DNA of 36,196 bases, taken from the NCBI GenBank assembly GCA_022749935.1, contig JAKIWQ010000012.1:1-36196 (forward strand). The letters run 5' to 3'. A model generated the notes under the pieces. It was not told where the DNA came from and did no database searches. It saw only the letters and a program-made list of their open reading frames with translations. A program made the position numbers and the translations under genes. Source of the stretch: Thermoplasmata archaeon (GTDB lineage: Archaea > Thermoplasmatota > Thermoplasmata > Lutacidiplasmatales > UBA184). Positions 1-36,196 of the stretch are shown one piece after another. Numbering within the stretch: the stretch's first letter is position 1; each line of letters opens with the position of its first letter.

Positions 1-1458
1 GAACCGGTCCCCCTCGCCCGCCGCGATCGCCGTGATCGACCCGGGGTGGATGTTGTGGTTGATCAGCCAGAGGGACGCGAACGACCCGGCCGCGCTCATC
101 GTGATCGCCCCGACCGACCAGGGATGAATATGGACGCGGATCAGCGTCTCCATGAAGTAGGTGTTGAGCGCGAGCGCGGCAACCGAGGAGGCGAGGATGG
201 CGATGGCGCCGGCGACCACGCCGGGTTGGACGGAGAACGGACCCCACGGGGGGACGATGAGCCCCACCGCGACGAAGAGCACCACCACCTGAGTGCTCGT
301 GATCGCCAACTCGAGCCGCTGACGGCCGATGGCGTTGATGGCCGTCTGCATGACCTGACTCAGCGCGAGAGGGAGGGCCCCGACCACGAGGATGGCCATC
401 GCGAGGGCGCCGTTCGAGGCAAAGAATCCCGTGTAGAACACGTTGAGGAAATTGTACCGGTACGTGACGAGGGCCACCACGCCGGGGACGAGCAGCATGG
501 CCGAGTACCGAAGGGCTTGCCACGTTCCCTGTCGGATCGACTCGTACTTTTCCTGCCGATGGAGGCCGGCGAGGTAGGGGAAGAGCGGGGTCGCGACGGC
601 GGCCGGGAGGGAAAGAGTGAGGATACGGAAGCCGTTCGCGGCCAAGAACACCGAGAGGAATTTCGCCCCCAGCGACAGTCCCACGATGAGCGGGACCGCG
701 TTCGTGACCAGGTAGTTGATCAGAAGGCTCGCCATCAGCGGCCAGGCGAATTGGAAGAGCCGGGCGGCTTCCTTCCACCGGAACCGCCCCCGCCGCCGGT
801 AGATATCCGGCAGACAGAACAGCGTGGAGGCGACCGCTCCCGCGACGTAGGCGAGAGTGATCCCGAGGATGCTGAAGTCGAAGTAGGCGACGTAGAACAG
901 GAAGGGGAGTCGCGCGATCGCCTCGATGAGCGAGGGGTACTGGGCCTTCAGCGAGTTTCCCTCGCCGATGAACATGGAATTGTAGACGGTCGAGAAGGAC
1001 CAGAGGAGCGGTAAGAGCATGAACAGCCCGAACGCGAGGATCTGCTCGCTCCCGGTGGCGATCCGGCCACCGGCGACGGTCAGCGGGGCGATGACGAACA
1101 GGACGAGACCTGAGGCCCCGACCATCACCATCCGGACGAGGAGGTAGGTCGTCGTGTTGTCGCGGGCCGGCTTTCCCCGGGCGAGGAAGTACGTGTAGGC
1201 GGTCCCGAGCCGGAGGTCCCCGACCCCGTTGATGGACGACCCGATCAGAAGGAAGAGTTGGACCGTTCCGACGAGGGTGACCAGGGCCTGGTCCTTGTTC
1301 GTCTGCTTGATGAGGACGATGCTGCCGACCAGTCCGACGAGCTGTACGATGACGCTCGTCGCGAAGACCGCTCCGGAACTCAGCGTGAGGGAGAAGACCT
1401 GCTTCGGGACCGCGGGAGGCGGAGGCGAGGCACCCGACGCGGGACCCGGAGAAGCCAC
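1..1458 (-). CDS. Polysaccharide/oligosaccharide flippase (Wzx/MATE-like), 3'-truncated by window edge
   Basis: The minus-strand reading frame stays open from a GTG at 1458 to base 1, giving 486 codons without a stop, so the C-terminus lies outside the window. The translation is a run of hydrophobic helices separated by short basic loops, with about a dozen membrane segments visible. The first helix follows a short Pro/Ala/Ser-rich tail, and segments containing VFATSVIVQLVGLVGS and SLLINYLVTNAVPLIVG resemble the RfbX/Wzx group of the MOP exporter superfamily. Such proteins flip lipid-linked oligosaccharides for surface glycan or N-glycosylation pathways. GTG 1458 is chosen because an in-frame stop lies just upstream and no ATG is available. 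No neighbouring glycosyltransferase is visible, so the substrate is unknown. Confidence 0.75.
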   Translation of the reverse strand, partial: MASPGPASGASPPPPAVPKQVFSLTLSSGAVFATSVIVQLVGLVGSIVLIKQTNKDQALVTLVGTVQLFLLIGSSINGVGDLRLGTAYTYFLARGKPARDNTTTYLLVRMVMVGASGLVLFVIAPLTVAGGRIATGSEQILAFGLFMLLPLLWSFSTVYNSMFIGEGNSLKAQYPSLIEAIARLPFLFYVAYFDFSILGITLAYVAGAVASTLFCLPDIYRRRGRFRWKEAARLFQFAWPLMASLLINYLVTNAVPLIVGLSLGAKFLSVFLAANGFRILTLSLPAAVATPLFPYLAGLHRQEKYESIRQGTWQALRYSAMLLVPGVVALVTYRYNFLNVFYTGFFASNGALAMAILVVGALPLALSQVMQTAINAIGRQRLELAITSTQVVVLFVAVGLIVPPWGPFSVQPGVVAGAIAILASSVAALALNTYFMETLIRVHIHPWSVGAITMSAAGSFASLWLINHNIHPGSITAIAAGEGDRF

Positions 1459-1549
1459 GGAGAATCGGGAGTCCCACGCGGCGGCCCCCTCTTAGTCCTC
1501 TCGGTGGACACGGGCGCTGGCCCGGCGCTCGACCCGAGCCGGGGGATTC

Positions 1550-1999
1550 CTAGTGGGGCACGTACCAGACGTAGTAGGTCGTAAACCCGAAGAGGAGAAC
1601 CCCCCACCACAACCCGAGTTCGGTCCGCATCCAGACCTTGTAGCGTCGGAACCGCCACCGCTCCGGGATCCAGTCCGTCGCAGCGACCAGAATGATGAAT
1701 ACGCCGAGGGCCTCCGCCGCAACGCCCAGGACGAGCATCACGGTCGGGACGAGGTAGAATTCCTCCCCGATCTCCGCCGGGATCCCGGGCAGTACGTACT
1801 TCAGGTACTCCGGGACCATCCACGAAAGCACGATCGGGATGTTGACGAGCACCATCGAGCTCTGGAGGTACATGTGGGCCCGGATGTGCCCCCGCCGGAC
1901 GAGGAACATCCCGACAATCAGAAGGACGGCGATGACGACTTCGGCCACGAGGACGACGTCGGAGTAGCTCGGCGAGTCGGCCGGAAAGAGTCCGCTCAC
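1550..1999 (-). CDS. DUF420-like small integral membrane protein
   Basis: This encodes about 149 residues with four predicted membrane helices. A basic, His-containing loop (RRGHIRAHMYLQ) follows helix 1, and a C-terminal aromatic helix ends in YYVWYVPH. The spaced histidines and the arginine-containing loop before the last helix resemble DUF420 (YozB-like) proteins, which are often linked to respiratory oxidase genes; that link is family knowledge and is not visible here. The frame extends to a GTG at 2110, but the extra 37 residues are Pro/Ser/Arg-rich and would leave only 20 nt to the divergent gene at 2131, so GTG 1999 is preferred. The function is unknown. Confidence 0.6.
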   Translation of the reverse strand: MSGLFPADSPSYSDVVLVAEVVIAVLLIVGMFLVRRGHIRAHMYLQSSMVLVNIPIVLSWMVPEYLKYVLPGIPAEIGEEFYLVPTVMLVLGVAAEALGVFIILVAATDWIPERWRFRRYKVWMRTELGLWWGVLLFGFTTYYVWYVPH

Positions 2000-2130
2000 G
2001 CCCCCCTCGACCGGGGGATGGGATTCGACCCTAGGGGATGTTCCTTTCGCTCCGCCGGACGCGGGGGTAGAGTCGCGCGACCACCCGCTGGAGCACAATC
2101 TCCTTAGCACGGCGAAGCTCGTCGTCCCTC

Positions 2131-2622
2131 GTGGCCGTCCTAGATGAGGAAATGAAACGGCTCGTTCGGAGGCAGCGTCTCGGGTTTGTCGCCACCGTCG
2201 CCCCCGACGGGACTCCCAACCTCTCCCCCAAAGGTTCGACCACGGTGTGGGGGGAGGACCAGATCGTGTTCGCCGATGTCCTATCTCCGCGCACGATCCG
2301 GAATCTGGTCGACAACCCGAGGGTCGAGATCAACGTCGTGGACCCCTTCACCCGGAAAGGCTTCCGGTTCAAGGGGAAGGGGACGGTGCTGCGGTCGGGC
2401 GCTGAGTATTGGAAAATCATCGAAATGTACAAGGCCGATGGCACCGACGTGCGTCGCATCCGGGCCATCGTCGTCGTCCGAGTCGAATTTGCGGCGCCCC
2501 TGATCTCCCCCGCGTACGAGGTCGGAGTTGGGGAGGCCGATATGACCCGGTCGTGGGAAGAATACTACCGCCGCTGCCGTGCGGGCGAAGCGGACCCCGG
2601 ACGACCGATCCTGGATGTGTAG
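2131..2622 (+). CDS. Pyridoxamine 5'-phosphate oxidase-like FMN-binding split-barrel protein
   Basis: This is a 163-residue protein starting at GTG. The N-terminal pattern RLGFVATVAPDGTPNLSPKG is typical of the PNPOx-like split barrel, in which the strand after the Asp-Gly turn leads into the flavin-binding strand. It continues with a FADVLSPRTIRNLVDNPRV segment and a basic KGFRFKGKG turn, which usually contact the FMN phosphate. The length matches stand-alone flavoproteins of this superfamily, which bind FMN, F420 or haem, so the cofactor and substrate cannot be assigned. An ATG eight codons downstream (2152) would remove only seven residues. It is divergent from the DUF420-like gene and upstream of the convergent tRNA-Trp. 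Confidence 0.75.
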   Translation: MAVLDEEMKRLVRRQRLGFVATVAPDGTPNLSPKGSTTVWGEDQIVFADVLSPRTIRNLVDNPRVEINVVDPFTRKGFRFKGKGTVLRSGAEYWKIIEMYKADGTDVRRIRAIVVVRVEFAAPLISPAYEVGVGEADMTRSWEEYYRRCRAGEADPGRPILDV

Positions 2623-2688
2623 AGAGCCTCGACCGGGGGGCGACCGGTCCTGCGAACAGCGCCGCGGGAGTGCCGCCCTGCTCGGGTG

Positions 2689-2708
2689 CCCTTTCCCTAG
2701 GGGAAGGG
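2689..2708 (-). terminator. Short inverted repeat downstream of tRNA-Trp
   Basis: A nearly perfect inverted repeat (CCCTTTCCC / GGGGAAGGG around a TA centre) lies just beyond the 3' end of the tRNA. It is followed by pyrimidine-rich sequence on the minus strand. It could be a transcript end or trailer-processing structure shared with the convergent gene ending at 2622. No long oligo-T tract of the usual archaeal terminator type is present, so the role is tentative. Confidence 0.3.
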
Positions 2709-2714
2709 GAAGGG

Positions 2715-2874
2715 TGGGAGCAGGGGGATTTGAACCCCCATATGCGGGTCTCTCCGCGCGCTCCAGTCATTCGTCACAGGGGCGACATGCACCCCTCCGC
2801 AGACCCAATTCTCAGGGGACCTTTCGGTCGCCCTGACTGGAGCCCGCTGGTCTACCAAGTTAGCCTATGCTCCC
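2715..2874 (-). tRNA. tRNA-Trp (anticodon CCA) with an 87-nt intron
   Basis: On the minus strand, acceptor GGGAGCA (2874-2868) pairs with TGCTCCC (2722-2716), with discriminator A at 2715. The T arm is GGGGG-TTCAAAT-CCCCC, and the anticodon stem GCGGG/CCCGC encloses loop CTCCAGA, giving anticodon CCA. The mature RNA would be 73 nt. An intron occupies 2836-2750, between positions 37 and 38, the standard archaeal site. Loop bases CTCC can pair with GGAG (2755-2752) next to a three-base AGA bulge, as expected on the exon side of a bulge-helix-bulge. The D stem is weak: G-C, G-C, then a C12/A23 mismatch and U13-G22. The terminal CCA is not encoded. Confidence 0.88.
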
Positions 2875-2901
2875 TCCCCACTCCCCCGGAGGTTCGGGAG
2901 A

Positions 2902-2908
2902 GATATCC
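2902..2908 (-). promoter_or_regulatory. TATA-like box for tRNA-Trp
   Basis: Reading on the minus strand, GATATC lies about 28-34 nt upstream of the tRNA 5' end at 2874. This is the usual spacing for an archaeal TBP site in an otherwise GC-rich stretch. Confidence 0.4.
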
Positions 2909-2970
2909 TTTGTTGTGGTCGCGCGGGTCGGATTCGACGCGGCCTCCTCCCGACCTGAGTCGACGTAACC

Positions 2971-2976
2971 CTTATC
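2971..2976 (+). promoter_or_regulatory. TATA-like box for the BtuFCD-type operon
   Basis: CTTATC is centred about 28 nt upstream of the ATG at 3002, and a locally AT-richer stretch follows. The spacing fits a leaderless archaeal transcript starting at or next to the ATG. Confidence 0.45.
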
Positions 2977-3001
2977 TGAAACACTGTTTGTCTGTAGACT
3001 A

Positions 3002-4021
3002 ATGTCGTTGAATGTTCCTCCTTCGAAACCCCCCAGCGCCGGCCGGACCATCTCCTTGGTTTGGGTGGTCGTCATCGCTCTCGTGGTCGGAGGCGCGGCG
3101 GTGGCGGGGACGGCCGTGTACTTCATCGCCCACTCGTCCTCCCAGACCCCGGGCACACTCCGAATCACGGACGATCTGGGTCGGACCGTGACGGTGCCGC
3201 ATGCCCCGGCCCGCCTGGCCGTGTTGAGTCCGAGCATCATGGACATCGTCTACCGCCTCGGCCTTCGAAGCCACGTGGTCGCGGTCGATTGTTACGCCAA
3301 CCTCGGCGCTTCGACCGGACTTTCGGAGGATTATTCACCGGACCAGATCGCCCGCTGGAACCTCTCCTCGTCCATGTGTGTCCAAGTCGGCCCCACGTTC
3401 GTGCCCGAGATGCTCGTCAACCTCACGCCCCAACTCGTCCTCGCGTCTACGATCGTCTCGGTGAGCGCCGTGGAGGAGATCTCGAATCAACTTCACGTGC
3501 CGGTCGTGATGCTTCAACCTCCTACCTTGAGTGGCATCCTCTACGACGATGCGCTCGTCGGGGAGATCTTCGGGGTCAACTCATCCGCGACGACCCTCAA
3601 TGCCCAGCTGTCCGCAGGCCTATTCAACGCCACGAACATCAGCGGGTCGGCCTTCTCCTTCCCGACCGTGCTGGTGACGTACTCGGTAGACTCGGGGGGC
3701 TACTGGACGTTCGGTCCGGGAACCTTCGGATTGTCGCTCATCGAGATCTCGGGAGCGACGAGCATCAGTGCGACCGCCACGACCCCCTACCCGGAACTCT
3801 CGAGCGCTCAGGTCCTGTTGGACAATCCTCAGTTCATCATCTACGGCACGGGGTTCGGCCTCAATGAGAGCACGTTCGCCGGCGGCCCCGATTGGTCCCA
3901 GTTCGCCGCCGTCCAGGCCGGCAATGTTAGTGGGATCAACTCGAACTGGCTGACCGAGCCCGACCCGACGATGATCCTCGAGGGAATCCCGACGCTGGAC
4001 GCCTTATTCCATCCGGCCTAG
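3002..4021 (+). CDS. ABC transporter substrate-binding protein, BtuF/FhuD-like (cobalamin or Fe-siderophore)
   Basis: The protein has 339 residues. A cytoplasmic N-terminal tail is followed by one hydrophobic anchor at about residues 19-43, and then by the opening typical of type III binding proteins (ITDDLGRTVTVPHAPARLAVL, then a MDIVYRLGL segment). There is no lipobox cysteine, so it is probably membrane-tethered by the helix. It would capture cobalamin or a chelated metal outside the cell and hand it to the permease encoded 18 nt downstream. Several N-glycosylation sequons are visible (for example NLS, NATN), consistent with an exposed protein. Substrate choice between B12 and siderophore cannot be settled from sequence; the operon composition favours this class in general. 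Confidence 0.85.
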   Translation: MSLNVPPSKPPSAGRTISLVWVVVIALVVGGAAVAGTAVYFIAHSSSQTPGTLRITDDLGRTVTVPHAPARLAVLSPSIMDIVYRLGLRSHVVAVDCYANLGASTGLSEDYSPDQIARWNLSSSMCVQVGPTFVPEMLVNLTPQLVLASTIVSVSAVEEISNQLHVPVVMLQPPTLSGILYDDALVGEIFGVNSSATTLNAQLSAGLFNATNISGSAFSFPTVLVTYSVDSGGYWTFGPGTFGLSLIEISGATSISATATTPYPELSSAQVLLDNPQFIIYGTGFGLNESTFAGGPDWSQFAAVQAGNVSGINSNWLTEPDPTMILEGIPTLDALFHPA

Positions 4022-4039
4022 CGTAGCCTCGGACCCGGC

Positions 4040-5128
4040 GTGTCGACCGCGACCCTGCGACCCGTTCCCACCCGTCGGTGGGCCCCCGGGTTGGTCATCC
4101 TCGTCGGCGGGGGTGTGCTCGTCGTCCTCTCCGCGCTCCTGGGCGCGGTCGACGTCCCCGTGCAAGGGGGCCTCCAGATCCTCCTTCACCAGCTTTCCGG
4201 AGGCCAGCTCTTCCCGGACCCTTGCCGTGGGACCGGATGGTCATCGGGCCGGTGCGGAGCCTACACGTTCATCGTCTGGGACCTCTACCTCCCCGAGGTC
4301 CTCCTGGCCCTCGTGGTCGGCGCGGCGCTCGGGATTGCCGGAGGCGCCCTCCAGGGGGTCTTCCGCAATCCTCTCGCCGACCCCTTCCTGCTCGGGATCT
4401 CCAGCGGGGGAACGCTGGGAGCCGCCATCGTCTACGTCTACCGGATCGGGGTCGGCCACGCGGACCTCTACCTGCCGGCGTTTGCCTTTGTCGGAGCGAT
4501 CTCGACCGGACTCCTCATCCTAGCGGTGGCCCGCGGTCGATACGGCTCGGTCGAGACGCTGCTCCTCACAGGAGTGGCCATAGCTAACCTGCTGTCCGCG
4601 ATCCTGTCTCTCGTCCTGCTCTACAATCCGGTCTCGGGGGAGCAGGTCACGTTCTGGCTGCTCGGGGGTCTCGGTCTCGCCGATTGGCAGGTCGACGGAC
4701 TCGCTGTGGGCGCGGTGCTCATCCTGGGGACCCTCCTCTGCCTCTACGGGCGCGAGCTCAACCTCCTCCAACTGGGCCCGGACGTGGCCCAGAGCGCCGG
4801 AGTCGATGCGGCCCGCGTTCGCGTGCGCGTAATCCTGCTCGCGTCCCTCGTTACGGCCATCGCGGTCGCGTTCACGGGAATCATCGGGTTCGTCGGACTC
4901 GTCTCACCCCATATCGTGCGGCGGTTAGCCGGTAGCGACTATCGGATCGTCCTCCCCGGGGGCGCCGCCGTGGGAGCGCTCTTTCTCCTCGCAGCCCGCG
5001 ACATCTCCTACCTCGCGTTCCCTCGCGTAGTGCTCCCTCTCGGGATTTTCACCGCCTTCGCCGGAGTGCCGTTCTTCCTCTACCTGCTCTATCGCCAGCG
5101 CCGACTGGCACCGATGGGGGGAGGCTGA
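4040..5128 (+). CDS. FecCD/BtuC-family ABC transporter permease
   Basis: This is a 362-residue polytopic protein with about ten membrane helices. The family motif region LALVVGAALGIAGGALQGVFRNPLADP is followed by LLGISSGGTLGA, both hallmarks of BtuC/FecC/FhuB permeases. The cytoplasmic coupling loop is recognisable near GFVGLVSPHIVRRLAGSDYR. It starts at GTG 4040, 18 nt after the binding protein, and its TGA overlaps the ATG of the ATPase gene (TGATG at 5126-5130), indicating translational coupling. The predicted role is the homodimeric membrane channel of the importer. The length is slightly above the usual 330 residues because of a hydrophilic loop after the first helix that contains two cysteines. 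Confidence 0.9.
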   Translation: MSTATLRPVPTRRWAPGLVILVGGGVLVVLSALLGAVDVPVQGGLQILLHQLSGGQLFPDPCRGTGWSSGRCGAYTFIVWDLYLPEVLLALVVGAALGIAGGALQGVFRNPLADPFLLGISSGGTLGAAIVYVYRIGVGHADLYLPAFAFVGAISTGLLILAVARGRYGSVETLLLTGVAIANLLSAILSLVLLYNPVSGEQVTFWLLGGLGLADWQVDGLAVGAVLILGTLLCLYGRELNLLQLGPDVAQSAGVDAARVRVRVILLASLVTAIAVAFTGIIGFVGLVSPHIVRRLAGSDYRIVLPGGAAVGALFLLAARDISYLAFPRVVLPLGIFTAFAGVPFFLYLLYRQRRLAPMGGG

Positions 5129-6447
5129 TGGGCTCACCGCTCGCGGTCCACTCCTCCGGCCTCGAGGTGCGGTTTGGTTCCCGAATTGCCCTACACGCGG
5201 TCGATTTCGACGTCGCGGCGGGCGAATTCGTCGCGCTCGTCGGACCGAACGGGTCGGGAAAGACGACCCTGCTCCGGACCGTGCTGGGTTTCCTCACCCC
5301 GGACCAAGGATCGGTCGAGGTGTTCGGGACCCCGGTCCTCGACCTTGCGATACGGGACCGGGCGCGTCGCGTCGCCTGGGTCCCCCAAGAAGAAACTCTG
5401 CGGGACAACGTACCGCTGCTCCAGTACGTCCTGTATGGCCGCTACCCGTTCCACCACCCACTCGACAGCGACACCGAGGCGGACCGGGTGCTCGCTCGGC
5501 GGATCCTCGGCGACGTCGGGCTCGCCGACCGGGCCGAGGACGGGATCCTCTCCATCAGTGGGGGCGAGCGGCAGCGAGCGATCCTCGCCCGAGCACTCGC
5601 CCAAGAAACCCCCCTTCTCCTCCTCGACGAGCCCACAGCCCATCTCGATGTCGCCCACCAGCTGGACCTGTTGAGTCGGGTCCGGAGCCTGTCACGCACC
5701 CGGGGGGTCACGGTGATCGCCGCCCTGCACGACCTCAACCTCGCAGCTCGCTTCTCGGACCGGATCGTCGTGCTCTCCCGAGGTCGACGCGTCGCCGACG
5801 GCTCGCCCAAGGATGTGCTGTCGGAGGACCTCCTCGCCCGGGTCTGGGGGGTGGACGCCGATCTCGCCGTGGATTCGCGCAGTGGCCTCCCGTACCTCCT
5901 TCCCCGGCGACTCATCACGGAAACTCGTCCGGCCCCGTCCTCCCTCTCCCCCGGTCCGGTCCATGTGGTGGGCGGCGGAGGCGCGGCCGCACCTCTTCTC
6001 CGGGCCCTGGTGGACGACGGGTTCCGGGTCACGGCCGGGGCTCTGCACCTCCTCGACACGGACGCCGAGACCGCCGATTCTCTCGGCATCGTGGCGGCCG
6101 TCGAGGGGCCGTTCGCGCCGCTCGGCGCGGAGTCGCGAGCCCGGCACCGGGCGCTGTTAGAGGAAGCCCGGGTGATCGTCGTCGCACCGTTCGCTGTCGG
6201 TCCCTCGAATCTCGCGAACTTGGAGGATGTCCTGCCCTTCGTCGGTCGAGTCCCGGTACTCCTGGTGGAGCCGCCGGCGGGGAGTGAGCTCGATTTTGCC
6301 GGCGGGGCAGCGACCGCCCTACGCGCCGCGCTCGGCGCGTCCGGAGCCGTGGCGGTCCCGGACGTCGCCGCGGCCGTCCGAGCCGTCCACCAGGCACTAG
6401 CGCCGGTGTCGACGGCTTCCGCGGCCCCGAGCCCCGTCGAGGGATAG
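5128..6447 (+). CDS. BtuD/FhuC-like ABC transporter ATPase with extra C-terminal domain
   Basis: Residues 1-265 form a complete ABC ATPase: Walker A GPNGSGKTT (39-47), Q-loop near WVPQEE, signature SGGERQR (144-150), Walker B LLLLDEPTAHLD (163-174) and switch His201 in ALHDLN. This is the BtuD/FhuC/FecE type. A second domain of about 150 residues follows from residue 277. It has a glycine-rich VHVVGGGG strand-turn at its start and alternating hydrophobic strands and helices, like a Rossmann-type fold. Extended ATPases of this kind are known to me in archaeal BtuD proteins, but the job of the tail is not established. The start ATG overlaps the permease stop. The last 51 bases overlap the convergent regulator gene. 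Confidence 0.88.
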   Translation: MGSPLAVHSSGLEVRFGSRIALHAVDFDVAAGEFVALVGPNGSGKTTLLRTVLGFLTPDQGSVEVFGTPVLDLAIRDRARRVAWVPQEETLRDNVPLLQYVLYGRYPFHHPLDSDTEADRVLARRILGDVGLADRAEDGILSISGGERQRAILARALAQETPLLLLDEPTAHLDVAHQLDLLSRVRSLSRTRGVTVIAALHDLNLAARFSDRIVVLSRGRRVADGSPKDVLSEDLLARVWGVDADLAVDSRSGLPYLLPRRLITETRPAPSSLSPGPVHVVGGGGAAAPLLRALVDDGFRVTAGALHLLDTDAETADSLGIVAAVEGPFAPLGAESRARHRALLEEARVIVVAPFAVGPSNLANLEDVLPFVGRVPVLLVEPPAGSELDFAGGAATALRAALGASGAVAVPDVAAAVRAVHQALAPVSTASAAPSPVEG

Positions 6448-7278
6448 GAACGCGAGCGGAGGGACGTCGGGCCCCTCGAGCTGCTCGAAGACGCGGGGCA
6501 GATCCCGGTCGACGACGACCAGCGTGCAGTCGACCCCAAGACGGGTGGCTTCGACGATCGCCGCGGCCACTCCGAAGCGAACGAAGGGTCGGTTCGGCGC
6601 GGCTCGGCTGAGGAGGTGAAACGCTTCGAGACCCGAAGCCAGCAGCAAACCTTCGGGGGCACCGGCTACGACCGAACGGGTCTCGGAAACGAGGGAGGAC
6701 TCGGCCAGCCGGTCCCCGGGGAGGGCCAGGACCGAAAGCCGCCCGTGGGGCAACGGCACGATCCCCTCGAGCTCTCCCACCTCGACCAAGGCCCCTTCGG
6801 CCGCCGAGGAATGGGCCCGGCCCCGGGATCCGCGGCTCGACCCGGAACGTGCGGTGAGGGTGCCTCCACGGATCTCGAGCGCCACCATTTCCCCGAGGCG
6901 AATGGGCGTCGTGGCCAGGGCCCGCGTGGTCCGCACGATATGGAGACGGTCCAACCGGTCCGCGAGGTCGTCCCGGACGCTCCCGAACGCCGAGTGGAGC
7001 CAATCGACCCCGCGGACGGTGGAGCGATACCTCCCCCCGGTCACCTCCACGAAGCCCCGCCGGGAGAGCGAGCGATAGGTGTGGGAGGCCGCCTGGACGG
7101 TAAGGCCGAGGCGGGTGGCGACCGAGCGGAGATTCGTCACCTCGCGCGTTTCACATTCGTAGAGAAAGAGCAGGTCGCTGACCGTACCTGCCCGTCGAAG
7201 GGTCGAGAGACCACCCCGGCCGGGGGGCTGAGTCCGACTCGCCGGGGCCACGGGTCGGGGAGACACGGCAGGGTACAA
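6397..7278 (-). CDS. Winged-helix transcriptional regulator with uncharacterised C-terminal domain
   Basis: Up to 293 residues are encoded. Residues about 30-90 form a winged helix (DLLFLYECETREVTNLRSVA, then a recognition-helix segment QAASHTYRSLSRRGFVEV and a wing ending in a basic turn), as in MarR-like archaeal regulators. The remaining 200 residues look like a mixed alpha/beta domain that could sense a ligand or dimerise; it may correspond to the archaeal DUF7839 group, but I cannot confirm that. The start is uncertain: TTG 7278 gives the longest form, and GTG 7266 would remove four residues. It lies 28 nt downstream of uvrB on the same strand, so it may be co-transcribed with larE and uvrB. 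It also runs antisense over the last 51 bases of the ABC ATPase gene. Confidence 0.7.
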   Translation of the reverse strand: MYPAVSPRPVAPASRTQPPGRGGLSTLRRAGTVSDLLFLYECETREVTNLRSVATRLGLTVQAASHTYRSLSRRGFVEVTGGRYRSTVRGVDWLHSAFGSVRDDLADRLDRLHIVRTTRALATTPIRLGEMVALEIRGGTLTARSGSSRGSRGRAHSSAAEGALVEVGELEGIVPLPHGRLSVLALPGDRLAESSLVSETRSVVAGAPEGLLLASGLEAFHLLSRAAPNRPFVRFGVAAAIVEATRLGVDCTLVVVDRDLPRVFEQLEGPDVPPLAFLSLDGARGRGSRRHRR

Positions 7279-7306
7279 GAGGACCCCGGGGGCGCACCGA
7301 GGTGGC

Positions 7307-9352
7307 TCAGGCCCGAGCGGCCGGTCGGTGGGCCGGGCCCGTCCCGCCCGCGTCCCGTTTCACTTCCCGGATCCGGTCCCGGATGCGGGCGGCTTCCTCG
7401 AAATCGAGTCGCTCCGCGGCCAGTCGCATCTCCTCTTCGAGGTTGGCGAGAAGGAGGGGGAAGCGATCTTTCCACTTCTTTCCCAGGCCGGACGTGGAGA
7501 GGGACCCGGACGGGGCGTCCTCGGCGGGGGCGAGCAACGATCGGACCTCCTTCTGGACCGACTCGGGGACGATCCCATGCACCCGGTTGTACTCGAGCTG
7601 AACCGCCCGTCGGCGGACCATCTCGCCCATGGCCCGTTGCATCGAGCCCGTGACCCGGTCGGCGTAGAGGACCACCCGCCCTCGTTCGTTCCGACTCGCC
7701 CGGCCGGCGGTTTGCACGATGGACGTCTCGCTCCGGAGGTACCCCTCCTTGTCGGCGTCCAGGATCGCCACGAAGCTGACCTCGGGCAGGTCGAGCCCTT
7801 CCCGGAGCAGGTTGATCCCGACCAGGATGTCGAACTCTCCGACGCGGAGGTCCCGGAGCACCTCGACCCGCTTGAGCGTCTCCACTTCGGAGTGCAGATA
7901 CCGCACCCGGAGGCCGAGCCGGGTCAGGTAGTTCGCGAGCTCCTCGCTCGTCCGCTTCGTCAGCGTGGTCACGAGCGCCCGGTCGCCCGCCTCGACGCAG
8001 GCTCGGAGCTCCTTCTCGAGGTCTTCGATGTGACCCTTCAAGGGGCGGACCTCGATGGGTGGGTCGACGAGTCCGGTCGGACGGATGATCTGCTCCACCA
8101 CGCCCTTCGACACCTTACGTTCGAACGGGCCGGGGGTGGCGGAAACGAAGACGGCTTGCGGCACGTGGGCGAGGAACTCGGGGAAGGTGAGAGGACGGTT
8201 GTCCCGGCACGAAGGAAGGCGCCAGCCGAACTCGACGAGGTTGTCCTTCCGGCTCCGGTCCCCTTTGTGCATTCCCTGGAGCTGAGGGACGGTCACGTGG
8301 GACTCGTCCAGGAAGACGAGCATGTCGTCCGGGAAGAAGTCGAGGAGCGTGTACGGGGGCTCGCCGGCCTTCCGTCCCGCAAAGTAGCGGGCGTAGTTCT
8401 CGACCCCCGTGCAATAGCCGGTCTCCCGGAGCATCTCGAGGTCGTAGTCGACCCGGCCCTTCAGCCGCTGCGCCTCCACGATCTTCTCCGCCCGGAGCAA
8501 CTCCTTCACCCGAGCGTCCCGCTCGTGCTCGATCTCGGGGAGGATCGTCTTGAGTCGCTCGTCGACCGTGAGGAAATGCGTCGCGGGGAACACGGAGAGC
8601 TGGTCGAGGTCTCGGCGTTCCTCTCGCGTCACCGGGTCGAGCTCGGCGATGGCGGAGACGGTCTTCCCATCGAGGACGATCCGATGGACCGTTTCCCCGG
8701 CGCCCATGACATCGACCGTCCCTCCGCGTACGGTGAACCGACCGCGCTTCAATTCGACGTCGTTGCGCTGGTACTTCATGTGGACGAGCTGCTCGAGGAG
8801 CTCCTGACGGGTAATCGTCTGCCCGACCCGGAGCTCGATGACCGATTCCCGATAGTCCTCGGGCGACCCGAGGCCGTAGATGCAGCTCACCGAGGCGACC
8901 ACGAGGACGTCCCGGCGGGTGAGGAGGGCCTGCGTCGCCCGGTGGCGGAGCCGGTCGATCTCCTCGTTGATGGACGAGTCCTTCTCGATGTAGAGGTCGA
9001 TCTGAGGGACGTACGCCTCGGGCTGGTAGTAGTCGAAGTAGCTGACGAAGTACTCCACCGCACTGTTCGGGAACAGCGCCCGGAACTCGCTGACCAGTTG
9101 CGCCGCGAGGGTCTTGTTCGGGCTCACGACGAGCGTCGGTCGCTGCAAGCGCTGGACGGCGTGGGCCATGGAGAACGTCTTGCCGCTGCCGGTGACCCCG
9201 AGGAGCGTGACGTACTTCTCGCCGGATCCAAGCCGGCCTACGATCTCCTCGATCGCCTGGGGTTGATCGCCCTGGGGGACCATGTCGGTCTCCAGCTGGA
9301 ACCGGCCGGGGAGCCGCGCAACTTCCGCCGACTTCGTCGTGCCTGCGGTCAT
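7307..9352 (-). CDS. uvrB: Excinuclease ABC subunit B (UvrB)
   Basis: The protein has 681 residues, normal for UvrB, and handles damage verification in nucleotide excision repair. Walker A is GVTGSGKTF (52-60). The beta-hairpin region that grips DNA is intact (FDYYQPEAYVPQIDLYIEKD). DMLVFLDESHVT, FVSATPGPFE and the helicase motif VI-type segment IVQTAGRASRNERGRV are all present, and a C-terminal UVR domain (EEEMRLAAERLDFEEAARIRDRI) would bind UvrC. The frame is open further upstream, but those codons run over larE and read as low-complexity Arg/Pro/Gly. ATG 9352 forms an ATGA overlap with the larE stop and matches the family start. Bacterial-type Uvr genes occur in several mesophilic archaea, presumably by transfer; uvrA and uvrC are not in this window. 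Confidence 0.96.
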   Translation of the reverse strand: MTAGTTKSAEVARLPGRFQLETDMVPQGDQPQAIEEIVGRLGSGEKYVTLLGVTGSGKTFSMAHAVQRLQRPTLVVSPNKTLAAQLVSEFRALFPNSAVEYFVSYFDYYQPEAYVPQIDLYIEKDSSINEEIDRLRHRATQALLTRRDVLVVASVSCIYGLGSPEDYRESVIELRVGQTITRQELLEQLVHMKYQRNDVELKRGRFTVRGGTVDVMGAGETVHRIVLDGKTVSAIAELDPVTREERRDLDQLSVFPATHFLTVDERLKTILPEIEHERDARVKELLRAEKIVEAQRLKGRVDYDLEMLRETGYCTGVENYARYFAGRKAGEPPYTLLDFFPDDMLVFLDESHVTVPQLQGMHKGDRSRKDNLVEFGWRLPSCRDNRPLTFPEFLAHVPQAVFVSATPGPFERKVSKGVVEQIIRPTGLVDPPIEVRPLKGHIEDLEKELRACVEAGDRALVTTLTKRTSEELANYLTRLGLRVRYLHSEVETLKRVEVLRDLRVGEFDILVGINLLREGLDLPEVSFVAILDADKEGYLRSETSIVQTAGRASRNERGRVVLYADRVTGSMQRAMGEMVRRRAVQLEYNRVHGIVPESVQKEVRSLLAPAEDAPSGSLSTSGLGKKWKDRFPLLLANLEEEMRLAAERLDFEEAARIRDRIREVKRDAGGTGPAHRPAARA

Positions 9353-10179
9353 GCGGAGAGCCTCGAGAGGTCCGGCCGATGGCCGTACCCGTTTGGATCG
9401 ATCTCGACGGCCTCGAATCCGAGCCTTCGAACATGGGCCCGGACTTCCGCGGCCAGTCGGGGCTCGGACAATCGAGCCACTTCCTGCGGGTCGACCTCGA
9501 TGCGCGCCAGCGTTCCTCGGACCCGGACCCGGACCCGCCGGAATCCCCGTTCCAGCAGGATCGCCTCGGCCGATTCGATGCGGGCGAGGAGCGGGGCGTC
9601 GATCGGCTGCCCGTGGGCCACGCGCGATGCGAGGCACGCATCCGAGGGTTGATCGGCGTTCGAGAGTCCCCGGGCGCGGGCCGCACGTCGGACGTCCGCC
9701 TTCGTCCATCCGCCTTCGGCGAGAGGGTGTTGAAATCCGGCCTCATTCATGGCGAGAAGCCCGGGGCGGTCGTCCGTAAGGTCGTCCGCGTGGATCCCGT
9801 CCACGTACTGGTGCACCCCGTGGGCGGCCCCAAAGGAAACCAGACGACCGGCTTCGACCGAGCGACAAAAGTAGCAGCGATTGGACGGGTTGGCTCGGTA
9901 GGCCGCACTCTCCAACGGATTCACGGGGATCACGTGGTGCTCCAGTCCGATGTCGCTCGCGACCCGGGTGGCCCGCTCGACCTCGGCGTGGGCGACCGCG
10001 GGACCGGAGAGCGTGACCGCCAGCGCCTCCTTCCCGAGGGCCTCGAACGCGAGGGCGGCCACGAGCGCGGAGTCGACCCCCCCCGACAGGGCGACGAGCG
10101 TCCGACCCCCGCGGGCGATCCGACGAGTGAGCGAGGGCTCCTCCCACCGTCGGGGCGTGGAACCGGGGGGTTCGCTCAT
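9349..10179 (-). CDS. larE: LarE-like ATP-dependent sulfur transferase (PP-loop)
   Basis: This is a 276-residue protein of the LarE family, which adds sulfur to the pyridinium-dicarboxylate precursor of the nickel-pincer cofactor of lactate racemase-type enzymes. The PP-loop SGGVDS is at 32-37. Cys102 and Cys105 (NRCYFCR) and Cys182 (SDACLASR) are present; the last aligns by context with the sacrificial cysteine of single-cysteine LarE proteins. Three cysteines are typical of the variants that carry a [4Fe-4S] cluster and use it for sulfur transfer rather than consuming a protein cysteine. larB and larC are not nearby. The gene is the first of a probable larE-uvrB-regulator unit and overlaps uvrB by four bases. 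A related sulfur-insertion role on another substrate is possible. Confidence 0.85.
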   Translation of the reverse strand: MSEPPGSTPRRWEEPSLTRRIARGGRTLVALSGGVDSALVAALAFEALGKEALAVTLSGPAVAHAEVERATRVASDIGLEHHVIPVNPLESAAYRANPSNRCYFCRSVEAGRLVSFGAAHGVHQYVDGIHADDLTDDRPGLLAMNEAGFQHPLAEGGWTKADVRRAARARGLSNADQPSDACLASRVAHGQPIDAPLLARIESAEAILLERGFRRVRVRVRGTLARIEVDPQEVARLSEPRLAAEVRAHVRRLGFEAVEIDPNGYGHRPDLSRLSA

Positions 10180-10258
10180 GGAAGCCTACCGCCAACCGTG
10201 CGTCACGGAAAACCGTATCTGCCCCGGCGCGACCTCCGGAGCCGCGAGGGTACTGGCG

Positions 10259-10696
10259 ATGCAGAGTGCACACGATGGGACGAAGTGGATCCTCCGTCTC
10301 GATGACGGCCAGGACCTCTTCGACACCCTGAGTGCGTTCGCCCGGAAAGAGGGAGTTCGGGCGGGCGCCATTCTGTTCGGCATCGGGATGTTCCGCGCCG
10401 CTACCTTCGGGTACTGGGACGGCCGGCAGTATCAACCCCACGAGCTCACCGTGCCCCACGAAGTGGTCGCGCTTCACGGGACGATCGCGACCGTGGACGG
10501 AAACCCCTCGATCCATCTGCACGGCGCCGTCGCGGGGCCGGACCACCGGCTGGTCGGCGGGCACCTCCTCCGGGCGACGGTCGGGATCCTTCAAGAGGTC
10601 GTGATCGAAACCTTCCCGGGGCGTACGTTCGGTCGGCCGTTGGGGGAGACCTTCGGTCTGCGCATGTTGGACCTCGAACCGGCGGCCGAACTGTAG
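10259..10696 (+). CDS. PPC/DUF296 domain protein
   Basis: These 145 residues comprise a single PPC (plants and prokaryotes conserved, DUF296) domain. The family pattern is clear: an N-terminal strand with LRLDDGQDLFDTLSAFA, then GAILFGIGMFRAATFGYWDG, and the conserved histidine cluster HLHGAVAG...GGHLL near residues 85-105 followed by an EVVIETF strand. Prokaryotic members form trimers and have no settled function, although plant relatives with AT-hooks bind DNA. ATG 10259 is chosen because it directly precedes the domain and codons further upstream overlap the divergent larE. It ends 49 nt before the Lhr helicase gene on the same strand, so the two may be co-expressed. Confidence 0.8.
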   Translation: MQSAHDGTKWILRLDDGQDLFDTLSAFARKEGVRAGAILFGIGMFRAATFGYWDGRQYQPHELTVPHEVVALHGTIATVDGNPSIHLHGAVAGPDHRLVGGHLLRATVGILQEVVIETFPGRTFGRPLGETFGLRMLDLEPAAEL

Positions 10697-10745
10697 TCGG
10701 CGCGACAGCCCTTTCCACCGACGCGACGTCGCGGGACCTCCACTC

Positions 10746-13598
10746 ATGCCCTCTGTACCGGCCTCCGAGTTCCAGGGAATCGATCCGCGCCTGGTCGCAG
10801 CGATCGGGCGTCGAGGGATCACCGAGCTCTCGGAGATCCAGCGTCTTGCGTTCCCGCTCCTTCGGGGAGAATCCGACGCCCTGCTCCTCTCCCCGACCGG
10901 GACGGGAAAGACCGAGGCCGCGCTCCTCCCGCTGCTCTCGCGGCGGCTTTCGGACCCCACCCCTCCGATCTCGATCCTTTACGTCACCCCCCTCCGCGCC
11001 CTGAACCGGGACCTCGAGCACCGGCTGGTCGCCCTGGTCGGAGAAGTCGGACTCACGGCGGCCGTCCGTCACGGGGACACGAGCACCTCGTCCCGGATTG
11101 CACAATCCCGGAAACCCCCGGACCTCCTTCTCACGACGCCGGAGACGCTCCAGATCCTCCTGGTCGGGGCCCGCCTCCGGGAGGGACTTCGGAACGTCCG
11201 GACGGTGATCGTCGATGAGATCCACGAGCTCGTCGGCTCGGACCGCGGTGCCCAGCTCGGCTTGACGCTCGAGCGGCTCGACGCGCTCACGGGGCGGACC
11301 GTTCGTCGGATCGGTCTCTCCGCGACGGTAGGCAACCCCGCCGAGGTGGCCCGATTCCTCTCCCCCGCCCCGCGGGTGGTGGAAGTCCAGTCGGCCTTAC
11401 AGCGCCGGCTCCTCGAGCTCCAGGCTCGTCGTCCCGCCGATTCCTACCCGCCGCTCGACCCGGCCCTCCAGGCGGAGCTGAAGGCCGACACGATCCTCCT
11501 CGCGGGGCTCCGAGCGGTCGAAGAGGAGGTCCGCGCGCATCAGACCACGCTCATCTTCGTCAACACGCGCCCGACCGCCGAGGGGCTCGCCGCCCGGCTG
11601 GGCCGACTCGCTCCGGATCTCGCCGTCGCGGTCCATCACGGCTCGCTCTCTCGGGAAGTGCGCGAGGACGCGGAGCAGGCGTTCCGGGAGGGGAAGCTGA
11701 AGGCGCTCGTCGCCACCTCCTCGCTCGAACTCGGGATCGACATCGGCGCGGTGGACCACGTGATCCAGTTCGGTTCCCCGCACCAGGTGGGGCGGTTGGT
11801 CCAACGGGTCGGTCGCTCCGGTCACCGTCTCGACCGGACGATCCACGGTACCGTCCTCGCCTTGGACGACGACGACCTGGAAGAGGCGGCCGTGCTGGCG
11901 CGACGGGCGGATGAGGGTCTCGTCGAACCAGCCACTTGGCGGACCCGGAACCGTCTCGCGGCCGCGCAGCAGGTCGTGGGTATCCTGCGGGCCGAGGGGG
12001 CGGTACTTCCGGAGCGCATCATCGAGACCTTGGGCCGCGCCGCCGCGGTCGCCGACCTCCTCCCGGTGGAGTGGAAGGAACTGTTCGACTACCTCGTGGC
12101 GCTCCGCCTCGCCCGCCGCCTGGAGGATGGGCGCCTCGCGCCGGGCCGGGGAACGCTCGCCCGATTCTACTCGTCTCTGTCGCTCATCCCGGACGAGCGA
12201 ACCTACCGATTGCGAGACATCGCGACCCGCCGTCTGATCGGCACGCTCGACGAACGGTTCGTGCTCACCCAGATCCTCGCCCAGCCCGACGAGATCTTCC
12301 TCCTCCACGGCCAAACGTGGAAGGTCGTGGAGTACCGGGACGGGGAGCTCCTCGTCGAGACCGTGCAGGAGATCGGCACCGAGCCCCGCTGGGCCGGCGA
12401 GGACCTCCCGGTTCCGTACGATGTGGCGCAGGAGATCGGTCGCATGCGCCGCGAGGGGACGTTGAAGGGCTACCCGATCGGCGAGGTGGACCGGGAGCGG
12501 CTCGTCCGGCGGCGTACGGAGGCGGGACGGTTGGGGGCCCTACCCGACGACCGTCGGGTCACCGTCACCGCTCGCGGACGCGTGGTCGTGTACGGCTCGT
12601 GCTTCGGAACCCGGACCAACGAGACCCTGGCGCTGGCCGTGGCAGGGCTCTTGACGGCCCGGCTCGGCGCGCGTACCGATGTCGCGGCCGTCGAGCCTAC
12701 CTGGTTCGTGCTCGAACTCCCCGTCGCGGTCGACGCGGCGACGCTCGTCGATGCGTTCTCGATCGACCCGGAGTCGCTCCTCCCGCTGGTCGAACGACTC
12801 GTTCCGAGCGGCCTCGACTATCGCTGGGTGTTCCTCGCGGTCGCCCGCAAGTTGGGAGTGATCCCCTCCTCCGCCGACCCACGCGACCTTCGGACCCTCG
12901 AGCCGCTCCTCGCCGAGTCGCGGACCAATCCCCTCGGGGAGGAGACGCTCGAGAAGACCCTGCACGACCGGTTCGATGTCGCCCATGCTCGCGAGGTACT
13001 CGAGCGGGTTCGGGACGGCTCGGTGGAAGTGGTCCCCGCTCCCTCATCGGCGCTGGCGGACGGACCCCTCGAGCGACTCCGGTGGCGGGTCGTCCTCGAC
13101 ACGCCTCCGCCGACCCTGTTGAAGGCGGTCCGGGAGCGACTCGCTGCGGAACCCCTCGCCCTGGTCTGCCTCAGGTGCGGGTTCGTCCGCCAGACGACTC
13201 CCGGTCGATACCAGAAGGAAGGTGGGAGTCGATGCCTCCTGTGTCGCGGCTCGCTCTCCGCGGTCCTCTCCCCCCGTCGTGAGGCGGACATCGAGCGACT
13301 GCTCCGCTACGCCAAGAAGAAATGGAGACCTACCGGCAAGGCCCCCGCGAAGCGTGCCGCTCGGGCGGAGCGGGCCCCTTCTCCCGAAACGGAGGCGCTC
13401 GTCCGAACGGGGTACACGTCGGCCGAGCTCGTGGCCCACTACGGGGACCGGGCGCTGTATGCCCTCGCGGCCCGAGGCATCGGTCCCGACACAGCCCGCC
13501 GCCTCCTCTCCCGGCTCTACCAGAACGACGACGCGTTCTTCACGGAGATCCTGCGGGCGGAGCGGGCCTACGCCCGGACGCGCGCTTTCTGGGACTGA
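10746..13598 (+). CDS. lhr: Lhr-family large DEAD/DEAH superfamily 2 helicase
   Basis: The protein has 950 residues. RecA domain 1 has Q-motif context ITELSEIQRLAFP, Walker A SPTGTGKTEA (around residue 55), DEIH box VDEIHELVGSDRG and motif III SATVGNP. RecA domain 2 carries TLIFVNTRPTAEGLA, SSLELGIDIGAVDHVIQFG and QRVGRSGHR. These are followed by the winged-helix and beta-barrel Lhr-core region starting near WRTRNRLAAAQQVVG. The C-terminal part has a four-cysteine zinc-ribbon-like element (CLRC at about 808 and CLLC at about 829) and a basic tail with a helix-hairpin-like end. Lhr proteins are 3'-5' DNA translocases implicated in repair and replication-fork processing. It starts at ATG 10746. 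Confidence 0.92.
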   Translation: MPSVPASEFQGIDPRLVAAIGRRGITELSEIQRLAFPLLRGESDALLLSPTGTGKTEAALLPLLSRRLSDPTPPISILYVTPLRALNRDLEHRLVALVGEVGLTAAVRHGDTSTSSRIAQSRKPPDLLLTTPETLQILLVGARLREGLRNVRTVIVDEIHELVGSDRGAQLGLTLERLDALTGRTVRRIGLSATVGNPAEVARFLSPAPRVVEVQSALQRRLLELQARRPADSYPPLDPALQAELKADTILLAGLRAVEEEVRAHQTTLIFVNTRPTAEGLAARLGRLAPDLAVAVHHGSLSREVREDAEQAFREGKLKALVATSSLELGIDIGAVDHVIQFGSPHQVGRLVQRVGRSGHRLDRTIHGTVLALDDDDLEEAAVLARRADEGLVEPATWRTRNRLAAAQQVVGILRAEGAVLPERIIETLGRAAAVADLLPVEWKELFDYLVALRLARRLEDGRLAPGRGTLARFYSSLSLIPDERTYRLRDIATRRLIGTLDERFVLTQILAQPDEIFLLHGQTWKVVEYRDGELLVETVQEIGTEPRWAGEDLPVPYDVAQEIGRMRREGTLKGYPIGEVDRERLVRRRTEAGRLGALPDDRRVTVTARGRVVVYGSCFGTRTNETLALAVAGLLTARLGARTDVAAVEPTWFVLELPVAVDAATLVDAFSIDPESLLPLVERLVPSGLDYRWVFLAVARKLGVIPSSADPRDLRTLEPLLAESRTNPLGEETLEKTLHDRFDVAHAREVLERVRDGSVEVVPAPSSALADGPLERLRWRVVLDTPPPTLLKAVRERLAAEPLALVCLRCGFVRQTTPGRYQKEGGSRCLLCRGSLSAVLSPRREADIERLLRYAKKKWRPTGKAPAKRAARAERAPSPETEALVRTGYTSAELVAHYGDRALYALAARGIGPDTARRLLSRLYQNDDAFFTEILRAERAYARTRAFWD

Positions 13599-13650
13599 AG
13601 CGGGCTCCGCCGCAGGCACTTCCCCCCGATTCCCGAGGTGGCGGCCCGTT

Positions 13651-14649
13651 TCATGCCCCGGGGGGTCGCGCCGTGGGCTCCAAGCCGCGGGCGATCGCCT
13701 CGACGGTCGACCGCGGCGCGTCCGTCCGGAACCCTTCGGGACGGGCGTGGGTCGGCGCCATTCGAAATCCCCGACGCGCGAGCGCGTCCGCGAACGCGGT
13801 TCGAGCCGGGGGAAATGGGAGGTGCAGGGCGGCGGCGAGCTCGTTGGCTTCGTAGTAGAAGGGCACGTCGACGTCCACCTCCCCCCGGATCCGGTCGAGG
13901 AACTTCCGCGTGTCTTCGGGACGGGCGGCCGAGGTCGGTACGACCATCCGTCCGACCGCCGACGCGTCGAAGAGCCGTCCCAGCCACATGGGTCCATACG
14001 GCCCACGGTCGCCGAGGGAGGGTCCCGTCCAGCGGGCCGGATCGACCTCGTCGATCGGGTCGGGAGGAGTCGTCTCCGACCGCGAGGTGACCCGCAGATA
14101 CGCCCGTAGGTGGTGACCCCGCACGTACGCGACGAGCGGATGGAGGGCCCGGCTCCTTTCCTTCGCGATCCGGGCGAGGCGCGCGAGCAGGATTCGGAGG
14201 CCGCCCTCGGGACCGAGGCGCCCCCGAACGGGCCGACTCCCGTACAGCCGCTCGCAAGCGCCGGGTTGGACCCCGGCGAGGACCATGAGGTCCGTCGCCG
14301 TCACCGCGAGAATCCCTCCTTCCTGAACGGCGTCCATCGCCGTGGCGAGGAAGGGCAACGGCGAGCCGTACGGGTCGACGTCGACGTAGTCGAACGGCGC
14401 CTCGGGCGGAGCCAACCGGGCGTCCGCCTTCCGCACGAGCGCGCCCGAGACCCCGGAAGCGTTCTGCTCGAGGATCCCGGTCGCCGTCGGGTGGGACTCG
14501 GTGAGGAGAAACGAGGAGAATCGCCCGGTTTCGGCGAGGAGCCGGAGCCCCCGCGCGCCGGTGGCCGCGAGCATGTCCCACCCGCGGGCCCCACCCCCCG
14601 AGAGGAACGCGGTCGCCGCGGCGACTCCCAGGTCGCGGTCGACGGCCAT
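13651..14649 (-). CDS. trm1: tRNA (guanine26-N2)-dimethyltransferase Trm1; start codon problematic
   Basis: The enzyme methylates G26 of tRNA using S-adenosylmethionine. A SAM-binding segment DMLAATGARGLR (25-36) and the catalytic DVDPYGSPLPF loop (90-100) are clear, followed by the TATDL strand and the Trm1 C-terminal domain (AYLRVT and MWLGRLFD segments). ATG 14649 is the first conventional start, giving 332 residues, but homology clearly continues upstream in frame: codons 14745-14650 encode a normal Trm1 N-terminus including AVFYNPDMA and an EGAVDLLLP strand. That stretch has no ATG, GTG or TTG. The best candidate is GTC at 14745-14743, which overlaps the upstream TAG exactly where a TAGTG junction would be expected. 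The full protein would be about 364 residues, close to family size. Confidence 0.88.
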   Translation of the reverse strand: MAVDRDLGVAAATAFLSGGGARGWDMLAATGARGLRLLAETGRFSSFLLTESHPTATGILEQNASGVSGALVRKADARLAPPEAPFDYVDVDPYGSPLPFLATAMDAVQEGGILAVTATDLMVLAGVQPGACERLYGSRPVRGRLGPEGGLRILLARLARIAKERSRALHPLVAYVRGHHLRAYLRVTSRSETTPPDPIDEVDPARWTGPSLGDRGPYGPMWLGRLFDASAVGRMVVPTSAARPEDTRKFLDRIRGEVDVDVPFYYEANELAAALHLPFPPARTAFADALARRGFRMAPTHARPEGFRTDAPRSTVEAIARGLEPTARPPGA

Positions 14650-14744
14650 GTCCGGGTTGTAAAAGACCGCGGTCCGAGGTCGCGGTCCGGGTCCGGGCCG
14701 GGTCGGAGGAAGGAGGAGGTCGACCGCTCCCTCCCGGGCGCGGA

Positions 14745-15302
14745 CTAGTGGGATCGGCCCGTGATCAGATGGACGATCTTGAACGCCAGGAGGTTCTTGT
14801 TCACCGGGGTCACTTCGAGGAGTCGTAGTTCGTCCCTCCGACGGATGTCCTGGAGCAGCGGGTTCCGGGATTTCTTGTGGAGGGTCATGATGATCGACTT
14901 CTTGGCGTCGAGGGTGTCCATGACGCCCTTCGTGAACACCTCGCTCTCGACCTCCATCTTGCCGACCTCGTCGATGACGATCACGTCCGCCTCTTCGCGG
15001 GCCTGAGCCAGCGCCGCCGTACCGAGGCCCTCGAGCGCCGCGAGGCTCACGCCGTATCGCCCCGAGCGGACCCGGGACTTGAGCCCCTCATGGGCGAACA
15101 CCTCGTGCTCCTTCGTGATCCAGTTGGTGATCTGGAACCCGGCCCGACGCTGCTTCACGACGATCGGTTCCGTGACCATCCCACCGACCTTGACCCCCTC
15201 CTCCTCGAGAAGTTGGATGATGCGGAGCAGAGTCTGGGTCTTCCCCGACCCGGGGAGACCGGTGATCCCGATCTTCACCGGGGCGGAGAGGCGACGGGGC
15301 AT
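14745..15302 (-). CDS. THEP1-type nucleoside-triphosphatase (NTPase_1 family)
   Basis: The protein has 185 residues, typical for archaeal THEP1 NTPases. Walker A is GLPGSGKT (15-22) and Walker B is VIVIDEVGKME, the characteristic form of this family, followed by the IIMTLHKKSRNPLL segment. Members hydrolyse several NTPs; the cellular role is unclear, and the eukaryotic relative is human NTPCR. It starts at ATG 15302 and its TAG overlaps by one base the reading frame that continues into Trm1, suggesting the two are translated from one message. It is divergent from the HemK-like gene, with only 53 bases between start codons. Confidence 0.9.
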   Translation of the reverse strand: MPRRLSAPVKIGITGLPGSGKTQTLLRIIQLLEEEGVKVGGMVTEPIVVKQRRAGFQITNWITKEHEVFAHEGLKSRVRSGRYGVSLAALEGLGTAALAQAREEADVIVIDEVGKMEVESEVFTKGVMDTLDAKKSIIMTLHKKSRNPLLQDIRRRDELRLLEVTPVNKNLLAFKIVHLITGRSH

Positions 15303-15325
15303 ACTGGTAGAACTCCGTAGGCGAG

Positions 15326-15333
15326 CCTATCTA
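15326..15333. promoter_or_regulatory. Centred TATA-like element shared by THEP1 and HemK-like genes
   Basis: CCTATCTA on the plus strand (TAGATAGG on the minus) lies 23-30 nt from ATG 15356 and 24-31 nt from the opposite ATG at 15302. It sits at the exact middle of the 53-base divergent gap and is the only convincing AT-rich core with leaderless spacing for both genes. Confidence 0.45.
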
Positions 15334-15355
15334 GGCCCTCGGCGAATAAGAAGCC

Positions 15356-16012
15356 ATGCCGACCGTGTCTCGCAGTGGCAGTCCGGGGCCGGGTTCGCCG
15401 GCCCGGGGACCGGAATCCTCGGCCGGCCATCTTCCGGTGTATCCGGCCCGCGAGGACACGTTCCTCCTCCTCCCGTTCGCGGAGGTCGCTCCCGGCTCCA
15501 CCTTCCTCGAGGTTGGGGCCGGCCGGGGGCTCGTCGCACTCGCTGCCGCGCGTCGGGGGGCGGTCGTGGTCGCGACCGACCGAAACCCGCACGCGCTCCG
15601 ACTCCTCAGGGACTCCGCTCGGCGCGAACGGCTCACGGTCCGATGCGTACGAACCGACCTCGCCCGGGGGGTGGCACGGTTCGATCGGATCGTCGCCAAC
15701 CCGCCCTACCTGCCGACCCAACCGGACGAGCGCGATCCCGACCGTTGGCAGAACCTCGCCCTCGACGGCGGTCCGGACGGGTGCGTGACGACGGCGCGTC
15801 TCGTGGCCGACCTCGACGATCATCTCGTCCCCGGGGGGAACGCCTTCCTCCTCACGTCGACGCGACAATCCCCGAGTCGGCTCGAGGAGATCTGGGCCGC
15901 GTGGCGCGAACGGGCGGGGGGCGTGGACCGGGTGGCCACGCGCCCGCTCGAGGGCGAGCGCCTCGAAGTGTACCGCCTGGCCGCGCGCGGCCGGACCGAC
16001 GCCCCGGGTTAG
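15356..16012 (+). CDS. HemK/PrmC-like class I methyltransferase (archaeal Mtq2-type)
   Basis: This is a 218-residue Rossmann methyltransferase. The opening VYPAREDTFLLL (28-39) is the usual archaeal/eukaryal Mtq2 signature. SAM motif I is FLEVGAGRGLVAL (50-62), the acidic residue of motif II is in VVVATDRN, and NPPY (115-118) is the amino-group substrate motif of glutamine and adenine N-methyltransferases. The probable job is methylation of the GGQ glutamine of release factor aRF1, possibly with a Trm112-like partner that is not in this window. The first 25 residues are Gly/Pro/Ser-rich and not part of the fold. Its TAG overlaps the purQ TAA by two bases, tail to tail. Confidence 0.85.
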   Translation: MPTVSRSGSPGPGSPARGPESSAGHLPVYPAREDTFLLLPFAEVAPGSTFLEVGAGRGLVALAAARRGAVVVATDRNPHALRLLRDSARRERLTVRCVRTDLARGVARFDRIVANPPYLPTQPDERDPDRWQNLALDGGPDGCVTTARLVADLDDHLVPGGNAFLLTSTRQSPSRLEEIWAAWRERAGGVDRVATRPLEGERLEVYRLAARGRTDAPG

Positions 16013-16839
16013 GCCGGGCGCTCGGCGTAGGAGAGCACCGCTTCCAGGAACCGGTGCCCGTCGCCGAAACCGACCGGACCTCCCGTCCTGGTGAAGTCGG
16101 AGGCTTGGGCCCGGAAGAACGAACGCTCCGGATGGGGCATGAGCCCGAATACATTCCCTTCCGGATTGGTCAGACCGGCCACATCCCCGACGGACCCGTT
16201 CGGATTCCAGGGATACGTCGGGGGACCGCCGTCGGGCGCTACCCATCGGAAGAGGATCTGCCCGCTTCGTTCGAGCTCCCGGAGCCGTGCCTCCGCGTCG
16301 CCCCCGAGCACGAGCTTTCCCTCCCCATGGGCCGACGGGAAGAGGAACCGGGTCCCGCGCGGGGTCTCGTGAAGGGGAGCGAAGACGCCCCCCTGCCAGG
16401 CGAGAAAGGTAGGACGACATTCGAAGTGCCCGGAATCGTTCGTCATCAGGACCGCGTCGGCGCGCCCGAGATGGCCGCCGGGACGGCCGGGGAGGAGACC
16501 GAGCTCCGTGAGGACCTGGAATCCATTGCACACGCCCGCGACGATCCGTCCCGACCGCACGAATTCCTCGAGCTCGCTTCCGATGGACGCACGGATCCGC
16601 GCGGCGAAGATCGCGCCGGCTCGCACGTAGTCCCCTCCGGAGAATCCCCCCGGGACGAAGAGCGCCGAATAGTCGGAGAGGTCGCGCCGTTCGGGGGCGG
16701 ACACCTCCCGCCGCTCGAACTGCTTGAGCTGGACGACCTCGGCCCGCGCGCCGAGCGCGGAGAGCGCGACGCGGAGTTCGTCGTCGCAGTTCGTCCCTTC
16801 GATCGCCAAGAGCGCCACGCGGAGGTTACGACGGCCCAC
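16009..16839 (-). CDS. purQ: Phosphoribosylformylglycinamidine synthase, glutaminase subunit PurQ
   Basis: PurQ supplies ammonia from glutamine to PurL in the fourth step of purine synthesis. The class I glutamine amidotransferase fold is complete: VALLAIEGTNCDDE at the N-terminus, the oxyanion region FVPGGFSGGDYVRAG (61-75), nucleophile Cys104 in GVCNGFQVL and the His/Glu pair in MPHPERS near the C-terminus. About 276 residues are encoded from GTG 16839, matching the longer archaeal/Bacteroidetes-like PurQ form. The frame is open for another 120 codons, but these overlap moeA and read as low-complexity sequence. GTG 16839 falls 23 nt after the moeA stop. PurL and PurS are elsewhere. Confidence 0.93.
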   Translation of the reverse strand: MGRRNLRVALLAIEGTNCDDELRVALSALGARAEVVQLKQFERREVSAPERRDLSDYSALFVPGGFSGGDYVRAGAIFAARIRASIGSELEEFVRSGRIVAGVCNGFQVLTELGLLPGRPGGHLGRADAVLMTNDSGHFECRPTFLAWQGGVFAPLHETPRGTRFLFPSAHGEGKLVLGGDAEARLRELERSGQILFRWVAPDGGPPTYPWNPNGSVGDVAGLTNPEGNVFGLMPHPERSFFRAQASDFTRTGGPVGFGDGHRFLEAVLSYAERPA

Positions 16840-16862
16840 GCCCCGGGACCGGAAACGCGACC

Positions 16863-18134
16863 TTAACCGTTCCGGGAAGCGAACGGTCCGGCACCGGGCC
16901 CGAGCGGCGGAAGGAGCCAATGGACCCGGATCTTGGACCCGGAGACGATGGGCGTCCGACCGGGAGGAACCACCGTGAACCCGACCGATCCGGCGAGGCT
17001 GGAGATCGAGGAGGAACCGTGGTACCGCGAGTAGACCCCGCCGTGTCCCGCGGAGAGCGGCACGACGGTGGAGAACCCGGGGGCGGGTTCCAGGGTGCCC
17101 CGCACGAGGCGGGCTTCCCCATCCACCCACCCTGGACCGCGTCGGCCGGCCAGGCGACGGATGAGGGGGATGAGGAGCCAGTACGCATTCGAGAGGCACG
17201 AGGAGGGATGGCCGGGCATCCCCACGACGACGCGGTGGCCGACCTGCGCGGCCAGGGTGGGTTTCCCCGGTCGCACCGCGACCCCGTGGAACAAGAGGCG
17301 CCCCAACCGCGGGAGGACCCGGGGGAGGTGGTCCCGTTCCCCGACCGAGCTCCCCCCGGTCGCCAGGACGAGATCCGCCTCCCGGAGCGCCCGCCGTAGC
17401 ACGGACTCGATCCGGTCCGGGTCGTCGACGACCGGGGGAAAGGTCCGGGGGATCCCCCCCGCGGCTTGCACGACCGCCGCGAGACTCGCATTGTTGCTCT
17501 CGTAGATCCGCCCGACGCGAGCGGTGGCCCCCGGGGAGAGAAGCTCGTTGCCGTTGGGGACGATGGCGACGACCGGACGGGCGCGCACCCGGACGGTCGG
17601 CATGCCGCAGGCCGCGATCATGGCCAGCGCGGCGGGTGTCAGCTCGGTGCGGGGCCGGACGAGGACGGCGCCTCGTGCGAAGTCGTCTCCGGGGGACGCG
17701 ATCCGATCGCCGACCGGCACGGGATGGGGGATCCGCACCCGGTCCCCCCGGCGGGTAACGTCCTCGAAGATGACGACCGTGTCGGCGCCCCGGGGAAGCG
17801 CGCCACCGGTCGCGATCGCGACCGACTCCCCGGGGTGAACCGTTCCGGGAAACGTTTGCTCGGCGTAGACCTCTCCGACCACGGCCAGGTCGACCGGACG
17901 GGAGCGGGTGGCCCGCCGGGTGTCGGCGCTCCGGAGGGCGTACCCATCCCAGGAGGCCCGGGAGAACGACGGGACGGCCTGGGGAGATCGTACGACCTCG
18001 GCCACCACCCGGCCGAAGGCCGACTCCACTCGCACCTGCTCGATCCGGTCCATCGGCCGAGTGGCCATCATCAGACGGTGGCGGGCGGTGGCCATCGGGA
18101 TCAGCCGCCCAAAGGCGTGCATCTCCATGGTCAC
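16863..18134 (-). CDS. moeA: Molybdopterin molybdenumtransferase MoeA
   Basis: A protein of about 420 residues that inserts molybdate or tungstate into adenylylated molybdopterin. Domain III motifs are intact: SRASWDGYALRS near residue 60, the GESVAIATGGALPRGADTVV segment, then the MogA-like nucleotide site with IVPNGNEL and GRIYESNN, TGGSSVGERDHLPRVL and VRPGKPT, and MPGHPSSC. A C-terminal beta-barrel domain IV follows. The start is ambiguous within four codons: GTG 18134, ATG 18128 or ATG 18122; the last gives MHAFGRLIP, the most family-like. It lies 7 nt after the sugar kinase stop and 23 nt before purQ, so the three are probably co-transcribed although their pathways differ. Confidence 0.93.
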   Translation of the reverse strand: MTMEMHAFGRLIPMATARHRLMMATRPMDRIEQVRVESAFGRVVAEVVRSPQAVPSFSRASWDGYALRSADTRRATRSRPVDLAVVGEVYAEQTFPGTVHPGESVAIATGGALPRGADTVVIFEDVTRRGDRVRIPHPVPVGDRIASPGDDFARGAVLVRPRTELTPAALAMIAACGMPTVRVRARPVVAIVPNGNELLSPGATARVGRIYESNNASLAAVVQAAGGIPRTFPPVVDDPDRIESVLRRALREADLVLATGGSSVGERDHLPRVLPRLGRLLFHGVAVRPGKPTLAAQVGHRVVVGMPGHPSSCLSNAYWLLIPLIRRLAGRRGPGWVDGEARLVRGTLEPAPGFSTVVPLSAGHGGVYSRYHGSSSISSLAGSVGFTVVPPGRTPIVSGSKIRVHWLLPPLGPGAGPFASRNG

Positions 18135-18141
18135 GGGCCGG

Positions 18142-19053
18142 CTAGCGGGCTCCCTCCATCCACCGACCCGCAGCCCGCTGACCGGCGGTCAGACAGGCCG
18201 GAAGTCGTTCCCCGGAAAACCATGCGGCATAAAAACCACCCCGGAAGGCGTCCCCCGCCCCGACCCTCGTCCGGATCCCCCGGGGTTTCGAGGCGGCCAC
18301 ATGGAGGGTGTCGGCGCGGGTGAACGCCGTGGCGCCCCGACCTCCTTCGGTCCGTACCAGCAGAGGAACCCGCCGGAGCAGGTCCTCCGGCCGTTCGAGT
18401 CGGAGCAGGAGGACGATCCGAGCGATCTCCGAGCGGTTCCCCCACAACAGTTCGGCGCCAGCGAGCAACTCTCGAAGTCCGGCGGCGTCCCACCGATAAT
18501 GGGTCTCCTGGCCGGGGTCCACGGCCACCCGGAGTCCCCGCGCGCGGGCGGTCCGCTGGAGCGAGAGGAGCGCGTCCGGCGGTCCGGTCGTCAGGTGGAG
18601 CCACGAGTACTCGGAGAGCCAGGGTCCCACGCGGAACCGGGACGACACGCCGTCGGACATCGCCCCCTGGTCGATCAGGGTCCGTTGCCTACCCCGGCGG
18701 TCCTCGACGATGTAACACGTCGGTGTGGCGTGACGCGCTAAGGTTTGGACGCCCCGCAGGTCGATCCCCGAGTGGGCGAGCGTCTTCCGGAACGCTACCG
18801 GGAAATCGTGCCCAAGCCGCGCGACCAGGCCACTGGCCACGCCATACCGGGTGGCCGTGAGGGCGAGGTTGGTCGCCGTCCCTCCCAGCTCCGACCGACT
18901 CCGGGTCACGGGCACGGTGCGGTCCGGATCCGGGAATGCAGCCACCCGAAGGAACCGGTCGACGTTCACGTGGCCCGCGACGAGCAGGTCCCGGGGTCGG
19001 TCGGATTCGGGCGCGTTCATCGGGAGATTTTCGGACGAGACGTCCCGGCCCAT
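18142..19053 (-). CDS. PfkB/ribokinase-family carbohydrate or nucleoside kinase
   Basis: The protein has 303 residues from ATG 19053. It opens with LLVAGHVNVDRFLRV, has the PfkB signature-1 region ELGGTATNLALTATRYG, and ends with the catalytic anion hole and base in TRVGAGDAFRGGFYAAW. The substrate is unresolved; the family phosphorylates ribose, adenosine, fructose and related sugars. The frame is open to 19176, but those codons overlap the divergent gene. ATG 19053 lies about 30 nt downstream of a TTTAAG core on the minus strand and fits a leaderless start; ATG 19020 is a shorter alternative that would still keep the whole domain. It is the first gene of a kinase-moeA-purQ cluster. Confidence 0.85.
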   Translation of the reverse strand: MGRDVSSENLPMNAPESDRPRDLLVAGHVNVDRFLRVAAFPDPDRTVPVTRSRSELGGTATNLALTATRYGVASGLVARLGHDFPVAFRKTLAHSGIDLRGVQTLARHATPTCYIVEDRRGRQRTLIDQGAMSDGVSSRFRVGPWLSEYSWLHLTTGPPDALLSLQRTARARGLRVAVDPGQETHYRWDAAGLRELLAGAELLWGNRSEIARIVLLLRLERPEDLLRRVPLLVRTEGGRGATAFTRADTLHVAASKPRGIRTRVGAGDAFRGGFYAAWFSGERLPACLTAGQRAAGRWMEGAR

Positions 19054-19082
19054 AGACCTTCGGTAGGACCGCGGGCTCGCCC

Positions 19083-19087
19083 TTAAA
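19083..19087. promoter_or_regulatory. Centred TTAAA element shared by PfkB kinase and amidohydrolase genes
   Basis: TTAAA is 28-32 nt upstream of ATG 19115 on the plus strand. On the minus strand (TTTAA) it is 30-34 nt upstream of ATG 19053. It sits at the middle of a 61-base divergent gap that is otherwise almost pure GC, so one TBP site could start both genes as leaderless messages. Confidence 0.5.
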
Positions 19088-19114
19088 CGGCCCGGACGCT
19101 CCGGCGCTCCGGCG

Positions 19115-20182
19115 ATGCTCGTCGAAGGGGCGATCCTGGACCGGGACGGGCCCCGACGGGCCTCGGTGCGGATCACGTCCGGTCGGGTGGCCGAAGTGGG
19201 TCAGCCCGGCACCCTCCGCGCCCGGAGGGAGGAGCGACGGATCCGCGGGATCGTCGTCCCGTCCCCGGTCAACTCGCACACCCACCTCGGGGACGCGGTC
19301 TCGACCCGGGAACCGCCGAGCGGACCCGTCGACCAGCTGGTCGTTTCCCCCGACGGATACAAGTTCCGTCTCCTGGCCACCAGCCCGCGGAAAGAGAAGA
19401 TCCTGGCGATCCGAGCGGCGCTCCGCCGCATGCGGCGGGACGGAACGGCCGCGGTCATCGACTTTCGGGAGGAGGGAGTGGAGGGCGTCCGCCTGCTCCG
19501 AACGGCCACGAGAGGGTCGGGCATCCGGACCCTCATCCTCGGTCGGCCTCTGGCCCGGCCCGTCGACCCGGACGAGCTCGAGGAGCTCCTCGCACTCGCC
19601 GACGGCGTGGGACTTTCCAGCGCTCGGGACGAGTCGGCCGCGACGCGTCGGATCATCGCCGAGGCGTGCCGCCGGAACGGCAAGCGCTTCGCGCTCCACG
19701 CGAGCGAGGCGGTACGCGAACCTCCCGACTCCTATCTCACGCCGCGCCCGGACCTGCTCATCCACCTCGCGCAGGCGACGCGGGACGACCTTCGTGCGGT
19801 CGCCGAGGCGAAGGTGGCCGTCACCGTCTGCCCCCGCTCCAACGCACTCTTTGGACGACAACCCGACCTCCAGGGGATGGAGGCCGCCGGAGTACGGATG
19901 ATGCTCGGTACGGACAACGCGATGTTCCACGCCCCCTCGATCTGGAGGGAGCTCGAATTCTCCTACATCGCGACCCGGCTCCGCGGTCGGCCGGTCTCGG
20001 CCGCGTTCCTCGCGCGCAGCGCCCTAGTCGAGCCGTACCGCTGGCTGGGCGAGCCCGAGGCCGCCACGATCGCGCCGGACTCCCCGGCCGTCCCGCTCGT
20101 CCTCCGACTACCGGCGGACGACCCGGCGTACCAGGTCGTCACCCGCGTCACCGAACACCTTATCGTCCGGCCCGAGCGGTGA
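19115..20182 (+). CDS. Amidohydrolase-superfamily metal-dependent hydrolase
   Basis: This is a 355-residue TIM-barrel hydrolase of the ATZ/TRZ-cytosine deaminase branch. The metal-binding HxH is in SHTHLGD (around 54-60), a third histidine is in ALHASE, a fourth in LIHLAQAT, and the catalytic aspartate is in LGTDNAMFHAPS. The N-terminal beta-sandwich strand VEGAILDRDG is short. Family members deaminate adenosine derivatives, guanine or cytosine, or hydrolyse cyclic amides; nothing here fixes the substrate. The stop codon overlaps a GGTGAG motif for the glycyl-tRNA synthetase 10 nt downstream, so the two are probably in one operon. Confidence 0.82.
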   Translation: MLVEGAILDRDGPRRASVRITSGRVAEVGQPGTLRARREERRIRGIVVPSPVNSHTHLGDAVSTREPPSGPVDQLVVSPDGYKFRLLATSPRKEKILAIRAALRRMRRDGTAAVIDFREEGVEGVRLLRTATRGSGIRTLILGRPLARPVDPDELEELLALADGVGLSSARDESAATRRIIAEACRRNGKRFALHASEAVREPPDSYLTPRPDLLIHLAQATRDDLRAVAEAKVAVTVCPRSNALFGRQPDLQGMEAAGVRMMLGTDNAMFHAPSIWRELEFSYIATRLRGRPVSAAFLARSALVEPYRWLGEPEAATIAPDSPAVPLVLRLPADDPAYQVVTRVTEHLIVRPER

Positions 20183-20183
20183 G
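20178..20183 (+). promoter_or_regulatory. Shine-Dalgarno-like GGTGAG for glyS
   Basis: GGTGAG overlaps the TGA stop of the upstream amidohydrolase gene and is nine bases from ATG 20193. This is a suitable spacing for pairing with the 16S rRNA 3' tail. Confidence 0.4.
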
Positions 20184-20192
20184 CCGTCGCGC

Positions 20193-21698
20193 ATGAAGAG
20201 CGACGAGCTGTTCGCGCTCCTCCGCCGCCGGGGGGTCCTCTGGCCCTCGGCGGAGATCTACGGAGGGGCCCAGGGACTCTACGACTACGGTCCACTGGGA
20301 GTCGCGCTGAAACGTCGTCTCGAAGAGGCCTGGGCGGCGTGGTTCGTCGGGCTCTCGCACGACTACCACGTGATCGAGCCGGCGGAGATCCTTCCGGAGG
20401 CCGTCGTCCGGGCGTCCGGTCACCTCGAGAATTTTACGGACCCGGAAGTCACGTGCGAGTCCTGCCACTCGGCGTTCCGCGCCGAGACGATCCTCGAGAA
20501 GGTGCGGCCGGAGGGGGTCGACGGGCTCTCGCCGGCGCAGATCGGGGAGATCGTCTCCGCGAACCATCTCAAGTGCCCGACGTGCGGCTCGCTCGCGTTG
20601 AGCGTCCCGCGACCGTTCAACCTCATGTTCGGGATGGATTTCGGCGTCACGGGACGGGAGCGGGCGTACCTGCGCCCGGAGACGGCCCAGGGAAGTTACC
20701 TCTCGTTCGCGCGGATGTGGGACGTCGGCCGTCGGGCCCTCCCCCTCGGCATCGCGGTGATCGGGAAGGCGTACCGGAACGAGATCGCCCCACGTCAGGT
20801 CCTCTTCCGCATGCGGTCGTTCACCCAGGCCGAGTTGCAGATCTTCTTCGACCCGGCCGGCTTCCCCGTTCCGTTCGACCGGGTACGCGAAGAAACCCTT
20901 CCGATGCTCCGGGTCGACCGACGCGAGCGAGGCGAGGAAACACCGGAATCGGTGCGCGCCGGGGCGCTGGTGGAATCCGGGGGGCTTCCCGAGTTCTACG
21001 TGTACCACCTCGTGCACACCCTGCGATTTTTCCGCGACGTCCTCGGCTACCCCGCCGACCGCCTCCGATTGTTCGAGAAATCGGATGCGGAGAGGGCGTT
21101 CTACAACCGCCTCCAGTTCGACGTGGAGGTCCGCCTCGACAGCCTGGGGGGCTACAAGGAGCTCGGCGCCGTCCACTACCGGGGCGATTACGACCTCTCC
21201 CGACACAGTCAGGGCTCGGGGAAGGACCTCTCGGTCCATCCCACCGGGAAGGAACCTCTCCTCCCCCACGTTCTCGAACTCACGTTCGGGGTCGACCGAA
21301 ACGTCTGGGGGCTCGCCGACCTCCATCTCTCGCGCGAGGGGGAACGAACCCTCTGGAAGCTCCCGAGCTATCTTGCCCCGGTCGCGGTCGGCGTCTTCCC
21401 GCTCATCGGCAAGGAGCATGCGCCGTACGCGCTCGCGCTCACGGACGAGTTGGCGGCCCTCGGGATCACGGCCCAATACGACGACGGGAGTTCGATCGGA
21501 AAGCGGTACGCACGCATGGACGAGGTCGGGACGCCGTTCTGCGTGACGGTCGACGGGGAGACCCTCGCGGACGGGCCCGCGAAGGACTCGGTGACGCTCC
21601 GCCATCGGGACTCTCGCACCCAGGAACGGGTCCCCCGCTCCGAACTCGCGGCGCGAATGGCCCCGTCCCTGAGGCCGCCCCGGCCGTCCCGGGCGTAG
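20193..21698 (+). CDS. glyS: Glycyl-tRNA synthetase (class II, archaeal/eukaryal type)
   Basis: The protein has 501 residues. Motif 1 region is YDYGPLGVALKRRLEEAW, followed by an insertion with two CxxC pairs (CESC, CPTC) that probably binds zinc. Next come the glycine-pocket ERAYLRPETAQG, motif 2 YRNEIAPRQVLFRMRSFTQ, motif 3 LTFGVDRNVWGLADLHL and a C-terminal anticodon-binding domain (PVAVGVFPLIGKEHA to DSVTLRHRDS). It charges tRNA-Gly. It is somewhat shorter than many archaeal homologues, which are around 550-580 residues, but no catalytic segment is missing. Confidence 0.96.
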   Translation: MKSDELFALLRRRGVLWPSAEIYGGAQGLYDYGPLGVALKRRLEEAWAAWFVGLSHDYHVIEPAEILPEAVVRASGHLENFTDPEVTCESCHSAFRAETILEKVRPEGVDGLSPAQIGEIVSANHLKCPTCGSLALSVPRPFNLMFGMDFGVTGRERAYLRPETAQGSYLSFARMWDVGRRALPLGIAVIGKAYRNEIAPRQVLFRMRSFTQAELQIFFDPAGFPVPFDRVREETLPMLRVDRRERGEETPESVRAGALVESGGLPEFYVYHLVHTLRFFRDVLGYPADRLRLFEKSDAERAFYNRLQFDVEVRLDSLGGYKELGAVHYRGDYDLSRHSQGSGKDLSVHPTGKEPLLPHVLELTFGVDRNVWGLADLHLSREGERTLWKLPSYLAPVAVGVFPLIGKEHAPYALALTDELAALGITAQYDDGSSIGKRYARMDEVGTPFCVTVDGETLADGPAKDSVTLRHRDSRTQERVPRSELAARMAPSLRPPRPSRA

Positions 21699-21732
21699 CC
21701 ATCCTCCGACCGTTTCCGCGACGTAACAACGG

Positions 21733-21738
21733 ATATAT
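21733..21738 (+). promoter_or_regulatory. TATA box for the coiled-coil/UPF0200 gene pair
   Basis: ATATAT lies 26-31 nt upstream of ATG 21764. It falls in the 65-base gap after glyS and is one of the clearest AT-rich cores in the window. The spacing implies a leaderless transcript. Confidence 0.55.
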
Positions 21739-21763
21739 CGCGCAGGTCGGTGTGTTCTCCCCG

Positions 21764-22387
21764 ATGGCATCCGGCGGTACCCCTCCCGACGCGCTGGGTC
21801 CCGCCACGCCGCTCGCAGCCCGCCGTTCCCGGTGGATCGGCCAACAGTACGCCGACATCACCAAGCTGCGGGAGATCGCGGCCCGCCATGACCGGTCCTC
21901 CGTCCGGGCCCAGCAACGGGCCGCCCGGCTCAATACCCGGATCGAGAAGCTCCGCCACCAGGCGACGCTCCTCCGGGAGAAAGGCCAGAAGGTCCTCGCC
22001 GAGATCCCCGAGATCCAGCAGATGATGAAGCAGCACGAGCGGGACATCGCCGCCTCGACCGGCCAGCAGCACGGCGGCGCCGTCACGAGCGACGTCACGA
22101 GCCTGCACTATCGAGTCCGGAAGCTCCAGCAGAAGGTCGTCGACAAGCAGCAGAAGCATCGGCACCTCGAACTGCGGGCCGCTCAGAAGACCCAGAAGAC
22201 GGCCGAACTGAAGGTGAAGGTCGACCGGTACACGGAGCTCTCCCGACTGGAGGAACAGGAAGCGGTCGCCTACCGTCAGCGGGCCGACCGGCTCCAGACC
22301 GTGAGCGAGACGGACGTCGCCGGACACCTCACCGCGACCGCCTCCCCGCCGACCGGTTCCCAGGACCAACCCCCCCTCCCGCCATGA
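21764..22387 (+). CDS. Coiled-coil protein of unknown function
   Basis: These 207 residues are dominated by charged heptad-like sequence from about residue 27 to 185, rich in Gln, Arg, Lys and Glu. A short break containing a Gly-Gly pair near residue 105 could be a hairpin turn between two long helices. Both ends are Pro/Ser/Thr-rich and probably disordered. No catalytic motif is seen. The ATG sits 26 nt after an ATATAT element. The TGA overlaps the ATG of the nucleotide-kinase-like gene (ATGA at 22384-22387), so the two proteins are coupled in translation and may work together. I do not recognise a named family; SMC-like or prefoldin-like structural roles are possible but unsupported. Confidence 0.75.
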   Translation: MASGGTPPDALGPATPLAARRSRWIGQQYADITKLREIAARHDRSSVRAQQRAARLNTRIEKLRHQATLLREKGQKVLAEIPEIQQMMKQHERDIAASTGQQHGGAVTSDVTSLHYRVRKLQQKVVDKQQKHRHLELRAAQKTQKTAELKVKVDRYTELSRLEEQEAVAYRQRADRLQTVSETDVAGHLTATASPPTGSQDQPPLPP

Positions 22388-22932
22388 AACTCATCGTCAC
22401 GGTCGGAATGCCCGGTTCCGGCAAGGACGAACTCCTCGAGATCGCCCGGTCGATCGGCCTCGCGACCCTCAAGATGGGCGACCTGGTCCGCGACGAGACC
22501 CGGCGCCGGGGCCTCCCGCTCACGAACCCGAACGTGGGACGGATCGCCTCGGAGGAGCGGGACAAGCACGGAGGGGGGATCTGGGCGCAGCGGGCGCTCC
22601 CGAAGCTGACGGAGACCCGGATGCTCGTGGACGGGTGCCGCTCCGACACGGAGGTCACGGTCTTCCGCCACAATTTCGGCGACCTGTTCGTCCTCGGGAT
22701 CTTCGCCTCGCCCGAGACGCGGTACGACCGGATGACGGCCCGCAGTCGGAACGACGACGGCGGCAGCCTTCAGGATTTCTTCGACCGGGACCGGAGGGAG
22801 CTGAAGTGGGGGATCGGCAACGCGTTCGCTCTCGCCGACGGGATGCTGCTCAACGAGGGACCGATCGACGACTTCCGCCGGTCGGCGCGAGCGATCCTCG
22901 AAAAGGTCCTCGCCCAGAAGGACGACGACTAG
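22384..22932 (+). CDS. UPF0200 family nucleotide kinase-like P-loop protein
   Basis: The protein has 182 residues. The P-loop GMPGSGKDE (8-16) is at the N-terminus, followed by LKMGDLVRDETRRRGLPLT, a DGCRSDTEV motif in the CORE domain, and LKWGIGNAFALAD near the end. This combination defines archaeal UPF0200, related to adenylate and dephospho-CoA kinases. The substrate is unknown in the family. It is translationally coupled to the preceding coiled-coil gene and ends four bases before the convergent gene at 22936. Confidence 0.87.
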   Translation: MKLIVTVGMPGSGKDELLEIARSIGLATLKMGDLVRDETRRRGLPLTNPNVGRIASEERDKHGGGIWAQRALPKLTETRMLVDGCRSDTEVTVFRHNFGDLFVLGIFASPETRYDRMTARSRNDDGGSLQDFFDRDRRELKWGIGNAFALADGMLLNEGPIDDFRRSARAILEKVLAQKDDD

Positions 22933-22935
22933 GGT

Positions 22936-23589
22936 TCACGCCGGGTCGGTATCCGCCGATCCGGGGTCGGAGAGGAGCGCGCGGACGTTCTCGAACCGCT
23001 CCCGGTCGATTACGACGGCAACCCTCGATCGGCCGAGGGCCATCGCCCGGGCCGACCGGACCAGGTACCGGTCCCGCGCGCCTGCGAACTTTCGGGAGCC
23101 CCGCCCGCGGGCGACCTCGTGGTCCCACCGCAGGGCGTACTCGTCCGCATTGGCTGGTGTGGGAGGGTTCCGGGAAACGCTCCGCTCCCGCACGGTCCGA
23201 CGGACGAGCTCGAGGTACCCGATGTTCTCGGCGAAGAGCGTCGCGGTACGGTCCTCACTCGGGTCGAGCCCCTGGGTCACGACCCCCTGGGTCGCGGCCC
23301 ACCGGAGGACCTCGAGGAACGAGGGGTTCGGTACCGAGACCTCTCCGAACCGCACCAGGCCCCGCACCTCGCTCCGCTCCGCCGTCGTCAACGGAACCAC
23401 CGGGTCGGCGGCGGACCGAACGAAGTACTCGTCAAACCCGCGCAGCTCTTCCGGAGAGATCCCGAACCCGACCGCGCCGGCGGCGTGACCCGCGATCGCC
23501 CGAACCGCCGCCGGGGCCTCGCTGACGAGTCCCCGGACCGGTGCGACCAGCAGGAGGTCTCCGCCGGTCGTGATCCGGGCGGTGATCAC
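22936..23589 (-). CDS. Hypothetical archaeal protein coupled to a COG1395-type regulator
   Basis: These 217 residues are read from GTG 23589, whose GTGA overlaps the stop of the upstream regulator gene. The N-terminal 60 residues alternate strands and helices (GGDLLLVAPVRG, then a helix ending in GISPEELRGFDEYF). The middle contains FAENIGYLELVRRTVRER. The end has a helix, YLVRSARAMA, followed by the strand VAVVIDRERFENVRALL. The overall pattern faintly recalls TraB/PrgY proteins, but the diagnostic GTAHVS and GHL motifs are absent, so I leave it unassigned. The large open frame upstream of 23589 is a shadow of the regulator gene. No signal peptide or membrane segment is seen. Confidence 0.7.
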   Translation of the reverse strand: MITARITTGGDLLLVAPVRGLVSEAPAAVRAIAGHAAGAVGFGISPEELRGFDEYFVRSAADPVVPLTTAERSEVRGLVRFGEVSVPNPSFLEVLRWAATQGVVTQGLDPSEDRTATLFAENIGYLELVRRTVRERSVSRNPPTPANADEYALRWDHEVARGRGSRKFAGARDRYLVRSARAMALGRSRVAVVIDRERFENVRALLSDPGSADTDPA

Positions 23590-24602
23590 GGACCTTCCCG
23601 CTCCGTGAGGTCGTCGAAGAGGTCGTCCCGGTCCCGATGGCGGCGGAGTTCCCGGACGTTGAGGATGGGGAGGCCATCGATGGACGGCCGGTGGACGCTC
23701 TCCGCGACCACGAACATGGCGTGACCCTCGGCCACGCGCGAGAGGCCGTGCAGGATCTCGGCCCGATGGAGGGCGGTCCGCAGGCTGCCGACCCCCGTGA
23801 GTAGGATCTGCGGGGACCGGGAGAACGCGTCGAACGGCGCCCGAACGGTGACGGTGACCTCGAGGCCGAGTCCGTCCAGCTGGTCGATCACTCCGTCCCG
23901 GAGCGCGTCGCCGGTCCGGGGACGGGGTCGGTCGGGGACTCCCGAGCTTTCTCCCCGGGTCGGCGACGCCTCGGCACTCGGAGGCCCACCGGACGGGGAC
24001 TTCGGGTTCGGAGAGCCCTCCGAACCGCCAAAGATCATGATCGGCGAAACGATCGGTTCGCCGAGGTACGCCTCGATCCGTTCGATGACGTCCACCTCGG
24101 CCCCCGCTCCCTCCTCGTAGAGCTGGATGGCCCGTCGAGAGACCCCGGCCACGGCGGCGAGCGTGCCCAGCGAGAGGGCCCGGCCCAAGCGGAGTTCCCG
24201 GAGTCGCTCTCCCGATACCCGGGCGAAGGTGCCCCCGGGGCTCGCGTAGAGGAACGGGGGGATCCCCTCCTCCAGGTATTCTCTCAGCGTTTCCTCGTTG
24301 ACGATGGGCACGCCGTACCGGGTGTAGACGACCCCGGGCTCGAGCTCGGAGGCGCCCGAGGCCTGGCCGATGATGAGGACGGTCGCCGGAAAGAGGCGAC
24401 CGAGCTCGAGGAGCCGGGTCGCTTCCTCGGCGCCGAGCGCATCGATGTTCTTGAGGACCTTCACGAGGAGGAGCGTCGCATCCCGGCGGGCGGCCAGGTC
24501 GAAGCTGGACGGGCGGACCCCGTGCGTGCCGGCGACGTAAAACCCCGACCGACTGAGCAACGTGCGGATCTCCTCGATCCACCGGTCCCGGGTCCGCGGC
24601 AT
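23586..24602 (-). CDS. Archaeal Cro/C1-type helix-turn-helix regulator (COG1395-like)
   Basis: The protein has 338 residues. The N-terminal 120 form a nuclease-like alpha/beta domain (RDATLLLVKVLKNIDAL, TVLIIGQASG, VVYTRYGVPIVNEETL). A Cro/C1 helix-turn-helix follows at about 135-170 (SLGTLAAVAGVSRRAIQLYEEG). After a Pro/Ser/Gly-rich linker (about 193-235), a C-terminal alpha/beta domain resembles the N-terminal part. This arrangement matches the conserved archaeal HTH regulator family COG1395; targets are unknown. Its ATG is about 31 nt downstream of a CATAAATA element read on the minus strand. It precedes and overlaps by four bases an unknown gene that is probably its functional partner. 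Confidence 0.85.
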   Translation of the reverse strand: MPRTRDRWIEEIRTLLSRSGFYVAGTHGVRPSSFDLAARRDATLLLVKVLKNIDALGAEEATRLLELGRLFPATVLIIGQASGASELEPGVVYTRYGVPIVNEETLREYLEEGIPPFLYASPGGTFARVSGERLRELRLGRALSLGTLAAVAGVSRRAIQLYEEGAGAEVDVIERIEAYLGEPIVSPIMIFGGSEGSPNPKSPSGGPPSAEASPTRGESSGVPDRPRPRTGDALRDGVIDQLDGLGLEVTVTVRAPFDAFSRSPQILLTGVGSLRTALHRAEILHGLSRVAEGHAMFVVAESVHRPSIDGLPILNVRELRRHRDRDDLFDDLTEREGP

Positions 24603-24632
24603 CTTCCCCCTGGAAAACGACTACAACTTCTA

Positions 24633-24640
24633 CATAAATA
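24633..24640 (-). promoter_or_regulatory. TATA box for the COG1395-type regulator
   Basis: TATTTATG on the minus strand lies 31-38 nt upstream of ATG 24602, within a rare AT-rich patch (24615-24650). It could also serve the plus-strand phosphoesterase, whose start is about 77 nt away, but the spacing favours the minus-strand gene. Confidence 0.5.
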
Positions 24641-24716
24641 GATATGGTCGGTCCTCTCGAGAAGCCGGCGAGGGCGGTGGGGCCGGAATCGTCATGGTTC
24701 TTCTTCGAGTCCGCGG

Positions 24717-25547
24717 GTGATGGCGAGCCTCCTCACGCCGGTCCCGGACGCGCCGGCGCTCCTCCTGGAGAGCGAGGAGGACGGGGAGCGGACCCTCGTC
24801 CTCGCCGACCTCCATCTCGGACTCGGAGCGAGTAGCGATCGCCCGGGCGGACCGCCCGAGGCGTCGGGATCGACCCTGGCTCTCGACCTGGTCGACCTCA
24901 CCCGCACGCAACGCGCCGCGCGCGTCGTCATCGCCGGCGACGTGAAGCACCCGATCGTGGGGACGCCGCCCGGCCTCCGATCCGTGATCTTCGATTTCTT
25001 CTCCCTGCTCCTGGCGAACGGTATCGGGGCCGAGGTGGTCCTCGGGAACCACGACGTCGGCCTCGTTCGACACCTTCCCCGGGAGGTGGTCGTCCACCCG
25101 GCCACCGGGGTCGTCCTTCACCAGGTCGGAATTTTCCACGGTCACTGCTGGCCCTCCAACCGGGTCCTCCGGGCTCCGCGGCTGATCGTCGGGCACCTCC
25201 ACCCGGGGTTTCGGCTGGCCCCGAGCCCGGACGACCCCCTCGGAAAGCGACGGTGCTGGGTCCGACTGGAACTCACGCCACCGACCCGACCGAGCCGTCG
25301 CCGCCGGCGCCACATCGCGCCGCGCGCGAACGAACTCATCGTGCTCCCCGCGTTCAACCCCCTCGCGGGCGTGGAAGCGTTGAACCGAGAGCGACCCGCG
25401 CGCGGACGGTCGTTCCTCTACGGGAGGTTTCTCTCCCGCGGGACGGCCCGCGCCTACCTGCTCGACGGGACCGATCTTGGCGTCCTCAACCTGCCGCCGC
25501 CGAAGGTCCCCGCTCGAGCAACTGACGGAGCGCGTCGGGGTCGGTGA
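24717..25547 (+). CDS. Metallophosphoesterase (archaeal ICC-like, COG1407-type)
   Basis: These 276 residues have the calcineurin-like metal-site order LADLHLG (D-x-H), IAGDVKH (GD), LGNHD (GNHD), FHGHCW (GH) and VGHLHPG (GHxH). The protein would hydrolyse phosphodiesters or phosphomonoesters using two metal ions. COG1407 members are common next to archaeal DNA-repair or Lhr-type helicase genes; here the nearest lhr is about 11 kb away. The first codon is GTG 24717, directly followed by ATG 24720, and either could be used. The coding end overlaps the convergent YyaL-like gene by 62 bases. A basic stretch near residue 185 (RRRRRH) is unusual and may contact nucleic acid. Confidence 0.88.
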   Translation: MMASLLTPVPDAPALLLESEEDGERTLVLADLHLGLGASSDRPGGPPEASGSTLALDLVDLTRTQRAARVVIAGDVKHPIVGTPPGLRSVIFDFFSLLLANGIGAEVVLGNHDVGLVRHLPREVVVHPATGVVLHQVGIFHGHCWPSNRVLRAPRLIVGHLHPGFRLAPSPDDPLGKRRCWVRLELTPPTRPSRRRRRHIAPRANELIVLPAFNPLAGVEALNRERPARGRSFLYGRFLSRGTARAYLLDGTDLGVLNLPPPKVPARATDGARRGR

Positions 25548-27591
25548 CGGGCGGGGCGCAGGTCGTCCCGAAACAGACGAGGGCACGGGTGGCTCCGGTC
25601 CGGCCGGGAGCCGCCACCTCGTCCGGGAGGGAGAAGGGTGGGGGAGGATGCCCTTCGAACACCCACACGTTCGGATGCCACGTCCGTTGAGCCGCCCGGG
25701 CCAGCCCGTGCGCTACTTCGTCCGTTCCCTCGACGATGACCGTGGCTGGCTCGCCCGCGGCCAGCCCGGCCGCGAGCGCGGCGCCCGCCGCGAACAACCC
25801 CGCGTGGCCGATCCGTCGGGCCATGGGGGCGAGGAGCGCGACGGCCTTCGCCTTCCACCGGTCATCGTGCGACAGACTTCCGAGGCGGAGAAACGCGATC
25901 GCGGCCGCCGAGTTCGCCGCGAGGTGCGGGCTGTCTTCGAGCGGGTAGCTCGGCTCGCTCAACGCCCCCAGGGAGGGCCCGTCGTACAGCCGTGGCGAGA
26001 GGTCCCGTAGCAGACCGTCCTCCCCGCGGTACTCGCGGTCGACGAGTTGGAGGAGGTGGGTGGCCGCGAGCGCGTACTTCGGTTCCGCCAGCGACCCGGC
26101 CAACTCGAGGAGACCCCCCGCGAAGGCGACCTGGTCCTCGAGGAGACCCCAGCCCTGCCCGCCGGACGGGTCGAGGCGATGGGCGACGCCCCGGTCCGGA
26201 GCGTACCCTCGTTGGAGGAACCGGTCGGCCGCCCGGGTGGCATCGGCGAGGATCGTCCGATCGTCCAGGAGCGAGCCGGCCCGAGCGAACGCGGCGATGA
26301 AGCGGCCGTTGATGTCGGCATATTGGGCCCGGTCCACCGCTGGGAGCGGCCGCCGGGCTCGGGCCACGCGCAGCTGGGTGACGACCCGTTCGAGGAGGGC
26401 TGCCGGGCCTCCGGACACGGTCCGACCCTCGGCGGCCTCGTCCAACGTGAGCATGCGGAAGAGTACGTTCCGGTCCGGGTCGTGGGGCATCCGCCCATCG
26501 GTCCCCACCCCGAAAAATCGCCCAGCGAAACGAAACTCCTCCGGTTCGAGGGCCGCCTTCAGTTCCGGTCGGCTCCACGTGAAGTACCCTCCGTCGTCCC
26601 CCGGAGCGTTGTCGGCATCCTGGCTCGAGCCGAACCCACCCGCGGGATCCTCGAGGACCTCGCGGACCCATCGGACGGTCCCGCGGACGACCTCCTCCAG
26701 GCGGGGGTCCCCGAACCGACGCACGCCGTCGACGTACGTCGCGAGGAGCGCCGCGTTGTCGACCCCCATCTTCTCGAAGTGGGGGATGTGCCAGCCCTCG
26801 TCCACCGAGTACCGGTGGAATCCGCCGCCGACCTGGTCGTACATCCCGCCGTCGCCCATCCGGAGTAAGGTCTCGTGCGCCCGCTCGTCGCTCAGGGGCC
26901 GACGGTTCGCCCGTGCGTCCCACAGGAAGAGGGAGACCGCAGTAGGGTGAGGGAATTTTGGGGACAGCCCGAATCCCCCGTTTACCGGGTCATATCCGGA
27001 GTGGACTTCCGCGATCACCTGGGCCTCGAACGCGTCGAGGGCCCGGGCCTCCGGAGCCCGCGCCGCCCGCATCCGTTCGAGCGAACCCTGGACCGCTCGG
27101 GAATTCTCCCGGATCTTTTCCGGCTCTTCTCGCCAGAGACGCGCGACCTCCTTCAACACACGGCGGAAGCCGGGGCGTCCCTGACCGTCGGTCGGGGGAA
27201 AGTACGTCCCTCCCAGGAAGACCTCTCCCTCGGGGGTGAGGAAGGCCGTGAGCGGCCAGCCCCCCTCGCCCGTGAGCGCTCCCACCTGACGCTGATACCG
27301 CCGGTCGACTTCGGGATTCTCGTCCCGGTCGACCTTGACCGCGATGAAGTGTTGTCCCAAGAGCCGGGCCACTTCCCCATCGATGTACGTCCCTTCGTCC
27401 ATCACGTGGCACCAGTGGCACCACGAGGCCCCGATGTCGAGGAGGATCGGTCGACCGGTGCGCTGGGCGAGTTCGAAGGGCTCGGGACCCCAGGGATGCC
27501 AATCGATCGGTTGTTCTACGGCGCTCCGGAGGTACGCGGAGCTCCGGCCCGCGAGCCGACTCGCTCGAGGCGGGTCGCTTGCGCCGGCCAT
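25486..27591 (-). CDS. Thioredoxin-domain protein, YyaL/SSP411 (DUF255) family
   Basis: The protein has 701 residues, the full family length. The N-terminal thioredoxin-like DUF255 domain carries SWCHWCHVMD, with Cys58 and Cys61 forming the CxxC, preceded by the family opening SAYLRSAVEQPIDWHPW. The remainder is the alpha/alpha-toroid (N-acylglucosamine 2-epimerase-like) domain with GGFGLSPKFPHP, DQVGGGFHRYSVDEGWHIPHFEKM and FGSSQDADN. The function is unproven; sugar isomerisation or redox roles have been proposed for relatives such as human SPATA20. ATG 27591 is chosen as the first start before the domain. It is divergent from psmA. Confidence 0.94.
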   Translation of the reverse strand: MAGASDPPRASRLAGRSSAYLRSAVEQPIDWHPWGPEPFELAQRTGRPILLDIGASWCHWCHVMDEGTYIDGEVARLLGQHFIAVKVDRDENPEVDRRYQRQVGALTGEGGWPLTAFLTPEGEVFLGGTYFPPTDGQGRPGFRRVLKEVARLWREEPEKIRENSRAVQGSLERMRAARAPEARALDAFEAQVIAEVHSGYDPVNGGFGLSPKFPHPTAVSLFLWDARANRRPLSDERAHETLLRMGDGGMYDQVGGGFHRYSVDEGWHIPHFEKMGVDNAALLATYVDGVRRFGDPRLEEVVRGTVRWVREVLEDPAGGFGSSQDADNAPGDDGGYFTWSRPELKAALEPEEFRFAGRFFGVGTDGRMPHDPDRNVLFRMLTLDEAAEGRTVSGGPAALLERVVTQLRVARARRPLPAVDRAQYADINGRFIAAFARAGSLLDDRTILADATRAADRFLQRGYAPDRGVAHRLDPSGGQGWGLLEDQVAFAGGLLELAGSLAEPKYALAATHLLQLVDREYRGEDGLLRDLSPRLYDGPSLGALSEPSYPLEDSPHLAANSAAAIAFLRLGSLSHDDRWKAKAVALLAPMARRIGHAGLFAAGAALAAGLAAGEPATVIVEGTDEVAHGLARAAQRTWHPNVWVFEGHPPPPFSLPDEVAAPGRTGATRALVCFGTTCAPPVTDPDALRQLLERGPSAAAG

Positions 27592-27703
27592 GGCGGGGCG
27601 GCGCGAACCGACTCATACGCTTGTCGCAACCAGGGGCGCCGCACGTGCCGGTCCGCCCGACAGGTCGTAATCGGCTGACGGAGGCGTAACCGCCCCGGTG
27701 CCT

Positions 27704-27711
27704 TTTATAAA
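27704..27711 (+). promoter_or_regulatory. TATA box for the proteasome-exosome gene block
   Basis: TTTATAAA, the best consensus TATA box in the window, is 33-40 nt upstream of ATG 27744. Transcription would begin about 8 nt before the start codon. It probably drives psmA and the SBDS-exosome genes behind it. Confidence 0.65.
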
Positions 27712-27743
27712 GGGGTCCTGGGTGGCCGGGTCGAGGCCCTTCG

Positions 27744-28499
27744 ATGGAGATGCAACCCGGCCAGATGGCCTACGACCGGGCGATCACCGTTTTCTCGCCG
27801 GACGGCCGGCTCTTCCAGGTCGAGTACGCGAGGGAGGCCGTGCGTCGGGGCGCCACGACCGCCGGGGTCGTCTACTCCAGCGGCGTCGTCCTGATCGCGG
27901 ACCGCCGGATCCCCAACCCGAAGCTCGCCGAGGCCTCCAGCCTGGAGAAGATCCATCAGATCGACGAGAACATCGCCTGCGTGACGGCCGGCCTCGTCGC
28001 CGATGCACGGGTCCTGGTCGACTACGCGCGACTCTCGGCCCAGATCAACCGCGTGACGTACTCGGAGCCGATGTCCGTCGAGCTCCTCGTGCGGAAGATC
28101 TGCGATTACAAGCAGCAGTACACCCAGTTCGGGGGCGTGCGACCGTTCGGGACGGCCCTCCTGGTCGGAGGGTACGACGACTCGGGGATCCACTTGTTCG
28201 AGACCGAGCCCTCCGGTTCGCTCACGAGTTTCAAGGCCTCCAGCACGGGCGGCAACAAGGGTCCCGTCATGGAGCTCTTCGAACAGAAGTATCGGCCCAA
28301 CATGGAACGGGACGGAGCCATCCTGCTCGCGCTCGAGGGACTTCGGGCGGGCCTCGACGAAGGCGGCAGCCTCGCCCAGGTCGAAGTCGTCTCGGTCGAC
28401 CAGAAGGATGGAACCAGCCGACTCTCCGGCGACGAGATCCAGAAATTCGTGGCCCGTCTTCCGGCCGCCACCACGACGGGGCGGGCGGGCCGGTCCTAG
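27744..28499 (+). CDS. psmA: 20S proteasome subunit alpha
   Basis: The protein has 251 residues. The N-terminal alpha-specific region is MAYDRAITVFSPDGRLFQVEYAREAV, including the H0 helix and the YDRAIT/FSPDGRLFQVEYA signature of all alpha subunits, followed by RRGATTAG and the VLIADRR strand. The gate-forming N-terminus starts at MEMQPGQMAYD. Alpha rings close the proteasome chamber and dock the PAN or Cdc48 ATPase. It opens a classical archaeal cluster with SBDS and exosome genes and has a strong TATA box. The C-terminal tail after residue 235 is Thr/Gly/Ala-rich and not conserved. Confidence 0.97.
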   Translation: MEMQPGQMAYDRAITVFSPDGRLFQVEYAREAVRRGATTAGVVYSSGVVLIADRRIPNPKLAEASSLEKIHQIDENIACVTAGLVADARVLVDYARLSAQINRVTYSEPMSVELLVRKICDYKQQYTQFGGVRPFGTALLVGGYDDSGIHLFETEPSGSLTSFKASSTGGNKGPVMELFEQKYRPNMERDGAILLALEGLRAGLDEGGSLAQVEVVSVDQKDGTSRLSGDEIQKFVARLPAATTTGRAGRS

Positions 28500-28520
28500 G
28501 CCCCTCGGGGCGGGCGCCCG

Positions 28521-29216
28521 ATGGTCAAGGTCGAGGACGCGGTCATCGCCCGGTGGGAGACCGGGGGGTCCCGGTTCGAGGTCCTCGTGGACCCCGAGGC
28601 GGCCCAGGCGGTCAAGGACGGCAAGGACATCGACCTGACCGACAAGCTCGCGCTCGACCAGGTCTTCAAGGACGCGAAGAAAGGCGACCAGGTCTCCGAC
28701 GAACACTTGGAGAAGACGTTCCATACCCGGGACCTCGCGACGATCGCGAAACAGATCGTCCTCAAGGGCGAGGTCCAGGTCACGACCGAGCAGCGCCACC
28801 AGCTCCAGGCGGTCAAGCACCGCCAGATCGTTCAGACGATCGCCCGGAATGCGATGAACCCCCAGACCGGGGCGCCCCACCCGGCGGCCCGGATCGACGC
28901 GGCCATGACCGAGGCGAAGTACCATGTCGACCCGTTCCGGCCGGTCGATGTGCAGGTCCAGGAGGTCCTGGCGAAGCTCCGTCCGCTCCTCCCCATCCGT
29001 CTCGACGTCGTGAAGGTCCGGATCCGCCTCCCGGGGCAACACTACCCTCGGGTCATCGGGGAACTGAAGGGGCTCGGTCGGATCCTCGAAGAGCAGTGGT
29101 TGGCCGACGGAACGTGGTCCGGAATGGTCGAGATTCCCGCCGGAGTCCAGACCGAACTCTACGAGATGCTCAACGCGCGCTCGAAGGGCGCCGCCGAGAC
29201 CGCTCTGGTTAAATAG
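28521..29216 (+). CDS. Ribosome maturation protein SBDS
   Basis: This is a 231-residue three-domain SBDS protein. The N-terminal domain contains VIARWETGGSRFEVLVDP, DLTDKLALDQVFKDAKKGDQVS and TIAKQIVLKGEVQVT; the middle helical domain and the C-terminal ferredoxin-like domain (LPIRLDVVKVRIRLP) follow. In eukaryotes SBDS helps release eIF6 from the large subunit; archaeal orthologues are expected to act in 50S maturation. It is placed 21 nt after psmA and 37 nt before rrp4, the conserved archaeal order. Confidence 0.96.
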   Translation: MVKVEDAVIARWETGGSRFEVLVDPEAAQAVKDGKDIDLTDKLALDQVFKDAKKGDQVSDEHLEKTFHTRDLATIAKQIVLKGEVQVTTEQRHQLQAVKHRQIVQTIARNAMNPQTGAPHPAARIDAAMTEAKYHVDPFRPVDVQVQEVLAKLRPLLPIRLDVVKVRIRLPGQHYPRVIGELKGLGRILEEQWLADGTWSGMVEIPAGVQTELYEMLNARSKGAAETALVK

Positions 29217-29253
29217 CGTCCCCCCGTCGGCGCCGCCCGGTGCAGCACAACCA

Positions 29254-30114
29254 ATGTCCCAAGGTCAACGAACGGACCACCGACGGCGTGGTCGCGGGGA
29301 TTCGTCCCCGCATCCCTCACGGGATCGCGTACTAGTTCTCCCCGGTGAGGAACTCCCGAGCCAGGGCCTCAAGCCCGGCACGGGTACCTACCGCGTCGGC
29401 GGGAAGGTCTACTCCAGCATCCTCGGGCTTCTGTCCCCCCAACCTCCCTTCGTCCAGGTCATCCCGCTCTCGGGACGGTACATCCCCAAGCCGAACGATG
29501 TCGTCATCGGCACGGTCACGGACTGTCAGGGGACGTTCTGGCTCCTGGACATCGGCGCCCCCCGCTGGGCGCCGCTGCACATGACCGGGACGCCCTGGGA
29601 TGTCGAGATCGGGGAGACCGAGAAGTTCCTCCACGTGCGCGATTCGGTGGTCGTCCGGGTCGAGAACCTCGACCCCACGGGCCGGATCGGTGTCACGATG
29701 CTCGGCGACGGTCTCGGGAAGCTCGAGGGAGGGACCATCGTCACCGTCTCGCCCGCCCGGATTCCGCGCGTGGTGGGCCGCGGGGGTTCGATGGTCGAGA
29801 CCATCACTCGGCTCACCGGCGCTCAGGTCGCGGTCGGCCAGAACGGCCGGGTCTGGATCAACGGGAGCCCCGACGCCATCCTTCGGGCGAGCGAAGCCCT
29901 CCGCCTCATCGAGGAGCAGGGCCAGCGACGTGGCCTCACCGAGCGGGTCGAGAGTTACCTCGTGTCCACCTCCACGTCCACCGACCGGGGCCCGGAAGCG
30001 GCCGCCCGCGAGAGCGCCCACCGCGATGCCCCCGTGACCCGGGTCCCCCCCGTCGGCCCGGCCGACGAACGCCCCGACCCGGAGGCCCTCGGACCGGGCC
30101 CCGACGAGTACTGA
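29254..30114 (+). CDS. rrp4: Exosome RNA-binding cap subunit Rrp4
   Basis: The protein has 286 residues. The N-terminal domain (VLPGEELPSQGLKPGTGTYRVGGKVYSS, around 27-55) precedes an S1 domain (GDVV-like PNDVVIGTVTDCQGTFWLLDIGAP, about 78-102) and a KH domain with PARIPRVVGRGGSMVETITRLTGAQVAVGQNGRVWI. Rrp4 forms the trimeric cap that feeds RNA into the Rrp41/42 ring. Both ends are extended: about 22 basic residues at the start and a Pro/Asp/Glu-rich tail of about 45 residues at the end. An internal TTAAATAG overlapping the SBDS stop may act as an extra promoter. Confidence 0.94.
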   Translation: MSQGQRTDHRRRGRGDSSPHPSRDRVLVLPGEELPSQGLKPGTGTYRVGGKVYSSILGLLSPQPPFVQVIPLSGRYIPKPNDVVIGTVTDCQGTFWLLDIGAPRWAPLHMTGTPWDVEIGETEKFLHVRDSVVVRVENLDPTGRIGVTMLGDGLGKLEGGTIVTVSPARIPRVVGRGGSMVETITRLTGAQVAVGQNGRVWINGSPDAILRASEALRLIEEQGQRRGLTERVESYLVSTSTSTDRGPEAAARESAHRDAPVTRVPPVGPADERPDPEALGPGPDEY

Positions 30115-30120
30115 GATTCC

Positions 30121-30126
30121 AAGGAG
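30121..30126 (+). promoter_or_regulatory. Shine-Dalgarno site for rrp41
   Basis: AAGGAG is nine bases from ATG 30136 and is followed by an A-rich linker. It is the clearest ribosome binding site in the window and fits internal translation of rrp41 within the polycistronic message. Confidence 0.7.
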
Positions 30127-30135
30127 AAAAAAACC

Positions 30136-30888
30136 ATGGGAAGCGTAGGAGCCAAGGACGTCCCCGTCCTCCTCAGCCCGGAGGGGCTGCGGATCGACGG
30201 GCGACGACTGGACGAACTGAGACCGATCCGGATCGAAGCCGGCCCCCTGCATCAGGCGGACGGTTCGGCATACGTCGAGTGGGGCGCGAACAAGGTGATG
30301 GCCGCGGTCTACGGACCCCGGGAGGTCCACCCGCGCCACCTGCAGCAGAACAACAAGGCCGTCATCCAGTGCAAGTACAACATGGCCGCGTTCTCCGTGG
30401 ACGAACGGAAGCGGCCCGGCCTCGACCGCCGGTCCCAGGAGATCTCCAAGGTCATCGCGGAGGCGTTCGAGTCGGTCGTCTTCGCCGAGGAGTTCCCCCG
30501 GACGAGCATCGACGTCTACATCGAGGTGCTCCAGGCGAACGCCGGGACGCGGTGCGCGGGCCTGGTCGCGGCCTCGGTCGCGCTCGCCGACGCCGGCATC
30601 CCGATGGTCGACCTCGTGCCCGCGGTCGCCGTCGGCAAGATCTCCGGACAGATCGCCCTCGACCTCAAGAAGGAGGAGGACAACTTCGGCGAGGCCGACC
30701 TCCCGATGGCCCTCGTCCCGCAATCCGGCCGGCTCGTGCTCCTCCAGATGGAGGGTCACATGACCCCGGACGAGCTCTCCAAGGCCCTCGACCTCGGCGT
30801 CGAAGGGTGCAAGGCGATCTACGCGAAGATGAAGCAGGCGCTGCGGGACCGGTACACGGTCGACCCCCTCCCCGCGGAGGCCGCATGA
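30136..30888 (+). CDS. rrp41: Exosome catalytic subunit Rrp41
   Basis: This is a 250-residue RNase PH-fold protein and the phosphorolytic subunit of the hexameric ring. [13 protein letters not shown] opens the fold, the phosphate-binding arginines are in the segment [15 protein letters not shown], and the catalytic acid region [17 protein letters not shown] has both conserved aspartates. It degrades or tails RNA 3' ends together with Rrp42. Translation is aided by an AAGGAG motif, and the TGA overlaps the rrp42 ATG (ATGA at 30885-30888). Confidence 0.96.
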
Positions 30889-31673
30889 CGGCAGAAGTGA
30901 CCGCCGAGATCCGGACCGCCCACCTCCTCGACCTCGCCGCCGAGGGAAAGCGCCTCGACGGACGCGGCCCCGACGAGTACCGGCGGGTCGTGGTCGAGCC
31001 CGGATTCGTCACCACCGCGGACGGCTCCGCCCTGGTCCGGATCGGGAACACCACCGTGCTGGCCGGCGTCAAGCTCGAACCGGGCAAGCCGTTCCCCGAC
31101 ACTCCGAACGCGGGCGTGCTCACGACCAACGCCGAACTCATCCCCCTCTCCTCGCCGGTCTTCGAACCCGGCCCGCCACAACCCGGTGCGATCGAGGTCT
31201 CCCGGGTCGTCGACCGGGCCATCCGGGCCGCCGAGGCGATCGACCTCACGCGCCTGTGCGTCACGCCCGGGGAGAAGACGTGGGTCTGCTACGTCGACCT
31301 GCACGTCCTGGACCACTCCGGCAACCTCATCGACGCGGCGATGCTCGCGGGGGTCTCGGCGCTCGCGCACGCGGTCGTCCCGGCGAAGCGGTTCGGGATC
31401 GCCGAGAGCGACTACCCGCTCGACCTGCAGCACGTCCCGACCGAATGCACCTTCATCCGCCTCGGCGACGCCCTCGTGGTCGACCCCACCTTCGATGAAG
31501 AGCAGGCGGCCCAGGGCCGCCTCACGGTCGCCACCGATGAGACCGGCCGGGTGGTCGCGATGCAGAAGGGTCTTGTAGGCGCGTTCTCCCCCGACGACGT
31601 GCGGGAAGTCGTCCGCCGGGCCCTGGTCCACGGGGACCGGCTCCGGATCGCCGCCCGCGGAGGGAAGACATGA
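30885..31673 (+). CDS. rrp42: Exosome non-catalytic ring subunit Rrp42
   Basis: The protein has 262 residues from ATG 30885, overlapping the rrp41 stop by four bases. It has the RNase PH fold with the Rrp42 pattern [25 protein letters not shown]-like [20 protein letters not shown] and [23 protein letters not shown]. It lacks the catalytic aspartate pair of Rrp41 but helps bind RNA and form the active site at the subunit interface. The longer open frame to the left is a shadow of rrp41. Its stop overlaps the eL43 ATG (ATGA at 31670-31673). Confidence 0.96.
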
Positions 31674-31939
31674 GCAAGCGGACGAAGAAGGTCGGTTCGA
31701 CCGGATGGATGGGACCCCGGTACGGGATCCGGATCCGACGCCGCGTCCTCGAGCTCGACCAGGCCCGGGGCCCGGACGCCGCCTGCCCGCGCTGCGCGAC
31801 CGTGACCCTGCACCGGGTCGCGAGCGGGATCTTCGAATGCCGACGCTGCGGCGTCCGCTACGCGTCCAACGCCTACGTCTTCGAGGCGCCGCCCCCGATC
31901 ATGCGGACCGAAAAGGAGGAGGCGGCGGGCAACGCTTAA
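31670..31939 (+). CDS. rpl37ae: 50S ribosomal protein eL43 (L37Ae)
   Basis: This is an 89-residue basic protein with a zinc ribbon: Cys39, Cys42, Cys57 and Cys60 in CPRC and CRRC. The opening [19 protein letters not shown] and the segment RYASNAY are family hallmarks. It binds 23S rRNA on the large subunit surface. It is translationally coupled to rrp42 and 24 nt before rpo12, the common archaeal order. Confidence 0.95.
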   Translation: MSKRTKKVGSTGWMGPRYGIRIRRRVLELDQARGPDAACPRCATVTLHRVASGIFECRRCGVRYASNAYVFEAPPPIMRTEKEEAAGNA

Positions 31940-31963
31940 GCCGCCCGTCTCCGTTTTAGCGCG

Positions 31964-32098
31964 ATGTTCCGCTGCATTCGCTGCCAGGAAGCGCTCCCCT
32001 CGGACGCCAACCTCTTCGGCGTCCGCTGCGACAACTGCGGGGGCAAGATCTTCACGAAGGAACACCCGAACGTGAAGAAGGTCCTCAAGGCCCGCTAG
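31964..32098 (+). CDS. rpoP: DNA-directed RNA polymerase subunit Rpo12 (RpoP)
   Basis: This is a 44-residue open frame too short for ordinary ORF filters. Its zinc-binding cysteines are Cys4, Cys7, Cys22 and Cys25 (CIRC and CDNC), then GGKIF and a basic end VKKVLKAR, the signature of archaeal Rpo12/eukaryotic Rpb12. It is a small structural subunit joining Rpo3/Rpo10 to the polymerase core. Its position directly after eL43 supports the call. Confidence 0.93.
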   Translation: MFRCIRCQEALPSDANLFGVRCDNCGGKIFTKEHPNVKKVLKAR

Positions 32099-32144
32099 AC
32101 CGCGGGTCCAAGCCCTCTAATCCCGAGCCCCCGTCCACCGCCCG

Positions 32145-33494
32145 ATGGGCGGGCCCACCGTGCGGTTCCTCGGCGGGGTCCGCGAGATCGGGGGGAACAA
32201 GATCCTCATCGAGGACGGACCGGACCGGGTCCTCTTCGACTTCGGTCCGTCGTTCTCCCCGCGCGTCGAGGAGTACTACGTGGACTACCTCCAGCCCCGG
32301 TCCGGCTCGAGGGCGAAGGACCTGCTCGAGTTCGACCTCCTCCCCCGGGTCCCGGGGTTGTACTCGAAGGAGGCCCTCGCCGACTCCGACCTATACTACA
32401 CGGAACCGAGCGTGCACGCGATCTTCGTGAGCCACGCCCATGCCGACCACGCCGGGTACCTCGACCTGGTCGACCCGACCATCCCCGTCCACGTCGGCGA
32501 GGGGACCCGAACGCTCCTCAGCGCGATCGAGACCTCGACGCGGATGAAGTATGGCACGCACCCGTGGAAGGTCTTCACCGACCGGGCCCCGATCCGGGTC
32601 GGTCAGATCGAGGTCGTCCCGTATCCGGTCGACCACTCGATCCCGTTCGCCTACGGGTTTCTCGTCCGGACGAGCGGCGGGACGCTGGCGTACTCCGGCG
32701 ACTTCCGTCACCACGGCCCCCGGGCCGCCGACACCCACGCCTTCTTCGAGGCGGTGGGGAAGGAGCCGGTGGACGCCCTCCTCATCGAGGGAACCCGGGC
32801 GGGACCGGACCGCCGGAAGAACCTCTCGGAGGCCGGCGTGCGCCGCGGCGTCGACCACGTCCTCGAGGAAGGGAGAGCGCTCGCGTTCGCGTGCACCTAC
32901 CCCCGGGACATCGACCGCCTGCTCACGCTCTACGCGGCCGCCCGGGCCGCCGACCGGGACCTGGTCGTGTCGGTGCGGACCGCCCATCTCCTCACCGAAG
33001 TCGCGCCCCGGTTCCCGTCCGGAACCGTACCGGTCCCGGGCCAGAGCCCGGGGATCCGGGTGTACGCCCGCAAAAAACTCACCTCGTTCGTCTGGGAGCG
33101 GCCGTACCTCGACGGAGCCCTCCCCGCGGCCGAGGTGCGGTCGAACGGTCCGAAGTACCTGCTGGCGCTCGAACTGAGCCACTTCACCGAACTCATCGAC
33201 CTGCGGCCCCCGAAAGGGAGTCCGTTCATCCACTCGATGAGCGAACCGTTCAGCGAGGACGACGTGGACGACCGGGTCATGCGGAACTGGCTGAAGCACT
33301 TCGGGCTCACCTTCCACCAGATGCACGCCAGTGGCCACGCCTCCGGGCCGGAACTGGTCGACCTCATCCGGGCGACCGGAGCCCGAGCCGTCTATCCGAT
33401 CCACACGGTGAACCCGGAAGCGCTCGAGGCCGCGGGACCGTCGGTGCATCCGCCCGAGCTGGGTCGGAGCTATCCGCTCGTCGGGGCCGGCTGA
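32145..33494 (+). CDS. RNase J-like metallo-beta-lactamase/beta-CASP protein
   Basis: The protein has 449 residues. LGGVREIGGNKILIE (9-23) and FDFGPSF form the family opening. The metal motif SHAHADHAG has His97, His99, Asp101 and His102; later metal ligands are a His in PVDHSIPFAYG and an Asp in YSGDFRHHG. The beta-CASP domain shows IEGTRAG and HASGHASGPEL, and the terminal YPIHTVNPE. The set is complete for an active RNase, probably a 5'-3' exonuclease. CTCTAATC upstream (about 32114) may be a weak promoter, although it follows rpo12 by only 46 nt and could be read through. It may process mRNA or rRNA along with the exosome encoded just upstream. Confidence 0.88.
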   Translation: MGGPTVRFLGGVREIGGNKILIEDGPDRVLFDFGPSFSPRVEEYYVDYLQPRSGSRAKDLLEFDLLPRVPGLYSKEALADSDLYYTEPSVHAIFVSHAHADHAGYLDLVDPTIPVHVGEGTRTLLSAIETSTRMKYGTHPWKVFTDRAPIRVGQIEVVPYPVDHSIPFAYGFLVRTSGGTLAYSGDFRHHGPRAADTHAFFEAVGKEPVDALLIEGTRAGPDRRKNLSEAGVRRGVDHVLEEGRALAFACTYPRDIDRLLTLYAAARAADRDLVVSVRTAHLLTEVAPRFPSGTVPVPGQSPGIRVYARKKLTSFVWERPYLDGALPAAEVRSNGPKYLLALELSHFTELIDLRPPKGSPFIHSMSEPFSEDDVDDRVMRNWLKHFGLTFHQMHASGHASGPELVDLIRATGARAVYPIHTVNPEALEAAGPSVHPPELGRSYPLVGAG

Positions 33495-33511
33495 CGGCCC
33501 ACGGACGAGAG

Positions 33512-33517
33512 ATTAAG
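33512..33517 (+). promoter_or_regulatory. TATA-like box for radB
   Basis: ATTAAG lies 26-31 nt upstream of ATG 33543 and just after the stop codon of the RNase J-like gene. This is suitable for a leaderless radB transcript. Confidence 0.45.
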
Positions 33518-33542
33518 CGCGAGGCGGGCTCTCGGCCGCGCG

Positions 33543-34232
33543 ATGGGGACGGACCGGCTGCCCACCGGCATCCCGTCGGTCGACCGGCTGCTGGGAGGAG
33601 GGCTCGAGACCGATTCGGTCACCGAGGTCTACGGGGAGGGCGGCAGTGGCAAGACCCTCTTCTGTCTCGAGGTGGCCCATCGGGTCGCCCGGGAGAACCG
33701 TTGGGTCTTCTACATCGACACCGAGGGCGTGAGCGTCGACCGACTTCGCTCGATGGCGGGGGACGGTCTCGAGAAGCTCCTCAAGCGGTTCCTGCTCTCC
33801 ACGCCGAAAGACCTGGACGAGCAGACGGCGGCCGTTCGAACCGCCTGCTCGCTCGCGCGGGAGGGCCGGCGCGCGGTCGGGCTCTTGGTCGTCGATTCGG
33901 CCACGGCCTACTATCGGCTCTCTCTCTCCGGACCGGGGGAGGATGACGCGCGCCAGGCCCTGTCGCTCGAGATCTCCGACCTCGTCCTCACCGCCCTGCG
34001 GGCCCACGTCCCCGTGCTCATCACGAACCAGGTGTGGCGCAGCCTCCGGGACGGCCATCTCGAACCCCTCGGCGGCTCGTTCCTCAATCACGCAGCGAAG
34101 ACGATCCTCTTCTTCGAACGTCTCCCGGGTCCCCGCCGGCGCGTCGTCCTGATGAAGCACCGGGACCGCCCCGAGGGCTCGGCGGAGTTCCGCATCACGG
34201 AGCGCGGGCTCGAGTCCGCCGGCTCCGGATGA
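33543..34232 (+). CDS. radB: DNA repair and recombination protein RadB
   Basis: This is a 229-residue RecA-family ATPase without the N-terminal helix-hairpin-helix domain of RadA, which marks it as RadB. Walker A is GEGGSGKT (31-38), preceded by LPTGIPSVDRLLGGGL; Walker B is GLLVVDSAT; LITNQVW and GGSFLNHAAKTILFFERL follow. RadB assists RadA in homologous recombination in euryarchaea. It ends one base before the convergent Kelch/PKD gene. Confidence 0.94.
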   Translation: MGTDRLPTGIPSVDRLLGGGLETDSVTEVYGEGGSGKTLFCLEVAHRVARENRWVFYIDTEGVSVDRLRSMAGDGLEKLLKRFLLSTPKDLDEQTAAVRTACSLAREGRRAVGLLVVDSATAYYRLSLSGPGEDDARQALSLEISDLVLTALRAHVPVLITNQVWRSLRDGHLEPLGGSFLNHAAKTILFFERLPGPRRRVVLMKHRDRPEGSAEFRITERGLESAGSG

Positions 34233-34233
34233 G

Positions 34234-36196
34234 TTAGGACCCGTACAAGGGCGGCTCTTCCGAGGAGGGATCCTCCGGAGTCGGCTCGTCCTCCGTGGGG
34301 CTCCGCGGGGGCCGACGTCGAAGGTAGACCGCCACCACCGCGGCGGCCGCCGCCACGAGCACCGCCGCGAGGACCGCCCAGAGCCAGAGGGGCAGCGGTG
34401 CGGGGCCGGAACCGCTCCCGGGCGTCGGGGGAGTCGAGGCCGTGGCGTGCGGAGCCACCGACAGGCGCAAGGAGGCGTTGACCTCCAACCCGTAGGCGTC
34501 CGTGATGGTCACGTTCACGGAGAAACTCCCGTTCTTGGAGTAGGTGTGGGTAGGAGTCGCCCCGTAGGCGACCCCACCGTCCCCGAACGTCCACGAGAAG
34601 TTGTACGGAGCGAGGCCGCCGGAGAACGACACGGAGAATCCGGTCGCATTCCCGTCGGCCACGGGGGTCGGACGGGGGACGGGCGGGAACGCCTGCAAGA
34701 CCGTGCCGACCGGGAGCGTGAGCGAGCCGTTGACAGTGACTCCGATCGCATCTCGGACGGTCACCCCGACGGATTCGTTGCCGGTGGTCGTGGCCGCGTG
34801 GTTCGGGGTGGGACCGAACGCCTCGATACCGCTCCCGGGACCGAACACCCAGGTCCAATTGTACGGGGTGACTCCACCGGTCGGAGTGGCGTTGAACCCG
34901 ACGTTTCCGCCGACGACGCCCTCGCGCACGGACGCCGTCACCGGTCCGAGGAGCAGCGACGAGGCGAGGATCCGGATCGGGACGGAGGCGTTCGACGTAG
35001 TGCCGAGTGCATCGCGAACGGTGACGTTCACCGTGTACGTCCCCTGGGCGAGGTACGCGTGCGACGGCATCGCACCGAACCCCCCGTTGCCGTCCCCGAA
35101 GGTCCAGGTCGCGTTGAACGGCCACCATCCTCCGATCGTCGTGACGTTGAACCCCACCGGGATGCCGACCTCGCCCACGGTCACGCTCGCATTGATGGAC
35201 GCCGAGGAGAGAGGCTGGATCCACGCCCAGCTGTCGTTCATGGGAGTCGGGAAACCGTACCCGCCGAACGCGTAGAGGAGCTGCATCTCCGGGTCGAACG
35301 CCGCGGATTGCAAGGCCCGACCGCTGGGGTTCGTGAGCGGCTGGACCTGGTTCCAGGTCCCGTTGAAGTACCACGTGTCGTTGTCGACGCCCTGTCCGAG
35401 ACCCGAATTCGTGTAGAACCCTCCGAAGAGCACGATCGCATTCACGTTCGGGTCATAGACGAACATCGACCCGTCCCTTGAGGACGGGGCTTGCGTCGTG
35501 ACGACCGGCGCCCACTGGTTGTTCGCGAACTCCCAGGTGTCGCCGTCATCGGGGACCCCGTAGGCCGAGAACCCTCCGAACAGGACCGCCGACCCGAGCA
35601 GCGGGTCCCACGACAGCATGCCGCGGGCGCGGGTGCTCGGAGCGGTGGTCGGATGAAGTTGGACCCAGCCCGTGCTCCCAAACTCCCAGGTGTCATTGAA
35701 CGAGGCCCCTGCGCCCCCCATCTCTCCCCCGAACAGGAGGACGGCGTGGTCGACGGGATCGTAGGTCATCATCGTCCGGCTCCGGGCGCTGGGCCCGGAC
35801 CCGCTCGTGACATTCTTCCAGGTTCCGTGATCGAACTCCCACGTAATGGGAAAGCTCCCGACGCTGCCGTACCCTACGATGACGGCGAGGTCGGGGTCGT
35901 AGACCATCGCGGACAATTCTGGGGGATTGACGCCGGAGATCGCGGTGATGTTGGTCCACGTCCCGTTCGTGAACGACCAGGTCTGGGCTCCGAGCGACAG
36001 GGGGTTGGACCCGCCTTGGAGGATGAGCGCGTGTTGGTCCGGATCGTACACGAGAGGAGCGGCCCACCGAGGGGTGGGCGAGTGGGGGATCGTGAGGCTC
36101 CTCCAATCAGAAATGGCTCCCGTGGAAGGGGTACTTCGGGCGCGCTCGAATGCGACCAGCGGTGCGGCGCCGGAGCGAGCCGTGGTCGCTCGCGCC
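34234..36196 (-). CDS. Membrane-anchored Kelch-repeat and PKD-domain surface protein, 5'-truncated by window edge
   Basis: The frame remains open to base 36196, so the N-terminus and any signal peptide are missing; 653 codons are visible. The first part has about six Kelch-like repeats, each with a YDP...LFGG strand and an NDTWEF strand. Three PKD-like immunoglobulin domains follow, two with the WTFGDG signature and one with WVFGPG, each ending in a TVNVTVRD-type strand. The C-terminus has a Pro/Gly linker, one membrane helix (LWLWAVLAAVLVAAAAAVVAVYL), then basic and acidic tail residues. Many N-x-S/T sequons suggest glycosylation. Such proteins are common on high-GC Thermoplasmatota and may mediate adhesion or polymer binding; no catalytic site is evident. 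Confidence 0.85.
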   Translation of the reverse strand, partial: ARATTARSGAAPLVAFERARSTPSTGAISDWRSLTIPHSPTPRWAAPLVYDPDQHALILQGGSNPLSLGAQTWSFTNGTWTNITAISGVNPPELSAMVYDPDLAVIVGYGSVGSFPITWEFDHGTWKNVTSGSGPSARSRTMMTYDPVDHAVLLFGGEMGGAGASFNDTWEFGSTGWVQLHPTTAPSTRARGMLSWDPLLGSAVLFGGFSAYGVPDDGDTWEFANNQWAPVVTTQAPSSRDGSMFVYDPNVNAIVLFGGFYTNSGLGQGVDNDTWYFNGTWNQVQPLTNPSGRALQSAAFDPEMQLLYAFGGYGFPTPMNDSWAWIQPLSSASINASVTVGEVGIPVGFNVTTIGGWWPFNATWTFGDGNGGFGAMPSHAYLAQGTYTVNVTVRDALGTTSNASVPIRILASSLLLGPVTASVREGVVGGNVGFNATPTGGVTPYNWTWVFGPGSGIEAFGPTPNHAATTTGNESVGVTVRDAIGVTVNGSLTLPVGTVLQAFPPVPRPTPVADGNATGFSVSFSGGLAPYNFSWTFGDGGVAYGATPTHTYSKNGSFSVNVTITDAYGLEVNASLRLSVAPHATASTPPTPGSGSGPAPLPLWLWAVLAAVLVAAAAAVVAVYLRRRPPRSPTEDEPTPEDPSSEEPPLYGS

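Follow-up and report, generated by a model that had tools for sequence, protein, structure and literature searches.

The trm1 gene in the Thermoplasmata DNA analyzed here is probably translated from an ACG codon located within the 3' end of the upstream gene, THEP1, in the −1 frame relative to THEP1 and led by a Shine-Dalgarno (SD) sequence. The conservation of this signal among related genomes is directly observed, and from it we infer translation from the ACG. The putative start signal sits within the final 31 codons of THEP1. The whole stretch of DNA analyzed (36,196 nucleotides) is referred to as the window, and the relevant features in the window are as follows:

14745..15302, minus strand: THEP1 NTPase gene, from the list of open reading frames, with an ATG start and a TAG stop at 14747-14745
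13651..14826, minus strand: trm1 as predicted from the ACG, 391 amino acids, with a Pfam TRM match
14745..14826, minus strand: out-of-phase (−1) THEP1/trm1 overlap of 82 nt, in which the trm1 frame is free of stops in 58 species
14835..14839, minus strand: GGAGG, the putative SD sequence of trm1, spelled by the THEP1 codons CGG AGG
14824..14826, minus strand: predicted ACG start of trm1, formed by the A of Leu CTA and the CG of Arg CGA of THEP1
14746..14748, minus strand: CTA codon overlapping the THEP1 stop, at the position of the GTG/TTG start in outgroups and the candidate start in a rival reinitiation reading
14743..14745, minus strand: GTC codon, the start in the original prediction, not conserved
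14647..14649, minus strand: first in-frame ATG, residue 60, the internal Met of the FYNPxM motif

All offsets are counted from the T of the THEP1 stop codon. On the minus strand, THEP1 ends in ...CAC TAG, and the Trm1 frame past this stop reads GTC CGC GCC CGG GAG GGA GCG GTC GAC CTC CTC CTT and, further down, GTC TTT TAC AAC CCG GAC ATG. Upstream of the THEP1 stop, the Trm1 frame extends for 114 codons without interruption. In agreement with the original prediction, no ATG, GTG, or TTG is present ahead of the conserved Trm1 N-terminus, in the stretch between the in-frame stop at offset −343 and the FYN motif. For comparison, a search of the genus covered 78 genomes, of which 57 had a Trm1 match; 54 of these 57 had parsable junctions, and G034 and G066 were partial. 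Among 80 named loci, L130, L137, and L168 had no junction because their contigs end too early, and L108 is a duplicate of G098. The 14 distant loci (L169 to L177 and L179 to L183) included a parsable gene pair only in L170, L172, L174, L180, and L181. Merging of duplicate junctions gave 66 distinct THEP1-trm1 junctions. G098, a canonical species, was added separately, and counts out of 66 or 58 precede this addition. The relatives are of the Lutacidiplasmatales type, a group described in the available text of PMC9287336, and the THEP1 matches among named genomes are Thermoplasmata metagenome-assembled genomes, including Candidatus Lutacidiplasma silvani AcS3-62 and UBA184.

The lack of a canonical start is shared by most of these relatives. 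No ATG, GTG, or TTG lies ahead of the EG motif in 54 of the 66 distinct junctions. Five junctions have Trm1 in another frame with a GTG at −8, three have an ATG at +41, and in another four a GTG stands alone at +8 or +11. We rejected a distant upstream canonical start, because the 54 genus-genome junctions contain no canonical codon in the trm1 frame at offsets from −8 to about −580. In 61 of the 66 junctions, Trm1 occupies the −1 frame, and the distances from the THEP1 stop to the FYN motif in these 61 are 83, 89, 92, 95, 98, or 143 nt. All of these values are 2 modulo 3, and, therefore, the Trm1 frame depends on a feature located at the THEP1 stop or ahead of it.

The original prediction had accounted for the gap by a GTC start at the TAGTC junction, coupling from THEP1, or an assembly error at 14743, and had named a functional start at ATG 14649 as the reading that would contradict it. 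The local sequence on its own speaks for the GTC, error, and ATG readings; considering the relatives, we give these three next to no chance. GTC is present at +2 in just 6 of the 54 junctions without a canonical start, while the others have ACC, GCG, ATC, AGC, GCC, ACG, GGC, GGA, GTT, AGT, or GAC at this position. Conservation of TAGTG had been proposed as a check; TAGTG or TGATG is found at this place in 0 of the 61 −1-frame junctions. An assembly error is ruled out by the same lack of a start in 54 related junctions. Because the +2 codon varies and 54 junctions share the lack of a start, neither an error nor a GTC start explains the gap. These observations confirm that the start gap of trm1 is real and not a matter of chance or assembly. 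As for ATG 14649, this codon encodes residue 60, which is invariant in 44 sequences and is located within the first long helix (residues 58-74) of the structural model, past two confident strands. We rejected it as the start because its use would remove both strands as well as the conserved EG...LLLP segment.

The intact Trm1 N-terminus that had been proposed from the window was borne out by profile alignment and predicted structure. A profile of 44 relatives aligned to residues 3-375 of Pyrococcus Trm1 (2dul) with an E value of 1.6e-69, indicating homology over the whole length at the level of sequence profiles. This alignment begins at query residue 27 and covers the 2dul stretch EGKAKILIP...VFYNPRMALNRD in the N-terminus. 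An AlphaFold model of the predicted Trm1 has a mean pLDDT of 91, with disordered residues 1-23 and confident strands at residues 28-32 and 35-39 in the N-terminal stretch. The window protein scores 208.8 bits against Pfam TRM (cut-off, 27) and 190.5 bits against TIGR00308, which is below the curated cut-off of 280.65 and yet the best family; automatic naming by TIGR00308 would fail. Judged by Pfam, the PDB profile, and gene order, the window protein is a divergent member of the Trm1 family and is named Trm1-like here. Archaeal Trm1, a tRNA (guanine-26-N2) dimethyltransferase (PF02005, TIGR00308; 2dul, 3axs), matches the window protein over its whole length and shares the EG...P...FYNPxM...RD N-terminus; the window protein differs from it by a predicted N-terminal extension encoded inside THEP1. 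Specifically, an ACG start would add 26 residues before the usual Trm1 start, with a predicted extension peptide such as (M)TPRSDPGEQEPPGVQDR. The upstream gene matches Pfam NTPase_1 (PF03266; 159.5 bits; cut-off, 23.9) and NCBIfam PRK13695 (185 bits; cut-off, 156).

We surveyed the starts of orthologs in 200-kb samples of eight species together with the window (102 families with 611 members), an approach that detects only cases with at least eight conserved codons before the first canonical codon. trm1 was the only one of the 102 families truly without a canonical start in the eight sampled genomes and the window. Two further families were flagged, but their true starts, which lie within or next to the upstream gene, carry an ATG or GTG. 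Group-wide use of odd starts was rejected as an explanation, since trm1 stands alone among the 102 families. Using ARAGORN on 30 tRNA loci of G028, a non-exhaustive set, we found no odd initiator tRNA; tRNA-Met with CAT was detected in two overlapping loci, L283 and L299.

Analysis of synonymous codon use along THEP1 revealed a conserved signal upstream of its stop. Codons −31 to −26 read CGG AGG GAY GAR YTA CGN. This sequence places GGAGG at −92 to −88, followed by 8 nt and an ACG in the Trm1 frame at −79. The codons involved are rare in the sampled genes: AGG accounts for 5.2% of all Arg codons, CTA for 2.1% of Leu codons, and TTA for 0.4%. Nevertheless, among the 58 species without a strong canonical start, AGG is used at THEP1 Arg −30 in 55, compared with at most 2 at 15 other Arg columns, and CTA/TTA is used at Leu −27 in 55, compared with at most 4 at 20 other Leu columns. 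Among the same 58 species, 55 have the ACG at −79 and 54 have the GGAGG. No near-cognate codon other than ACG (55 species) exceeds 30 of the 58 species at a single offset, the next being CTG at −1 (30 species). The spacing matches that of sampled canonical genes, in which the distance from GGAGG to the start has a mode of 8 (24 of 54). Moreover, the 16S rRNA tail in L268 and L270 reads GGATCACCTCCT, and its end, CACCTCCT, is complementary to the GGAGG at the usual spacing, as expected for an SD sequence. Based on these codon columns, THEP1 keeps the ACG beyond what synonymous drift would give. Thus, the suggestion that trm1 has a non-canonical start held up, while its place and codon did not: the candidate start is an ACG with an SD sequence, 79 nt upstream and within THEP1. 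In a scan of 104 families for columns with an SD sequence and an ACG, trm1 stood out clearly, with 8 of 9 members at a spacing of 8, and three other such columns were found in 3 of 5, 3 of 5, and 3 of 6 members.

Downstream of the ACG, as far as the THEP1 stop, the trm1 frame has 0 stops in 58 species compared to the 10.7 that codon use would predict. Directly upstream, the same frame carries a stop at −85 in 11 of the 58 species and at −130 in 19; where the −85 stop is present, the trm1 frame opens one codon ahead of the ACG. We note that the upstream region is also depleted of stops (58 observed versus 116 expected) and that part of the depletion from the ACG onward may be owed to codon-context bias. 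Conservation at wobble positions in the overlap is marginally higher compared to the whole gene (P = 0.039) and has a P value of 0.26 compared to codons −100 to −32.

Both signals are absent from species with a strong canonical start. GGAGG and ACG are missing in 8 of the 8 species with a strong canonical start (Fisher test, 2.9e-8, which ignores descent). The same applies to G098, in which Trm1 is in the other frame with a GTG at −8; with this species included, the signals are found in 0 of 9 canonical species (Fisher test, 5e-9). The four species with an isolated GTG retain both GGAGG and ACG. In a FastTree phylogeny, the eight canonical species form one clade. In a second tree, which includes G098, the canonical state changes three times and the ACG six times, and G098 is nested among ACG species, beside the ACG-bearing G022 (support, 90). 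This distribution suggests that canonical starts arose in two or three lineages, with both signals lost every time. Independent lineages are few, and sign and pairs tests on the tree gave values of >0.05. Because the independent events are too few for a pairs test to reach significance, the argument relies on how codons are conserved throughout the tree.

Three of the 58 species (L145, L151, and L161) lack the ACG at −79 as well as a nearby canonical start. In L145, GCG replaces ACG and GGAGG is retained, while both signals are gone in L151 and L161. The L151 sequence is from a 3.4-kb contig with a coverage of 1.86; here, the trm1 frame is open far upstream, with an ATG at −199 and a GTG at −181. 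L161 has an ACG at +2, and a GAGAGGG ends 7-8 nt before it, which looks like the same device moved to a new position.

In the scenario that these data point to, 30S subunits would bind the GGAGG site within the THEP1 message, Met-tRNAi would start Trm1 on the ACG, and 26 mostly disordered residues would thereby precede the Trm1 fold. For the order as a whole, the balance of the comparative data leans toward Trm1 being translated solely from the ACG, which would be kept by selection on THEP1 wobble bases and released once a canonical start evolved. If the ACG mutated to ATG, the CGN that encodes an invariant Arg of THEP1 would become TGN (Cys, Trp, or stop), and the start is therefore locked; dual coding is likely the reason for the ACG. 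In other Thermoplasmata, THEP1 and trm1 often form a GTGA or TTGA overlap, again with trm1 in the −1 frame, or an ATG lies nearby, and the CTR codon of the study group occupies the place of the outgroup GTG/TTG starts. The history may have been that the base at the start became C and that the internal SD sequence and ACG then took over.

The SD-led ACG start is the best-supported reading, and its main rival is termination-reinitiation, in which ribosomes that end THEP1 would restart at the overlapping CTG or CTA (CTGA, CTAG, or CTAA). CTG or CTA is located over the THEP1 stop in 61 of 61 junctions with Trm1 in the −1 frame, i.e., none of these has the ATG, GTG, or TTG of a −4-nt overlap. Homologous outgroup overlaps have GTG in L180, L003, and L025 and TTG in L174, L010, L011, and L014. 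In line with reinitiation, the 2dul alignment begins at the junction Leu with the first strand directly after it, and the third base of the final THEP1 codon is C in all 66 junctions (CAC in 62 and CGC in 4), while CAT is used at other His columns. However, CAC is also retained in the species with a GTG at −8, where CTG is outside the Trm1 frame, and the codon is CTA, two mismatches from AUG, in 26 of 54 junctions. More importantly, reinitiation leaves the conserved SD sequence and ACG, their loss in canonical species, and the stop-free frame unexplained, and we consider it unlikely as the route to Trm1. Counting against the ACG, the extension is disordered in the model and not needed by the Trm1 fold, and Pyrococcus Trm1 begins close to where the CTA codon lies. 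An SD-led ACG start and reinitiation at CTG/CTA could also operate together.

Programmed −1 frameshifting in THEP1, aided by the internal GGAGG, would give a THEP1-Trm1 fusion. Internal SD-like sequences stimulate −1 frameshifting in Escherichia coli dnaX, 61 of the 66 junctions place Trm1 in the −1 frame, and each indel between the stop and the FYN motif among these 61 preserves the frame. Against this, the sequence after GGAGG is GAR YTA CGN rather than an X XXY YYZ slippery heptamer, and no such heptamer was found before the THEP1 stop when codon columns −31 to −1 were read by eye. Because frameshifting would need neither the A at −79 nor a spacing of 8, we regard it as improbable (recoding in archaea is treated in the accessible part of PMC8211752). 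Similarly doubtful is that GGAGG...YTA acts as a rare-codon pause or RNA signal, with Trm1 starting elsewhere by an unspecified route. The rarity of AGG and CTA/TTA and the three species that do without the ACG at −79 would fit such a signal, but rare codons alone require neither the flanking CGG nor an A at the third Leu position at SD spacing, and GGAGG and YTA vanish just where canonical starts appear. Finally, C-to-U editing of the THEP1 mRNA could convert the ACG to AUG, the way in which chloroplasts create AUG starts from ACG according to the available portion of PMC9845219. Such editing would, however, alter a conserved THEP1 Arg codon and, in the case of CGA as in the window, create a stop. 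To our knowledge, no such mRNA editing occurs in archaea, and we consider this explanation extremely improbable.

The predicted SD-led ACG start of trm1 resembles several known systems in part. Short −4-nt overlaps with termination-reinitiation occur in archaea and bacteria (PMC10666635, as far as available). The THEP1-trm1 pair shares its operon order and its −1 frame with the GTGA/TTGA overlaps found in other Thermoplasmata; in contrast, trm1 has an 82-nt overlap, no canonical start at the stop, and its own putative SD sequence far upstream. ACG-initiated open reading frames in eukaryotes, plant viruses, and reporter mutants in the Chlamydomonas plastid likewise use a non-AUG ACG start, whereas trm1 is a chromosomal archaeal gene with an SD sequence. 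In adeno-associated virus, VP2 starts at an ACG. Rare bacterial non-AUG starts are found in infC and pcnB, which use ATT. As in these two, a single gene would have retained an unusual start by descent; unlike ATT, the trm1 start would be an ACG locked by dual coding with THEP1. In our literature search, which covered few subscription papers, no archaeal gene was reported to start at ACG. ACG is weak in E. coli, in which a set of codons including ACG has a relative efficiency of 0.1-1.5% (PMC6925171, as far as available), and the accessible section of PMC6237735 indicates that aIF1 in Sulfolobus favors discrimination against non-canonical starts.

If true, trm1 would be a prokaryotic chromosomal gene that naturally retains an ACG initiator, conserved in dozens of species of acid-soil archaea, and the THEP1-trm1 overlap would be an example of a gene locked into a poor start codon. 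A conserved archaeal ACG start would bear on how aIF1 and Met-tRNAi police start codons in the presence of a strong SD sequence. The species with an SD sequence and ACG, those that switched to GTG or ATG, and the three in-between species form a natural test set. In addition, gene finders restricted to ATG, GTG, and TTG would truncate or miss Trm1 in dozens of genomes.

Three further observations concern codon use and gene order in this region. The THEP1 Leu codon −24 (14817-14819) is CTC in 66 of 66 junctions, including those of canonical species; CTC makes up 59% of Leu codons in the sampled genes, and its use at this position is not accounted for by the start signal. At the position homologous to 14748-14750, CAT is found in 0 of 66 junctions, even though CAT makes up 50 of 250 other THEP1 His codons. 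The GTGA and TTGA overlaps in many Thermoplasmata suggest an old translational coupling of THEP1 and trm1. Elsewhere, the family G001|-1|119025, which we take to be csl4-like from its LPGEE motif, keeps a rare CTA/TTA Leu codon (CTAGTT) near its N-terminus in seven of eight species. We considered this family, with its conserved CTA column, as a second case and rejected it; its members have an ordinary conserved ATG further up.
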